64,000 bases of DNA, from positions 620,001 through 684,000 of the forward strand of contig JANSWU010000001.1 in NCBI GenBank assembly GCA_024743315.1, written 5' to 3'. Below the pieces are notes generated by a model. It had not been told where the DNA came from, made no database searches, and worked only from the letters and a program-made list of their open reading frames with translations. Both the position numbers and the translations under genes were made by a program. Below, piece after piece: positions 1 through 64,000 of the stretch; the stretch's first letter is position 1, and the number at the start of each line of letters is the position of its first letter. Source of the stretch: Hyphomonadaceae bacterium. GTDB lineage: Bacteria; Pseudomonadota; Alphaproteobacteria; Caulobacterales; Hyphomonadaceae.

Positions 1-75
1 GCACCTGCCCGTGCGTCGCGCCACGCAGGGCTGAGCGAGGGGTCCGATCAGGACAGCGGAGACAAAGTGTCCGCC

Positions 76-318
76 GACCCCAGCGCCGGCTGGGGTCCAG
101 GGATGGTTATCAAACCCCGGACTCGAGGGAGCTGTCGTCCATGGGGTCCTGCCTGCGCAGGACCTGTCGGATTTAGGATGGTTGTCTATTACTCAGCGCT
201 CTGCCCAGCTCGTCTGGGCAGTCCAGCACGGGAGGGTGCGGAACGATCGGGAGCGGCAACACCACTCTCGTTCTCCGACACAAGATCGGGTGCTGGGCCC
301 CACGGACAAGCCGTGGGG
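76..318. repeat. Intergenic composite palindromic element, copy A (array of hairpins)
   Basis: GACCCCAGC-GCCG-GCTGGGGTC (76-97), GGTCCTGC-CTGC-GCAGGACC (145-164), CTGCCCAG...CTGGGCAG followed by TCCAGCACGGGA (about 201-233), CCCCACGG-ACAAG-CCGTGGGG (298-318). The same module order occurs at 18068-18321. Confidence 0.8.
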
Positions 319-347
319 AGCGCTAGCGCTTGCATTTGGTAGAGCAT

Positions 348-767
348 TTAACCCTCGTCCCGATCCAAATCCCGGGCCACCTCCGCCCGCCGGAACACCG
401 CATTCATTTCAGCGGCTTCGTCATAGGACAGGTCGGCAATGAAGTGCAGCTGCGGGGTAAACTTCATCTCGATCTCGCGGCCCAAGCGCCCGCGCAGGAA
501 GCCCGCGGCGCGATTTAACGCCTTGGCGATCTCTTCCATTTCATCCTTGCCCGATTTGCCAAGAGCGGAGCAGAACACATTGGCATGCCGCAAATCTGGT
601 GAGGAGCGAACCTCGCCGATCGTGATCGCAACGCCTTGCAAGACCGGGTCGCGAAATTCTTCGCGGGCGAGGATTTCGACTAAGGCATGGCGCACCAATT
701 CGCCAGCGCGTAATTGGCGCTGGCTCGGGGCATTGGCATTGTGATTGGCTTTTCGATTGCGGCTCAT
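348..767 (-). CDS. rbfA: 30S ribosome-binding factor RbfA
   Basis: Translation MSRNRKANHNANAPSQRQLRAGELVRHALVEILAREEF...; RbfA-like and located downstream of infB. Start refined to the internal Met. Confidence 0.9.
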   Translation of the reverse strand: MSRNRKANHNANAPSQRQLRAGELVRHALVEILAREEFRDPVLQGVAITIGEVRSSPDLRHANVFCSALGKSGKDEMEEIAKALNRAAGFLRGRLGREIEMKFTPQLHFIADLSYDEAAEMNAVFRRAEVARDLDRDEG

Positions 768-1291
768 GCCGCCTTCATGCCTTGTCCGAGGCGTCTCATA
801 AAGATCTCGCACGCAGTTTTTTCACCAAACCAGTCATGCGGGATCATCAGCGGGTCCGCGCCGTCAAACGAGATCAGCGTAAAGCTCCGGGTGCTTTTAA
901 TCTCGTCAATCGCGTCCCAATCAATCCGGGTCTCGACCAGGCCGCGGCGCACAATCAGGACCTCCTCGTCGAGTTCGATCTCCGTTTTGGTGTCGATTTC
1001 ACCGGCCCGACCGTGCTTGTGGCGATACGCCCAGCGCATGAATATCAGATACCAGACAATGCCAGCAAAAGCCGCGGCGAAGGCCGATCCCATGGCAAGC
1101 CAGTACGGGCTGACCTGTAAATCGTCCAGAGCCGAACGCGACACCAAGGCCATGCCGGCCCCGATGATGGGTGCGGTGACCCCGGCATAGTAGAGTGTGG
1201 TCGGTCCGACTGTCCCACTGCGGATTGCGCTGGTGAGCCGCTTGATATCGCGCTTCGACAATGCGCCGGAAATGCTGAGAGGTGCCGCCAT
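764..1291 (-). CDS. YcxB-like membrane protein
   Basis: Two TM segments, then a C-terminal domain with ...IDWDAIDEIKSTRSFTLISFDGADPLMIPHDWF, as in YcxB-like proteins; overlaps the rbfA start by 4 nt. Confidence 0.6.
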   Translation of the reverse strand: MAAPLSISGALSKRDIKRLTSAIRSGTVGPTTLYYAGVTAPIIGAGMALVSRSALDDLQVSPYWLAMGSAFAAAFAGIVWYLIFMRWAYRHKHGRAGEIDTKTEIELDEEVLIVRRGLVETRIDWDAIDEIKSTRSFTLISFDGADPLMIPHDWFGEKTACEIFMRRLGQGMKAA

Positions 1292-1349
1292 GAGCGCACC
1301 ATAGACGAAAACAGTTTTTGAATTCGAAAAGCAAATCGATGAAAATGAA

Positions 1350-1391
1350 AAGACCGCCCCGGTTTCCCAGGGCGGTCTGTATCTTTTTTGA
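1350..1391. terminator. Stem-loop downstream of infB
   Basis: AGACCGCCC...GGGCGGTCT hairpin flanked by T-rich sequence on both strands. Confidence 0.5.
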
Positions 1392-1402
1392 GTTTTTGCG
1401 GA

Positions 1403-3979
1403 CTAGTCGAGCGACCGTGCGATCATCTCCACCTCGAAACACTCGATCTTGTCGCCTTCGCGGATGTCTTCGTATTTCTCGAAAGCCATACCGCATTCCA
1501 TGCCATTGCTGACCTCTGGCACTTCATCTTTGAAGCGCTTCAGCGTTTTCAGCATGCCTTCGTGGATGACGACATCGTCGCGCAGCAGGCGAACACCGCA
1601 GCCGCGTTTAACCACGCCCTCGGTAACCTTACAGCCTGCCACTTTGCCAACTTTGGTGATGTTGAAGACCTCGAGAATGTCGGCATAGCCAATAAAGGTC
1701 TCTTTCTTCTCTGGCTCCAGCATGCCGGACAGCGAGGCTTTCACATCATCAATCAGCTCATAGATGATCGAATAATAGCGAATCTCGACGCCCTCTTTTT
1801 CGGCCAAATCGCGGGCTTGCTTATTGGCCCGGACGTTAAACGCGAAGACCGGTGCGCCTGAAGATTGGGCCAGCAAGATATCGCTTTCGGAAATACCGCC
1901 AGCGGCGCCATAGACGACATTGGCACGCACTTCATCAGTCGAGAGTTTCTCCAGCGACTGCGTGATTGCTTCCACCGAGCCTTGAACATCGCCTTTCAGG
2001 ACGATTGGGAGGTCTTTAACATCGGCAGAGCCATCTTTCAGACTGGTCATGAATTGCTCAAGCGAGGCGCGCTGGGTCGCGACACCTTCTTTCTGGCGCT
2101 TCATGCGCTGACGATATTCAGTGATCTCGCGGGCGCGGGCCTCGCTTTCAACAACGTTGAACGCGTCGCCTGGTTCTGGCGTGCCGTCGAGGCCGAGGAT
2201 CTCCGCTGGCATAGATGGAAGGGCCTCTTTCATTTGCTGGCCGCGCTCATTGACCAAGGCGCGGACCTTACCCCACTGGCTGCCGGCGACGACAATATCA
2301 CCGCGTTGCAAGCTGCCGCGCTTGACCAGGACCGTCGCTACTGGGCCGCGACCTTTATCAAGCTGGGATTCGACGACGATGCCGTCCGCAACCCGGTTCG
2401 GGTTGGCTTTCAGTTCCAGCAATTCAGCTTGCAGCGTGATCGCTTCGGTCAGTTCATCAAGGCCTGTCTTCTTCAGCGCCGAGACTTCGATCGCCTGAAC
2501 TTCACCGCCCATCGCCTCGACTTGGATGTCGTGCTGCAACAGGTCGGTCAGGACGCGGCTCGGATCGGAATCCTGAAGGTCGACCTTATTGACGGCGACA
2601 ATGATCGGGACTTCGGCCGCTTTGGCATGGCTGATCGCTTCGATCGTTTGCGGCATGACCGAGTCATTGGCCGCGACCACCAAGATGACAATGTCCGTGA
2701 CGTTTGCACCACGGGCGCGCATCGCGGAGAATGCGGCGTGGCCAGGTGTGTCGAGGAAACTGATCTTGTCGCCAGATTTCAGTTGGACCTGATAAGCGCC
2801 GATATGCTGGGTGATCCCGCCAGCTTCGCCCGAGACAACGTCGGTTGAGCGCAAGGCATCCAGCAAAGACGTCTTACCATGGTCAACGTGGCCCATAATC
2901 GTAACGATTGGGGGCCGGCCCTCGAGATCCTTTGGATCATCTTCGACCCCTTCAAGGCCAATCTCAACGTCCGCTTCGGAAACACGCTTGACCGTGTGGC
3001 CAAATTCTTCAGCGATCAGTTCGGCAGTGTCGGCGTCGACAATATCATTGCCGCGCATCATCTCGCCCTGCTGCATCATGAATTTCACGACGTCGGCCAC
3101 GCGTTCATTCATCCGGCCGGACAGATCTTGCAGCGTGATCGTTTCAGGCAAGGTCACTTCGACCGAGACTTTTTCTTTCTGTTCTCCACCCATGCGACGT
3201 TCGCGCTCGCGTTCGCGCGCGCGTTTCACGGATGCGAGAGAACGCTGACGGTCACCGTCATCGCCAAGCGCCGACGCGATGGTCAGCTTGCCACGGCGGC
3301 GTTTGCTGTCATTGCCACGTCCGCCACGGCCACCGCCCTGGTCGCGGCGATCACGGTCATCGCGATCATTACGACCACCTTTACGGCGTCCGCCGGCAGA
3401 ACTGGCCGCCGCTTCAAGGTCGGCTTGGCTCGGCGCGGCGCCGCGAGATGAGCTTTTACCGCCACGATCATTGCGACCGCCAGACTTGGCTTCGGTGGCA
3501 GCTTTCTTCTTGGCTTCGGCTTCGGCTTTCTTGCGCTCAGCTTCTTCGGCCTTGCGGCGCGCTTCGGCTTCTTCGCGCTCTTTTTCCTGCTGCTGCTTGG
3601 CTTCTTGCTGTTCTTGCAGCGCTTTCGTACGGGCCTGTTGTTTTTCCTGCTCGGCTTTGCGGCTCTCTTCGGCCTTCTTGCGCTGCATCAGCACTTTCTG
3701 GCGTTGGACAAGCTCTTCAACCGTGATCCCGAGTTTGGCCGCAGCGGCTTCCAGCTTGGACGGCTCTTTGCCGCTCGGGGGGGCTTTTTTCGCCGTCGAC
3801 TTACCCGCCGCGCTCGGCTTGGATTGCGCCCCAACGGTGCGGCGCTTTTTGGTTTCGACGACCACTTGCTTCGATCGGCCATGGCTGAAGGTCTGCTTCA
3901 CTGTGCCGGATCCGCCGCCACGTGAAACAGTCAGGGGCTTACGCCCGGTTGTCTTACCTTTATCTTTCGTATCGCTCAT
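1403..3979 (-). CDS. infB: Translation initiation factor IF-2
   Basis: 858 aa; GTPase motifs [21 protein letters not shown]; long charged low-complexity N-terminal region. Confidence 0.98.
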
Positions 3980-4030
3980 GCGTACCCTGGTATTTACCTT
4001 TCCTTCGAAGCGCGTGCCAGACGCCCCTGT

Positions 4031-4708
4031 CTACAAAATGTCCTGTCTGCCGGAGAACCAGCCTGTCTCAGGCGCATCCCGGAATCCAATCAGCCGCCGA
4101 TAGGCGATTGAAAAAGCGTCCGAGAGAGAACCTTGTTCAAGCAGCGCATGTATCACATGCTCCCGCCCGAAGGCTACGCCCAATTCAGCAGACGACAAAG
4201 CGCCCGCGACTTTCACGTCTTCATATATTGCCTTGGCAAGAAAATGAACCTTGTTGCGGCCATCTTCTGCACCATCGCTCGCTTCAATCAGCCAGCCCGG
4301 CTCGGTTTTGCGGATATAAGCACGTACCTGGTCAAATCCAAGCACTGCCACGCCGCTCTTTTTCGCCATCCCGAGCAAGCCGGTACAACGTTGCACAAGT
4401 TGACGCTCAACTTCTGCGATCAACCCATCCATGGGATTGCTTTGCGCCTTAAAGGCTTTTGCGAAGGCCCCGATTTTGAGGCCTTCGCGCAATACGTCAC
4501 GATCTGCCTTAATCCAGGCGCCGCGGCCGGGCAGCTTGCCGAATACATCTGGCACAACTGTGCCATCCGGACTGCGGACAAAGCGGATCAAGGCGTCGGG
4601 CGCCAGGCGCTCACGCGTCACCGCACACTGGCGAACGGGTCCGCCAGCGCGCTTGTCCTCTCGCGCCTCTAGGCGCTGGCCGCGATCATCGAGGTTCTGC
4701 GGCATCAT
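4031..4708 (-). CDS. YlxR-family RNA-binding protein (DUF448)
   Basis: RQCAVTRERLAPDALIRFVRSPDGTVVPDVFGKLPGRGAWI is the YlxR signature; located between nusA and infB. Confidence 0.92.
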   Translation of the reverse strand: MMPQNLDDRGQRLEAREDKRAGGPVRQCAVTRERLAPDALIRFVRSPDGTVVPDVFGKLPGRGAWIKADRDVLREGLKIGAFAKAFKAQSNPMDGLIAEVERQLVQRCTGLLGMAKKSGVAVLGFDQVRAYIRKTEPGWLIEASDGAEDGRNKVHFLAKAIYEDVKVAGALSSAELGVAFGREHVIHALLEQGSLSDAFSIAYRRLIGFRDAPETGWFSGRQDIL

Positions 4709-6497
4709 CGCCGCCCTCCATCAGGAGCTCTTCATCAAGATCGAGCCCTTCCAATTCAGCCAGGATATCTTCATCGCTGACATCGATCGTCTCTTCGGTG
4801 GCGGCTTCTTCGGTGTCGTCCGACTTGCCGAGTTCACCGAGCGCCAGCAGAGCGCGCTCTTCCTCGGTCAGCTCGACCTGCTCTTCGCCAGCCGCTTCAG
4901 CCGCCATTTCGGCTTCGAGCTGTTCCAGTGCTTCTGGTTCAATCCAGCCTGCAATGACGCGGGCTTTCATGATGAAGAGCTGGGCATCATCCTTGCGCAT
5001 TTCGCCTTTCTTGAGGATGCCTTCCTGCCAGACCGGCTTGCCTTCCTTATTGTTCTCACGCCAACCGGTGAGATCATCCGGCACCAGGCCGGCGACGTCC
5101 TCAACGGTTTTGACCTCATTCTCACCGAGCTTCACCGCGAAGCCGGGCGACATGCCATCCAATTCCATAACCGCGTCTTCAACACCCAGCTCTTTGCGTT
5201 TGGCGTCTTGTTCGGCGGCGAGCTTTTCCAGGTATTCGCGGGCGCGCTCCTGGATTTCCTCAGCGACTTCTTCGTCAAAGCCTTCGATCTGCATGAAGTC
5301 TTCAGCGGCGATATAGGCAATATCTTCGACCGTCTCGAAGCCTTCTGAGGCGAGCAATTGCGCCAGCGTCTCATCTGCGTCGAGGGCCTGCATAAACAGT
5401 TCCGTACGACGCTGGAAGTCGATCTGATAGCGCTCGGAATCATCGCTCTCCGTAACCAGGTCGATTTGCCAACCTGTGAGCTGAGACGCGAGGCGGACAT
5501 TCTGGCCGCGGCGACCAATTGCCAGCGGGAATTGCTCATCGGCAACCACCACTTCGACCCGGTGCTCGTCTTCATCCAGGACCACTTTCGAGACTTCTGC
5601 TGGCTGCAGCGCGTTCACGATGAAGGTCGCGTCGTCATAATTCCAAGGGATGATGTCAATCTTCTCACCAGAAAGTTCGCCAACAACCGCTTGAACGCGG
5701 GCACCGCGCATACCGACACAGGCACCGACCGGGTCGATCGAGCTATCGTTTGAGATCACGCCAATCTTGGCGCGCGAACCTGGGTCACGAGCGCAAGAGC
5801 GAATCTCGATGACGCCTTCATAGACTTCCGGCACTTCAGCCGCGAACAGCTTGACCATGAAGTCAGGATGGGCCCGTGACAGGAAGATTTGCGGCCCTTT
5901 GATCTCGCGGCTGACCTTGTACAGGTAAGCCCGAACGCGATCGTTTGGCTGGAAATTCTCACGCGGGATACCGTCATTGCGGCGGATAATGCCTTCAGCC
6001 CGGCCGAGATCGACAATCACATGGCCATACTCAACCCGCTTGACGATGCCATTGATAATCTCGCCCTCACGATCCTTGTATTCGTCATACTGGCGCTGAC
6101 GCTCGGCATCGCGCACTTTCTGCATGATCACTTGCTTGGCAGTCTGTGCCGCGACGCGACCAAAATCGAAAGGTGGCAGCTCTTCCTTGATCTCGTCACC
6201 GAGTTCGAGGCTGGCATCGATCTTCTTGGCGTCGGCGAGCGAGATTTGCTGGGCCGGATCTTCAAGCTCTTCGGCATCGACCACGGTTTGGATCCGCCAC
6301 AGGCTTTGCTCACCGGTTTCGTGATCGATGATCGCGCGGATATCGTGCTCCTGACCATAGCGGGACTTCGCGGCCTTTTCGATCGCCTCTTGCATCGCCT
6401 CGATGACGATGGCGCGATCAATTGCTTTTTCTTCTGCAACCGCTTTCGCGATCTGCATGATTTCCAGCCGGTTTGCAGAAACGCCTACATTACTCAT
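4686..6497 (-). CDS. nusA: Transcription termination/antitermination factor NusA
   Basis: S1 and KH regions (VGACVGMRGARVQAVVGELSGEKIDII, AIGRRGQNVRLASQLTGWQID) and an acidic C-terminus. Confidence 0.97.
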   Translation of the reverse strand: MSNVGVSANRLEIMQIAKAVAEEKAIDRAIVIEAMQEAIEKAAKSRYGQEHDIRAIIDHETGEQSLWRIQTVVDAEELEDPAQQISLADAKKIDASLELGDEIKEELPPFDFGRVAAQTAKQVIMQKVRDAERQRQYDEYKDREGEIINGIVKRVEYGHVIVDLGRAEGIIRRNDGIPRENFQPNDRVRAYLYKVSREIKGPQIFLSRAHPDFMVKLFAAEVPEVYEGVIEIRSCARDPGSRAKIGVISNDSSIDPVGACVGMRGARVQAVVGELSGEKIDIIPWNYDDATFIVNALQPAEVSKVVLDEDEHRVEVVVADEQFPLAIGRRGQNVRLASQLTGWQIDLVTESDDSERYQIDFQRRTELFMQALDADETLAQLLASEGFETVEDIAYIAAEDFMQIEGFDEEVAEEIQERAREYLEKLAAEQDAKRKELGVEDAVMELDGMSPGFAVKLGENEVKTVEDVAGLVPDDLTGWRENNKEGKPVWQEGILKKGEMRKDDAQLFIMKARVIAGWIEPEALEQLEAEMAAEAAGEEQVELTEEERALLALGELGKSDDTEEAATEETIDVSDEDILAELEGLDLDEELLMEGGDDAAEPR

Positions 6498-6501
6498 CGG
6501 C

Positions 6502-7098
6502 TCAGGCTCCACTCTCTAGGTTATCTTCTATTGTATCGGTTTCGGCTTCATCTGTCTCGAAGCCTTCAAAATCTTCATCGCCGGGCTGCGGCGGCAGGCT
6601 GCCCTCGCTGGCCGCGGCATCAATCAGCTCATCGGTCAGCACCAGACTGGCTTTGCTCATCTCATGGACTTGCGCGACCAATTCGCTCTCATCGTCGAGC
6701 TCAATCGCGACGCCGTTCTCATCTTCGCGCTGGATGATACCCTGAAATCGGCGACGCCCGTCGAGCGGCATGGTCAGCTCGATCTTGACCAGATGCCCGA
6801 CCCAACGCCCGAAATCGCCAACTCGGGTCAGCGGGCGATCAATGCCGGGGGTTGAGACTTCCAGGCGATAGGCTTCGCTGATCGGATCTTCGGCTTCCAG
6901 GATCGGCGACAGGTTGCGCGAGAAAGTGGCGCAATCCTCGACATCGGTCGGCGCGCCGCCAGCCTTTTCGATCATGATCTGCAGCAGGGGCCGCTTTCCC
7001 CCCATGATCCGGATGCGCACGATTTCCAGACCCAGCTCGCTGGCAAGCGGCTCGGCCATGGCAAAGATGCGGTCTTCCTGGGGACTTAGCGTGATCAA
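6502..7098 (-). CDS. rimP: Ribosome maturation factor RimP
   Basis: GLEIVRIRIMGGKRPLLQIMIEKAGG...YRLEVSTPGIDRPLTR; located upstream of nusA. Confidence 0.95.
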   Translation of the reverse strand: MITLSPQEDRIFAMAEPLASELGLEIVRIRIMGGKRPLLQIMIEKAGGAPTDVEDCATFSRNLSPILEAEDPISEAYRLEVSTPGIDRPLTRVGDFGRWVGHLVKIELTMPLDGRRRFQGIIQREDENGVAIELDDESELVAQVHEMSKASLVLTDELIDAAASEGSLPPQPGDEDFEGFETDEAETDTIEDNLESGA

Positions 7099-7120
7099 AA
7101 GGGCGGACTTTCAGACAAAG

Positions 7121-7155
7121 AAAAGCGGCGGCCCCGTTCCCGGAACCGCCGCCGA
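7121..7155 (-). terminator. Rho-independent terminator of the csp gene
   Basis: On the minus strand: GGCGGCGGTTCCGGGAACGGGGCCGCCGCTTTTCTTT. Confidence 0.75.
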
Positions 7156-7200
7156 TATGTTTCGACTTGCTGCCTAAATAGGCGCAAACAGGCCGAATGT

Positions 7201-7410
7201 CTATAGCAGTTTCAGATCGACCGCAGAGGTCTTGCCCCGGCGCTCATCATGATACAGCTCATATTCGACCTTCTGGTCATCCTGCAGACCTTGCAGGCCT
7301 GATTTCTCCACCGCGGAAATGTGCACGAAGACATCACTGCCGCCTTCATCTGGGAGGATGAAACCAAATCCTTTGGTGGCGTTGAACCACTTTACTTTTC
7401 CGGTAGGCAT
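7201..7410 (-). CDS. Cold-shock protein (CspA family)
   Basis: [39 protein letters not shown]. Confidence 0.97.
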
Positions 7411-7594
7411 GAAAGCCCCTTTCCGTTGATCCGCGCCGAGCCTGCACCGTGCAGTCGGTCGCGGGGGTCGTCGATTACGGAGAGGTAGGGACTAAATTAT
7501 CCGCCGGTCTGGCGGGGTCTTCTCATTACAGACCGGCCGTATTCGATATTGAGAGCAGGCTCATATTATCAGGTTTTGGTCAAGAGAAACCCGC

Positions 7595-8515
7595 TTATCT
7601 GAGCTGGAATACTAAAGGTTGGATGACATTCGTTCGCTCCAGTGCGCACGTATTGCCAACCGCGTTCGGTTTATCCGCCTTATAACGCCATTTTCCGACA
7701 GTTCTCAGCGACTTTTCTTCAAACTGCTCAACGGGGACGGATGCTAGGACTGTGGGATTGACCACATTGCCGTCCTGATCGAATTCCAATTGCAGGATTA
7801 CGGCACCATACATGCCCTTGCGCGCGCCGCCGGCCGGATATCTAAGTCGCGGCCGTTGAACCAGACTGCCCCGGCAATGCGGCAATCCAGAGCTTTCCCC
7901 CGGGCTTTCGATCGCAGCTGCATTGAGGGATGCTTCGTTATATCCATAACTCGCCAGAATGGCATCGATTTCGCCTTCAGCCGGGTAACGCTCACCGGCG
8001 CTCTCGAAATAGGCTTGCATGGCCATTCCCCAAGCATCGGCGCGCCAGCGCAGTTTTTCGGCCCAGTCCGGGCGTTCCCCGGTCTCATCCAAATACTGGG
8101 TCGTAAACCCTTTGACGTGCGCCATTTCAAGCATCGCGTCCTGCGCCAATTGATCACTGAAATATGCTACGGCGGCGATATATTTCGCTTCGATATAGCG
8201 TTGCGGAAGAAGATCGGCGACCGGATCCAGGTGCTCTGCTGTGGCGATTGCCGAGGCGCGGAGTTTGTCTTGGTCTCCGGCTTCGACATCGAACGTCATC
8301 AGTTGCCAATAGGCTTTGACTGTCTCTACGGTCGCGGGGCCTCGATAGTCTTGTAACGCGGCAAACAGCGCGTCGCGTGATCCATCGTTTGGCGCGGCCT
8401 CGAATGCAGAATGTGCTTCTGCTATTTCAGTGATGTCGATTTCTTCTGCCATTCCGCGCGGCGCGCTCAAAGCCAACCCGACTAACAGGCAGATCGAAAT
8501 TAAAAACCGCATCAA
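7595..8515 (-). CDS. Secreted TonB C-terminal-domain protein
   Basis: Signal peptide plus C-terminal GAVILQLEFDQDGNVVNPTVLASVPVEQFEEKSLRTVGKWRYK. Confidence 0.75.
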   Translation of the reverse strand: MMRFLISICLLVGLALSAPRGMAEEIDITEIAEAHSAFEAAPNDGSRDALFAALQDYRGPATVETVKAYWQLMTFDVEAGDQDKLRASAIATAEHLDPVADLLPQRYIEAKYIAAVAYFSDQLAQDAMLEMAHVKGFTTQYLDETGERPDWAEKLRWRADAWGMAMQAYFESAGERYPAEGEIDAILASYGYNEASLNAAAIESPGESSGLPHCRGSLVQRPRLRYPAGGARKGMYGAVILQLEFDQDGNVVNPTVLASVPVEQFEEKSLRTVGKWRYKADKPNAVGNTCALERTNVIQPLVFQLR

Positions 8516-8563
8516 AAGACCCTCATGACCGACAAGTCTTTGTTATCGCTTATTCGTGTCTGA

Positions 8564-9271
8564 TCAATCTCCCGAACCCACAATAAAATCGAAGTAAACC
8601 GGTTCAATATCCCCTAGTCGCTTCATCTGATAGCGCGTCTCGATGTGATCATCCGGTGTGCGGCGCCAGTCATCGGCGCGGCCCGCAGTCCAGTCAAAGG
8701 CCGAGTGCGCGAGGAAGCGTTCCAGCGCTTCATCCGCATAAGAGCGCACGTCCGTCGCGAACCTGACACGACCGCCGGGCTTCATCACGCGCGCCAGGGC
8801 GTCGAGAAAATCGGGTTGAATGATCCGCCGTTTCTGGTGGCGTGCCTTGGGCCAGGGATCTGGAAACAGGATAAATGCCCGATCAATACAGTGGTCGTTC
8901 AGCCCATCGACCAGCTCACGCCCATCTTCTGGCCAGATCCTGATATTGGTCAGGCCCGCATCCTCCACTTGGCCCAATAATTTTGCGACGCCCTCGAAGA
9001 ACACTTCGCTGGCAAGAATGCCGATCTCAGGGTGTCGCGCGGCCTGTCCACTGACATGCTCGCCGCCGCCAAAGCCGATTTCGAGCCAGATCTCGCGGGC
9101 TGCAGGAAAGAGCATCGTCGGATCAAGCCAAGCGTCCGCTTTGATCGGCACTGTCAGCTTTGGCAAGAGTTCGTCCATCAAGGCTTTCTGGCGTCCAGAT
9201 AAAGGCCGCCCGCCACGACGCCCAAAGGTCTTGAGCGGAGCATCAGGATCATAAGGCTTTCTATCAGGCAT
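8564..9271 (-). CDS. trmB: tRNA (guanine-N7-)-methyltransferase
   Basis: EIGFGGGEHVSGQAARHPEIGILASEVFFEGVAKLL...FPDPWPKARHQKRRIIQPDFL. Confidence 0.95.
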   Translation of the reverse strand: MPDRKPYDPDAPLKTFGRRGGRPLSGRQKALMDELLPKLTVPIKADAWLDPTMLFPAAREIWLEIGFGGGEHVSGQAARHPEIGILASEVFFEGVAKLLGQVEDAGLTNIRIWPEDGRELVDGLNDHCIDRAFILFPDPWPKARHQKRRIIQPDFLDALARVMKPGGRVRFATDVRSYADEALERFLAHSAFDWTAGRADDWRRTPDDHIETRYQMKRLGDIEPVYFDFIVGSGD

Positions 9272-9382
9272 CGGTCTGTCTGGTCTCGGGCTGGAGGGGC
9301 GCGTTTGGCGCCATCTGCAACAAAACTAACCATTCCTCAATCAAGTTCTGCAAACTTGCGGAAAAGCCGGAATGTGATCCGG

Positions 9383-10528
9383 ATGGGTAGAGTATTAGAG
9401 GACGACATGGGCCCATTGCCAGAGTCGGCAGTCCCTGATTGCCTGTCAATCATTGTACCGACCTATAATGAGGAAGAAAGTGTTGCCCTGCTGGCCGAGC
9501 AGGTCGCGGACTCTATGGAGTCGATCGGCTGCGCTTATGAACTGATTTTTGTTGATGATGGCTCCACTGATGGCACAGCTGCGGCGCTGAAAGCGCTGGC
9601 CGACGCCGATCCACATATTCGCGTCATCGAGTTTCGCCGCAATTTCGGCAAGGCCGCGGCTTTGGACGCCGGCTTTCAGGTCGCCACAGGCGACATCGTG
9701 TTCACCATGGACGCGGACTTACAGGATGATCCGGCTGAGATCCCGAACTTCCTGGCCAAGCTGGCCGAGGGCTATGACATTGTCTCAGGCTGGAAACATG
9801 TTCGGCATGATCCGCTCGACAAGACGCTGCCGTCAAAACTGTTCAATCGCGTGGTCAGCCGCCTCAGCGGGGTCAAGCTGAACGATTTCAATTGCGGCTT
9901 CAAAGCCTATCGCAATGAAGCGATCAAGGATCTGACGCTTTATGGCGAACTGCACCGGTTCATCCCGGTCTTGTTGCACTGGGATGGATTCAAAGTTGGC
10001 GAAATCCCGGTCAATCATCGCGCCCGCCAATTCGGTAAGTCCAAATATGGCATGGGGCGCCTGTTCAAAGGCGCACTTGATTTTCTCGGGGTCATGCTGA
10101 ACACGCGTTATGCGACCCGGCCGCTGCACGTCTTTGGCGGCGTTGGCATGTTGTTCGGCGCCATTGGGGCGACCGCCCTGCTCTATCTCTCAGCGCTTTG
10201 GCTGGTCGGAGCCGGCCCGATCGGTAACCGGCCCCTGCTGTTTTTCGGAATGTTGATGGTGATGACGGGATTTCAGTTCATCACGATCGGTTTGCTCGGC
10301 GAGTTCATCCAGCGCCAGAGCGCCCAGCCGAAACGCCGCTTCACCATTCGCACGCTGCGCAATCTTGAGAATAACAGCGTGACCACAGACGAGCTTATCA
10401 CGGAACTCAAGCGCGCCTCGGCGCGTCTGAGAGCAGGAACATCGACATGGCAGCCACAACCATCCGCGCAGACACAACTGAGCGACACGTCAGCAAATAC
10501 ACCAACCCGAACCCGATTCACCGGTTAA
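9383..10528 (+). CDS. Family 2 glycosyltransferase with C-terminal TM pair (DPM/GtrB/ArnC-like)
   Basis: SIIVPTYNEEESVALLAEQ...IFVDDGSTDGTAAALKAL...DADLQDDPAEIP; two C-terminal TM segments. Confidence 0.9.
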   Translation: MGRVLEDDMGPLPESAVPDCLSIIVPTYNEEESVALLAEQVADSMESIGCAYELIFVDDGSTDGTAAALKALADADPHIRVIEFRRNFGKAAALDAGFQVATGDIVFTMDADLQDDPAEIPNFLAKLAEGYDIVSGWKHVRHDPLDKTLPSKLFNRVVSRLSGVKLNDFNCGFKAYRNEAIKDLTLYGELHRFIPVLLHWDGFKVGEIPVNHRARQFGKSKYGMGRLFKGALDFLGVMLNTRYATRPLHVFGGVGMLFGAIGATALLYLSALWLVGAGPIGNRPLLFFGMLMVMTGFQFITIGLLGEFIQRQSAQPKRRFTIRTLRNLENNSVTTDELITELKRASARLRAGTSTWQPQPSAQTQLSDTSANTPTRTRFTG

Positions 10529-11067
10529 GCCTCGGGCGGTTTTACGATGCTGTTGCCAGCGAGCTGAAAGCCATCGCACCTTCGAGCGTGCTCGATTTTG
10601 GCTGCGGTGAAGGCTATATTCTCGACATGATGGCTGCGCGCGAGGTGGCGTTTCAGTCTTATGAGGGTCTCGACTTGCGGGCCGATGCCCTGGCCGAAGC
10701 GAAAAGCCGGTGGCCGCACACGCAGTTCACCGAGGCCAATTTGTTTGACGCGCGCTATGACCAGAAACGCTATCATACAGTGATGGCACTGGAAGTCTTG
10801 GAGCATCTGTTCGAGCCAGAGAAGGTCTTGCGTCGCCTGGCCAATCTAGCCGATGAGTATTTGCTCCTGACCGTGCCAAACGAGCCATGGTTCCAATTGA
10901 TGAATCTGGTGAGGGGCCGTGATCTGATCCGGCTTGGCAACCATCCAGAGCATATCAATCATTGGAACAAAAACACGTTCGCCGACTTTGTCTCGCCCTA
11001 TGCCGAGATTGTCAGCGTGATCACGCGCTTCCCATTTGTCATCCTGGTCGCCAAACCCCGGCCATGA
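10447..11067 (+). CDS. Class I SAM-dependent methyltransferase
   Basis: VLDFGCGEGYILDMMAAREV...MALEVLEHLFEPEKVLRRLANLADEYLLLTVPNEPWF. Confidence 0.88.
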   Translation: MAATTIRADTTERHVSKYTNPNPIHRLSLGRFYDAVASELKAIAPSSVLDFGCGEGYILDMMAAREVAFQSYEGLDLRADALAEAKSRWPHTQFTEANLFDARYDQKRYHTVMALEVLEHLFEPEKVLRRLANLADEYLLLTVPNEPWFQLMNLVRGRDLIRLGNHPEHINHWNKNTFADFVSPYAEIVSVITRFPFVILVAKPRP

Positions 11068-12593
11068 TCCTGTCGCGGCTCAAACCCTGGCATGTCGCGA
11101 TCGGCTTCGCAGCTTTGATTGCTGTCTTTCTCGCCTTATGGCCGCTCGGGGTTGGCCGCGATTACATGAACCATTTGGCGCGGACCTATATCCAGGCCAA
11201 TCTCGGCTCTGATGCGGTTCTACAGCAATATTATGCGGTATCGTTTGATTTCATCCCAGACCTGACCATGGACCTGATCGTGCCATGGCTGTCGCAATGG
11301 GTGGGCATATATGCCGCCGGGGCCTTCACGGTCTGGCTCGCCTTTATTCTGCCGCCGCTGGCCGGACTGGCGCTCGCCAAAACCCTGCATGGACGTGTGA
11401 CATGGGTGTCGCTGCTCGGCTTCCTGACCATGTTCAACGCGAATATGGATTGGGGCTTTATCAATTACACGGCCTCGAGCGGTCTGGCTCTGTTTGCATT
11501 CGTATTATGGATCCGTATGGCTCCGACCTGGCGCCGGACGCTGGTCTTCTTTCCGATTGGGTTGGCGCTGGTCATCAATCACGCAATCGCGTTTCTGATG
11601 CTGGGATTCCTGGCCTTGGCCTGGGAGATGATCAGCTTTGCAAGAGGCGAACGTGGCACACTTTCGCGCTTCATCCGCCAGTGCCTGTTTATTGATCTAC
11701 CAGCCATGCTGGGCGGCCTGGTTTTTCTCGGCCTGTCTATGCAAAGCGCAGCCGACCTGCCGCAAGACGTCGCCCCGCTCTACCATATCGGTCAGAAGGC
11801 GAGCAGTTTGTTTGCCGCAACCCAATTCGGACACATCCTCATCGCGCTGGTCGTTTCTTTGTCCGTGGTGGCCTTCTTCTGGCTGGCGCTGAAGCATAGG
11901 TGGCTGGCCTTCGCCGACAAAGCCGGCTGGCTGTGCGCGGCTTTCCTGGGCTTGGTTATTCTCATGCCGACCGCAATCTTTGGCATTTGGGGCCTGCATT
12001 TGCGGTTCACCGCGCCGCTTTTGATCATCGTCGCGGCGTCGGTCGTGCCGACATTAGCCTTCACTTCCCGCGCCCGTCAGATAAGTCTGGCGGGGTTCGC
12101 CGCCCTTGCGGCTTTGTCGCTCACCAATGGCGCCGCACAAATGGCGCAGATCGATCGGGACGCCGATGAATTGCGGACCCTTCTGGCGGATCTCCCGCAG
12201 GGCGCAAAAGTTCTGACCGTGTTTGCCGCACCGGAAGTGGATTCCGTTTTCACCTCCCAAGCTTCAACCCTTGCCGTGATTGAGCGCGGCGCCTTTGTGC
12301 CCAACCTGTTTACCAATACCTCGCCCGTCAATGTTGCGCCGAACATGGTGGACTTGCATATGCCGCAGGCGCTTCCACTATTGATTGGCGAACTTGATCA
12401 TTGGGCGGCAAAGTCGCGCCAAGCTTCGGCAAATGGCTACTGGTCGCAAAGCTTTGCCAGCGATTGGCCCGAGCAATGGGACTATCTGCTTCTGTTTAAG
12501 GATGAGTTCGCGGTTGACCTTGATGCCCAGCCAGTGTGCGCGGTTTCTGCAACGCCGAAAATCATTCTCTACAAAACCGAGCCCTGCGCCTAG
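11064..12593 (+). CDS. Polytopic membrane protein of unknown function
   Basis: Many hydrophobic segments; ATGA overlap with the upstream methyltransferase; no family recognised. Confidence 0.75.
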   Translation: MILSRLKPWHVAIGFAALIAVFLALWPLGVGRDYMNHLARTYIQANLGSDAVLQQYYAVSFDFIPDLTMDLIVPWLSQWVGIYAAGAFTVWLAFILPPLAGLALAKTLHGRVTWVSLLGFLTMFNANMDWGFINYTASSGLALFAFVLWIRMAPTWRRTLVFFPIGLALVINHAIAFLMLGFLALAWEMISFARGERGTLSRFIRQCLFIDLPAMLGGLVFLGLSMQSAADLPQDVAPLYHIGQKASSLFAATQFGHILIALVVSLSVVAFFWLALKHRWLAFADKAGWLCAAFLGLVILMPTAIFGIWGLHLRFTAPLLIIVAASVVPTLAFTSRARQISLAGFAALAALSLTNGAAQMAQIDRDADELRTLLADLPQGAKVLTVFAAPEVDSVFTSQASTLAVIERGAFVPNLFTNTSPVNVAPNMVDLHMPQALPLLIGELDHWAAKSRQASANGYWSQSFASDWPEQWDYLLLFKDEFAVDLDAQPVCAVSATPKIILYKTEPCA

Positions 12594-12670
12594 AAACGCC
12601 TTAGAAAAAGCTTGCGATTGCAACAAGGCAGGTTCACAACCCGCGCCTTGGTTAATCGCGAGACGGTCCG

Positions 12671-13909
12671 GTGGAACAGATCAATCCAGACCCTGCATTG
12701 GAGGCGCCCAAAGCCTTGCCCATGCCGCAATGGGAATTGGTCATCATGGTCGCCTCCCTGATGTCTCTGAACGCGTTGGCGATCGACATCATGCTGCCAG
12801 CGCTGAGCAATATTTCCGAGTTTTACAGCCTGCAGCGCGACAATGACCAGCAATTGGTGATCTTCGCCTATATTGCCGGCTTTGGCGCGCCGCAGCTGAT
12901 TTTCGGCCCGATTTCTGATCGCTTTGGGCGCAAGGGCCTGCTCAGTCTGTGTTTGATCGGCTACGCGATTGCGGGCCTCGCCTGCATCATGACCAACTCT
13001 TTCATGACGCTGCTGATCGCGCGCTTCATCCAGGGCATTTTCGCCAGCGGCGTACGGGTTATCGCGGTCTCCATTGTCCGGGATTTGCTGGCCGGCCGTG
13101 CCATGGCCCGGATTATGTCTCTGGTCATGACCGTGTTCATGGTGGTGCCGATCCTCGCCCCGACCATTGGCGCCGGCGTGATGCTGATCGCGCCCTGGCA
13201 ATGGACCTTCGGACTGCTCAGTCTTGCCGCGATGCTGAACCTGTTCTGGATCCAGGTCCGCCTTCCCGAGACCTTACCGGAAGAAGATCGACAGCCCTTA
13301 AGCCTGTCCCAGACCGGCCGCGCCTATTGGCAAGTGGTCACCACCCGCGTCACCTTTGGCTATATGTGCGCCAGTGGAGTGATCTTCGGCGCCCTGTTCG
13401 CCTTTGTCGCGGCGTCCGAGCAGATCTTCACGGATGTGTTTGAACAGCATGAGACGTTTGCACTTTGGTTTGCGGGTGTCGCGGCCGCTTTGGCTGGGGC
13501 GAACTTCCTCAATTCTCGCGTGGTCGAGCGCTATGGCATGCGCCGGATCAGCCATTCGGTGCTGGTCCTGTTCATCATTCTCGCGCTGATCAATGTGATC
13601 ACGCTCAGCACGGTGGGTGAGCATCTCTGGCTGTTTTACCCGCTCTTCTGCCTGACATTTGGCTGTTTCGGCATGCTCGGCGCGAATTTCACGGCGCTCG
13701 CCATGGAGCCACAGGGCAAGATTGCCGGCACCGCGAGCGCCGCCTATGGCTTTGCCTCTACCACCTTTGCCAGCCTGATCGGTTATCTCGTCGCCGGACA
13801 ATTTGATGGCACGGTCGCCCCGTTCATGTGGGGCTTTGTCGCGCTCGGCGTCAGTTCCTTGACGATCATTTTCATCACCGAGCGATTTCGCCTGTTTCAA
13901 TCACGCTAA
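12671..13909 (+). CDS. MFS transporter, Bcr/CflA-type drug resistance family
   Basis: ALAIDIMLPALSNISEFY...GFGAPQLIFGPISDRFGRKGLL; GTG start. Confidence 0.88.
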   Translation: MEQINPDPALEAPKALPMPQWELVIMVASLMSLNALAIDIMLPALSNISEFYSLQRDNDQQLVIFAYIAGFGAPQLIFGPISDRFGRKGLLSLCLIGYAIAGLACIMTNSFMTLLIARFIQGIFASGVRVIAVSIVRDLLAGRAMARIMSLVMTVFMVVPILAPTIGAGVMLIAPWQWTFGLLSLAAMLNLFWIQVRLPETLPEEDRQPLSLSQTGRAYWQVVTTRVTFGYMCASGVIFGALFAFVAASEQIFTDVFEQHETFALWFAGVAAALAGANFLNSRVVERYGMRRISHSVLVLFIILALINVITLSTVGEHLWLFYPLFCLTFGCFGMLGANFTALAMEPQGKIAGTASAAYGFASTTFASLIGYLVAGQFDGTVAPFMWGFVALGVSSLTIIFITERFRLFQSR

Positions 13910-13978
13910 ACCGCTTGCGCTTCCGTTGCGATAGCGGCGCTAGGTCAGACAGAAATCTGAACTCTGAGAGGACAAGTC

Positions 13979-14917
13979 ATGGCGCTGAAGACCCGCATTA
14001 CGGAGATGCTCGAGATTGAGAAACCAATCATTCAGGCGGCGATGGGCTGGATTGCCCGCTCTCAGCTGTCATCCGCCTTCTCCAATGCCGGCGGGATGGG
14101 CATCATTGAGACGAGTTCCGGAGAGCTCGACGCAGTTCGCGAAGAAATCCTGAAAATGCGGGATCTCACCGACAAACCGTTTGGCGTGAATGTCGCCCAG
14201 GCCTTTGTTCGCGATCCGGATATCGTCCAGTTCGTGATCGATCAGGGAATCAAGTTCGTCACCACCTCGGCGGGAAACCCCAAGAAATATACCGGCCAGC
14301 TCAAGGAAGCGGGCCTGACCGTGTTCCACGTCGTACCGAGCCTGAAAGCGGCGCTCGGAGCCATTGAGGCTGGGGTTGATGGATTGATCGTGGAAGGCGG
14401 TGAAGGCGGCGGCTTCAAAAACCCCAAAGATGTCGCCTCCATGGTCCTGATCCCGCAAGTTTGTGAAGCGGTCGACGTGCCGGTGGTCGCCGCCGGCGGA
14501 ATCATGGATGGCGCCAGCATGGCGGCGGCCTTTTCGCTCGGCGCCGAGGGCGTGCTGATGGGCACGCGGATCCTGTCGAGCGCTGAAAGCCCGGTGCATG
14601 AAAATTGGAAACAGGCCATTGTCGACGCCGACGCCACCGATACGGTCTTCCTCAATCGCGATGGCCCAGGCCCGGCCTTGCGGGCACTCAGAACCGAACG
14701 CACGACGCGGATCGAGCAGGAAGGCGTCGAGAACATATTCGGTGAGTTTGCCGGCACGCAAAAAGTCTATTTTGGCGGTGATCTCGAGGCCGGGATCGCG
14801 CTGACCGGCCAGGTCGCGGGTCGGATCAAGGGCGTGCGCCCGGTAGCCGACATTCTGAATGAGACCATGGACCAGTTTCACGCCACCGTGGCACGGCTCA
14901 GCCAGCTACAAGTGTGA
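13979..14917 (+). CDS. Nitronate monooxygenase family protein
   Basis: PIIQAAMGWIARSQLSSAFSNAGGMGII...GLIVEGGEGGGF...PVVAAGGIMDGASMAAAFSLGAEGVLMGTRIL. Confidence 0.88.
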   Translation: MALKTRITEMLEIEKPIIQAAMGWIARSQLSSAFSNAGGMGIIETSSGELDAVREEILKMRDLTDKPFGVNVAQAFVRDPDIVQFVIDQGIKFVTTSAGNPKKYTGQLKEAGLTVFHVVPSLKAALGAIEAGVDGLIVEGGEGGGFKNPKDVASMVLIPQVCEAVDVPVVAAGGIMDGASMAAAFSLGAEGVLMGTRILSSAESPVHENWKQAIVDADATDTVFLNRDGPGPALRALRTERTTRIEQEGVENIFGEFAGTQKVYFGGDLEAGIALTGQVAGRIKGVRPVADILNETMDQFHATVARLSQLQV

Positions 14918-14986
14918 CAGCTTTGCCCTAGGCGACTGGCCTCGAAAATGGTTAAACACCGCAAAGTTTCTCTCAAAGGTGACCCA

Positions 14987-17191
14987 ATGACTGCAAAATA
15001 TTACCTGCTCGGCGGTGCCGCAGCCCTCGCTCTGACGCTCGCGGGCTGTGACGCTGTTCGCACCCCAGCGACCGAAGCCCCGGATGCAGCGGAAACGACT
15101 GACGCGCCCGAAACCACAGAGGTGGAAACGGCATCTGTCGACGAGGCCGCGATTGCTGACAATCCGCTACTTCAGACCTGGGACACGCCATATGGCGTAC
15201 CGCCCTTTGCTGAGATTGAAGATGAGCATTACCTGCCGGCCGTCGAAGTCGGCATTGCTGAACTGGAAGCCGAAATTGATGCCATCGCCAACAACCCAGA
15301 CGCGCCGACGTTTGAGAATACCATCGTCGCGCTCGACCGCGCTGGTGGCACGCTGAGCCAGGTGGCGCTGACCTTCTCCAACATCACCAATACCGACACG
15401 AATGACACGCTGGCCGATCTCGAAACGCAGATCTGGCCGAAAGTCACAGCGGTCAGCAATTCAATCAATTTCAACGAAGCCCTGTTCGAGCGCGTTAAAG
15501 CGGTCCGCGATGCGGCGCCAACGCTGGATCTTGATGAGCAAGACTTGCGCCTGATCGAACTGACCTATCGCGGCTTCGAACGCGCCGGCGCGACCCAGAG
15601 CCCAGAGGTCAAAGAAAAGGTCGCGGCAATCAACGAAGAAGTCTCGGCTCTAACCACCGAGTTTGCGCAGAACCTTCTCGCCTCAACCAAAGCCTTCAAG
15701 CTGGAAATCACCGATGAGGCTGAACTTGCCGGCCTGTCAGAGGACTTCAAAGCGGCGCTGAAAGAGGATGATAAGTGGATCCTCACGGTCGACCGCTCCG
15801 TTTATGAGACCTTCATGGCGCAGTCGGAAAACCGCGACCTGCGCGCCCAGATGTTCGATGGCTATCGCCTGCGTGCCACGGAAGGCGAAACCGATAATGG
15901 CCCGATCGCGATCAAGCTTGCGCAATTGCGGGCCGAACGCGCTGAACTGCTCGGCTATGCCAGCCATGCCGATTATATCCTCGAATACAATATGGCCCGC
16001 ACCCCGCAGACGGTGGAGGATTTCCTCGTCCGCGTCTGGGAACCTGGTCTCGCCCAGGCCAAGCAAGAGCGTGACGAGATGCAGGCCCTGATTGGCGACG
16101 AGTTCACCTTTGCCGGGCATGACTGGTGGCACTATTCGGAGAAAGTCCGCCAGGACAAATACAATTTCGACAGCAATGTCCTGAAGCCATATTTCGAGCT
16201 GAGCGCGGTCCGTCAGGGCGCCTGGACGATGGCCGAGCGCCTGTTCGACATTACGCTGGAAGATGTCGAGATTGAAGGCTGGAACCCAGTTGTCACCTCT
16301 TATGATGTCAAGGACAAAGAGACCGGCGAGCATCTCGGCCTGTTCATGATGGACATGTATGCCCGCGACAGCAAACGCGGCGGCGCCTGGATGAGTTCGT
16401 ATCGCGCCTCGACCAATTATGATGATGCCGAAGAAGTGCGTCCAATCATCACCAATAATATGAACCTGATCACCCCGGCGGGCGATGGCCCGACCCTGAT
16501 GAATTTCTCTGAGGTCGAGACCTTCTTCCACGAGTTCGGGCATGGCCTGCATGGCTTGCTGACACAGATCAAGTATTCCGAATTCTCCGGCGTTGACGGG
16601 CCACGTGACTATACTGAATTCCCGGCCCAGATCCTCGAGCATTGGGCTGGCGAAGAAGAGATGCTGGCCGAATATGCGCTGCATTATGAAACCGGCGAGC
16701 CGATCCCGGTCGAGCTGATCGAGAAGATGCGCGAAGCCTCTAACCACAATCAGGGCTTCCGCACGACCGAGTTCATCGCCGCCGCCCTGCTCGACCTGGC
16801 CTGGCACCGCCTCAGCCATGATGAAGCCATGGCGATCACCGATGCACGGGCGTTTGAGAAAGAAGTGCTCGACAGCTATGGCCTGATCGACGAGATCGAG
16901 CCGCGCTATCGCAGCCAGTATTTCGCCCACATCTTTGCGGGTGGCTATAGCTCTGGCTATTATGCCTATCTCTGGTCTGAGATTCTCGATGCAGACGGCT
17001 TCACCGCGTTCAAGGAAGCTGGCGACATCTGGGATCCGGAACTCGCCGCGCGCTTGAAAAAGTGGGTCTATGAGTCCGGCGGCCTCAAGCCAGCCGATGA
17101 GCTCTACCGCCTGTTCCGCGGCTCTGACCCGACCATCGAACCGCTGCTCCGGATTCGCGGCTTCGAAACCGAAGAGGGCGGCGAAGGCTAG
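14987..17191 (+). CDS. M3-family metallopeptidase lipoprotein (oligopeptidase/Dcp-like)
   Basis: Lipobox LTLAGC; zinc motif TFFHEFGHGLHGLL; M3 C-terminal region. Confidence 0.93.
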   Translation: MTAKYYLLGGAAALALTLAGCDAVRTPATEAPDAAETTDAPETTEVETASVDEAAIADNPLLQTWDTPYGVPPFAEIEDEHYLPAVEVGIAELEAEIDAIANNPDAPTFENTIVALDRAGGTLSQVALTFSNITNTDTNDTLADLETQIWPKVTAVSNSINFNEALFERVKAVRDAAPTLDLDEQDLRLIELTYRGFERAGATQSPEVKEKVAAINEEVSALTTEFAQNLLASTKAFKLEITDEAELAGLSEDFKAALKEDDKWILTVDRSVYETFMAQSENRDLRAQMFDGYRLRATEGETDNGPIAIKLAQLRAERAELLGYASHADYILEYNMARTPQTVEDFLVRVWEPGLAQAKQERDEMQALIGDEFTFAGHDWWHYSEKVRQDKYNFDSNVLKPYFELSAVRQGAWTMAERLFDITLEDVEIEGWNPVVTSYDVKDKETGEHLGLFMMDMYARDSKRGGAWMSSYRASTNYDDAEEVRPIITNNMNLITPAGDGPTLMNFSEVETFFHEFGHGLHGLLTQIKYSEFSGVDGPRDYTEFPAQILEHWAGEEEMLAEYALHYETGEPIPVELIEKMREASNHNQGFRTTEFIAAALLDLAWHRLSHDEAMAITDARAFEKEVLDSYGLIDEIEPRYRSQYFAHIFAGGYSSGYYAYLWSEILDADGFTAFKEAGDIWDPELAARLKKWVYESGGLKPADELYRLFRGSDPTIEPLLRIRGFETEEGGEG

Positions 17192-17216
17192 GCTGCCCGC
17201 AGGTATCTGAAATAAG

Positions 17217-17246
17217 AAAGCCGCTCCAGACCGGGGCGGCTTTTTT
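17217..17246 (+). terminator. Rho-independent terminator after the M3 peptidase
   Basis: AAAGCCGCTCCAGACCGGGGCGGCTTTTTT. Confidence 0.85.
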
Positions 17247-17435
17247 CGAGGCTTAGACGCGGAGCAGGCGAACATCCTGTGTCGGCTTTCGGCGTCATAG
17301 CGGACCTGGAAGATGCGGGGATATGACGCTTATGACGGATTGAGCACGGACAAAGTCACGGCATGTCGCGACAGTGTCGTGTTTGCGCTTTGCGTTCACT
17401 GGCATAAGAGGGCCTCAGCGGGAGAGGCAAACCCT

Positions 17436-17804
17436 ATGAGCATTCGCCAAAGACGTCTTGATAAAGGCTGGTCTCAGGAAGAACTGGCGCGGCATTCGGG
17501 GCTCAGCACCCGAACGATTCAACGTATCGAAGCCGGGCAGACCCCTGGTTTGGAATCTCTCAAATGCCTTGCTGCTGTGCTTGAAACATCCATCAGCACA
17601 TTGGTGCAGGAGCAAACCATGTCGACCCCTAAAAGCGAAAAACAAAACCACGATTTGATGATCAATCAGATAGAATTGGAGGCGATTGAGTTTGCGCAAT
17701 CCATTCTCAACCGGCCCAAAAAAGGGCGTGCAGACCCGCTCTCAAAAATAGAACGAGACGCCATTCAATACGCAAAGAATCTCTTGAAGAAATTCAACGT
17801 TTGA
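17436..17804 (+). CDS. XRE-family HTH protein with a duplicated C-terminal motif
   Basis: RLDKGWSQEELARHSGLSTRTIQRIEAGQTPGLESLKCLAAVL, then IELEAIEFAQSIL and IERDAIQYAKNLL. Confidence 0.85.
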   Translation: MSIRQRRLDKGWSQEELARHSGLSTRTIQRIEAGQTPGLESLKCLAAVLETSISTLVQEQTMSTPKSEKQNHDLMINQIELEAIEFAQSILNRPKKGRADPLSKIERDAIQYAKNLLKKFNV

Positions 17805-17969
17805 TTCCGTCAGCGCCAGATTAGGATAGACTCACCCCCCAATCCGACCCACCTCGTCCCACCCTTACCCTCCCCACATCTTCGCCCGAGGAGAAGCTGG
17901 TCCGGATCAGCGGGATTGGGGCGGAGAGCGGCAGTCTGGTATCTGCGCCCGGCGGGTCTGAGCCCCGGG

Positions 17970-18321
17970 CCCGGATCAAGTCCGGGAACACGGGACGTTA
18001 CTTACCAGACCCCCGCCGGCGCGGGGATGCGCGAATAAAGCGGGCGCGTCCTCCCCTCTTCACCGTTGACCCCAGCGCAGGCTGGGGTCCAGGGACAGAG
18101 CTCTTAGATCAGCCCGTGGGCGAATGCGGTCCGTGGATACCAGCCTGCGCTGGTATCTGCGGAGACAAGAGAACAGGGACCACTCTCTCAACGACGCTCT
18201 GCTCAGCTGGTCTGGGCAGCCCAGCACGGGATGGGGCCAAGGGCTCGGGAGAGATGACGTCACTCTCGACCCTCGCCGCAAGACCTGGCTTTGCGGCACC
18301 AGGTCCCGGATCAGGTCCGGG
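17970..18321. repeat. Intergenic composite palindromic element, copy B (hairpin array)
   Basis: CCCGGATCAAGTCCGGG (17970-17986), CCCCGC-CGGC-GCGGGG (18011-18026), GACCCCAGC-GCAG-GCTGGGGTC (18068-18089), GATACCAGC-CTGC-GCTGGTATC (18136-18157), CTGCTCAG...CTGGGCAGCCCAGCACGGGA (about 18199-18231), GACCTGG...CCAGGTC (18282-18305), CCCGGATCAGGTCCGGG (18305-18321). Confidence 0.85.
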
Positions 18322-18330
18322 ATTGCGGAT

Positions 18331-18882
18331 TCACGGTTTCGGGCGGGGCAGGAGATCGCGCACTTCGAAATAGCCCGGCGCATTGGCCTCGCTGGTATCG
18401 AGCGGGCGGGCCGGGTCACGCTTGGCCTGGCGGTCATAAAGAACGGTGCCAACCGCCATGCTGAGATTGAGGCAGTGGGTGCTCGGAATGGCCACAAATC
18501 GATGGCATTGGCCGAGCACGCTTGAGCCAATGCTGCCATCCTCAGGTCCGAACACGTAGAGCGCGTTTTCCGGATGCTCGAACACTGGCAAGGCCTCGCT
18601 GTTCGGGCGGATTTCAACCGCGACCGGGGTGAGCTCCGGCAATTTGTCGAACGGACGTTCGATATGTTGCAGTTTGACCGAGCGATAACCGCGCAAGCGT
18701 TCCTCGCGGGGCAAACGCTTCAATTCTTTCATCGCCGCGGTCATGCGGTCGCCAGTGAAATATAGATGATTAACGCCATAGGCGGCGCAGGCGCGCACGG
18801 ACTGGCCGACATTGTGCGGATATTTCGGATCGATGAGGAGGATGGCGGCAGACATGTTAGGCTCTGTGCCACACTTCCGCAT
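18331..18882 (-). CDS. SpoU/TrmH-type RNA methyltransferase
   Basis: LIDPKYPHNVGQSVRACAAYGVNHLYFTGDR...LYVFGPEDGSIGSSVLGQCHRFVAIPSTHCLNLSMAVGTVLYDR. Confidence 0.88.
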   Translation of the reverse strand: MRKCGTEPNMSAAILLIDPKYPHNVGQSVRACAAYGVNHLYFTGDRMTAAMKELKRLPREERLRGYRSVKLQHIERPFDKLPELTPVAVEIRPNSEALPVFEHPENALYVFGPEDGSIGSSVLGQCHRFVAIPSTHCLNLSMAVGTVLYDRQAKRDPARPLDTSEANAPGYFEVRDLLPRPKP

Positions 18883-18921
18883 GGATGGGCAGAGGCGTGT
18901 GGGACTGTGACCCAGCCCTGG

Positions 18922-19341
18922 CTAATTTTCGGGCCACAAGACTTCCGGATTTTTCATCGTCTTGATCTCAAGCACATTATTGTTTGGATCGGCGATGAAA
19001 AAGGTTTCCTGTTCATACTTATCGCCTTTGAAGCGGCGATAGGGATCATCGATATAAGTCAGGCCTGCGGCGGCGATGCGGTCTTTGACTGCGTCGAAGT
19101 CTTCCTGGGTCAGGTGGATACCGAAGTGCGGAACGAGCACGGCGCCCATATCGACATCATGACGCACCGTGGGAAGTTGCTCTTCGCTTTGGTGCAGGGT
19201 CAGCTCATTGCCCCAGAAATTGACATCCTGCCAGCGCCCCGGCTCGCAATTGCCGAGCTTGCAGCCGAGCACATCGGTGTAAAACTTCAGCGTATTTTCG
19301 AGATCTCCAGCTGGAATCGCGAGGTGCAGAATCGCAGACAT
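18922..19341 (-). CDS. VOC-family (glyoxalase/dioxygenase-like) protein
   Basis: HLAIPAGDLENTLKFYTDVLGCKLG...FFIADPNNNVLEIKTM. Confidence 0.85.
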   Translation of the reverse strand: MSAILHLAIPAGDLENTLKFYTDVLGCKLGNCEPGRWQDVNFWGNELTLHQSEEQLPTVRHDVDMGAVLVPHFGIHLTQEDFDAVKDRIAAAGLTYIDDPYRRFKGDKYEQETFFIADPNNNVLEIKTMKNPEVLWPEN

Positions 19342-19412
19342 GGCGATGTCCCCTTTTAGTTACGTTTGCAACTAAATAGCGGGTTTTGGGGGTGGAAGGG
19401 AAGCGGAAATGC

Positions 19413-20501
19413 TCAGACCAGTGCCAATTTGTAATTCCTGCGGGTCAAGCGCGGATCGATGCGCAACGCAGAAATCGCCTCAGCGTCGATGGCTTTCAGA
19501 AACGCATTGGCGCGTTTGCGATCCGATGGCAGCATGATTTGATAGGCGTCGAGGGCATCCTGCAAACGCAGGAGCGGGAAAGTTCGGGCCGCGATCATCC
19601 CCTCCTTGCCGCCTGTCGTGAACGGCACCATGCCAACCCCGCGCGGCACGTCGGATTTCGCCTCGGCGGTCTCCGCCCATTCCTTGAACCGCTCCAGCGT
19701 GGCGAGCAATACCGGCAGGCATTCCCCGAGTTGGGCTTTAAGAATTGGCAGCAAGCTCGCTGGAATATCATCATGCGGAACCAATTCACCCGCTTTGCCG
19801 TGGCCTTCGATGACGCGTTCGACATAGTCGGCGACCTTCGGCGCCGTGCGTTTCATATGTTTGCCGGTGAAGCGGTCGCGATATTGATGCGCATAAAGCG
19901 GCCCGATCAGGGCGAAGTCGGCATAGCTGGCTCGCGTACCGAGCAGATATGGTAGCTTGTCCAAATGCGCAGAAAAATCGGCTAGGAATTGCTCATAGGC
20001 TTTTTCCACGCCGGGTGCGGTTTCCGGCGTAATCCCGAGCATCGGCACGAATCCTTTAAAGCGCTGGCCCACGGCCTTGCCCGCTTCATACTGTTCTTCC
20101 GGTGTGCCGTCTGGCGCGGCATTCTTGCCAAACTCGCCATAGATCCAGTCTTCATTGTGATTCCAGCGATAATGCATGGCAGGCAGCGTCATCCATTCAT
20201 CGGCAATCAATTGGATCAAATAGGTGACCAATGCCTGCAGCGGCGTCTGCGGCAAGGCCTTGGGCGTGCCGGTCCGGCTTTCAAAATACGAGATGATGTC
20301 GGCCGTGTCCTGGACATATTTGCCATCGGTGGTCTTCAAAACGGGGATCACGGGCCAACCAATATGCGGCATGATTTCAGTCTTCATCATCGCCGGGGAC
20401 GGGGCAATCTCGGTGAACTCGATACCCTTCCAGCGCAAATAAGCACGCGCCTTTCCTGAAAAATAGCTCATCTCGCTGCCGAAAAGCGTGTGGCCAGTCA
20501 T
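19413..20501 (-). CDS. Glutathione S-transferase family protein
   Basis: N-terminal thioredoxin-fold SEMSYFSGKARAYLRWKGIEF...PVLKTTDGKYVQDTADIISYFE and an extended all-helical C-terminal region. Confidence 0.8.
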   Translation of the reverse strand: MTGHTLFGSEMSYFSGKARAYLRWKGIEFTEIAPSPAMMKTEIMPHIGWPVIPVLKTTDGKYVQDTADIISYFESRTGTPKALPQTPLQALVTYLIQLIADEWMTLPAMHYRWNHNEDWIYGEFGKNAAPDGTPEEQYEAGKAVGQRFKGFVPMLGITPETAPGVEKAYEQFLADFSAHLDKLPYLLGTRASYADFALIGPLYAHQYRDRFTGKHMKRTAPKVADYVERVIEGHGKAGELVPHDDIPASLLPILKAQLGECLPVLLATLERFKEWAETAEAKSDVPRGVGMVPFTTGGKEGMIAARTFPLLRLQDALDAYQIMLPSDRKRANAFLKAIDAEAISALRIDPRLTRRNYKLALV

Positions 20502-20729
20502 CCGCTCTCTCCTCCTATCCCTGACCGTCCACCTTAAACCTGTAATAAAACAAGGCCAGTGACAAAGAAGTTTACCAAAATCGAGGATTCTTTAACCCAA
20601 TCGCGGCAATCCCCGAACATTGCAGATAAGACGGCAGATTTGTCACGTTTCCGCCCGATTCTCCGCAGATAGAAGCACGAGCTATTACAAGGCGGCGTGG
20701 CCGCTCTTCAGAAGGATGGGAATACGCTT

Positions 20730-21434
20730 ATGGAATCACAAGCGCTGGCCGAGGTTCACTCACCTGGGGCCTTTTCCATGGTTGAATTACTCCTCGCGGC
20801 AGACCCCGTGGTCAAACTGGTGCTCGTCGCTTTGGTGATTGCCAGTATTTGGTCGTGGGCGGTCGTTGTTGAGAAGTATTTCGCCATTGGCGGAGCCCGC
20901 AAAAAAGCCAACGAGTTTGAAGAGGCGTTCTGGAATGGCCGCGCGGACGATTATGAAATGCGTCCAGGGCAAACACCTGATAATGCCGGGGCGCGCCTAT
21001 TTGCGTCGATCTCGCGTGAATGGCGTGATGCCCGCAGCATTTCGCCATCTGAACATGGCGCGCTCGTGTCGCGTGCCGAACGGTCCTTGCGGGCCACCGT
21101 GGATCGCGAAGTTGGCAAGATTTCCAACGGCATTGGGGCATTGGCTACGATCGGCTCGGCGTCGCCCTTTATCGGTCTGTTCGGCACCGTCTGGGGCATC
21201 ATGAATGCCTTCCTGAATATCAGTGCCCAGGAAGATACCAGTCTGGCTGTGGTGGGCGGGCCGATCGCAGAGGCGCTATTTGCCACCGGCCTCGGCCTGA
21301 TCGCCGCGATCCCGGCGGTGATTTTCTACAATAAGTTCTCTGGCGACCTGAACCGTTATGCGGACAAGCTGGATGCGTTCAGCCAGGACCTCCTCGTGCG
21401 CCTGTCGCGCCGGGCCAGCGATGGGCCAGTCTGA
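20730..21434 (+). CDS. tolQ: Tol-Pal system protein TolQ
   Basis: MotA/TolQ/ExbB signature IGSASPFIGLFGTVWGIMNAF; followed by tolR. Confidence 0.95.
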   Translation: MESQALAEVHSPGAFSMVELLLAADPVVKLVLVALVIASIWSWAVVVEKYFAIGGARKKANEFEEAFWNGRADDYEMRPGQTPDNAGARLFASISREWRDARSISPSEHGALVSRAERSLRATVDREVGKISNGIGALATIGSASPFIGLFGTVWGIMNAFLNISAQEDTSLAVVGGPIAEALFATGLGLIAAIPAVIFYNKFSGDLNRYADKLDAFSQDLLVRLSRRASDGPV

Positions 21435-21880
21435 TGGGCGTGCAGCTAGGTTCCACCAACGCACGGCGCGGCCGCCGGTCGTTTAATGCCGAGATCAATG
21501 TCACGCCCTTTGTCGACGTGGTCCTGGTCTTGTTGATTGTGTTCATGATTACGGCCACGGCGCTGCAGCGCGGCGTTGAAGTCAATTTGCCAAAAGCCGC
21601 GACCGGCAGCCTGTCAGTGCCAAAGACCACGCCGCTTCTGGTCACCGTGACTGAGGACGCCAAAGTCTTCATTTCCGAGACTGAAATTGAGGTCGGAGAG
21701 CTCACTGCAAAACTCCTGGCGATTGCTGAAGAGGGCTATGAAGAGCGCATCTTCCTGCAAGGTGACACCAATGCGGCTTATGGTGAGGTGCTGTCTGTCA
21801 TGACGCAGATGAAGAATGCCGGCTTCACTAATATTGCCCTGGTTACAGATCCCAAGACCCGTCCGGAGCAAGGCAACTAA
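21434..21880 (+). CDS. tolR: Tol-Pal system protein TolR
   Basis: AEINVTPFVDVVLVLLIVFMITA. Confidence 0.96.
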   Translation: MGVQLGSTNARRGRRSFNAEINVTPFVDVVLVLLIVFMITATALQRGVEVNLPKAATGSLSVPKTTPLLVTVTEDAKVFISETEIEVGELTAKLLAIAEEGYEERIFLQGDTNAAYGEVLSVMTQMKNAGFTNIALVTDPKTRPEQGN

Positions 21881-21883
21881 TCG

Positions 21884-22786
21884 ATGATCCGCGGTCTGCC
21901 AGCCTCCATTATTGCCCATGCGGCGGTCTTTGGCGCGTCATATCTGACTTTCCCCTATTGGGGCGTGTCGAGCCGCGCGATGATCGATATTGAGGTCGTG
22001 GACGTAGAATTCGCGGAAATTGGCGAAATCACTAATATTGCGCCTTTGATCGAGCGCGAGCCAGAGGAAGAAGAAGCGGCGCCGATTGAAGAGCCGGAAA
22101 TCGTCCCGGAAGAACCGGTAGACGAGGAATTGCCAGAGGCCGAACAAGACGTCACCAATGAGGATTCGGCGCCGGCGGAAGAGGATCCGGAAGACGTGTT
22201 GCCGGATTTTGAGCCGCCAGAAGAACCTGAAGACGAGCCCGAGCCAGAGCCGGAGCCTGAACGCGAACCCGAAACTCAGCCAACCCCGCCACGTGATCCC
22301 CTCGCTGATTTTCTCAATCAGAGTGAATCGACCTTCAAGAGCGAGATCGAAACGCGCAAGGAGCGCCCGGAGCCGCGGCCCTTACCGCCGGAAGAGCAGC
22401 CCAAGTCTGCTTTGGAAGACGCGCCGATCCCGGCCGAGACCCGCAATCGCCGTGGTGCAGGTGAGCGCAATGGCAATACGGCGCGGCTTGAGGCGCTCGT
22501 GGTCTCTCGGATCCGCAATGAGTGCTGGGCCGGTGTCGATGATCTGCCCAATCCGGAACGCTACAATGTCCAGATGAAAGTGCTGCTGAACGAGAATGGC
22601 ACGATTGCGGATCTGTCGCTCGTCAATCCAACACGGCGTCCAATTGGCGCGTCTTATATGGGCACCGCCGTCGATCGGGCATTGACTGCGGTGAGGAAAT
22701 GCGAACCGTTCCGCCTGCCGCGGGATGATTATGAGTTATGGAAAGAAATAAATGTCTATCTCGGCCTCGGTTATGCCGATAGGTGA
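21884..22786 (+). CDS. tolA: TolA/TonB-like protein of the Tol-Pal cluster
   Basis: Position between tolR and tolB; N-terminal TM, Glu/Pro-rich linker, C-terminal VQMKVLLNENGTIADLSLVNP...VDRALTAVRKCEPFRLP. Confidence 0.85.
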   Translation: MIRGLPASIIAHAAVFGASYLTFPYWGVSSRAMIDIEVVDVEFAEIGEITNIAPLIEREPEEEEAAPIEEPEIVPEEPVDEELPEAEQDVTNEDSAPAEEDPEDVLPDFEPPEEPEDEPEPEPEPEREPETQPTPPRDPLADFLNQSESTFKSEIETRKERPEPRPLPPEEQPKSALEDAPIPAETRNRRGAGERNGNTARLEALVVSRIRNECWAGVDDLPNPERYNVQMKVLLNENGTIADLSLVNPTRRPIGASYMGTAVDRALTAVRKCEPFRLPRDDYELWKEINVYLGLGYADR

Positions 22787-22808
22787 TTTTGCGACCAGGA
22801 GTTTTGCA

Positions 22809-24182
22809 ATGTTGAGAAAACTGATTTGTGCGGCCTTTGTCGGGCTCTTGGGCACGTGGTCAATGGCCATAGCGCAATTGGAAGTCGTGGTGGATCGCGC
22901 CGATCTGAAGCCCGTGCCGATCGCAATCCCAAACTTTGAAGCTATCGGCGTCGACCCAGCGATCGCGCAGCAAATCAGTGACGTGGTGCGCTCTGACCTG
23001 GAATCGACCGGCCTGTTCACAGTCACGCCGGAAGACGCGTTCATTCAGACCGATCTCAATATTGAAGTCGCGCCGCGCTTTGCTGACTGGAAAATCATCC
23101 AGACCGATGCCCTGGTGGTTGGCACGGTCGAGCAGATCACGCGGGATGGCAATGAGCTCATTCGCGGCTCGGTCCGGATGTGGGATGTGTATGGCGAAGA
23201 ATTGATGCGCTTCGAAGACTCCAATGGTCGCCAGGTCTCGGGCCGCCGGTTTACCACCACGCCGGAAGATATTCGCCGCATCGCGCACAAGATCGCAGAC
23301 GCGATCTATAGCCGCCTGACAGGCGAAGACGGCTATTTCGATACCCGCATCGTCTACATTGCGGAAACCGGACCAAAAAACGCCCGCATCAAACGCCTCG
23401 CTATCATGGATGCTGACGGTGCCAATGTGAAATACCTGACCAGCGGCGCCTTCACTGTGCTGACGCCGCGCTTCTCTCCGGAAGCGCAGCAGATCACCTA
23501 TATGTCCTATGAGGGCGGCATTCCACGCGTCTATCTGTATGATCTACGCCGTGCCCGCCAGGAAGTGCTCGGCAATTTCCGCAATATGACATTTGCGCCG
23601 CGTTTCTCGCGAGATGGCAATTCGGTGCTGCTGACTCAGGCCACAAACGGCAATTCTGATATTTACATCATGGACCTGCAGACGCGCCAGAGCCGCCGGA
23701 TGACGGACCATCCAGCGATTGATACGTCGCCGTCCATGTCGCCCGATGGACGTCAGATCGTCTTCAATTCTGACCGGGGTGGCAGCCCGCAGCTCTATAT
23801 TATGAACACGGATGGCACCCCGCGCACTTGCCCGTCGGGCGGCCGCGATATTGCCTGCCGCATAACCTTTGGGACCGGGCGGTATTCAACCCCGGTTTGG
23901 AGCCCGCGCGGCGATCTGATCGCGTTCACCAAGCAGAGCCGGGGCCGGTTCCATATCGGCGTTATTGGCGTCGATGGCCGGGGTGAGCGACTGCTCACCG
24001 AATCATATCTCGATGAAGGTCCAGATTGGTCGCCAAATGGCCGGGTGATCACGTTCTTCCGCGAATCTGCGCCTGGCGCCTCGCCAACCTTGTGGTCGGT
24101 GGATCTGACCGGGCGCAACCTGCGTCCGCTGCCAACCCCAACAGATGCTTCAGATCCAGCCTGGTCGCCGCTGCTCGATTGA
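22809..24182 (+). CDS. tolB: Tol-Pal system beta-propeller protein TolB
   Basis: Beta-propeller repeats (LAIMDADGANVKYLT, DIYIMDLQTRQSRRMTDHPAIDTSPSMSPDGRQIVF); start refined to 22809, which gives a signal peptide. Confidence 0.96.
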   Translation: MLRKLICAAFVGLLGTWSMAIAQLEVVVDRADLKPVPIAIPNFEAIGVDPAIAQQISDVVRSDLESTGLFTVTPEDAFIQTDLNIEVAPRFADWKIIQTDALVVGTVEQITRDGNELIRGSVRMWDVYGEELMRFEDSNGRQVSGRRFTTTPEDIRRIAHKIADAIYSRLTGEDGYFDTRIVYIAETGPKNARIKRLAIMDADGANVKYLTSGAFTVLTPRFSPEAQQITYMSYEGGIPRVYLYDLRRARQEVLGNFRNMTFAPRFSRDGNSVLLTQATNGNSDIYIMDLQTRQSRRMTDHPAIDTSPSMSPDGRQIVFNSDRGGSPQLYIMNTDGTPRTCPSGGRDIACRITFGTGRYSTPVWSPRGDLIAFTKQSRGRFHIGVIGVDGRGERLLTESYLDEGPDWSPNGRVITFFRESAPGASPTLWSVDLTGRNLRPLPTPTDASDPAWSPLLD

Positions 24183-24317
24183 GGCAATCGTGTCACAGGA
24201 TTCCTGACAACACAGTAATCTTCCCAAAAGCGAAAAAAATCGAGTATAGGGACACTCGAAGTTGACAAATAACCCGCCTAATGCACCTGATGTGCGCGTA
24301 AGCAAGGAGAGACCCAA

Positions 24318-24869
24318 ATGCGTAAGCTTATGATGACATCTGCGTCAATTGCCGTTTTTATCGGTGTCGCAGCGTGTTCTTCGACCCCAGAACCAGAACC
24401 GGTCATCGTAGATGAGCCGGAAGAGGTTGTGGTCATTGAAGAGCCAGAAGAAGTCGAAGTTGTAGAAGACACAATGCCTGCCGTCACCGGTCCCGTTCGT
24501 GGGTCGCTGGAGGATTTCCAGGTCAACGTGGGCGATCGCGTATATTTCGATCTGGATCAGTACCGTCTGACTACAGATGCTCAAAACATCCTGAAGCGCC
24601 AAGCTGCCTGGCTGGCCTCTTATCCAAACGTGAACATTCTGGTCGCTGGCAACTGCGATGAGCGTGGCACACGTGAATACAACCTCGCGCTCGGCGAGCG
24701 CCGCGCGTCGGTTGTGAAGAATTACCTGGTCGACCTTGGCGTCGATCCAGCTCGCATCCAGACTGTGTCTTACGGCAAAGAGCGCCCCATCGCGCTTGGT
24801 TCAAATGAAGCTTCTTGGGCTCAGAACCGTAACGGCTTTACACAGCTGATTTCGGGCGCTGTTGGCTAA
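24318..24869 (+). CDS. pal: Peptidoglycan-associated lipoprotein Pal
   Basis: Lipobox AACSS; OmpA-like VYFDLDQYRLTTDAQNILKRQAAWL...GNCDERGTREYNLALGERRA. Confidence 0.97.
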   Translation: MRKLMMTSASIAVFIGVAACSSTPEPEPVIVDEPEEVVVIEEPEEVEVVEDTMPAVTGPVRGSLEDFQVNVGDRVYFDLDQYRLTTDAQNILKRQAAWLASYPNVNILVAGNCDERGTREYNLALGERRASVVKNYLVDLGVDPARIQTVSYGKERPIALGSNEASWAQNRNGFTQLISGAVG

Positions 24870-24896
24870 GCCAACTGTTAAAACTGCAATAGAATC

Positions 24897-24929
24897 GGCC
24901 GGGCGTCACATTTTGGCCCCGGCCTTTTC
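24897..24929 (+). terminator. Stem-loop with T-run after pal
   Basis: GGCCGGGCGTCACATTTTGGCCCCGGCCTTTT. Confidence 0.65.
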
Positions 24930-24974
24930 ATATCTCACGCACATTGCGTTACCCTAAACCGGAGCCTGTTTGAT

Positions 24975-25979
24975 ATGTTGCGTCTATCCCTGATCCCTGT
25001 GCTAACCGCTTTGGCTGTGGCCTCGATCCCCCCGGCGGACGCGCAAAGACGACAGGCGGAGATTGTTCAGGGTGTCACCAGCGGTGAATTGGCTGGGACG
25101 GTCGAAGAGCTTCGTGTCAGTAATGCAGAATTGCGCGCCCGCATGACCGGCATCGAGTCTGATAAAGCGCGGCTCAATGGCAAACTGGAAACCCTGGAAT
25201 TCCTGCTCTCTGAGAGCCGTGACCAGATTAATCGCATGCAGTCAGATGATGCCGAGATCAGTCGCCTGATCACACGGCTCGAAACGCGAATTTCAGAACA
25301 AGACGACATGATTGCCGATCTGGAATCGCAATTAGCGGCGCTTCGACCTGAACCGGCCTTCTTGTCGTCGAATACTGCCCGCGATCCCGATTTCAACGAA
25401 AGCAGCGATTTTGATGAAGGCTCCGGCGATGAATTGACGGTGACCACCGCCAATGCCTCGGGCCCAACTCGGATTGTCCGTCGCGCCGAACCGTCTGGAG
25501 CGATCGGCGATGCCATCACCCAGGTCGGCCCGGATGGTCAGCCTTTGCCTCAAGGCTCTCTTGGCACCTTGTCCGCGACGTCGCTCCCGGGGGACGCCGG
25601 ACCGCTTTTCGCAGAAGCGAAATCGCGCCTCTTGCAGTTTGATTATGCCGGGGCGGAGATTGCCTTCCGATCCTTCCTGACGGAGTTTGGCGACGATCCG
25701 CAGGCCGGTGAAGCGCAATATTGGTTGGCGGAAGTGCTCTACCAGCAAGAAATGTTTGCGGAATCAGGCGCCGCGTATACGGACATGATCCGGACTTATC
25801 CGGATGATCCACGGGCCCCGGAAGCACTGGCCAAACTGGCGCGTTCGATGCGCCTGGTCGGAGATACAGACCAGGCCTGCAATGCGCTCGATCTGTTGCC
25901 ACAGCGCTATCCGAATGCCTCGGGCGTGACGAAAAACCTGGCCGCGGGCGAACGTGTTCGCTCCGGTTGCGACAGCTAG
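24975..25979 (+). CDS. cpoB: Cell division coordinator CpoB (YbgF)
   Basis: Signal peptide, coiled coil, C-terminal TPRs; position after pal. Confidence 0.92.
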   Translation: MLRLSLIPVLTALAVASIPPADAQRRQAEIVQGVTSGELAGTVEELRVSNAELRARMTGIESDKARLNGKLETLEFLLSESRDQINRMQSDDAEISRLITRLETRISEQDDMIADLESQLAALRPEPAFLSSNTARDPDFNESSDFDEGSGDELTVTTANASGPTRIVRRAEPSGAIGDAITQVGPDGQPLPQGSLGTLSATSLPGDAGPLFAEAKSRLLQFDYAGAEIAFRSFLTEFGDDPQAGEAQYWLAEVLYQQEMFAESGAAYTDMIRTYPDDPRAPEALAKLARSMRLVGDTDQACNALDLLPQRYPNASGVTKNLAAGERVRSGCDS

Positions 25980-25984
25980 GCTAA

Positions 25985-27130
25985 GTGCGCCTCGGACCAG
26001 AATTCACGGCGCTGATTGAGCGTTTTAGTCTACACACAAATGAGCCAATCGCGATCGCGGTCTCGGGCGGGAGCGACTCGCTTGCTTTGCTGCATCTCAT
26101 GCACGACTGGGCGCAAGACCACGCCCGCTGTTTGCATGTGCTGACCGTCGATCATCAAATGCGATCAGAGTCCGCGGCTGAAGCAGATACTGTGAAACGG
26201 ATCGCCACGCGGCTCGGCCACGCGCACCAAACTCTGTTGTGGGATACGCCGCGTCCGAGCCAGTCAGCCGCCCGGCTGGCACGATATGAGCGCATGAGTG
26301 TCGCCATGCAGCGCTCTGGCGCACGCTGCCTGCTCACAGGACATACGTTTGACGACGCGATCGAAACGGCTGTCTTGCGACGCAAGCGCGGTGTGCGAAC
26401 GTCCGCAATCGCTGGAGCGAGCCTGGCCTCACCGCCACCGGTTTGGCCCGAGGGGTACGGCCTGACTTTGTTGCGCCCCCTGTTACAGACCCGACGCCAG
26501 GACCTGCGCGAGATGCTGATGGCGCGACGCGAGACCTGGATTGAGGATCCGTCGAATGCGAATCCTGCCTATGAACGCGCGCGCATCAGGCGGTTTCTGG
26601 CCCGCCATCCGCGCTTAACCGAGGCGGTGTCTGCTTTCGTCGAGCAAGCCCAGCGCGATCGTGCGGCTGAACTCGTAGCGCTCGCGGCTCAGCTCACGCG
26701 CATTGTGGTGTCTCAGGACGGTCTGATCGATACGGCCGGGGCAGAGATCAGCATAGAACTCCTGAGATTGCTCGCCCGCTGTGCCAGCGGCAGCGCCGAT
26801 GATCCGCGTCACGGCGCAATTGCCCAGATGCAGTCCTCCCTACGCACGCCAGGGGCTCGTCAAACACTCGGAGGAGCCTGGTTTCAAAGAACCGCGACCG
26901 GGTTTTTGGTCGGTCGGGACCCAGGCCAAACCCGAGTCACGCGTGCCGCGATCTTCGATGGCCGCTTTAAATGCGATCCGAATGCTGGCTTGCGACCGAC
27001 GGAGGATTTGGCATTTCTCGTTCGAAACTCGGCGCCACCTGGGACGAATTGGCGTGAGATCATTTCAGAGCGACTTGCTCATATCGCGCGCTGTTACCAG
27101 ACGCCTTTGGTCAATCCGGTCCAAACATAA
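25985..27130 (+). CDS. tilS: tRNA(Ile)-lysidine synthase
   Basis: PP-loop AVSGGSDSLALLHL; HVLTVDHQMRSES; follows cpoB; GTG start. Confidence 0.92.
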   Translation: MRLGPEFTALIERFSLHTNEPIAIAVSGGSDSLALLHLMHDWAQDHARCLHVLTVDHQMRSESAAEADTVKRIATRLGHAHQTLLWDTPRPSQSAARLARYERMSVAMQRSGARCLLTGHTFDDAIETAVLRRKRGVRTSAIAGASLASPPPVWPEGYGLTLLRPLLQTRRQDLREMLMARRETWIEDPSNANPAYERARIRRFLARHPRLTEAVSAFVEQAQRDRAAELVALAAQLTRIVVSQDGLIDTAGAEISIELLRLLARCASGSADDPRHGAIAQMQSSLRTPGARQTLGGAWFQRTATGFLVGRDPGQTRVTRAAIFDGRFKCDPNAGLRPTEDLAFLVRNSAPPGTNWREIISERLAHIARCYQTPLVNPVQT

Positions 27131-27864
27131 CCCCCCAGGGTTGGGGCGAAATACTGCTTTGATGGCAAGTCAACGCGATACGGCTTCAGCTCGCCGTTAA
27201 GCGCATCTTCGATCGCGGCCACAACAATGTCGCGGCTACCCGCAGCGAGGCGGTACAAATAGGTGTGAAAGTTATCGCTTGGATTGGTTTCGACGCGCGA
27301 TTGGTACAACACGTCGCCCGTGTCGACCCCCTCATCGACCAGATGCACGGTCGCGCCAAAATGTTCAGGCTCACCATTCGCCAGGGCAAAATAGCCACCA
27401 TACATGCCGCGATAGGCCGGATTGATCCCCGAATGGTAATTAATGAATGGCGCTTGTACGGCGTCGAGTGTGGCTTTGTTGATCATCCGCGTGGAAACCA
27501 CAAAAACGGCCTTGGGTGAAAGGGATCTCAGCACGTTGCGGGTCTTGTCACTATTGACTGAAGGGACCTGAATCGGAGTGATGGAAGCGGGCGGTTTAGG
27601 ATCAAGTCGGTAGTGTTCGAGCATGTCTTGGACGAGCCCCTGGCTGCGGCCCTTGGTCAAGCGTATCGGAATGCGCGCCGCCTGCATGCTGACCGTTTTG
27701 AATCGTCCGAGCAGGCGTCGGCGTCGTTGCCAGAACCTATGCGATGGCTCGCCGTCTTCGAGGATGATCGGAAAGTCGCCGAACCGCTCGCGCAGCGCGT
27801 TGATCATAATCCAGGCATGCGGTCCGCCAGCAGTTATGGCCACAAGCGGGTGACCTTCCATCAT
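27094..27864 (-). CDS. Stand-alone formyltransferase-like protein
   Basis: INYHSGINPAYRGMYGGYFAL...HFGATVHLVDEGVDTGDVLYQ: Asn/His/Asp formyltransferase motif. Confidence 0.8.
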   Translation of the reverse strand: MMEGHPLVAITAGGPHAWIMINALRERFGDFPIILEDGEPSHRFWQRRRRLLGRFKTVSMQAARIPIRLTKGRSQGLVQDMLEHYRLDPKPPASITPIQVPSVNSDKTRNVLRSLSPKAVFVVSTRMINKATLDAVQAPFINYHSGINPAYRGMYGGYFALANGEPEHFGATVHLVDEGVDTGDVLYQSRVETNPSDNFHTYLYRLAAGSRDIVVAAIEDALNGELKPYRVDLPSKQYFAPTLGGYVWTGLTKGVW

Positions 27865-27983
27865 TGCGAGCTCCCTCGATCGTGCTTTAATTCAAGCAAG
27901 TCGTGTTCCAGCGGACGGCGTACGCGACTCAACCTAAGCAAACTGGCATGCCACATTGGCAGCTGCAAACGAGGCGAGACAAG

Positions 27984-28853
27984 ATGGTTGAAACGAACTG
28001 GGTCTTTCTCGATGGCGATTTTATGCCAGCCGACGCGGCACGCATATCGCCTTTTGACCGGGGCTATTTGTTCGCTCAATCTGCTTATGAGGTGACGGCC
28101 GTTTTTGCCGGGAAACTGATCGACATTGGCGCCCACTTGGCGCGATTTCAGCGGACTCTGGAGGGCATTGAAGTGTTACCGCCAGAGTATGACTTGTTGG
28201 CGCTGCATCACGAAATCATGGCGCGTAACGCGCTGCAGGAGGGCCTGATCTACCTGCAAGCCTCCGCCGGGAATCAAGGGCCACGAGACTATTACGGGCC
28301 GGAAAAGCTGACGCCCTCAGTCTTCATGTTTGCGACGCACAAGACCTTGATCGGTGATCTCGCCCGCGATGGCATCACGACCATTTCATACGAAGACACG
28401 CGCTGGGCCCGGCGGGATTACAAGACCACGCAGCTTTTGACCCAGACACTTGCCTATCGCGCTGCCCGGCGGGCGGGCGCACACACCGCCATTCTGCACG
28501 AAGATGGTCTGGTCACCGAAGCCGCGTCCGCGAATCTATGGATCGTCACCAAGGAGAATAAGCTGGTCACGCGGGACCTTTCGGCGGCGCTATTGCCTGG
28601 GATCACGCGCGGGCGTCTGCTCTCGCTTCTCGGCGAAGCGGAGATGCAGATTGAGGAACGGGCTTTCACATTGGAAGAGCTGGCGCAGGCAAAAGAGGCC
28701 TTTACCAGTTCCACCGGTGTTGTGATCGCGCCGGTTTTAAGTCTGGATGGAAGCGCCATTGGCGGCGGTCAGCCGGGGCCCGTCACGCGGCGTGTCCAGG
28801 CGGCATATTACGAATTTATCGGCGCCGACCTGCGTCAGCTCAATTGGCTATGA
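27984..28853 (+). CDS. Class IV aminotransferase (D-amino acid aminotransferase-like)
   Basis: FDRGYLFAQSAYEVTAVFAGKL...EAASANLWIVTKENKLVTRDLSAALLPGITRGRLL. Confidence 0.9.
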   Translation: MVETNWVFLDGDFMPADAARISPFDRGYLFAQSAYEVTAVFAGKLIDIGAHLARFQRTLEGIEVLPPEYDLLALHHEIMARNALQEGLIYLQASAGNQGPRDYYGPEKLTPSVFMFATHKTLIGDLARDGITTISYEDTRWARRDYKTTQLLTQTLAYRAARRAGAHTAILHEDGLVTEAASANLWIVTKENKLVTRDLSAALLPGITRGRLLSLLGEAEMQIEERAFTLEELAQAKEAFTSSTGVVIAPVLSLDGSAIGGGQPGPVTRRVQAAYYEFIGADLRQLNWL

Positions 28854-29408
28854 GGGCTGATCGTCCCGGTCGATGATTTCACCCTCAACCGTGAAGGCGT
28901 CCTCGTCATTTGATGTCGCCTCAGGACCTGCTTGCATTTGTGAGAACATGCCCTGCATATCCTGCATCATCCCGGCCATTTGATTGAGGCCGAGCCGGGC
29001 CGACAACCAAGCGCCAATGACCGCAATCAGGCCTGGGACCACAAGGAAACCAGCATCTGACAAGTTCACGCGCGGTTCAAATTCCGTGGCTTGAAAGAGC
29101 GCTGCGATCAATGCCGAAACACCAAACACTAGGCCGAAGCCGAGCACGCCCAACCCAAATCGTTGGCCTATGCCCTTGAACGGGCTTGGTTTTTGGAGCT
29201 GCGAGTTCGGATCCAACATCGCTTTAATATCCATGGCAGGAGACGGCGCCAGAAACCGGATCAAAACCGTCGTGCCGGTGCCTGCCAATGCGAGCAGCGG
29301 CACCAGCATGATGCTTCGATTCAGGATGCCTGCGATGATCGCAGCGCCAATGAAGGCGAGTGGGCCAGCCAGGCGAAGCAGCAGCGGAAGGAAAAGGGCA
29401 GCGGGCAT
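28848..29408 (-). CDS. Membrane protein of unknown function
   Basis: Four or so hydrophobic segments and an acidic C-terminal tail; no family recognised. Confidence 0.65.
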   Translation of the reverse strand: MPAALFLPLLLRLAGPLAFIGAAIIAGILNRSIMLVPLLALAGTGTTVLIRFLAPSPAMDIKAMLDPNSQLQKPSPFKGIGQRFGLGVLGFGLVFGVSALIAALFQATEFEPRVNLSDAGFLVVPGLIAVIGAWLSARLGLNQMAGMMQDMQGMFSQMQAGPEATSNDEDAFTVEGEIIDRDDQPS

Positions 29409-29426
29409 ATCCCCGCCCTAGCGCGT

Positions 29427-29711
29427 TCACGGGCGCGCTGGCAATGGCGTACGTGTTTCGCCCCACACGGACCGAATTTTCAGGCCGAGAATGGTCGCGG
29501 CCAAAGCCAGGGTCACGGCATTGGCGAGAATGATGGGTAGACTGCCAACCAAGACGCCGTAGAGCAGCCAGCCAGCGACCCCGGTTGTGAACAGGGCATA
29601 CATGCACAGCGAGATGCCATCTGTGCGTCCGGTGCGTAAAACCAATAAGGTTTGCGGCAAGAAGGAAATTGTCGTCAGCATGGCTGCGACCAGTCCAATC
29701 AGGTCGGTCAT
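29427..29711 (-). CDS. SemiSWEET/PQ-loop small membrane transporter
   Basis: LVAAMLTTISFLPQTLLVLRTGRTDGISLCMYALFTTGVAGWLLYG; three TM segments with PQ motif; start refined to MTDLI. Confidence 0.85.
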   Translation of the reverse strand: MTDLIGLVAAMLTTISFLPQTLLVLRTGRTDGISLCMYALFTTGVAGWLLYGVLVGSLPIILANAVTLALAATILGLKIRSVWGETRTPLPARP

Positions 29712-29782
29712 TTCGAGAAACTCCAAGAGAGTGCCGAATTTAGCAGGTTTCATCTGACAGACATCGCATAACTTGCCATTCC

Positions 29783-31858
29783 ATGATTGCAAAAATGCAT
29801 AACCCAATGCGTCTCGATCCTGCTCTTGCGAAGTCGCCGGGTTTCAAGCAGTTTGCCGGCGAACAGGAGGCATGGATGGCCGATACTGAGTACCAACACG
29901 CGCCGGACCGACCCTGGATTTTCCGGACCTATGCCGGCCATTCAACCGCTGCAAAGTCGAATGCCTTATACCGCGGCAATCTCGCCAAAGGGCAGACAGG
30001 CCTCTCCATCGCGTTCGATCTGCCAACCCAGACCGCGTATGATGCCGATCATATCCTGGCACGCGGCGAAGTCGGGAAAGTCGGTGTCCCGGTCGGTCAT
30101 CTTGGCGATATGCGCACCCTGTTCGGCGGTTTGCCGCTGGCGGACATGAACACGTCGATGACGATCAATGCGCCAGCGGCCTGGTTGTTGGCACTGTATG
30201 TGGCGCTTGGCGATGAACGCGGTGATGACCGGGCCAAGCTGCGCGGAACCACGCAAAATGACATTATCAAAGAATATTTGTCGCGCGGCACTTACGTCTT
30301 CCCGCCACAGCCGAGCATGCGCCTGATCAGCGATATGATCAGCTGGTGTTATACCGAGGTTCCAAAGTGGAATCCCGTCAATATTTGTTCCTATCACTTG
30401 CAGGAAGCGGGTGCGACGCCTGAGCAAGAGCTAGCTTTTGCCCTGGCCACGGCCTGCGCCGTGCTTGATGCGGTCAAAGCTGGCGGACAAGTGCCGGACG
30501 AGGATTTTCCAACAGTATTCGGGCGGATTTCCTTCTTTGTGAATGCCGGCGTTCGGTTCGTCACCGAGCTTTGTAAAATGCGCGCCTTCGTCGATCTTTG
30601 GGAAGAGATCGGCCGGGAGCGATATGGCGTCGCGGATGCCAAAGCCTTGCGCTTTCGTTATGGCGTGCAGGTCAACTCGCTTGGCCTGACCGAACCCCAG
30701 CCTGAGAATAATGTTTACCGCATCTTGATTGAGGCGCTGGCCGTGACCTTGTCGAAGCGCGCCCGCTGCCGCGCTTTGCAATTGCCGGCCTGGAATGAAG
30801 CGCTCGGTTTGCCACGGCCCTGGGACCAGCAATGGTCCCTGCGCATGCAGCAAATCCTCGCCTTTGAAACTGACTTACTCGAATATGAAGACCTGTTTGA
30901 CGGCAGTCATGTGATCGACGGCAAAACTGACGCGCTGAAGGCGCAAGCGCGTGCGGAGCTGTCAAGGATTGATACGATGGGCGGCGCCGTCGACGCTGTC
31001 GCATATATGAAAGAGAGCCTGGTCGGAGCACATATTGACCGGATCAAAGGGATTGAGAGCGGCGAGTTGAAAGTGGTCGGCGTCAATGCCTACACCGAAT
31101 CCGAAGACAGCCCGCTCGGCGCCGGGAATGACGCCATACAGACCGTAGATCCAATGGTCGAAAGACAGCAAATCGAGAGCCTGAAATCCTGGCGCGCCAA
31201 ACGCGACATGCAAGCGGTGGACGCTGCCTTATCCGGCTTGAAAGAGGCGGCACGCTCTGGCGCCAATATCATGCCGCCAAGCATTGCAGCGGCGAAGGCT
31301 GGCGTTACCACTGGCGAATGGGGGACCGTCTTACGCGAAGTCTTTGGTGAGTTCCGTGGTCCGACCGGAGTTGCAGTTGTGATCGACACCGGCGGCGACG
31401 CCGAAATTGAAGCGACCAAGGCCAAGGTCGAGGCGCTTTCCGAGCGCTTGGGACGTGATCTCACTTATGTGCTCGGCAAACCGGGCCTCGATGGCCATTC
31501 GAATGGGGCCGAGCAGATCGCCGCCCGGGCGCGCGCTTGCGGGATGAAGGTCGTCTATGAAGGCATACGTTTTACGCCAGCTGAAATCGTCGCCCAGGCC
31601 AAGGCGGAAGACGCGCATGTGATTGGCTTGTCGATTCTCTCTGGCAGCCATCTTGACCTGGTCCGTGAGACCTTGGCCGAGATGCAGAGTGCCGATTTAA
31701 GCCATATTCCGCTCGTGGTTGGCGGGATCATCCCGTTGGAAGACGAACGGGCGTTACGGCAAATGGGCGTGCGCCGCGTCTATACGCCCAAGGATTTCAA
31801 AATCACCGACATCATGGACGATGTCGTCTCTGTCGTTGAGCAGGCCTGGTTGCCCTAG
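29783..31858 (+). CDS. ecm: B12-dependent acyl-CoA mutase, ethylmalonyl-CoA mutase-like
   Basis: FDLPTQTAYDADHILARGEVGKVGVPVGHLGDMRTLF...MTINAPAAWLLALY; B12-binding motif GKPGLDGHSNGAEQIA...GLSILSGSH; GEFRGPTGVA linker. Confidence 0.88.
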   Translation: MIAKMHNPMRLDPALAKSPGFKQFAGEQEAWMADTEYQHAPDRPWIFRTYAGHSTAAKSNALYRGNLAKGQTGLSIAFDLPTQTAYDADHILARGEVGKVGVPVGHLGDMRTLFGGLPLADMNTSMTINAPAAWLLALYVALGDERGDDRAKLRGTTQNDIIKEYLSRGTYVFPPQPSMRLISDMISWCYTEVPKWNPVNICSYHLQEAGATPEQELAFALATACAVLDAVKAGGQVPDEDFPTVFGRISFFVNAGVRFVTELCKMRAFVDLWEEIGRERYGVADAKALRFRYGVQVNSLGLTEPQPENNVYRILIEALAVTLSKRARCRALQLPAWNEALGLPRPWDQQWSLRMQQILAFETDLLEYEDLFDGSHVIDGKTDALKAQARAELSRIDTMGGAVDAVAYMKESLVGAHIDRIKGIESGELKVVGVNAYTESEDSPLGAGNDAIQTVDPMVERQQIESLKSWRAKRDMQAVDAALSGLKEAARSGANIMPPSIAAAKAGVTTGEWGTVLREVFGEFRGPTGVAVVIDTGGDAEIEATKAKVEALSERLGRDLTYVLGKPGLDGHSNGAEQIAARARACGMKVVYEGIRFTPAEIVAQAKAEDAHVIGLSILSGSHLDLVRETLAEMQSADLSHIPLVVGGIIPLEDERALRQMGVRRVYTPKDFKITDIMDDVVSVVEQAWLP

Positions 31859-31865
31859 GGCTGGA

Positions 31866-32456
31866 TTACCATCGTCCAAGCCGCCGAAAACGAATCTCGC
31901 TCAATTCGATCCCTCGCGTTTTCTCCGGAACCACAGGTCTCACCGCGAGATAATCGAGCGCGACATTGTTCTCGAGCAATTTGCGCGGAACGTCGATCTC
32001 GGCAGTGTAAGTGTCCCATTCCGGTTTCAGGTCAAACCGGATCCATCCTGAGTTTCCGGCTTTGCCCGCGGAGTAATTGAACTCAAATGCCTGGGCCCCG
32101 GCGCCTTCTGTCGGCCGGACGGTGAGCGAGACCCGAATCTTGTGCCCGGCATAGACTGTTTCGAGATCAGGTCCGAGTTCGAAATGGGCGTTTTGCTGAG
32201 GATCGGCGAACACTGCTTCCTGGTCTGCCCGAATCGTCAGAACTTCATCTTCCAGATTAAGTTCATAACCGAGAAAGCCCTGCATCCGGCAAAGATCTTG
32301 GCCTTTCAGGATAATTAGGCTGTAATCCTCAGGGCCATTGGCGCCGCCAAACGGACCGCATTGCGGTTGCAGCCACCCGCGATAGAGCGCGCTGACCACC
32401 ATGACCGCAACAATGGCGACAATCACCGGATAAAAAACGATGTCTTTCAAAGGCAT
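31866..32456 (-). CDS. Membrane-anchored protein of unknown function
   Basis: N-terminal TM then a beta-rich domain; start refined to MPLKDIVFYP. Confidence 0.65.
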   Translation of the reverse strand: MPLKDIVFYPVIVAIVAVMVVSALYRGWLQPQCGPFGGANGPEDYSLIILKGQDLCRMQGFLGYELNLEDEVLTIRADQEAVFADPQQNAHFELGPDLETVYAGHKIRVSLTVRPTEGAGAQAFEFNYSAGKAGNSGWIRFDLKPEWDTYTAEIDVPRKLLENNVALDYLAVRPVVPEKTRGIELSEIRFRRLGRW

Positions 32457-32589
32457 GATCCCTGCAAGTCGGCCAAGCGCACTCAGGCTAGCAATCCTGA
32501 TCTTGCTCTGATAGCAACGCGCACAGCGAAACGCGACCCTCATCACTGCGTCTGACGCAGCCTATCGATTTTGTAATGGACCCTGACCG

Positions 32590-33303
32590 ATGCCGAAGCT
32601 GATTTTGACCCGCCATGGCCAAAGCCAATGGAACCTTGAGAACCGGTTCACCGGTTGGTGGGACGCCGATCTTACCGAAAAAGGTGAGGCCGAGGCGAGC
32701 AAGGGCGGAGATTTGATCAAAGCTGAAGGTCTCGCCCCAGTGTTCGCCTTTACCAGCTACCAGACCCGCGCCATCCGAACTCTGTGGCTTAGCCTGGCAG
32801 CGATGGACCGGGCCTGGATTCCGGTCGAGAAACACTGGCGCTTGAATGAACGCCATTATGGCGGGCTGACCGGTCTGGACAAAGCTGAAACGGCGGCGAA
32901 GCACGGCAAGGATCAGGTCCATATCTGGCGTCGCTCCTATGATGTTCCACCGCCGCCGCTCGCCGCCGATAGCCCATACAATCTCGCAGCAGACCCGCGC
33001 TATGCCGGCGTGCCCGTTCCCGAAGCCGAAAGCTTGAAGCTAACCCTTGAGCGCGTGCTGCCGTATTGGAAGAGCGCCATTCGCCCGGTGCTCGAAGCAG
33101 GTAAGGACACGATCATCTCGGCGCACGGCAATTCCTTGCGGGCCTTGGTCAAACATTTGTTCCAGGTCGCTGATGACACGATTACCGGCGTTGAAATCCC
33201 GACCGGCAATCCGCTCCTGATCGACCTGGACGCTGGTCTGCAGCCAGTCAGCGCACGGTATCTCGATGCGGACCGTGCCAAGGATCTCCCTGACCTGCCA
33301 TGA
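32590..33303 (+). CDS. gpmA: 2,3-bisphosphoglycerate-dependent phosphoglycerate mutase
   Basis: LTRHGQSQWNLENRFTGWWDADLTEKG; NERHYGGLTGLDKAETA; SAHGNSLRALVKHL. Confidence 0.96.
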   Translation: MPKLILTRHGQSQWNLENRFTGWWDADLTEKGEAEASKGGDLIKAEGLAPVFAFTSYQTRAIRTLWLSLAAMDRAWIPVEKHWRLNERHYGGLTGLDKAETAAKHGKDQVHIWRRSYDVPPPPLAADSPYNLAADPRYAGVPVPEAESLKLTLERVLPYWKSAIRPVLEAGKDTIISAHGNSLRALVKHLFQVADDTITGVEIPTGNPLLIDLDAGLQPVSARYLDADRAKDLPDLP

Positions 33304-34154
33304 CCGATCGCCGCTTCATTCTGCGGACGGCTTCGCCGGATGACATCGGTATTCTCGCCGATGTCATGGGCCATTTGGCGAGCCATCGGCTGAATGTCAC
33401 GGAAAGTCACGATTTTGGGGACCCCGACACCGAAAGGTATTTCATCTGGGCCAAATTCAAAGCCGAGCCGGGCTTCAATGAAACTGCGTTTCGCGATGGC
33501 TTCGGTCAGCTAGCCCAGCGGCGCGACATGGATTGGTCCTTACGCCCGGAGGAGAAGTTGCCGCGGGCCTTGGTGCTGGTGTCGAAGGGCGATCATTGCC
33601 TGAATGATTTGCTCTATCGCCATCGTCGCGGTCGGCTTGGGGCAGAGATCACCGCGATCGTGTCCAATCACACCAATGCCAAATGGCATGCCGATCGAAA
33701 TGAGCTGCCTTTCCACCACGTGCCAGTCAGCAAGGACACAAAGCCCGAAGCCGAGCAAACACTCCTAGGCCTTATCGAAGAGACCCGTTCTGATTTCGTT
33801 GTCCTCGCCCGTTACATGCAAATCCTGTCCATGGAGCTGAGCCGCGAACTGGAAGGGCGCTGTATCAATATCCACCATTCTGCTTTGCCGAGCTTTAAGG
33901 GCGCCAAGCCGTATCACCAGGCGCACGATCGCGGCGTCAAACTGATCGGCGCGACGGCTCACTATGTCACCAGCGCTTTGGACGAAGGGCCGATTATTAC
34001 TCAAGACGTCACCCCGGTAGATCACCGCCTGACCGCAGAACGCATGGCGGAGCTGGGGAAGGATATTGAAGCGCGGGTGCTGGCCCGAGCTGTCACGGCA
34101 CATGCCGAAGGACGCGTGTTTCTGAACGGCTCGCGCACGGTGGTTTTTGAATGA
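33300..34154 (+). CDS. purU: Formyltetrahydrofolate deformylase
   Basis: ACT domain plus INIHHSALPSFKGAKPYHQAHDRGVKLIGATAHYVTSALDEGPIITQDV. Confidence 0.95.
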   Translation: MTDRRFILRTASPDDIGILADVMGHLASHRLNVTESHDFGDPDTERYFIWAKFKAEPGFNETAFRDGFGQLAQRRDMDWSLRPEEKLPRALVLVSKGDHCLNDLLYRHRRGRLGAEITAIVSNHTNAKWHADRNELPFHHVPVSKDTKPEAEQTLLGLIEETRSDFVVLARYMQILSMELSRELEGRCINIHHSALPSFKGAKPYHQAHDRGVKLIGATAHYVTSALDEGPIITQDVTPVDHRLTAERMAELGKDIEARVLARAVTAHAEGRVFLNGSRTVVFE

Positions 34155-34603
34155 CCACGCATCGTTTGCATATGCGCCGAGCGCTTGATCTGGCACGATT
34201 GCAAGCCGGGCGCACCGGCTCGAATCCGAGTGTTGGCTGCGTCATCCTGGATCGCGACGGGCAGCGACTGAGCGAGGCAGCGACTGGCGATGGCGGACGC
34301 CCGCATGCCGAGGAACTGGCTCTGCATAAGCTTCCGATCGGTGCCGCGGCGGGCGGGATCGCCTATGTCACGCTGGAACCGTGCCGGGAACGATCGAACG
34401 GTTCGGCATCGTGTTCCCAGCGCCTATTGGATGCCGGATTGGCCAAAGTCGTGATCGCAACGCGCGATCCTCATCCGCTTGGCAGTGGCGGAGTCACGCG
34501 GCTGAAAGAGGCTGGAATTCATGTCGAGCTGGGCCTTCTCCAAGCCCAAGCAGATGAATTGTATGAAGATTTCTTCGCCGAGAACGGGTCAAATTCAGCG
34601 TGA
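34151..34603 (+). CDS. Stand-alone RibD-like deaminase-domain protein
   Basis: MRRALDLARLQAGRTGSNPSVGCVI...PHAEELAL...AYVTLEPCRERSNGSASC; no reductase domain. Confidence 0.85.
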   Translation: MTTHRLHMRRALDLARLQAGRTGSNPSVGCVILDRDGQRLSEAATGDGGRPHAEELALHKLPIGAAAGGIAYVTLEPCRERSNGSASCSQRLLDAGLAKVVIATRDPHPLGSGGVTRLKEAGIHVELGLLQAQADELYEDFFAENGSNSA

Positions 34604-34714
34604 CTTGTGGACAACATAGCCGCCTCAGCAATTGCCGCCCCTGAAAAAACTGACTTGACCTTAACCTTTCTAGTGTCAGCTTCGATGTCTACGCTGCAGA
34701 AGTGAAACGGTCGA

Positions 34715-35119
34715 ATGATCGGAATCGTCGTTGTCAGTCATGGAAAGCTTGCCCACGAATTGGTGCGCGCGGCAGAGCACGTGGTTGGACCTCAGGATGC
34801 TTTTGAAGCGCTCTCGATTGAAGCCGAAGACGATATTGATGATCGGCGCGATGAAATTCGCGATACCGTGAAGGCCTGCAATAAAGGTAAGGGCGTCATC
34901 ATCCTCACCGACATGTTTGGCGGTACGCCGTCGAATTTGGCCTTGTCGAATCTGGCCGCGGGGAAGGTCGATGTGATCGGCGGGGTCAATCTGCCCATGC
35001 TGATCCACCTGGCGCAGATCCGCTCTGACCTGACACTGACCGAAGCGGTGCAGGCCGCCAGCGATGCCGGCAAGCGCTATATCCGAATTGGGTCTGAAGT
35101 GATGAGCCGAACAAAATGA
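34715..35119 (+). CDS. PTS mannose-family EIIA protein
   Basis: MIGIVVVSHGKLAHELVRAAEHVVG...LTDMFGGTPSNLAL. Confidence 0.92.
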   Translation: MIGIVVVSHGKLAHELVRAAEHVVGPQDAFEALSIEAEDDIDDRRDEIRDTVKACNKGKGVIILTDMFGGTPSNLALSNLAAGKVDVIGGVNLPMLIHLAQIRSDLTLTEAVQAASDAGKRYIRIGSEVMSRTK

Positions 35120-35415
35120 GCGACCAAACCCGTCAGATTGAAATCGTGAATCGCAAGGGCTTGCATGCGCGGGCCTCGGCGAAACTCGCCGAACTGGCCT
35201 TGAGCCTGCCGACCATTGTCACGGTGAGTTTTGAGGGCGAAAGCGCTGATGCAAGGTCAATTATGGACTTGCTGTGTCTTGGCGCCGGGATTGGCAGCGT
35301 GGTGTCTCTCAGCGCGGAAGGAGACGAGGCCGCAGCAGCGCTCGATGCGGTCGCAGCATTGTTCCAGGATGGTTTCGGTGAGCTTGAAGAAGACGCGGCC
35401 TGCGCCTGCAAATAG
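35116..35415 (+). CDS. HPr-family phosphocarrier protein
   Basis: IVNRKGLHARASAKLAELA...ARSIMDLLCLGAGIGSVVSL; ATGA overlap with EIIA. Confidence 0.94.
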   Translation: MSDQTRQIEIVNRKGLHARASAKLAELALSLPTIVTVSFEGESADARSIMDLLCLGAGIGSVVSLSAEGDEAAAALDAVAALFQDGFGELEEDAACACK

Positions 35416-35418
35416 CCA

Positions 35419-36864
35419 TTACAGCACGAGTGGCGCGAGCCAAAATCCAATCGCGGTGATCACGACAATACCGATTAGATTGACGCGTAATCCACGTTGA
35501 ATCATTTGTCCGATCGGGACCTTGTCTGTTGCATAGATGATTGCGTTCGGGGCGGTTGCGACCGGCAACATGAATGCGCAGCTGGCCGCCACTGCGGCAG
35601 GTGCGAGCAGGCTGGAGGGGGCGGCGCCAATGGCTGCCGCCAGCGCCCCTAGAATCGGGGCGAGGGTCGTCATCGTCGCGACATTGCTGGTCAGCTCGGT
35701 CAGGAAAATCACCAGGGCAACCACGGCAGCGATGAAGAAAATCGGCGGCAAGACTGACAGCGCGGTGAGTTGATCGCCGATAAATTCAGACAGTCCTGTT
35801 CGCGTCACTGCGTGTCCCAGACTGATGCCACCGCCAAATAGGATCAGCACGCCCCAAGGCAGTTTCACGGCTTCGGACCAGGTTAGGATGGCGCGGTTCT
35901 CGGATTTTCCGGCGGGGACCAGAAACATCACAATCGCCCCGGCAATTGCGATCCCCATGTCGCCCACGGCCATTAGCCAAGGCGCGTCAAACCCCTGCGC
36001 TTCTGCGGTCAATTGGATCGGCACGCGTGCGACCCAGAGAAATGCGACGACCCCAAAAACCAGAGCCGCGCGCGCCTCGGGCGCTGTGATCGGGCCGAGC
36101 CCTTGGCGCTGCTCGCGCACCGTCTGCATCGCCGCGGCGCCATCGCCGAGATCCGGTAAAGCGCGGGTGACCGACCACCAGGCGATCGGAATGAGCAGTG
36201 CTACAGAGGGCAGGCCAAAGCTCATCCATTGTCCGAAGCCAATGGTCGCGCCCGTATTCTGGACCAGCCAGTCGATCGCGATCAGGTTGGTCGGGGTTCC
36301 GATCGGGGTCGCGACGCCCCCAATCGAGGCGGCATAGCAAACCCCAAGCAGCAGCGCGGTGACGAACCGACCGCTTTGATCGTTTAGCGCCGCCGCCGCC
36401 GAGATGGCGATTGGCACCATCATCAAAGTCGTCGCGGTGTTCGAGATCCACATGGACAACAAGGCCGTGGCGACCATGAAGCCAAAAATCAGGGCGGCGG
36501 GGTGGGAGCCGACCCTCGAAACGATGTTGAGTGCGATCCGCTTGTGCAGCCCCCAGCGTTCTATTCCGAGCGCGATGATGAAGCCGCCTAGAAGCAGCAT
36601 AACGATTGGGCTGGAATAGCCTGCGGCGGCTTCTCGCGCGCTACCGGCCCCGATCAGCGGAATCACTGCAAGGGGGAGCAATGATGTGACTGGGATTGGA
36701 ATCGGCTCTGTCGCCCACCAGATCGCCATCCACACCATCAAGGCGCCAATCGCCCAGCCTGAGAAGGTCAGATCCTCCGGTACGCCAGCCAAAAGCATCA
36801 AACCCGCTGCCAAGGGCCCGAGATAGAGACCTATGCGTTTGGTGAGGCTTGCCGATCCGTCCAT
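35419..36864 (-). CDS. SLC13/DASS-family anion symporter
   Basis: AIWWATEPIPIPVTSLLPLAVIPL; SNTATTLMMVPIAISA; IGGVATPIGTPTNLIAI. Confidence 0.9.
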   Translation of the reverse strand: MDGSASLTKRIGLYLGPLAAGLMLLAGVPEDLTFSGWAIGALMVWMAIWWATEPIPIPVTSLLPLAVIPLIGAGSAREAAAGYSSPIVMLLLGGFIIALGIERWGLHKRIALNIVSRVGSHPAALIFGFMVATALLSMWISNTATTLMMVPIAISAAAALNDQSGRFVTALLLGVCYAASIGGVATPIGTPTNLIAIDWLVQNTGATIGFGQWMSFGLPSVALLIPIAWWSVTRALPDLGDGAAAMQTVREQRQGLGPITAPEARAALVFGVVAFLWVARVPIQLTAEAQGFDAPWLMAVGDMGIAIAGAIVMFLVPAGKSENRAILTWSEAVKLPWGVLILFGGGISLGHAVTRTGLSEFIGDQLTALSVLPPIFFIAAVVALVIFLTELTSNVATMTTLAPILGALAAAIGAAPSSLLAPAAVAASCAFMLPVATAPNAIIYATDKVPIGQMIQRGLRVNLIGIVVITAIGFWLAPLVL

Positions 36865-36902
36865 TCGCGCAATGGGCCGGTCTTGGCACTGGAAGTCAAG
36901 CT

Positions 36903-38029
36903 TTAGCGCTCGAGGACAAGATCGTTTCGATGAACGATGGCCGGGCGACCGCGAAAGCCCAGTTCTTGTTCAATCTGATCCGTCTGCCTCCCCGCAATTC
37001 TCGCAATGTCTTCAGAGCTGTAGGCGGTAATGCCTTTGGCGATGATGGCGCCATCGTCCGCTCTGATTTCGACGGCCGCACCGCGGGCAAACTGACCCTC
37101 TACGCCGATCACGCCGACCGGCAGTAGGCTGGCGCCTGAAAGCAGCGCGTTTGCCGCTCCCGGATCGACTGACACCGAACCCTCTGGCGACAAATGTCCT
37201 TTCAGCCAGACCTCGCGCGCTTTGTCGGGCGATAGGTCTGACAGAATCAAGGTTGCGCGTGCCCCATTTCGAAGTGCGGTCAAAGGTCGGTCTGGCTCGC
37301 CCAGCGTGATGATGGTGGCGCACCCGGCGCTTTGCGCAATTTGCGCGGCGGCGAGTTTGGTTGTCATGCCGCCGCTGCCCACGTCTGCCTGATGATTACT
37401 GTCGCCCGCCATGGCCAGGTGTTTGGGGGTCAGGTCATGCACAATCGGGATGTGTTCGGCATCCGCATTGCGATTTGGGTCTGCCGTGTAAAGGCCATCG
37501 ACATCAGAGAGCAGGATCAAAGCATCCGCGCTCATCATTTGCGCGACGCGGGCCGCCAGGCGATCATTGTCGCCATAGCGGATTTCGTCAGTTGCGACGG
37601 AATCGTTTTCATTGATCACCGGAACGGCTCCGGCACTGAGCAACGTCTCAAGGGTCGCGCGCGCGTTCAGCCAACGCCGCCGATTCTCCGTATCCTCGAG
37701 CGTGAGCAGGGTTTGTGCGACTGTGGTCTCTTGTAAGGCAAAGGCTTGCGCGAGCGCGGCCATGAGCAGAGGTTGACCGAGCGCCGCCGCCGCCTGTTTT
37801 TCTTCGAGTTTTCTCGGACGGCCTGGACCAAGATGAGTGCGACCAAGCGCGATCGCACCAGAAGAGACGAGAATAATCTCCTGACCCGCAGCCCGGTGTT
37901 CAGCGATGTCGGCGGCCAGTCCATTGAGCCAGGCCTGTCGCGCCCCGCCATTCTCTGCGATCAGCGCGGATCCGACTTTCACGACGATCCGCTTGGCGCG
38001 GTCGATCAGGTCCGAGGTCTCCGCAGCCA

Positions 38030-38030
<1 letters not shown>
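36903..38030 (-). CDS. proB: Glutamate 5-kinase (with PUA domain)
   Basis: KRIVVKVGSALIAENG...ILVSSGAIALGRTHLG; VINENDSVATDEIRYGDNDRLAARVAQMM; adjacent to obgE. Confidence 0.96.
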
Positions 38031-39085
<1,055 letters not shown>

Positions 39086-39128
39086 TTAGGCGATCATGGG
39101 CAGAAAAGCGAGGGAACCGCGCACTGAG

Positions 39129-39695
39129 CTAGTGCGCGTTTCCCATGGCCAGCTCTGCGGGAGCACGAAGCGCGTATCGCCAGGCCGGCGCTTTGCCACC
39201 GCGGGCCAGACTGTACAGTTGCTTTTCGCCGACGCGTTCGAAGCCGAGCTTTTCCAGCACCCGGCCAGAGGCGGGATTGTCCTGAAAGTGCCCAGCGACG
39301 AATTGCGTGACGCCAAAAGTGACCTCACCCCATTCAAGCAAGGCAGCGGCAGCTTCGGTGGCGACGCCTTTGCCTTGTACGGCTTTGTCGACCCAATAGC
39401 CGATCTCCCAAGCCTCACCGCGCGAGCGGTTAAATCCGACCGAACCAATCACACCGGCCTCAGCATGGGTGATGACAAAAGCATACTCTGTCCCTTGCGC
39501 GCGCGCTTTGTCGGCATAGGCGATCCAGTCCAGCGCGTCTTGCGGTGCATAAGGATGCGGCAAGCGGGCGAGATTGCGAGCCATATCCTTATCATTCACG
39601 CAGCAGGCGATCTGCCGTGCGTCTTTTGGTTCTGGCGGTCGCATCAGGAACCGCTCTGATTTAAACTCAAATGATCCACCCATTGAGATCTCCAT
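39129..39695 (-). CDS. GNAT-family acetyltransferase (RimJ/RimL-like)
   Basis: ERFLMRPPEPKDARQIA...GEAWEIGYWVDKAVQGKGVATEAAAALLEWG. Confidence 0.88.
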   Translation of the reverse strand: MEISMGGSFEFKSERFLMRPPEPKDARQIACCVNDKDMARNLARLPHPYAPQDALDWIAYADKARAQGTEYAFVITHAEAGVIGSVGFNRSRGEAWEIGYWVDKAVQGKGVATEAAAALLEWGEVTFGVTQFVAGHFQDNPASGRVLEKLGFERVGEKQLYSLARGGKAPAWRYALRAPAELAMGNAH

Positions 39696-39705
39696 TGGGA
39701 GGCAA

Positions 39706-39734
39706 AGAAAAAGGGAGGCAGTGGCCTGCCTCCC
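39706..39734 (-). terminator. Rho-independent terminator downstream of rpmA
   Basis: On the minus strand: GGGAGGCAGGCCACTGCCTCCCTTTTTCTTTG. Confidence 0.85.
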
Positions 39735-39779
39735 TCTGGAACTTTTTGGCCACCACCCTGGCGGCCCGACGTGACCGCG

Positions 39780-40049
39780 CTATTCTGCTGCGTCCGCGAG
39801 CGGTGTCACTGACACGTACTGACGGTTGCCGCGCTTGCGAGAAAACTCGACTTTGCCCTCGACGAGTGCGTAGAGCGTGTGGTCCTTGCCCATGCCGACG
39901 CCGCGACCTGGATAGGTCTTGGTGCCGCGCTGGCGGATAATGATATTGCCCGGAATCACGTGCTCGCCACCATACTTCTTGGTGCCGAGATATTTAGGAT
40001 TTGAATCGCGTCCGTTCTTCGACGAGCCGCCTGATTTCTTATGAGCCAT
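39780..40049 (-). CDS. rpmA: 50S ribosomal protein L27
   Basis: [44 protein letters not shown]. Confidence 0.98.
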
Positions 40050-40088
40050 AACCGGTCTCCAATCTTTAATCAGCTTATAGCCGAAATC

Positions 40089-40769
40089 TTACCCTTTCGC
40101 GAGCTCTTTAGCCTGGGCGACCCAGTCATTGCTCTCAAACTTACCTGCAGCACCGATCTTCTCTTCCAGAGCCTCAATGTCTGCTTTCTTCATTTTCGCG
40201 ATTTGCGCGAAAGTGGTGATGCCTTCCGCTTCCAGCTTGCCCGCGAAGACCTTTCCGAGGCCCTTCATCTTGGTCAGGTCATCCGCCTTGGCCGGTGCCG
40301 CCTCTTTCTTTGGCGCAGCCTTTTTCGCAGCTGGCTTCTTCTCAGCCGCCTCTTTCTTGGCTGCAGGCGCTTTCGCCTCTGCTTTAGGGGCGGCTTCTTT
40401 CTTAGGAGCCTCTTCCTTTTTCGGCGCTGCTTTCTTCTTCGCTGGTGCTTTCTTGCCGTCCGCAAGGATCGACTCAATGGTCACAACGGTCTCGAGCTGA
40501 CGATGACCTTTCTTGCGACGATAAGTGTTGCGCTGACGCTTTTTCATGATCAGGACTTTGGCGCCCTTGCGTTGCTCAGCGACCGTGCCAACCACGCTGG
40601 CCCCAGCAACCACAGGCTCACCAATGGTTACTTTCTTGTCGTCGCCCAGCATCAAAACGTCTTCAAACGTGACACTGTCGCCAGCGTCTGCAGCGAGTTT
40701 CTCAATGACGATTTCATCGCCTTCGGCAACTTTGTATTGTTTGCCACCTGTCTTAATGACCGCGAACAT
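40089..40769 (-). CDS. rplU: 50S ribosomal protein L21 with Ala/Lys/Glu-rich and helix-hairpin-helix-like C-terminal extension
   Basis: [25 protein letters not shown]... then [16 protein letters not shown]... then [29 protein letters not shown]. Confidence 0.96.
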
Positions 40770-40937
40770 GGCGCTCGTCCTTCTCAGAACTCAAAAAATG
40801 AAACTTTGGCCGCTGCCGGTTCCGGCGCGGACATGAAGGCGCGGGTAAACACCAAACAGTGCCATGAGTCAAACCCATTTCCGCATGAAATGCAGGGCTT
40901 GATGCGTTTCTTCGCGCGCTTTACGGGATGACAGCTC

Positions 40938-41027
40938 GGAGAGGTGCCGGAGTGGCTGAACGGGACGGTCTCGAAAACCGTTGAGCGCGCAAGCGTTCCG
41001 AGGGTTCGAATCCCTCTCTCTCCGCCA
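40938..41027 (+). tRNA. tRNA-Ser (anticodon CGA)
   Basis: GGAGAGGTGCCGGAGTGGCTGAACGGGACGGTCTCGAAAACCGTTGAGCGCGCAAGCGTTCCGAGGGTTCGAATCCCTCTCTCTCCGCCA; long variable arm, anticodon loop CTCGAAA, CCA encoded. Confidence 0.96.
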
Positions 41028-41193
41028 GCTAGCCCATTGTTTTTCGAGAACAAGAGTAGGAAATGGCTGGATTTACTGGTATCGACCACCAGGTCGGCTC
41101 AGCGCCTCCTGTTATGAGGTCTGATCGTAAAAAGTTTTGTTTTATCATAAGCTTATGTCCGCGCATGGGGGCGCGCATTTGGAAAGGGTGATT

Positions 41194-42603
41194 ATGGAAT
41201 TTGAGGCAGATTATCTGGTCATCGGTAGCGGCGCGACGGGCATGGCCTTTGTCGACACGATCCTGACCGAAACCGACGATACCGTTCTTATGTTGGATGA
41301 TCGTGCGGTCCCGGGTGGGCATTGGAATGAAGCCTATCCTTTCGTCCGTCTACACCAGTCCGCGTCCACCTATGGTGTGAATTCAAAAGAATTGGGGCGC
41401 GGACGGATCGAAACCTCAGGCTTGAATGAAGGCTTCGAAGAACTCTCCTGCGGGCCCGAAATCACGCGCTATTATCACGAGCTGATGGAAGAGACCTTTT
41501 TGCCCTCCGGGCGGGTCACCTTCCTGCCGCTGACGCGTTACCACGAAGATGGCACGATCACCTCAGTGGTCACGGGTGAGACGCATACTGTTAAAGTGCG
41601 CAAGAAAACCGTCTTCGCCAATTACATCACCACAGCCATTCCAGCGACGCATACACGGAGTTTTGAGACCGCGGACGAGGTCGCCTGCATCCCACCGAAT
41701 GACTTACCATTGCGCGTCGGGGATCATCAGCAGTTTTGTATTCTCGGCAGCGGTAAGACGGCGATGGATTGCATCACCTGGTTGCTCGGTCATGGTTGCA
41801 CCCCGGATCGGATCAGCTGGGTAGCGCCGCGCGACGCCTGGTTCCTCAATCGCGTGAATTTCCAGACGATTGACCAGAAATTCTTCGATGACACGGTCGG
41901 CGGACAAGCGCGCGCCGTGGAAGTCTATGCGGCGGCGGAGTCAATCGAAGATCTTGAGAACCGCATGGAAGCGGCCAATCTCTGGCAACGCATCGACACA
42001 ACTCGGCGTCCGACCATGTTCCATGCGGCAATCATGACCGAGAAAGAGGTCGAAACCTTGCGCCAGATCGAAAACGTCATCCGCAAGGGCTATGTCAAAC
42101 GGATTGAGCCCGGCCGGATGATCATGACCGAGGGCGAGGTCGAGATGCCCGCCGATACGCTTTATGTCGACTGCACGGCCAGCGCCTTCAAGAATTATGT
42201 CAATGTGCGGGTTCCCGTGTTTCAACCGGGCGAGATTCATCTTCAGGGCATTCGGCAATTCCAGCCCTGTTACAGCGCTGCTCTGATTGCCTGCATCGAG
42301 GCGCGGATCCCGGAAGTCGAGAAAAACAATTATGCGCGCCCTGTGCCCGGCATCGATACAACAGAAGATGTCTTGCTGGTGCTCGCGGCGGCGATGGAAA
42401 ATACGCTGGCCTGGATGAGTTCACCCGAGATTAGCGATTGGCGGGCGTCATGCCGGCTAGACGGTTTTAACAGCCTGATCACAAATGCTGACATGAATGA
42501 TCCAAAAGTGGCGGAGACGCTGATGTCGATCCTTGGAAATGGCGAGACGGCGATCAACAATCTGAAAAAGCTCGCGCAAGATGCAGAAGCGGCGCGAGCC
42601 TAG
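41194..42603 (+). CDS. FAD/NAD(P)-binding oxidoreductase
   Basis: DYLVIGSGATGMAFVDTIL...LDDRAVPGGHWNEAYPFVRLHQ; second nucleotide motif FCILGSGKTAMDCI. Confidence 0.8.
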   Translation: MEFEADYLVIGSGATGMAFVDTILTETDDTVLMLDDRAVPGGHWNEAYPFVRLHQSASTYGVNSKELGRGRIETSGLNEGFEELSCGPEITRYYHELMEETFLPSGRVTFLPLTRYHEDGTITSVVTGETHTVKVRKKTVFANYITTAIPATHTRSFETADEVACIPPNDLPLRVGDHQQFCILGSGKTAMDCITWLLGHGCTPDRISWVAPRDAWFLNRVNFQTIDQKFFDDTVGGQARAVEVYAAAESIEDLENRMEAANLWQRIDTTRRPTMFHAAIMTEKEVETLRQIENVIRKGYVKRIEPGRMIMTEGEVEMPADTLYVDCTASAFKNYVNVRVPVFQPGEIHLQGIRQFQPCYSAALIACIEARIPEVEKNNYARPVPGIDTTEDVLLVLAAAMENTLAWMSSPEISDWRASCRLDGFNSLITNADMNDPKVAETLMSILGNGETAINNLKKLAQDAEAARA

Positions 42604-42645
42604 TCGAAAGGTTCGCGCCGCTGATCCAGTTAATCCGTTTAACGC

Positions 42646-44562
42646 TTAAGGCGCCGCGGACGCGAACTCGGTGCTCGTATTGTCGCCGCCTTCATCAGCG
42701 AGGCTTGCGGTTTCCTCGGCGTCTGGCAACAAGCGCTGAATGCGATCTTGCTCGGCGGCTGCTTCCTCTGCATCTCCAATCTCGGTCAACGCCGTGACAC
42801 GCAACCGGCGAACCGCGATATTGGCGGGGTCCTGTTCGAGCAAGTCATCTGTATATGTCAGGGCTTCCTCATATTTTCCGAGACCGACTTGCACCGCGAC
42901 CAGCTGGGCGGTGATTTCCGCATCATTCTCTTCGCTCATCTCCATCAATTGGAGCAGGGTTTCTTCCGCCTGTTCCGGATTGCCGGCCGTTTCATGCACG
43001 CGCGCCAGCGCGGTCAGAGTGGGTGCGTCATTCGGGTTGAGCGCGACAAAGGCTGTCAGGATTTGCTCGGCGGCTTGATACTCTTCCATGACCAGCAAAT
43101 GGTCGCTCATTTCGAGCGTCGTCTTACGGCTGTCCGGGTTAAGCTCCAAGGCGCGGGCGAAGGCTAGGAGTGCGTCTTCATTGGCTTCGGCGACCGCGAG
43201 GCTGCGCGCCTTGTAGAGCCAGAATAGCGGACTGTCTGGGTTTTTCGTCAGCAGCACGTCGAGGCGCTCATTCGCCATTTCTGGAGAGCCTTGAAGGTAT
43301 TCATAGCGCGCCAGCGCGAATGCGGCCGGTTGCGCAAAGATCGACGTCGGAGACAGTTCCGTGGCAATTGCGTTCGCAGCTTCGATCTCACCGGTTTCGA
43401 GTTGCAGGAGCAGGCACATATAGGTCATGCGCTCACGATTTTCCCGCGCGGCGCAGGTGGCGTCACGGGTTTCCAAGGTGGGTGGGCGGATCACGCCGCT
43501 CGCTTCTTGTAGGGCCAGCAGCAAGGCTTCTTGTTCAGCCGACATTTCAACATTTGCCATTCGGCGAATGACAGAGCGCGAGGCCCGCGGACGTTCAGAG
43601 GCCAGCAGATTGACGGCGCGCGAGAACAGAATGTCAAAATCATTTTGCGCTTCTGAGCTGGCATTCCGGAACAGGGGCAAGGCGGCTTCGAAGCGTCCGA
43701 GAGAGAAGTTAAACTCGCCCCATTCCTTCATGGTGATGGCACTGTCGGGCGACAAAGCCAGGGCGCGCTCATAGTCGGCTTCGATTTCTTCGCTTGGGTA
43801 CTGACCCGACCGCGCTTTGGCGGTTGCGAACCGGCGCCAGGTTGGGCCGCTATCTGGACGGAACTGGATCGAGCGATCGAAGGAATCAATCGCTTCTTCA
43901 TAGCGTGCGAGTTCGACTTGCGACTGGCCGAGCAAGGACAGTGATTTGCCTTTACGCGAGCTGCTGGTGATGTCGACCGACCGCTCAAACACGCGGATTG
44001 CTTCTTCATGTTGTCCGGTCTCTGCGAGCAGAATGCCGTAATTGACATAACCCGGATTGTGGTTCGGGTTGGCGGCCAAATGCGTCGCATAAGCTTCGAT
44101 GGCTGCGTCGATCTTGCCCGCCCCGCGGAAGGACAGGGCATAAGAGAATGAGGCGCCATGCTCAATACGCTGCTCCGGCGGAAGACCTTTCAAGACGTCA
44201 ATGGCTTCCTGGAAGCGTTTGCGAGAGGTCAGCAATTCGCCGACATAGGCGGCAAATTTCGGCTTGTCCGCATCGGTTGCGCGGCGAAAGAATGGCGTGG
44301 TCTGCAGCCGATCATAAGTCAGCGGCGCCAAAGACGTATCCTGCACCAGGCGAACCAGGTCGGCTTGATAATCTTCCGACAGATCAGTCGTATCGACGAG
44401 CTCAATCTCTTGCTGGTCATCAGATGAAATGGACCGCGCAATGGTCGTGTCCTCATCACTGCGAACAACGAATTCGGCGACGAATGTCAGTCCCGCAATG
44501 GCCAGCGCAAGCGCGCTGAGCACCGGTGCGGAAAAGAAAGGTGATTGCTCATGCATGGGCAA
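42646..44562 (-). CDS. Membrane-anchored TPR protein
   Basis: N-terminal TM then multiple TPRs (YVNYGILLAETGQHEEAIRVFERSV; LLGQSQVELARYEEAIDSFDRSIQFRPDS); overlaps the stop of the upstream gene by 14 nt. Confidence 0.85.
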   Translation of the reverse strand: MPMHEQSPFFSAPVLSALALAIAGLTFVAEFVVRSDEDTTIARSISSDDQQEIELVDTTDLSEDYQADLVRLVQDTSLAPLTYDRLQTTPFFRRATDADKPKFAAYVGELLTSRKRFQEAIDVLKGLPPEQRIEHGASFSYALSFRGAGKIDAAIEAYATHLAANPNHNPGYVNYGILLAETGQHEEAIRVFERSVDITSSSRKGKSLSLLGQSQVELARYEEAIDSFDRSIQFRPDSGPTWRRFATAKARSGQYPSEEIEADYERALALSPDSAITMKEWGEFNFSLGRFEAALPLFRNASSEAQNDFDILFSRAVNLLASERPRASRSVIRRMANVEMSAEQEALLLALQEASGVIRPPTLETRDATCAARENRERMTYMCLLLQLETGEIEAANAIATELSPTSIFAQPAAFALARYEYLQGSPEMANERLDVLLTKNPDSPLFWLYKARSLAVAEANEDALLAFARALELNPDSRKTTLEMSDHLLVMEEYQAAEQILTAFVALNPNDAPTLTALARVHETAGNPEQAEETLLQLMEMSEENDAEITAQLVAVQVGLGKYEEALTYTDDLLEQDPANIAVRRLRVTALTEIGDAEEAAAEQDRIQRLLPDAEETASLADEGGDNTSTEFASAAP

Positions 44563-46990
44563 GCTCCTTATCGGTCAAGCCTTCTACCAGACCTTTTTGC
44601 TGTACGTTCTGAATCTCGATCCCTGGGCGTCCATTGACTTCGAGGATCAGCGGCCCACGATTTTGATCGATGCAAATATCGACGCCAATATAGCCCAGAG
44701 GGATTGCTTCTGATGCGCGTTTGGAGATGTCGATGATCTCGCGCCATTTCGGAATTTTGAAGCCAATCAGCTGAACGCCCGTGTCCGGGTGCTCCTCGAT
44801 CGACGTCCCACGCTGGGCCGCGTTGAGGATCTTACCCGTTTCGATATCAATCGCGAGACCGACAGCGCCTTGGTGCAGGTTGGCTTTGCCGCCCGATTTC
44901 TTGGTTGGCAGCCGCAGCATGGCCGATACCGGCTTTTTCTGGTGCAGGATGACTCGAATATCGGAAAGGCCGAAATCAGCCAGCTTGTTCAGCGACTCGT
45001 GCTGTTCGAGCAGAGGTTCGACATAGGCCGTATCTTCCTCACCGCCTTGTGAAAATGCGCCATTGAGGATGTCGCCGACATGCCGAGACAGCTGTTCAGG
45101 TTTCAGAGTCCGTCCACCTGCGGTGACATAATTCTTTCCTTCGCGCCCGCGCACAATGAGAATGCCATTGCCTTGCGAGCCGCGATTCGGTTTCAGTGCG
45201 AAGGCGCCGAAATCATCCAGGGTTTCCATGAATTCCGGCAGTTCGCGGAACGAGGTGCAGGTCGCATAGGTCTTGGCCACGGGTACGCCAGCTGCTTGCA
45301 AAGCCTCCTTGGTGCGCAGTTTGTCAGTGGCCAGATCCAGCATCTCTTTGGAGTTGAGCGTATTGATCAATAGACGATTGCGCGCATTCATCCCGAGCAC
45401 GGGACCGTTTTCAAGGATTGAGCGGAAGCGGAAGAATTCCTGCAGACGCATGCCGGACCACTGGCCAATGGCCAGCTGAATGCCGAGCACCAGCAGGAGC
45501 AGTTCCGGCATCAGGGCGAACAAGCCTTTGAGCAGAACCGAAGAGAACACGATGTAACAGGCGACGATGGTGACCAGCGTGCCAGCGCCCGAGACAGCCA
45601 GGCCTTTCCAGTCTTCATCATCCAGCATGTTGTGAATGCGCTCCGCCAGGAAGGAAATGATCACGACTGGGAACAGGGCGAGAATACCGAATTGCATATT
45701 GGTGCGGTGTCCGAGCCAGAGCAGGACGCCGACAAACAGGACCGTACAGATCGTGATGACCGCCGCGAGGCGCGGAATTTTCAGGACATTGAACCGGTTG
45801 AAATAGGCCAGCATGGCAATCGCGAAGGCGATAATGCCTGAAAACGTGATTAGGCCGAGCCAGAGCCCGGTATTCACGCAGGCGGCGGCAATCAACATGG
45901 GCATGAAAATGCCAAATGTTTTCAACCCGACGACGCTGCGCAGGAAGATCGTAACGAGCGCCGCCAATGGGAAGAGCAGGAAGACCCCGATCATTTCCTC
46001 CGGCAGGCCGGTCAGGCGCATCAATTGCGCGGCGTTGAAGCGGTTCAGCGTTGGCTCATTCTCGTCAAACTCGAACAGAGCCGGCGACTGGCTGACCGGT
46101 TTGATCGAGAAGAGATAGTCAAAATTGATATTCCGTGTGTGCCGGAACAGGGCGTGGTCGCCGGTGTACAGGCGCAGATAATTCTCAGGCAGTGTCGCGA
46201 AGTGGCCATTGGTCGGATCAAACGGCACCCAACGGCCTTCAATCAGGACTTCCAGCCATTGGTGAGAGGTCTTTTTCGAGCCCTCATTCATGATCACACC
46301 GCCAACAAGGCGGGCCGGGATACCATTTGTTCGCGCCAGGGCGACAAACAGGCGGCCCTTGCCATTACAGCTGGCGCGACCGAGGCGCAGGGCTGTCAAA
46401 GCATCGGTGAAGCCTTTGAACGGCGCCCCTTCAATGTCTTGATAGGTATAGTTATAGATCGCGTTCAGGACCGGTACGAGCTCACGGCTATCATCCGGCT
46501 GGATGCTGGTCCAAAGCTCGCGGATTTCCGGATGCCCGACCTGGATACCTTCCTCTTCGACGAGGTATTGATTGTACTGTTCCGGCAGGAATTGCGGGAC
46601 CTGCAAAGCCGGGTCGAGACTGTATTGCAGTTCTTTTGACGTGATCAGCGCGTGATAGCGGATCTCCCGGCCTTGGTCGCCGGACCACATGCCACGCCGT
46701 CCAGATTGGTCGGTCTGGTCGTCGAACTGCAATTGTCCTGAAATAATGTTCTCGCGGACAATGTCCTGACGCTCATCATCCGACGGCAGGAAGGTCGTGA
46801 CATCAACGTCGCGATCGTCTCCGACGAAGCTCATCGCCAGAGAGTAATCGTACATCGTCACCGCCCGCAGCTGGTTCAGCAGGGTCGGCGAGCTCCGCAA
46901 ATGGAGGACAGCCAGAACAAGACACGTTGCTATCAGCCACGTACTCGGATGCCGCGCAATCGACGCCAGGCGTGTTTGCCAAATCACCAC
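44549..46990 (-). CDS. Fusion protein: transglutaminase-like domain, multi-TM region, C-terminal ATP-grasp (alpha-L-glutamate ligase-like) domain
   Basis: ALRLGRASCNGKGRLFVALARTNGIPARLVGGVIM...TSHQWLEVLIEGRWVPFDPTNGHF; a run of TM helices; then VLGMNARNRLLINTLNSKEMLDLATDKLRTKEALQAAGVPVAKTYA...LKPNRGSQGNGILIV...GYIGVDICIDQNRGPLILEVNGRPG. Confidence 0.88.
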   Translation of the reverse strand: MVIWQTRLASIARHPSTWLIATCLVLAVLHLRSSPTLLNQLRAVTMYDYSLAMSFVGDDRDVDVTTFLPSDDERQDIVRENIISGQLQFDDQTDQSGRRGMWSGDQGREIRYHALITSKELQYSLDPALQVPQFLPEQYNQYLVEEEGIQVGHPEIRELWTSIQPDDSRELVPVLNAIYNYTYQDIEGAPFKGFTDALTALRLGRASCNGKGRLFVALARTNGIPARLVGGVIMNEGSKKTSHQWLEVLIEGRWVPFDPTNGHFATLPENYLRLYTGDHALFRHTRNINFDYLFSIKPVSQSPALFEFDENEPTLNRFNAAQLMRLTGLPEEMIGVFLLFPLAALVTIFLRSVVGLKTFGIFMPMLIAAACVNTGLWLGLITFSGIIAFAIAMLAYFNRFNVLKIPRLAAVITICTVLFVGVLLWLGHRTNMQFGILALFPVVIISFLAERIHNMLDDEDWKGLAVSGAGTLVTIVACYIVFSSVLLKGLFALMPELLLLVLGIQLAIGQWSGMRLQEFFRFRSILENGPVLGMNARNRLLINTLNSKEMLDLATDKLRTKEALQAAGVPVAKTYATCTSFRELPEFMETLDDFGAFALKPNRGSQGNGILIVRGREGKNYVTAGGRTLKPEQLSRHVGDILNGAFSQGGEEDTAYVEPLLEQHESLNKLADFGLSDIRVILHQKKPVSAMLRLPTKKSGGKANLHQGAVGLAIDIETGKILNAAQRGTSIEEHPDTGVQLIGFKIPKWREIIDISKRASEAIPLGYIGVDICIDQNRGPLILEVNGRPGIEIQNVQQKGLVEGLTDKELAHA

Positions 46991-47188
46991 AATAATTATC
47001 CCACCTTGGATCGTTAACAGTTACGGCACGTCCAAACGCCTGTAATTCTATATGTTTGGGGAAGGACGGTCCGCTTAACAATCAGCAATATTAACCAAGT
47101 TCGCCGGGCGTTTATGGCATCTAGGCCCCGCTGGCAATGGTCTAAATCGGATTAAGATAGGGCAATATTAAGGCGGGAGATTGAGGCG

Positions 47189-48865
47189 CTAAAGGGAATC
47201 CTGAAGCTTGCGCCGCAGAATCTTGCCGATTGGGTTCTTCGGCAATTCTTCAATAAAATGCACCTTTCGCGGCACTTTGTAGCCGGTCAAATGCGCGCGG
47301 CAATGCTCCAGAACTGCAATTTCAGTGAGCGCTTCATCCTGTTTGACCACAAAGGCGTGGAGTTCTTCAGCCCCAGATTCTGTACGAATGCCCGCGCTTG
47401 CGGCTTCTAACAGTCCCGCGCAGCTTGTCAGAACAGCGTCGACTTCATTCGGGAATACATTGAATCCGCTGACCAGAACCATGTCTTTACAGCGGTCGAC
47501 AATGTGAAGCTCTCCATTTTCGTCGAACCGGCCCATGTCACCGGTCTTGAACCAGTCACCGTGATAGGCATTTTCGGTTTCTTGCTCGCGACCGAGATAG
47601 CCTTTCATGACCTGCGGTCCGGCAATCACGATTTCGCCGATGACGTCTGGCATGTCGGTCACGAGATCGTTTTGCAGAATGCCAATCTTGGTGCCGGGCA
47701 AGGCCGAACCCGCCGCGCCGGCAGCCGAGCTTTTGGCATGATCCCGGATCGCGATCAGGGTCGTCGCTTCGGTCATGCCATAGCCTTCAACGATATTGGA
47801 TCCGGTGGCGCGCTTCCATTTCTGGGCAGTGTGATCATGCAAGGCCGCAGCACCTGAAATCGTATTCTTGATGTTGGTGCCATGCTCCAGGAACCAGTCC
47901 TCCTCGAGCAGTTTCTCGAATAGGGTATTCACGCCCGGAAAAATGTCGGGCTGAAACTTCTTGAATGCCGGCTTCATATTGGTCAGCGGGCGCGGATTGG
48001 GGATCAACACCAAATGTCCACCATTGGTGATCGCAATCACCGAAGCGAGCATGCCGAACACATGATAGACTGGCAGAGCGAGCAACATGGTTTGCCCTTG
48101 TGTGTGCAACAGGTCCGGGCAGGCAAGCGCATATTGCGCAATGTTGCTCATCAGGCCCTGCTCACTCAGGCGCACACCCTTCGAAATGCCAGTGGTGCCG
48201 CCAGAATACTGGTAGATCGTGTCTCGGTCCGGCGCGAGCGCGGAAACTCGGCTGACATCCAGCGCAACCTGTTTGGGAGCATTGGCCAGTATTTGGTTAA
48301 GTCCAATATGCGGACCCTGAAACGGGCGATCCAGTTTCTTGACCTTGCGCAAAAGGAAATTCAGCGTGTGGCGGGTCAGGGACGGGAAGAAATCCGTGAC
48401 AGAAATGGCAATGATCTGTTCGACGGGCGTGCCGACAATGGCGTCTTCCATCATTTCAGAGAAAATTGTCGATCCGATCAGGCAGCGCGCACCACTATCT
48501 TTCAGTTGGCGTCTTGTTTCGGCGGCGGTGTAGAGCGGGTTCACATTGGTCAGGGTCAACCCGGCCAGGAAAACCCCGAGCATTGAAACAATATAAGACG
48601 TGCAATTCGGGGACTGGATGGCGACCACGTCGCCCTGCTTCAGCCCCAGGTCCTCTCGCAAATAGTTGGCGAGCTTCTGCGCCGACAGGATCGCGGTTTT
48701 GAAATCCGTGGTTTCAGAATGTCCGGTCGGCAGCGCGGTGGTCAGAAACGGATCATCGGCAAATTCAGACAGGGCCTGCTCGACCTTTTCATGCAATCGA
48801 CCTTCGTTCAGGTCGAGTGAAGTCTCAGGAGCAAAAAACGGATTGGTTGAGCTGTGAAATGCCAT
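47189..48865 (-). CDS. AMP-binding long-chain fatty acid-CoA ligase (FadD-like)
   Basis: YQYSGGTTGISKGVRLSE; VEGYGMTEATTLI; FKTGDMGRFDENGELHIVDRCKDMVLVSGFNVFPNEVDAVL; PKNPIGKILRRKL. Confidence 0.92.
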   Translation of the reverse strand: MAFHSSTNPFFAPETSLDLNEGRLHEKVEQALSEFADDPFLTTALPTGHSETTDFKTAILSAQKLANYLREDLGLKQGDVVAIQSPNCTSYIVSMLGVFLAGLTLTNVNPLYTAAETRRQLKDSGARCLIGSTIFSEMMEDAIVGTPVEQIIAISVTDFFPSLTRHTLNFLLRKVKKLDRPFQGPHIGLNQILANAPKQVALDVSRVSALAPDRDTIYQYSGGTTGISKGVRLSEQGLMSNIAQYALACPDLLHTQGQTMLLALPVYHVFGMLASVIAITNGGHLVLIPNPRPLTNMKPAFKKFQPDIFPGVNTLFEKLLEEDWFLEHGTNIKNTISGAAALHDHTAQKWKRATGSNIVEGYGMTEATTLIAIRDHAKSSAAGAAGSALPGTKIGILQNDLVTDMPDVIGEIVIAGPQVMKGYLGREQETENAYHGDWFKTGDMGRFDENGELHIVDRCKDMVLVSGFNVFPNEVDAVLTSCAGLLEAASAGIRTESGAEELHAFVVKQDEALTEIAVLEHCRAHLTGYKVPRKVHFIEELPKNPIGKILRRKLQDSL

Positions 48866-48921
48866 TGAGCGCCTCTTTTTGGGGAACGCTCAACAGCTAT
48901 CAAAACGAGATTGGAATCCCG

Positions 48922-49515
48922 TTACGGTTGTTCTGTCAATTTTAATGAATTGGCATAGTCTGCAGATACTTTTCCGGCCTGGCGATTGGCCTCCTTGATC
49001 CGGAAATAGTCCGATAATTGCCGCATCGCCGTGGGCGATAAGGGCCGCTCGACCACCTCTTCGCCGAGTGCTTCGAGCATGTCGGCGCCGGTCACTTTCT
49101 GGCGCTTGGCCTGGGTGACGCGGGTCAGATAGATCGAACGCAGGATTTCTTTGCCGTCTTCATCGGTCCAAGTGTGCCACATCTCGACATATTGATCCTG
49201 CCAGCCAACCACCCGCGTATTAATGCTGAGCCTACCGGTCGGAATGTCTGACTGCGAGCGCACCTGGACGGAACTGAGGACGATGGGGATCCAGCCGCGC
49301 CGCCGGACAATTCCGGACATTTTCGTCTCAACGAAGAATTTGACCAACGAGATGTCAATGTAGGACGGGATGCGAGACGTAAACAGCTGCCCGTTTCGGT
49401 CGCGGTCCCAAGGCTTTGGTTTGAAAGTATAGGTGGTTCCGGTCCACACTCGCGCAGTGCGACGGCCGGAAAACGAGCGGAACACCGTGACGAGAAGGGT
49501 GAAGAAAAGATCCAT
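48922..49515 (-). CDS. Hotdog-fold (4HBT/THEM6-like) acyl-CoA thioesterase-like protein
   Basis: DISLVKFFVETKMSGIVRRRGWIPIVLSSVQVRSQSDIPTGRLSINTRVVGWQDQYVEMWHTW. Confidence 0.65.
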   Translation of the reverse strand: MDLFFTLLVTVFRSFSGRRTARVWTGTTYTFKPKPWDRDRNGQLFTSRIPSYIDISLVKFFVETKMSGIVRRRGWIPIVLSSVQVRSQSDIPTGRLSINTRVVGWQDQYVEMWHTWTDEDGKEILRSIYLTRVTQAKRQKVTGADMLEALGEEVVERPLSPTAMRQLSDYFRIKEANRQAGKVSADYANSLKLTEQP

Positions 49516-49633
49516 GGAACGCTACTTTATTAAGCTGACGAGTACTGTTTTTCCTGCAGTTGGACAAGCTTAGCATACGGATCGTAAACGAATTCACTTC
49601 AATTCGTCGTGGAACAACGAGATAAGAACGCAA

Positions 49634-50875
49634 ATGGGCGAAACGTCTTACTTGATCTTGGGTGGCGGACCGGGCGGTCTGACCATGGCGCGCATGCTGA
49701 AAGATCGTGGCGCGCGTGAGATCACCGTTCTCGAAGCCAGTCACAAAGTCGGCGGCAAATGCCTGACCAGTCCGATCGGTGACCATGTCGTTGAGTTCGG
49801 CACCTGCTATGCCATCTGGTCGCACAAATACATTCTCAAACAAATGAAAAAGCTGGGCATCGAGCGCAAGAAGCTGAAAGCCCAACGCATCGATAATCGC
49901 GAGCTGATGGATTATATCCGTGAAGGCAGTGGACCTCCTTTCATCGCGCAGGTGATCAAATATTCGCGTCTGCGGGGCCAATTGATGGCCCGTGCTGAGA
50001 AGGGCGATTCCTCGACCAATCATGTCTTCGCCCAATCCACGCAGGATTGGTTGCGCGCAAATAATCTCGGAAAGATTGAGCGGATGATGCACCGGGTCGT
50101 GACATCGATTGGCTATGGTTATCTCAATCGCTTGCCCTTGATTCACGCCTTTCGCTGGGTCGATACGGACATGCTGATCACCGGTTTGACCAAGTTCACG
50201 GTGATGCCCGACGGTGGCTGGCAATATTTCTGGGATCGCTTCGCGGAAGGCCTGGATATCCGCCTTGAGCAAGCGGCAACAAAGATCGAACGCGATGAAA
50301 CCGGCGTATGCGTCACCACGGCAGACGGGACGGAGAATCGTGCCGATATACTGATCAGCACGATCCCGATCGAAGCCTTTTGTGCACTCACCGAGCCTAC
50401 AGCGGCTGAACAATATGTCGCCGAATCGGTCACCTGGTCGGGTTACACAACCAGTCTAATGTCCGTGGATGCCTGGCCGCACTCGGCGCCGGTCAATGCC
50501 TGGAGTGATACCTGCGCGACCGACGAAAATGATGGCAAGCTACTCTTCCATCGCTTTGAATGCGAAGATGAAGACGGGCGGTACCTGTTTACGGTCGGCC
50601 AATTATCGACCGCTTATGAGACAGACGAATTGGCCGAGATTGCCGTCTTTGATGCCGAGCAGCGCGGAGCTGAAGACCCGCGTGTCATTCAACAGGCTGT
50701 CTGGCAATACATGCCAACGTATTCCCCGGACCGTATTCGGACCGGACTGTTACAGACCATGGCGAATATGCAGGGCGAGCGGCGCACATTCCACACCGGC
50801 TCAACTTTTTCGCATGAAGCGGTTTCAACGATCTCAGCGTTTAATGCCCGATTGCTGAAGGCGGTAAGGCCTTGA
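49634..50875 (+). CDS. FAD-dependent amine oxidase/desaturase-like protein
   Basis: YLILGGGPGGLTMARMLKDRGAREITVLEASHKVGGKCLTSPIGDHVVEFGTCYAIW: GxGxxG plus GG motif. Confidence 0.85.
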   Translation: MGETSYLILGGGPGGLTMARMLKDRGAREITVLEASHKVGGKCLTSPIGDHVVEFGTCYAIWSHKYILKQMKKLGIERKKLKAQRIDNRELMDYIREGSGPPFIAQVIKYSRLRGQLMARAEKGDSSTNHVFAQSTQDWLRANNLGKIERMMHRVVTSIGYGYLNRLPLIHAFRWVDTDMLITGLTKFTVMPDGGWQYFWDRFAEGLDIRLEQAATKIERDETGVCVTTADGTENRADILISTIPIEAFCALTEPTAAEQYVAESVTWSGYTTSLMSVDAWPHSAPVNAWSDTCATDENDGKLLFHRFECEDEDGRYLFTVGQLSTAYETDELAEIAVFDAEQRGAEDPRVIQQAVWQYMPTYSPDRIRTGLLQTMANMQGERRTFHTGSTFSHEAVSTISAFNARLLKAVRP

Positions 50876-52520
50876 GCGCTTCGCCCGTCTGGACATGACT
50901 TGAGGGCACGATTGCAATCAGGTTGACCGACTTGTCGCCGTCGAGGTCTTCGCGATATTGACCGCCCAGGTTTTCGATATGCGTCGCCGACATATACGAA
51001 GCATAGGCGTCGAGCGTGACTTCTTCCTCGTTTTCCGGATGTTCGACCAGCACTTTGTCTTTTGGGGCCGGGGCAGTCTTTCCATAGATCCCGCGCACGA
51101 TGAAGCAGATCGCGTCAGATCCATCGGGCATAGCGCGGACATAGAGTGACAGTTTCCCATCTTCACCCACAGTGCGCTGCGCCTTCAGGCACATTTGACC
51201 GAGGGCGCGGGTGAGTGAGCCGCTGGCAGAATACTTGACCAGCAATTCTTCCGGGATCGCCTGAGAAATAGCGGAAACAGGCTCTGACGACAGCGTCCCT
51301 TGGGCCATTTCGGACAATTCTTCATGGAAGATTTCGCGCAGCCGAACCATGTCCGAGTCGACCAGGTATTGATTGTCATCCAGCGAGTGCCGCGTCATCG
51401 ATGACATCAGGCGCTCCAGGTCTTTTGAAGCGTTCATGATCAGATTGGCGAGATTGCCGAGCTCGTCTTGCTCGAACTTGATCCGCGAGTCTGGCTGCAA
51501 TAGCCGCGCATAGCGCATAATCGTCTTGATCGGATAAATCACTTCACGCGAGATCGATTCAAAGAAGGCCGATTTGGTTTGCAGCGCCTCTTCGGCTTGC
51601 TGACGCGATTGCAGAATGGTTTGCTGGCTTTCGACCAGGGAGCTGACATCTTCGATCAGTTCGATCTTGTCGCCTTCCACCCCGTTATGCTCGGTCCGGC
51701 GATAATACCGACCCTCCCAGAACGAAAAGCCATCGCGCGTACGGCCGCCCATGGCGACAGCTTCGCGGTTCTTCTGCATGTTCGCGTTCGAGAACACGAC
51801 TTCATCATTGCTGTCTTTGATCTCGAGGCCGATGCCGAGAGTCTTCACTGCGGATTCCAGGCGCGCTTTGGACAGCTCAAGCCCGAGGCGGACGCGGAGC
51901 TTCTCGACCGTGTCGCGATATTTCAGGTGCGCCATATAGACCATGGTGATGCCGAGCGTCCCGCCCATCGCGGACGTGATGGTCGCGGCGGCACCGTCAA
52001 TGAAGAATAGGGAAAAGACTGTGACCGGCAAGGCTCCGGCGAGGAAGCGTCCAGACATGCCGGCATTCGACCCCAGACACGCTGCGGCGGCAGCACACAT
52101 ACCAACAGATAATGCGGCGAGGGTGATATTGGCTGCTGGGTCGGGCCCGGCAAAAATTAAGCAGCTTGACGCCCACCACGCCCCGAACAGAAAATTATTC
52201 CGCGCGCCTTTGCGTAAGAAGCCGCCTGACAGTTTGGCGTCTTTCGGCACCGCCGACATCAGGACGGCCCCCTTCCACTGGAAGAAAGAGAAGTACATGA
52301 TCGGCGCCCACCAGATCAGAGCGAGCCACCAGAATGTAAATTGAGCAAAAATCAGCGTGACGACCGTGCTATTAATCGCAGTGATCAAGGCGAGCGGCTT
52401 CATCACTGAAGCCAGCTGGTCGAACAATTCCCGCAGAACAGCTTGCTTCAAGCGCCCTTCGGGCAGCTCCAACGTGCCATGCACGATGCTCTTAAAGACT
52501 GAATAGGCTGATATCCGCAT
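50841..52520 (-). CDS. Membrane histidine-kinase-like protein with degenerate catalytic motifs
   Basis: Multiple N-terminal TM segments, PAS-like region, coiled coil, then KSAFFESISREVIYPIKTIMRYARLL, which resembles a HisKA H-box without His. Confidence 0.65.
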   Translation of the reverse strand: MRISAYSVFKSIVHGTLELPEGRLKQAVLRELFDQLASVMKPLALITAINSTVVTLIFAQFTFWWLALIWWAPIMYFSFFQWKGAVLMSAVPKDAKLSGGFLRKGARNNFLFGAWWASSCLIFAGPDPAANITLAALSVGMCAAAAACLGSNAGMSGRFLAGALPVTVFSLFFIDGAAATITSAMGGTLGITMVYMAHLKYRDTVEKLRVRLGLELSKARLESAVKTLGIGLEIKDSNDEVVFSNANMQKNREAVAMGGRTRDGFSFWEGRYYRRTEHNGVEGDKIELIEDVSSLVESQQTILQSRQQAEEALQTKSAFFESISREVIYPIKTIMRYARLLQPDSRIKFEQDELGNLANLIMNASKDLERLMSSMTRHSLDDNQYLVDSDMVRLREIFHEELSEMAQGTLSSEPVSAISQAIPEELLVKYSASGSLTRALGQMCLKAQRTVGEDGKLSLYVRAMPDGSDAICFIVRGIYGKTAPAPKDKVLVEHPENEEEVTLDAYASYMSATHIENLGGQYREDLDGDKSVNLIAIVPSSHVQTGEALKALPPSAIGH

Positions 52521-52702
52521 GCTGACCTACATGACATAGATGTCTTGAAAAACTGGTCGCAGCGATCGTTAATCTCGGTTCATTTTATTGAGAAAGAATC
52601 AATCAAGCTTACCCAATCCTTAAAGGGCCAAATTGATCATCTGGAATTTACGGTCTGGAAACAGGATCAATGCTTTTGGCGGCTCTCCACAAGAGTGGAA
52701 TA

Positions 52703-52822
52703 ATGGCGGACAAGGGACTCAAAACTTACTGCGCAACAGACTGGTTTGTCGATCATTTTGAATCGGCACGATTTGCTATTCATCTGTACTTTTACAAGAG
52801 AAAATTATCGCAGTGTCACTGA
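52703..52822 (+). CDS. Candidate small ORF (39 aa) in a large AT-rich intergenic gap
   Basis: ATGGCGGACAAG...CAGTGTCACTGA encodes MADKGLKTYCATDWFVDHFESARFAIHLYFYKRKLSQCH; shorter than the ORF-track cut-off. Confidence 0.25.
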   Translation: MADKGLKTYCATDWFVDHFESARFAIHLYFYKRKLSQCH

Positions 52823-52930
52823 ATATGGCATTTAAACTTATAATCAGAAGATAATGGTTGCCAATTTATTGATGCAGAGGCAGAAACGCGCGGACGAGTG
52901 AGTACTATAACGAGGAATGGGTAGAAACCT

Positions 52931-53398
52931 ATGAGCGGTGATACGGATCAAATCTACACTCTGATGAAAGCGTTTTTTGAGCAGAACGTACCTTATGCAA
53001 AACATACAGGGATCGAGCTCCTTGTAATTGCAGACGGATATGGTGTGGCGCAATTGCCAGACGTCCAAGAAACCCAGAACCATATGGGCTCGCAACACGC
53101 GGGGGCCTTGTTTACGCTGGCTGAAGCGGCGTCTGGGGCGGCTTCTGTTTCGCTGTTTGCGGACAAGATCGCGATCGTTCGCGCGGCCATTGTCGAAGCC
53201 AAGATTCATTACAAGAAAGCGGCGCGCGGCGTGATCAAGGCCGAGGGGCGCTTGCGTCGATCAGGGGAGGAATTGATGACAGAATTCTCGCGCGATGGCG
53301 TCGTCAGTTACACCGTCGATGTTGTTCTGACCAATGAGCAAGGTGTCGAAGTTGCCACTATGGAGGTTAATTGGCGGATTAAATCCACGGCCAGTTAA
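52931..53398 (+). CDS. PaaI/DUF4442-like hotdog thioesterase
   Basis: MGSQHAGALFTLAEAASGAASVSLFADKIAIVRAAIVEAKIHYKKAARG. Confidence 0.8.
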   Translation: MSGDTDQIYTLMKAFFEQNVPYAKHTGIELLVIADGYGVAQLPDVQETQNHMGSQHAGALFTLAEAASGAASVSLFADKIAIVRAAIVEAKIHYKKAARGVIKAEGRLRRSGEELMTEFSRDGVVSYTVDVVLTNEQGVEVATMEVNWRIKSTAS

Positions 53399-53510
53399 GC
53401 GCCTTCGGTGCATACGAAGTACGATTGTTGCGTCTCCAGCTATTGCCAGACCAGCGATTTCAGCGAACAAGCGCCCTCACACATCATTTGGAATTTGAGG
53501 AGCGCCCAAG

Positions 53511-54116
53511 ATGACAAAAGCCCCGGTAAACGATCACGCCCTGGATCAGATTTGGCGGCACGGTCGATCCTATAATGGATGGACACCACATAGCGTCCCG
53601 GAAACCCTGATCCGTGCCACTTATGATCTCACAAAAATGGGCATGACCAGCGCCAATTGTTCACCGGCCCGTTTCGTCTTTCTGCAATCCTCGGAGGCCA
53701 AAGCGCGCCTCAAACCCTTCTTGATGGACGGCAATGTCGAGAAGACCATGGTCGCGCCATGGGTCGTCATCATCGCGCATGATCTCGAATTTCATGAAAA
53801 GATCCCGCAGCTTTTCCCGCATAATCCCGGTGCCAAGGACTGGTTCTCTGAGGAAGATAATCGACACACGACGGCGTTTCGCAACGGCACTCTGCAAGGG
53901 GCTTACCTGATGCTGGCCGCGCGTGCACTGGGGTTGGATTGCGGCCCGATGTCAGGATTTGACAACGCTGGCGTTGATCAGGAGTTTTTCCTGGGCGACG
54001 AAGCCACCAAGAACTGGCGCTCAAACTGGCTATGCAATATCGGCCATGGCGATGACTCGACGATCTTCGAACGCAGCCCGCGCCTCAGTTTTGAAGAGGC
54101 TTGTTACATCCTGTAA
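53511..54116 (+). CDS. Nitroreductase-family protein (malonic semialdehyde reductase RutE-like)
   Basis: LDQIWRHGRSYNGWTPHSVPETLIRATYDLTKMGMTSANCSPARFVF...RALGLDCGPMSGFDNAGVDQEFF. Confidence 0.88.
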   Translation: MTKAPVNDHALDQIWRHGRSYNGWTPHSVPETLIRATYDLTKMGMTSANCSPARFVFLQSSEAKARLKPFLMDGNVEKTMVAPWVVIIAHDLEFHEKIPQLFPHNPGAKDWFSEEDNRHTTAFRNGTLQGAYLMLAARALGLDCGPMSGFDNAGVDQEFFLGDEATKNWRSNWLCNIGHGDDSTIFERSPRLSFEEACYIL

Positions 54117-54127
54117 ACACGGCGCTG

Positions 54128-54769
54128 ATGATCATTCTTGCTTTTCATACAGCCGGGCCGGCCTGCGACCTCGCAATCGTGCGCGACGGGCAGGTTGTCA
54201 GCCAGCGACAGGAGCGCATGGCACGCGGTCAGGATGCGCGCTTACCTGACTTGACCCAGACCGTGCTCGACGAGGCGGGTTTGGGACTGGCCGAGATAGA
54301 TCGCTTTGCGGTTGTAACCGGGCCCGGAAGCTTCACCGGAATTCGCGTCGGCGTCGCCTTTGCGCGAGGCCTGGCGCTCGCAACAGGGGCGCCATGCATT
54401 GGTGTAACAAGCCTGGAAGCGGCGCTACCCAGAGGTCAGCAAGGCTCGGCCATCGTGGCTTTGCCCGCGCAAAAACGTCCCCCGGACATCACCTTCTGGA
54501 CGCAAACTTTTCGCACCGGAATGGCCACGGATGCGGCACAAGAGCGTCGCGCCTCAGACTTGGTGCAGCTGCTCGAAACGCATCCTCACAATGTGTTCGG
54601 GGACCGCGACGCGCTGACTGCCATTCTTGGGGAAGGGATTGTTCACGCTGCCGCGCCGAGTGCGGCTGGCGCCGCTCATCACGCGGCGCGGCTTGATCCG
54701 GAGACACGGCGCGCGCGCCCGACCTATGCCCGCGCACCCGATGCCGCTTTGCCGGGATCGAGAACGTGA
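54128..54769 (+). CDS. tsaB: tRNA t6A biosynthesis protein TsaB
   Basis: MIILAFHTAGPACDLAIVRDG...FAVVTGPGSFTGIRVGVAFARGLALATGAPCIGVTSLEA. Confidence 0.93.
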   Translation: MIILAFHTAGPACDLAIVRDGQVVSQRQERMARGQDARLPDLTQTVLDEAGLGLAEIDRFAVVTGPGSFTGIRVGVAFARGLALATGAPCIGVTSLEAALPRGQQGSAIVALPAQKRPPDITFWTQTFRTGMATDAAQERRASDLVQLLETHPHNVFGDRDALTAILGEGIVHAAAPSAAGAAHHAARLDPETRRARPTYARAPDAALPGSRT

Positions 54770-55245
54770 CCGCGCGCCCGGAATTTACACGCCTGTCGCG
54801 CGCGCAGGCGGCGGCGATGTCCGCGCTCCACGCTGTAACGTTCCGACCGGAGGAAACCTGGAGTGAGGCAACTTTTGATGCCCTGCTCGCACAGGAGACA
54901 ACATTGGCCATCGGCCTGATCCAAGATGAGGACTTGTTCGCCATGTTGGTGGCGCAAATGGTCTCCGGCGACGCTGAAATCCTCACCTTGGCGACCCATC
55001 CAGCGGCGCGGCGCCGAGGCTATGCCGCCGGCTTGGTCACCCATTGCGAGCAAAACGGGTCAGTTGGAAGCCTCGAGCGCTGGTTGTTAGATGTGGCCGC
55101 CGACAATCACAGTGCGATCGACTTTTACGAAAAGCTGGGCTTTCGCCGCGATGGCCGCCGCGCAAACTATTATAAACGCCTTGAAGGTGACCGCGTTGAC
55201 GCCATCTTGATGTCAAAGCGATTGGCTGGACAGGCCGGTAAGTAA
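54766..55245 (+). CDS. rimI: Ribosomal-protein-alanine N-acetyltransferase-like (RimI)
   Basis: GNAT: AEILTLATHPAARRRGYAAGLVTHCEQNG...LDVAADNHSAIDFYEKLGFRRDGRRANYY; follows tsaB. Confidence 0.88.
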   Translation: MTARPEFTRLSRAQAAAMSALHAVTFRPEETWSEATFDALLAQETTLAIGLIQDEDLFAMLVAQMVSGDAEILTLATHPAARRRGYAAGLVTHCEQNGSVGSLERWLLDVAADNHSAIDFYEKLGFRRDGRRANYYKRLEGDRVDAILMSKRLAGQAGK

Positions 55246-55262
55246 GAGGCTAGAGGGTGCAC

Positions 55263-55679
55263 ATGGATCGTTTGGAAAAACTCTGCGCGGAAAAGGGTCT
55301 CCGCATGACCGAGCAACGCAAGGTCATCGCGCGCGTGCTCTCTATGGCCGATGACCACCCGGACGCCGAGGAGCTACATCGCCGTGCCAATGCGGTTGAT
55401 AACAACATTTCGCTCGCCACTGTGTATCGAACGGTCAAACTGTTCGAAGAATACGGGATCATTGAAAGCCATGATTTTGGCGATGGCCGCGCCCGATATG
55501 AAGAAGTGCCAGATGAGCACCATGATCATCTGATCGATGTGAAGTCCGGCAAAGTGATTGAATTTCATAATGAAGAGATCGAGCGCTTGCAGGTCGAGAT
55601 CGCCAAGGCGCACGGCTATAAATTGGTCGATCATCGGCTTGAACTGTACGCCGTGCCGCTCGCCGAGGGTGAAGACTAA
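55263..55679 (+). CDS. fur: Fur-family transcriptional regulator
   Basis: GLRMTEQRKVIARVLSMADDHPDAEELHRRA...ISLATVYRTVKLFEEYGIIESHDFGDGRARYE...EHHDHLI. Confidence 0.92.
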   Translation: MDRLEKLCAEKGLRMTEQRKVIARVLSMADDHPDAEELHRRANAVDNNISLATVYRTVKLFEEYGIIESHDFGDGRARYEEVPDEHHDHLIDVKSGKVIEFHNEEIERLQVEIAKAHGYKLVDHRLELYAVPLAEGED

Positions 55680-55685
55680 AGCGCC

Positions 55686-56372
55686 GTGAGCCGAACCGGT
55701 CCATATCTGATTGCAATGACCGGGGGCTCGGGCTCGGGCAAGTCTACGGTCGCCGACGCCCTCGTCGAACGCTATCAAAAGCTCGGCATCGTGATCTTCG
55801 CGGAAGACGGTTATTATTGGCCGATGAGCCATTATGGCTCGGCTGAAACCAAGGCCCAGCGACAGGCCATCATTGCCCGGGTCAATTATGATGACCCGGT
55901 CAGCAAAGAGACCACATTAATGGCGCGCCACCTGGCGGACCTCAAAGCGGGCCGGACGATTGAGCAGCCAATCTATGATTATGATCGTCATGATCGCAAA
56001 ACCGAAACACTGACAATCGATCCCAAGCCAATCATCATTCTCGAAGGCATTCATGCGCTGTCGGTGCCAGAAGTGAAGCCGCTGATTGATCTGTCGATTT
56101 ATGTTGATACGCCGGATGACTTGAGGCTGGCCCGCCGCTTGCGCCGCGATGTCGTCGAGCGGGGGCGCAGTGTCGAAAGCGTCTTGGCACAGTATCTCGG
56201 AACCGTACGCGCCGCACACTATCGTCACACCTATCCGTCTATGTTTCAGGCTGATCTGGTGATCGCGGATGAGGGACTCCCGGCCTATGGCCAGGTCCGC
56301 CCCAGCGAGGATGCGATTGACCGCATGCTGGCGCCGATTGAAACGCGCTTACGCAGTGAGGGTGTAATTTAG
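55686..56372 (+). CDS. udk: Uridine kinase-like P-loop kinase
   Basis: IAMTGGSGSGKSTVADAL...DGYYWPMSHYG...YDRHDRKTETLTIDPKPIIILEGIHAL. Confidence 0.88.
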   Translation: MSRTGPYLIAMTGGSGSGKSTVADALVERYQKLGIVIFAEDGYYWPMSHYGSAETKAQRQAIIARVNYDDPVSKETTLMARHLADLKAGRTIEQPIYDYDRHDRKTETLTIDPKPIIILEGIHALSVPEVKPLIDLSIYVDTPDDLRLARRLRRDVVERGRSVESVLAQYLGTVRAAHYRHTYPSMFQADLVIADEGLPAYGQVRPSEDAIDRMLAPIETRLRSEGVI

Positions 56373-56399
56373 CCGCATTTCGAGCTAAACATCTCGCAA

Positions 56400-57314
56400 A
56401 TGCTGCGTTTTTTCACTTTATTAGGACTGGCCTTTGCGGTCGCGGGTCCCGGGTTCGCATGTGACATGCGCCTCGACGCGCGTGCTGAAACGCTGCCGAC
56501 ATTCTATTCAAATGGGCGGGCATGCCTCGAGACTCCGCCGGGACAATTGCGGTTCGTTCCTTTTATGGAACGGCTTTTCATCCAGCGTATCAATCAGGAG
56601 CGTCGCGAACGAGGGCTGAACGCCCTCAAGCTTAGACAGGAAATGCGCCCGGCCGCGCGCTTCCATAGTCTCGACATGGCGAGCAATGGTTTTTTTGCGC
56701 ATAAGGGGCCGGATGGCCGCGACGCTGGCAAACGGATTGCCGCCTTCGATCGCACTTTATTGGCGCAAAGCACGGCAGAGAATATTGCCCAATTTGGCCC
56801 AGCTGTTTGCACCGACCAGTTCGACAACACGGTCTCTTGTTTCAAAGTGCCTGGTTTCGAGCTTCCTTCGGAAAACAAAGTCGTCGACGATTTGCATGAT
56901 AAACTGATGCAGAGCGAAGGTCATCGCGCCAATATCCTGAACGAAGAGTCCACGCATGTCGCGCTCGGCGTCGCGCGCAGTGATACGGGTTTCTATGTGA
57001 CCCAACTCTTTGCCAATGAGTTGGGTGAACTCAGTGCGCCGCTGCCACTCTCGCTGACCGCCAAGACGCGATTAAATGTCAAAGCGAAGGTGCAAGGCTG
57101 GGACAGCACGAGCTTTGCCGTGACGGGTGCAGACGGCGCGCGCGTCGATCTTCAAAGAGACCGCCTTGGCAGACTATCCGCAGGCGACAAAAGCCTGATT
57201 GTCCGCGGCGAGAATATCTTCACCGAAACCCGGAAGAACCGGACCTATACGACAACGCAATGGCTCGACATGTTCGGGCCTGATTTTACCGTCCTACCGG
57301 CTACAGAAAGCTAG
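56400..57314 (+). CDS. Secreted CAP-domain (SCP-like) protein
   Basis: Signal peptide; [43 protein letters not shown]...[23 protein letters not shown]. Confidence 0.88.
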
Positions 57315-57984
57315 CAATCTCGCCGAGCGGTTTTTTCACCAAGGCATGATTGGGCACCATGGCATCCTCAGCCGGATAGCCCGCGACCAGGATGAGGAAT
57401 GGCTTTTCGGTCTCGGGTCGCCCACAAAGGCCATTCAGGAATTTCATCGGGTTTGGCGTGTGCACAAGCGTCGCCAGGCCGGCATTGTGGCAGGCCGCAA
57501 TCAGCATGCCGGTGGCGATGCCAACGCTCTCATGGATATAGTAATTCTTCTTGTCCTCGCCTTCGCGAATGCCGCCGCGGCGCTGGGCAAAGATGCAGAT
57601 CAGCCAGGGCGCGATTTCCATGTATGGTTTCTCGGCATCGGTGCCGATCGGGGCGAGCGCATCGATCCATTCCTGTGCGGCGCGGCCGGAATAGAATTCA
57701 CGTTCTTCGGCTTCGGCCGCGGTGCGGATTTCGGCTTTCTTTTCCGCAGATCCGACACAGGCGAAATACCAGGGCTGATGATTGGCGCCGCTAGGGGCTG
57801 AGCCTGCGGTCAATACACACTGCTCGATAATCGCCTGCGGCACGGCTTTGTCAGAAAAAGCGCGCACAGACCGGCGCGATTGCATCTGCTGATGAAAGGC
57901 CACAGCGCGGGCTTGCATCTCTGCTTCCGGAAAGTGCGGAAAATCAGGGCTGAGCGGGACATGGGTTTCAGAACTGGTTTTCAT
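57301..57984 (-). CDS. Nitroreductase family protein
   Basis: [46 protein letters not shown]. Confidence 0.9.
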
Positions 57985-58568
57985 CGCCGCCCCGAATCCG
58001 CGCCAATATTATAGGCGACTTGCATCCAGGCATTGATCTTGGCTTCGGTCGCGGTTTTGGCGGTGGCGAAATAGGAATAATTGGTCACTTTAACGCCGGT
58101 AAAGCCGAGCACCTGTTTGGTAATTCTGTGCTTGTGTGCGTTGCCATACATGAATTTGAGGAACCAGCCCGGCGTATCTGCGGTGACCATGACATCTGCG
58201 GTTCGCCCTTTGAGCAGCTTGTCCCACATCGAGCTGTTCTCGCGATAGGCAAAGGTCAGGCCGGGCAGAAAGGTGCGGTCGATCGCGCCCTGCATCTTGG
58301 CCGGCATGCCGCCCCACCAGAGCGGATGGAACCAAGCCATGTGCTCGGCCCATTTGATACTGTCCAGAAAGGCTTCAAGGCTGGGCTCAAACTCTTTGCG
58401 CTGGTGATAGCCATGCGTCAGGTCTGGATCGAACGCCATGTCGTGTAGGTTCATGCGCCGGATCTCAGCGCCTTGGGATTCAGCCCCGCGCTGATAGGCA
58501 TCGGCAAGACCGTGGCTCAGCGACGTCTCGCGCGGATGGCCGACCCAGATGAAGAGTTTGGTCGCCAC
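57981..58568 (-). CDS. NAD(P)H dehydrogenase (quinone)-like flavoprotein
   Basis: [41 protein letters not shown]...[30 protein letters not shown]. Confidence 0.9.
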
Positions 58569-59387
58569 TTAGGCCTCCTCAGGCAGCTCCGGGACGCCGA
58601 CCGCATGGAACCCGGCATCGACATGCAGGACTTCCCCTGCGATCGAATGCCCAAGGGGCGACAGCAGATAGAGGGCGCAGCCGGCTACGCCTTCCATACG
58701 GGTATCTTCTTTCAGGAGCGACCAATCCTTGCCGGTACCCATCAGGGATTTGCCGCCGCGAATACCGGCCAGCGAGAGCGTCCGCATGGCGCCAGCGGAG
58801 ATCGCATTGACGCGAATGCCCTGGGTGCCGAGATCGCGCGCGGCATAGCGGGTTGAGGCCTCCAGCGCCGCCTTGGCAACGCCCATGACATTGTAGCTCG
58901 GCACGGTGCGCTCGGCGCCAAGATACGTCATACAGATAATCGCGCCGCCATCGGGCATGATTTCTGACGCCCGACGTGAGGCATCAATGAAGCTATAGAC
59001 CGAAATATCCATGGCCCGCCGAAACCCCTCGCGCGATGTGTTCGCGACCATCGAGCCCATCAGCTCATCCTTGCCCGCAAAGGCGATGGAGTGGACCAGG
59101 AAATCGATCTTGCCCCACTTTTCCTTCACCGCCGCAAAGGCCGCATCCATGCTGGCATCATCGGTGACATCGGCTTCAAGCATGAAGTCCATATCAATGC
59201 TTTCAACCAATGGCCGGACCCGACGCTCGAGGCTTTCGCCTTGATAGGTGAAGCAGATTTCAGCGCCTTGTGCCGCGAGTTGCTGGGCAATGCCCCAGGC
59301 AATTGAGTTCTTATTGGCAACGCCCATGATGATGCCGCGCTTGCCCGCCATCAGATTGCCGGTGGGCATGTCTCCATAATCAGCCAT
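58569..59387 (-). CDS. fabI: Enoyl-[acyl-carrier-protein] reductase (NADH)
   Basis: GKRGIIMGVANKNSIAWGIAQQLAAQGAEICFTYQGE...MTYLGAERTVPSYNVMGVAKAALEASTRYAARDLG. Confidence 0.96.
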   Translation of the reverse strand: MADYGDMPTGNLMAGKRGIIMGVANKNSIAWGIAQQLAAQGAEICFTYQGESLERRVRPLVESIDMDFMLEADVTDDASMDAAFAAVKEKWGKIDFLVHSIAFAGKDELMGSMVANTSREGFRRAMDISVYSFIDASRRASEIMPDGGAIICMTYLGAERTVPSYNVMGVAKAALEASTRYAARDLGTQGIRVNAISAGAMRTLSLAGIRGGKSLMGTGKDWSLLKEDTRMEGVAGCALYLLSPLGHSIAGEVLHVDAGFHAVGVPELPEEA

Positions 59388-59477
59388 TTTGAGGAGGTCC
59401 TTGCTTATCCTGTCTTTGCCTGAGAGGGCTATTCGGGCACGGCCAGCGCGTCAAGCGAAGGGACTGTTCGCTGAGCG

Positions 59478-61178
59478 CTATCTTGGCGGCTGATAGGCCC
59501 GTCGCGGCGCTGATTGGCGTTGCGCTGATTGCCAGTTGGGATCGATCCAGACCGGCGCGGGGTCAGGTGCCAATGCAGGCTTTCCGAGGATCGCGTCGGC
59601 GGCTTTTTCCGCCGCCATGATGGTCGGCGCATTGATATTGCCATACGGCACGGTCGGAAAGATTGAAGCGTCAACCACGCGTAGACCGGACAGGCCGCGC
59701 ACCCGGCATTCCGTGTCCGTAACCGCTTGGGGATCATCTTTTCGACCCATCCGTGCGGTGCCACAGGGGTGGTAAGCGCTTTCGACATTTTCACGCACCC
59801 ATTGATCAATCTCGTCATCCGATTGAACATCGAGACCTGGCTGCAATTCATCGCCTCGAAACGCATCCATGGCGGGTTGGGCGATGATCTCGCGCGTCAG
59901 GCGAATGCATTGACGCCACGCTGCAATGTCATCCTCATGCTGGAGATAGTTGAACAGGATGCTGGGATGTGCGCTCGGATCGGCGTCTGTGATCTCGACC
60001 CGTCCTCGGCTTTTCGGCTTGTTCGGGCCAACATGCACCTGGAAGCCATGGCCCTTGATGGACGGGGTGCCGTCATAGCGCATCGCCGCGGGTAGGAAGT
60101 GATACTGAATGTCAGGTGATTTCAGCCCGGCCCGCGAGCGAATAAAGGCGCAGGATTCAAAATGATTGGTCGCGCCAAGGCCGGATTTGAAAAAGAACCA
60201 CTTGGCGCCGATGAAGAATTTGCTCAGCGGGTTGAGCTTGCTGTTCAAGCTCACGGGCTGTTCGCAGTGAAACTGGAAATAGACCTCAAGATGATCCTGC
60301 AGATTCTGTCCGACCCCCGGCAAATCGTGCTGGGGTCGGATGCCGAGCCCCGAGAGCCGTTCAGCCGATCCGATACCGGACCGTTGCAAGATCATCGGCG
60401 AGGCAATGGACCCCGCCGACAGAATCACTTCCTTGCCGGCTTTGAATTCCATTGGCTGGCCATGCCGTGCGCCGGAAACGCCGGTGATCTGTTTACCTTG
60501 CATCAAGAGGCGATCGACCAGAACATTCTTTAAGATGGTCAGATTGGATCGGCTTTGTGCCGGTCGCAGATAGGCGCGTGAGGTCGATGCCCGTTTGCCG
60601 CTGGCGACCGTCATGTGCATCTGGCCGAAGCCTTCGCCGCAATAGCCATTATAATCTTCGGTTTGCGGATACCCGGCCTCAACCCCAGCATCGATGAAGG
60701 CCTGATAGAGCGGGTTGCGGGTCATATTGTTGCCGCCGGAAACGCCAAGCGGACCATTGCCACCGCGATACGCATCTGCCCCGTTCTGCCACATCTCGGA
60801 CCGCTTGAAGTAAGGCAGACAATCGGCATAGGACCAGCCTTCGGCGCCGAGCGAGACCCATTCCTCAAAGTCGCAGGCATGGCCGCGCACATAAACCATG
60901 CCATTGATGGAGGAGGTCCCGCCCAGTCCTCGACCGCGTGGGCAGGTGATCTGGCGATGATCGACATACGGCTCGGGATCAGAATTGTAGCCCCAATTAT
61001 ACGTCCTGGAGGCCATCGGATAGGATAAGGCTGTCGGCATTGAGATCAGGATGTTGCGATCGCTCCCCCCGGCTTCGAGCAAGAGTACGGAATGTTTGCC
61101 ATCTTCGGAGAGCCGATTGGCCAGCACGCAGCCGGCCGAGCCGGCGCCGACAATTATGTAATCAAATGTCTTGTTCAT
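59478..61178 (-). CDS. GMC-family FAD oxidoreductase (choline dehydrogenase-like)
   Basis: [23 protein letters not shown]...[27 protein letters not shown]...[14 protein letters not shown]. Confidence 0.93.
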
Positions 61179-62322
61179 GGCTTTGAATGTCCGGCGAAGA
61201 GAGATCGCTGAGCGCGTCACGCCTGATAAACGTCAGAGCATAAATCACGCAATAGATGCCGATCACCACCAATCCGATCCATTCGATTTTGAGTGGGGTG
61301 AATTGGTACATGAGGATCAAGCTGAAGAGCAACGACCAGTGGGCCGCAACATATCCCGCATTGCCCAGTCGGGTCACGGTCAGGCCGAGATTTTCCGAGT
61401 AAAGACGGGTCAGGGAATCGAGAGAATTGACGACAAAAATCACGCCCACCGCCACCATTGAAAGCTGTAGGGTTGCAGAGAGTTCAATCGCCTCTGTGTG
61501 AAACACGTAGAGCACCGAAAACCACAAAGCGATCGGGATCGACGGCAACACCAAGAGGGCTATCATCAATTGATAGGTCCGCAGCCCGCCGACAAACCGG
61601 GCGACGAACTGTCCGATCATGATGCTCCAGGCGAACCACCAGAACAGGTAAAATGCGTGATAGTCTGTCAGCGGGCTGATGAATTTTGGCAGATTGGTGA
61701 AATAGCCAGAAATGTTCGCGGCACTTTCAGACAGTCCCAACAGACCCGCGCCACTGCTGATCCAAAGCAAGATGATCAATCCGAGGAAGAGACCGCTGGA
61801 GCCGAGCCCAAGCCATTTGACATAGCGAATATCCGTGCTCGACAGCACCGCGGCGAGGACCACAGCGGCCACCAAGCCATAGCGCAATGGCGGGCTGATG
61901 CCGTCAATATAGCTCGGCAAATAAGACAGGAACAAAAACCCGGTAAAAGCGCAGGTGGCGATGATCACCGCATTATTGATGAGTTTCACCCAGCCGATTT
62001 CGAACAGTTTCAGTTTCGGCTCGATGACACAGAAATAAAAGGTCGTGAGAAAGTAAAAGCCCCAGACCAGGAATCCCCAGAACCCGAACTCTATGGCCAA
62101 GGGATTGGTGAAGCCATAAGGCGCTTCGGTTTCATAGATCGGAAACTCGGTCAGCGGAAACATGATCAGCCCGACATCGAGACCCGATGTGAACAAAATC
62201 GCCATAAAGGCTGTCAGCGGCAGCGGGTCACTCCCTTTCAGTTTCAAATTCCGAAACAAAATGACGAGCACGAGCGATGTGCAGAGCGTGATCAGAATCG
62301 CAATTGTAAGTATCGTGTTCAT
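61162..62322 (-). CDS. Short BCCT-family (betaine/choline/carnitine) transporter-like protein
   Basis: [42 protein letters not shown] and [28 protein letters not shown] resemble BCCT signatures; 386 aa. Confidence 0.75.
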
Positions 62323-62489
62323 CAGTATCGGGACCCGCGGCTAGCATGAACGCCTCTGGCGCCGAGATGCAAGCTTAGATGTCGCTTGCCGTCGCGCGGC
62401 CAGCGCTGAGCGCGGTCAAAAAAACTCCGGCATAGATCGTGCAGTGCGAATCACATCCTTATCGGCAACGAGACTTGAAGGATGTGGGG

Positions 62490-63002
62490 ATGGGGTTCTT
62501 GCGATTGGCTTTGGCTTTGCTGGTGATCACTTTGATCAGCCCTGCCGGGCATGCCGGAACCGTGCATGAAGTTCGTTTCGCTCAATCTGGCAAAGTTCTG
62601 GTCTGGCAGGATGGTGAACGCGTCGGGCAAGGCGCCGATGTGATCGTCAATGCCCCGGAAGTAAACGCAGGCAACCGGCTGATCGGGGCTGGACAACTTG
62701 AGCCCATCGGGGCGTCGCGCGACCAAGCCTCAAATTCACTCAGATTACAGGTCGCCAGTAATACGGGCTTCGAGATCATCTCAATCGATCCCGTCCGAAC
62801 GCCAAAGGTTCGGGTCGTGGTGGCGGGAATTGGAGACAATGCCGCGCTGAAGGCCGGGGCGACCAGTTCAGAAGTCTTGTTCCAACAGGCAACGAAGTCA
62901 GCGGTTCGGTCGGGATCCGCCCTTAGCCAGGCAATCGCCTTGGACATTTTTTGGGACGGCGATGTGCCGCCAGCGCTACTGGTGCGGGCCAAAAGTTCTT
63001 AA
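62490..63002 (+). CDS. Secreted protein of unknown function
   Basis: Signal peptide MGFLRLALALLVITLISPAGHAG; no recognised domain. Confidence 0.65.
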   Translation: MGFLRLALALLVITLISPAGHAGTVHEVRFAQSGKVLVWQDGERVGQGADVIVNAPEVNAGNRLIGAGQLEPIGASRDQASNSLRLQVASNTGFEIISIDPVRTPKVRVVVAGIGDNAALKAGATSSEVLFQQATKSAVRSGSALSQAIALDIFWDGDVPPALLVRAKSS

Positions 63003-63076
63003 TCAATTAACCCATCCAGACGGCGCGTCTGCAGTGTTTAAGGGCTTCTTAGCGCTCACGAATTAACCATATCTGC

Positions 63077-63931
63077 GTGAGGCGGAATTCATCATCCTGG
63101 GCATCCCTTGCGGGGGCATTGGCCCTTTGCGCGCTGACCGCGCCATCTGCGTCGGCAGATGTGATTGATCGTCCGCATTTTGAGCGCGAAGGCATTGTGA
63201 TTGTCTGGGCGGCGGACGCAGCGAGCGGAGCGCCGGTGGTGTCTGACTTTATTCTCGATACCGGCAATGGCGCGACAGCCGCCGGGTCGGGCGATATCGA
63301 TCTGATTTCTACCGATGTCCATACTGTGGTGACAGGAAGCCTGGTCCCGACCCAGGATGGCGTCGCCAGCGCGACGGGCGGAATGCCGTTCCTGCTGACC
63401 AATACGGACCGCGGAACGATCAATACAGATTCGAATGGCGATGGCGTGGTCAGCGGTGATGACGCGTTCACCTCATTTGGCCTGCAGAACATTACCGATG
63501 CACGGGTCGATGCAGTGCGCCAGTCCTCGAGCTTCTATGTGGCGTCGAATGTCCCGTTCGCGATAGACGCCCAGGCCTTTACACCGAGCACATTCACGGA
63601 ATTCATCCTGCTGCTGATCACGCGGGTGCAATTGTCGATGACGCAAACTGGAGATGATGGCCTCGCCTTTGGATCAAGCGCGCAATTGCCCCATTCCGGC
63701 GGCAGCAATGCTGGCTTTGCGCCGAGCCTGCGGCTCTGGGATCTCAGAACCCCGCAAAACGTGTTTACGGGTAACCAGCGGACCGCAGCCACGCCGGGAT
63801 CGATCGCCGACCAATCGGTCCGGTTCGATGCTGAATATGCAATCTCAGCCGCCAATCTGAATGGCTACGACCTCTCCCTCGGCACCTTCGATTTCCAGGT
63901 CGAGGTCGTTTACACCGTGTATGTGCCTTAG
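63077..63931 (+). CDS. Secreted protein of unknown function with a Ca-binding-like loop
   Basis: GTG start, signal peptide ending ...SASA, motif NTDSNGDGVVSGDDAF; no recognised family. Confidence 0.65.
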   Translation: MRRNSSSWASLAGALALCALTAPSASADVIDRPHFEREGIVIVWAADAASGAPVVSDFILDTGNGATAAGSGDIDLISTDVHTVVTGSLVPTQDGVASATGGMPFLLTNTDRGTINTDSNGDGVVSGDDAFTSFGLQNITDARVDAVRQSSSFYVASNVPFAIDAQAFTPSTFTEFILLLITRVQLSMTQTGDDGLAFGSSAQLPHSGGSNAGFAPSLRLWDLRTPQNVFTGNQRTAATPGSIADQSVRFDAEYAISAANLNGYDLSLGTFDFQVEVVYTVYVP

Positions 63932-64000
63932 CTTTTCAAGCCGAGCTTATCGACCAGGCCGACGCGCATATCCTTGGCCGTGTATATCTTCACATCATCG
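63928..64000 (-). CDS. C-terminus of a truncated CDS (runs off the window)
   Basis: Minus strand reads ...DDVKIYTAKDMRVGLVDKLGLKS-stop, vaguely like an S49/SppA peptidase C-terminal segment. Confidence 0.4.
   Translation of the reverse strand, partial: DDVKIYTAKDMRVGLVDKLGLKS

Follow-up and report, generated by a model that had tools for sequence, protein, structure and literature searches.

The window analysed here, a stretch of 64,000 nucleotides (C4:620001-684000) from the 3.31-Mb, eight-contig genome of a Hyphomonadaceae bacterium (G000), harbours two intergenic islands, A and B, in which a series of hairpins follows in the same order. In the initial annotation both were read as likely copies of one composite element of ~245 bp, either MITE- or REP-like DNA or a structured RNA. 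This raises the question of which unit is repeated, and whether it spreads as DNA or acts as RNA.

Two Separable Elements in Each Island

In line with the initial annotation, the first four of its five modules are present in both islands in identical order and on the same strand, and the 20-base core CTGGGCAGYCCAGCACGGGA occurs at exactly two places in the window, namely in islands A and B, compared with 0.02 occurrences expected in shuffled sequences. When island A was used as query against the G000 genome, 29 places matched at E ~1e-4 or better, mostly with the right half only, and full-length relatives were found at three other places with 70-74% identity. Because many of these matches cover only the right half or only the left half of A, each island consists of two separable units, termed L and R (Table 1), rather than of one.

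The terminal hairpin, described before as the fifth common module, is not homologous between the islands. In A it is the true right arm of R, which runs 4 bp beyond the previously assigned end at 318 and takes in the terminal CGCT/AGCG repeat, whereas in B it belongs to another repeat. Correspondingly, the R of copy B scores E 1.2e-13 with the covariance model R1, compared with ~1e-20 or better for intact copies. Comparison with locus L011 indicates that its CCCCACGG arm is missing and that another palindromic repeat, TTTGCGGCAC.AGG.CCCGGATCAGGTCCGGG, takes its place from about 18284; a relative of this repeat lies just downstream of the intact R in L011. The GACCTGG..CCAGGTC hairpin of copy B is part of this other repeat (..TTTGCGGCACcAGGtCCCGGATCAGGTCCGGGA), and further palindromes surround this copy at 17970-18060 and 18303-18325 (CCCGGATCAAGTCCGGGA, CCCCCGCCGGCGCGGGGATG and CCCGGATCAGGTCCGGGA). 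The intact R of copy A folds with -70.5 kcal/mol (z -5.07).

Table 1. Coordinates of the features of islands A and B in the window (CM, covariance model)
Feature	Position	Strand	Basis or context
Copy A, intergenic stretch, 313 bp	35..347	.	between HxlR-family gene (+, stop 32-34) and rbfA (-, stop at 348)
Copy A, L: inverted pair of REP-like hairpins	70..170	+	CM R2 match G000:C4:620070-620170, E 2.7e-15; alignments
Copy A, L arm 1, GACCCCAGC-GCCG-GCTGGGGTC	76-97	+	alignments
Copy A, L arm 2, GGGGTCCTGC..GCAGGACC	about 143-164	+	alignments
Copy A, 26-bp linker between L and R	171..196	+	coordinates of L and R matches
Copy A, R: intact 126-bp REP heterodimer	197..322	+	CM R1 match G000:C4:620197-620322, E 2.5e-26
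Copy A, R outer tags	CGCT 197-200, AGCG 319-322	+	sequence
Copy A, R arm 1 hairpin, CTGCCCAG-CTCGT-CTGGGCAG, then CCA tail	201..221	+	
Copy A, R arm 2 hairpin, CCCCACGG-ACAAG-CCGTGGGG, inverted relative to arm 1	298..318	+	
Copy B, L: arms GACCCCAGC-GCAG-GCTGGGGTC and GATACCAGC-CTGC-GCTGGTATC	18062..18162	+	CM R2 match G000:C4:638062-638162, E 6.1e-17
Copy B, R: left arm CTGCTCAG-CTGGT-CTGGGCAG and spacer kept	18195..18327 (R proper to about 18300)	+	CM R1 match G000:C4:638195-638327, E 1.2e-13

Architecture and Conservation of R and L

Covariance-model searches of the 3.31-Mb genome revealed 22 intact and two damaged copies of R as well as 13 strong copies of L. Intact R copies are 124-129 bp long, 15 of the 22 being exactly 126 bp in length, and L comprises about 101 bp. 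Both elements follow one plan, in which two hairpins with different stems stand inverted to each other; short unpaired tags flank them on the outer side and CCA-type tails on the inner side, and the spacer between them is nearly constant in length. R is composed of CGCT (the tag in most copies), hairpin CTGCCCAG/CTGGGCAG, YCCAGCAC, a spacer of ~60 nt, GTGCTGG, hairpin CCCCACGG/CCGTGGGG and AGCG; each hairpin has an 8-bp stem, a 5-nt loop and a YCCA tail, and the distance from hairpin to hairpin is nearly constant at about 76 bp. L is an inverted heterodimer as well, consisting of CCG.., hairpin GACCCCAGC/GCTGGGGTC, CAGGGAC, a spacer of ~37 nt, GTCCATG, hairpin GATACCAGC/GCTGGTATC and ..CGG, with a likewise nearly constant hairpin distance of about 45 bp and the tag GYMG preceding an 8-bp stem. 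In addition, a shorter relative of L (~85 bp) was observed at ~10 further places in G000 (e.g., G000:C4:452223-452308 and C8:339608-339692), which likely represents a third dimer family.

The two arms of R have the GCTTGTC loop core and its flanks in common and differ in their stems. Stem-sequence variants aside, every intact R in G000 and in the related genomes G015 and G028 contains one CTGCCCAG-type and one CCCCACGG-type arm. Among the G000 copies the arms are 93-94% identical, compared with 58% for the spacer.

An alignment of 65 R copies from eight genomes supports the arm stems: 98% of the arm-stem cells pair, changes on both sides were found at 11 of 14 arm-stem pairs, and the covariation score of 0.096 exceeds that of shuffles (0.065) and of slid controls (0.044 or less). 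Compensatory changes are exemplified by TGCCC/GGGCA to TACCC/GGGTA and by CCCCACGG/CCGTGGGG to CCCTCGGA/TCCGAGGG. Many copies with covarying stems in a covariance-model search had been named in the initial annotation among the signs that would favour its reading, and such copies were found. The covariation is seen only in the cross-species alignment; the G000 copies alone contain little of it, as judged by RNAalifold. Pairing between the two arms of R through the spacer is less consistent than pairing within the arms. A long central stem that would join both arms into one hairpin was likewise weaker, one of its pairs being broken in 47 of the 65 copies.

Individual copies deviate from this plan. 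At L019:1497-1621 the interior of R is inverted relative to both arms, with the CCCGAT side swapped, which looks like a flip of the inter-arm segment. Moreover, in several R copies of G015 and G028 the left arm is immediately preceded by an additional TGCCCAG..CTGGGCA hairpin (L067, L075, L077, L079, L086, L087, L089, L091 and L094), and the R copies with such an extra hairpin in these genomes show a compensated second stem, TGCCCGA/TCGGGCA or TACCCGA/TCGGGTA.

Recurrence of the L-R Composite

In G000, nine of the 13 L copies have an R at a distance of at most 80 bp. The arrangement of islands A and B, with L followed by an R whose CTGCCCAG side points toward L, was found at six loci of this genome (gaps of 24, 26, 28, 29, 30 and 32 bp) and at seven or more loci of the related species G015, seven of which have gaps of 25-29 bp according to the match coordinates. 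Since this order recurs at six loci in G000 and at least seven in a related species, the composite exists. Both the collinearity noticed before, as opposed to modules occurring only singly or in random order, and its MITE- or REP-like interpretation are thus upheld by the recurrent order and the near-constant gap. Of the claim that the islands represent one element, the recurrent composite stands and indivisibility does not, given that about 16 of the 24 R copies occur without L and four of the 13 L copies without R.

We also considered whether unrelated REPs came to lie next to each other by chance, the likeness of A and B being only apparent. The solitary copies and the extra palindromes on both sides of B would fit such an origin; the recurrence of order and of the gap of 24-32 bp speaks against it, as do the nine L-R adjacencies, with p ~6e-10 in a conservative model that places all copies at random within about 515 convergent gaps only, their number being scaled up from the window. 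With order and spacing recurring in a second species, chance juxtaposition is largely refuted, and the probability that we assign to it is negligible.

The reverse order, with L downstream of R, was observed at L012, L017 and L095. In G028, R forms part of another repeated mosaic of ~300-375 bp. What is repeated there frequently exceeds R in length, so that R cannot always be the unit that moves. The overall organisation is therefore modular, like that of the bacterial interspersed mosaic elements (BIMEs) of enterobacteria, which are extragenic mosaics of inverted REPs and linker motifs.

Placement at Gene Ends and Gain at Site A

None of the 62 R copies in three genomes lies inside a called gene, and copies occur in either orientation. 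R prefers gene 3'-ends: 13 of 23 copies in G000 sit in gaps between convergent genes, and a single one in a divergent gap. By comparison, 10 of the 64 gaps in the window are convergent (p 8e-6), genes having been called with a home-made caller and the background taken from this window only.

Such a bias to convergent and 3' positions, together with arms that are far better conserved than the spacer, would be expected of bidirectional intrinsic terminators or mRNA-stabilising hairpins that are selected at convergent gene ends and do not move as DNA. The hairpins are not followed by a T-run, however, and loop and stem keep their very letters across the copies of the genome, although termination does not require this. 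Moreover, positions differ between related species, and at site A the relatives lack the element. We consider this explanation improbable, although a secondary role as terminator or stabiliser may exist beside mobility.

At the site orthologous to that of island A, the gap between the HxlR-family gene and rbfA measures only tens of bp in most relatives, among them G007, G015, G028, G010 and G022 (alignment gap 14-25 bp), as compared with 313 bp in G000. By parsimony, this difference points to a lineage-specific gain of island A. The relatives are too diverged to fix the insertion ends to the base; by eye, no obvious target-site duplication was seen in the flanks. A short imperfect inverted repeat, GCGGAGAC-AAA-GTGTCCGC, located at 56-74 inside the gained stretch, touches the left end of L. 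Copy B was considered as a second empty site and dismissed; in relatives the two genes that flank it are widely separated, which places it at a synteny break.

Patchy Distribution of R

R was found in 23 of the 61 relatives and, across the order, in 26 of 200 genomes, the named relatives being records of Hyphomonadaceae, Henriciella, Hyphomonas and Parvularculaceae. Outside the closest species, mostly variants of ~93-105 bp were found, and within one genus the copy number ranges from 0 to about 25 depending on the species. The sites are mostly different: among about 20 R sites, one is common to G015 and G028 on both sides, and two more have one flanking gene in common. Literature searches retrieved no described repeats of Hyphomonadaceae.

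These data bear on the alternative that the islands encode a structured non-coding RNA, or RNA family, whose length would be about 126 or 245 nt and whose function would lie at the RNA level. In line with this idea, single copies fold significantly (z -2.3 to -6) and the stems contain compensatory changes. Against it, no Rfam match was obtained even at E up to 1, positions are almost never common to related species, and the occurrence is patchy. In addition, copies are oriented either way, both strands fold owing to the near-palindromic nature of the element as a whole, and the terminal stems show few G-T wobble changes. The RNA reading of the initial annotation thus found no favour with us, and we regard it as very improbable.

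Distant matches to the hairpin pattern in Verrucomicrobia, the PVC group, Actinomycetes and others turned out to be lone hairpins without a second arm and were left out of the counts. Metagenome bins of Verrucomicrobia and the PVC group contain multicopy CCCCACGG..CCGTGGGGAGCG hairpins of this type (L103, L111, L121, L122, L124 and L138), which are apparently independent REPs.

Search for a Mobilising Enzyme

The profile PF01797 (Y1/RAYT transposase) gave no match in G000, G015 and G028, the three genomes richest in R, whereas control genomes were positive. Y1 genes are present in G009, G012 and G021; within the 3-kb loci examined they are not flanked by R. These sequence searches suggest that the mobilising enzyme has been lost, lies outside the Y1 family or otherwise escaped recognition here.

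Likewise, no insertion sequence with R ends was seen in G000 or G015, since every CCCCACGG..CCGTGGGGAGCG end in these two genomes sits in an R copy; in G028, three matches to the right-arm pattern lie beyond those assigned to R copies. A classical MITE, in which a DDE-transposase insertion sequence has lost internal sequence and is moved by that transposase via its terminal inverted repeats, would account for the inverted termini, the constant size, the intergenic insertion and the gain at site A. It accords poorly with a perfect terminal repeat of only 4-5 bp that is followed by arm-specific stems, with the lack of a corresponding insertion sequence in G000 and G015, and with flanks that show no obvious target duplication by eye. 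This origin therefore seems quite doubtful to us.

Discussion

Taken together, R and L are very probably REP-dimer repeats with non-autonomous spread. In the fuller reading that we prefer, and that is probably correct, they constitute two families of REP head-to-head heterodimers of a REPIN- or BIME-like kind, and the islands are neighbouring pairs of both. As DNA spreading non-autonomously, L and R might expose their terminal hairpins in single-stranded form, e.g., on the lagging strand, as in the REPIN model. A trans-acting nuclease or transposase could recognise these hairpins. What is copied would be either the stretch enclosed by the tags or a whole adjacent L-R pair, and its targets would be gaps between convergent genes, where insertion presumably does least harm. 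The step of hairpin or single-strand transposition, drawn by analogy, is put forward tentatively. As a likely by-product, such insertions would leave a bidirectional hairpin at the 3'-ends of genes, which may stabilise or terminate transcripts; a role of the hairpins in 3'-end processing is possible. The most similar R pair in G000 is 86% identical and nearly identical copies are lacking, which suggests that the activity in this genome is old or spent.

A more specific version appears rather unlikely to us, namely a RAYT-independent REP-dimer system in which L and R travel as one ~255-bp unit of fixed order and spacing, are moved by a non-Y1 enzyme and form obligate heterodimers of two set stems.

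The R-rich genomes combine high copy number, constant length and strict heterodimery, yet contain no detectable Y1 transposase. These traits and the gain relative to sister species turn the search for the mobiliser into a task for comparative genomics. Di Nocera et al. (2013, PMC3733652) leave open by what means REPs spread that have no linked RAYT, a question to which the elements described here are relevant; beyond it, L and R are ordinary bacterial intergenic repeats.

Comparison with Known REP Systems

With enterobacterial BIMEs, the islands share the mosaic of inverted REPs in extragenic space. L and R are multicopy intergenic palindromes (24 R and 13 L loci in G000), organised as inverted dimers with spacers of 20-100 bp, as is general for REPs and BIMEs. 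The sequences are unrelated, however, and here two different dimers are joined in one order by a linker of near-constant length.

The REPINs of Pseudomonas (Bertels and Rainey 2011, PMC3116915), whose movement is attributed to the Y1 transposase RAYT, resemble L and R as inverted REP doublets with conserved ends and a less conserved spacer of constant length. Moreover, the clover or long-hairpin fold, the intergenic position and the lineage-specific copy number are alike. In contrast, RAYT/Y1 was undetected in the three R-richest genomes and is not flanked by R at the loci examined in genomes that have it, and the REPIN tag GTAG/GTGG differs from CGCT in R and from GYMG in L, which only comes near GTAG.

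Also close in form are the CGTC REPs, an alphaproteobacterial superfamily without transposase association and with convergent or unidirectional placement (PMC3733652). These are head-to-head heterodimers with 20-100-bp spacers, CCA tails, 8-9-bp stems and 4-5-nt loops; the same arrangement, including tags outside, placement at gene 3'-ends and no linked transposase, was found here. However, the tag is CGCT in R and CGTC, TGTC or CCTC in the superfamily, and the R stems begin with C-T or C-C, unlike the complementary A/T at the first and second stem positions there. In addition, two families are joined here as a composite of fixed order. Because the tag and the stem start differ from those of the CGTC REPs, and RAYT and the tag from those of the REPINs, we call L and R REP-dimer-like and file them in neither named family; they are an undescribed variant of the REP dimers, a kind of repeat that is already known.
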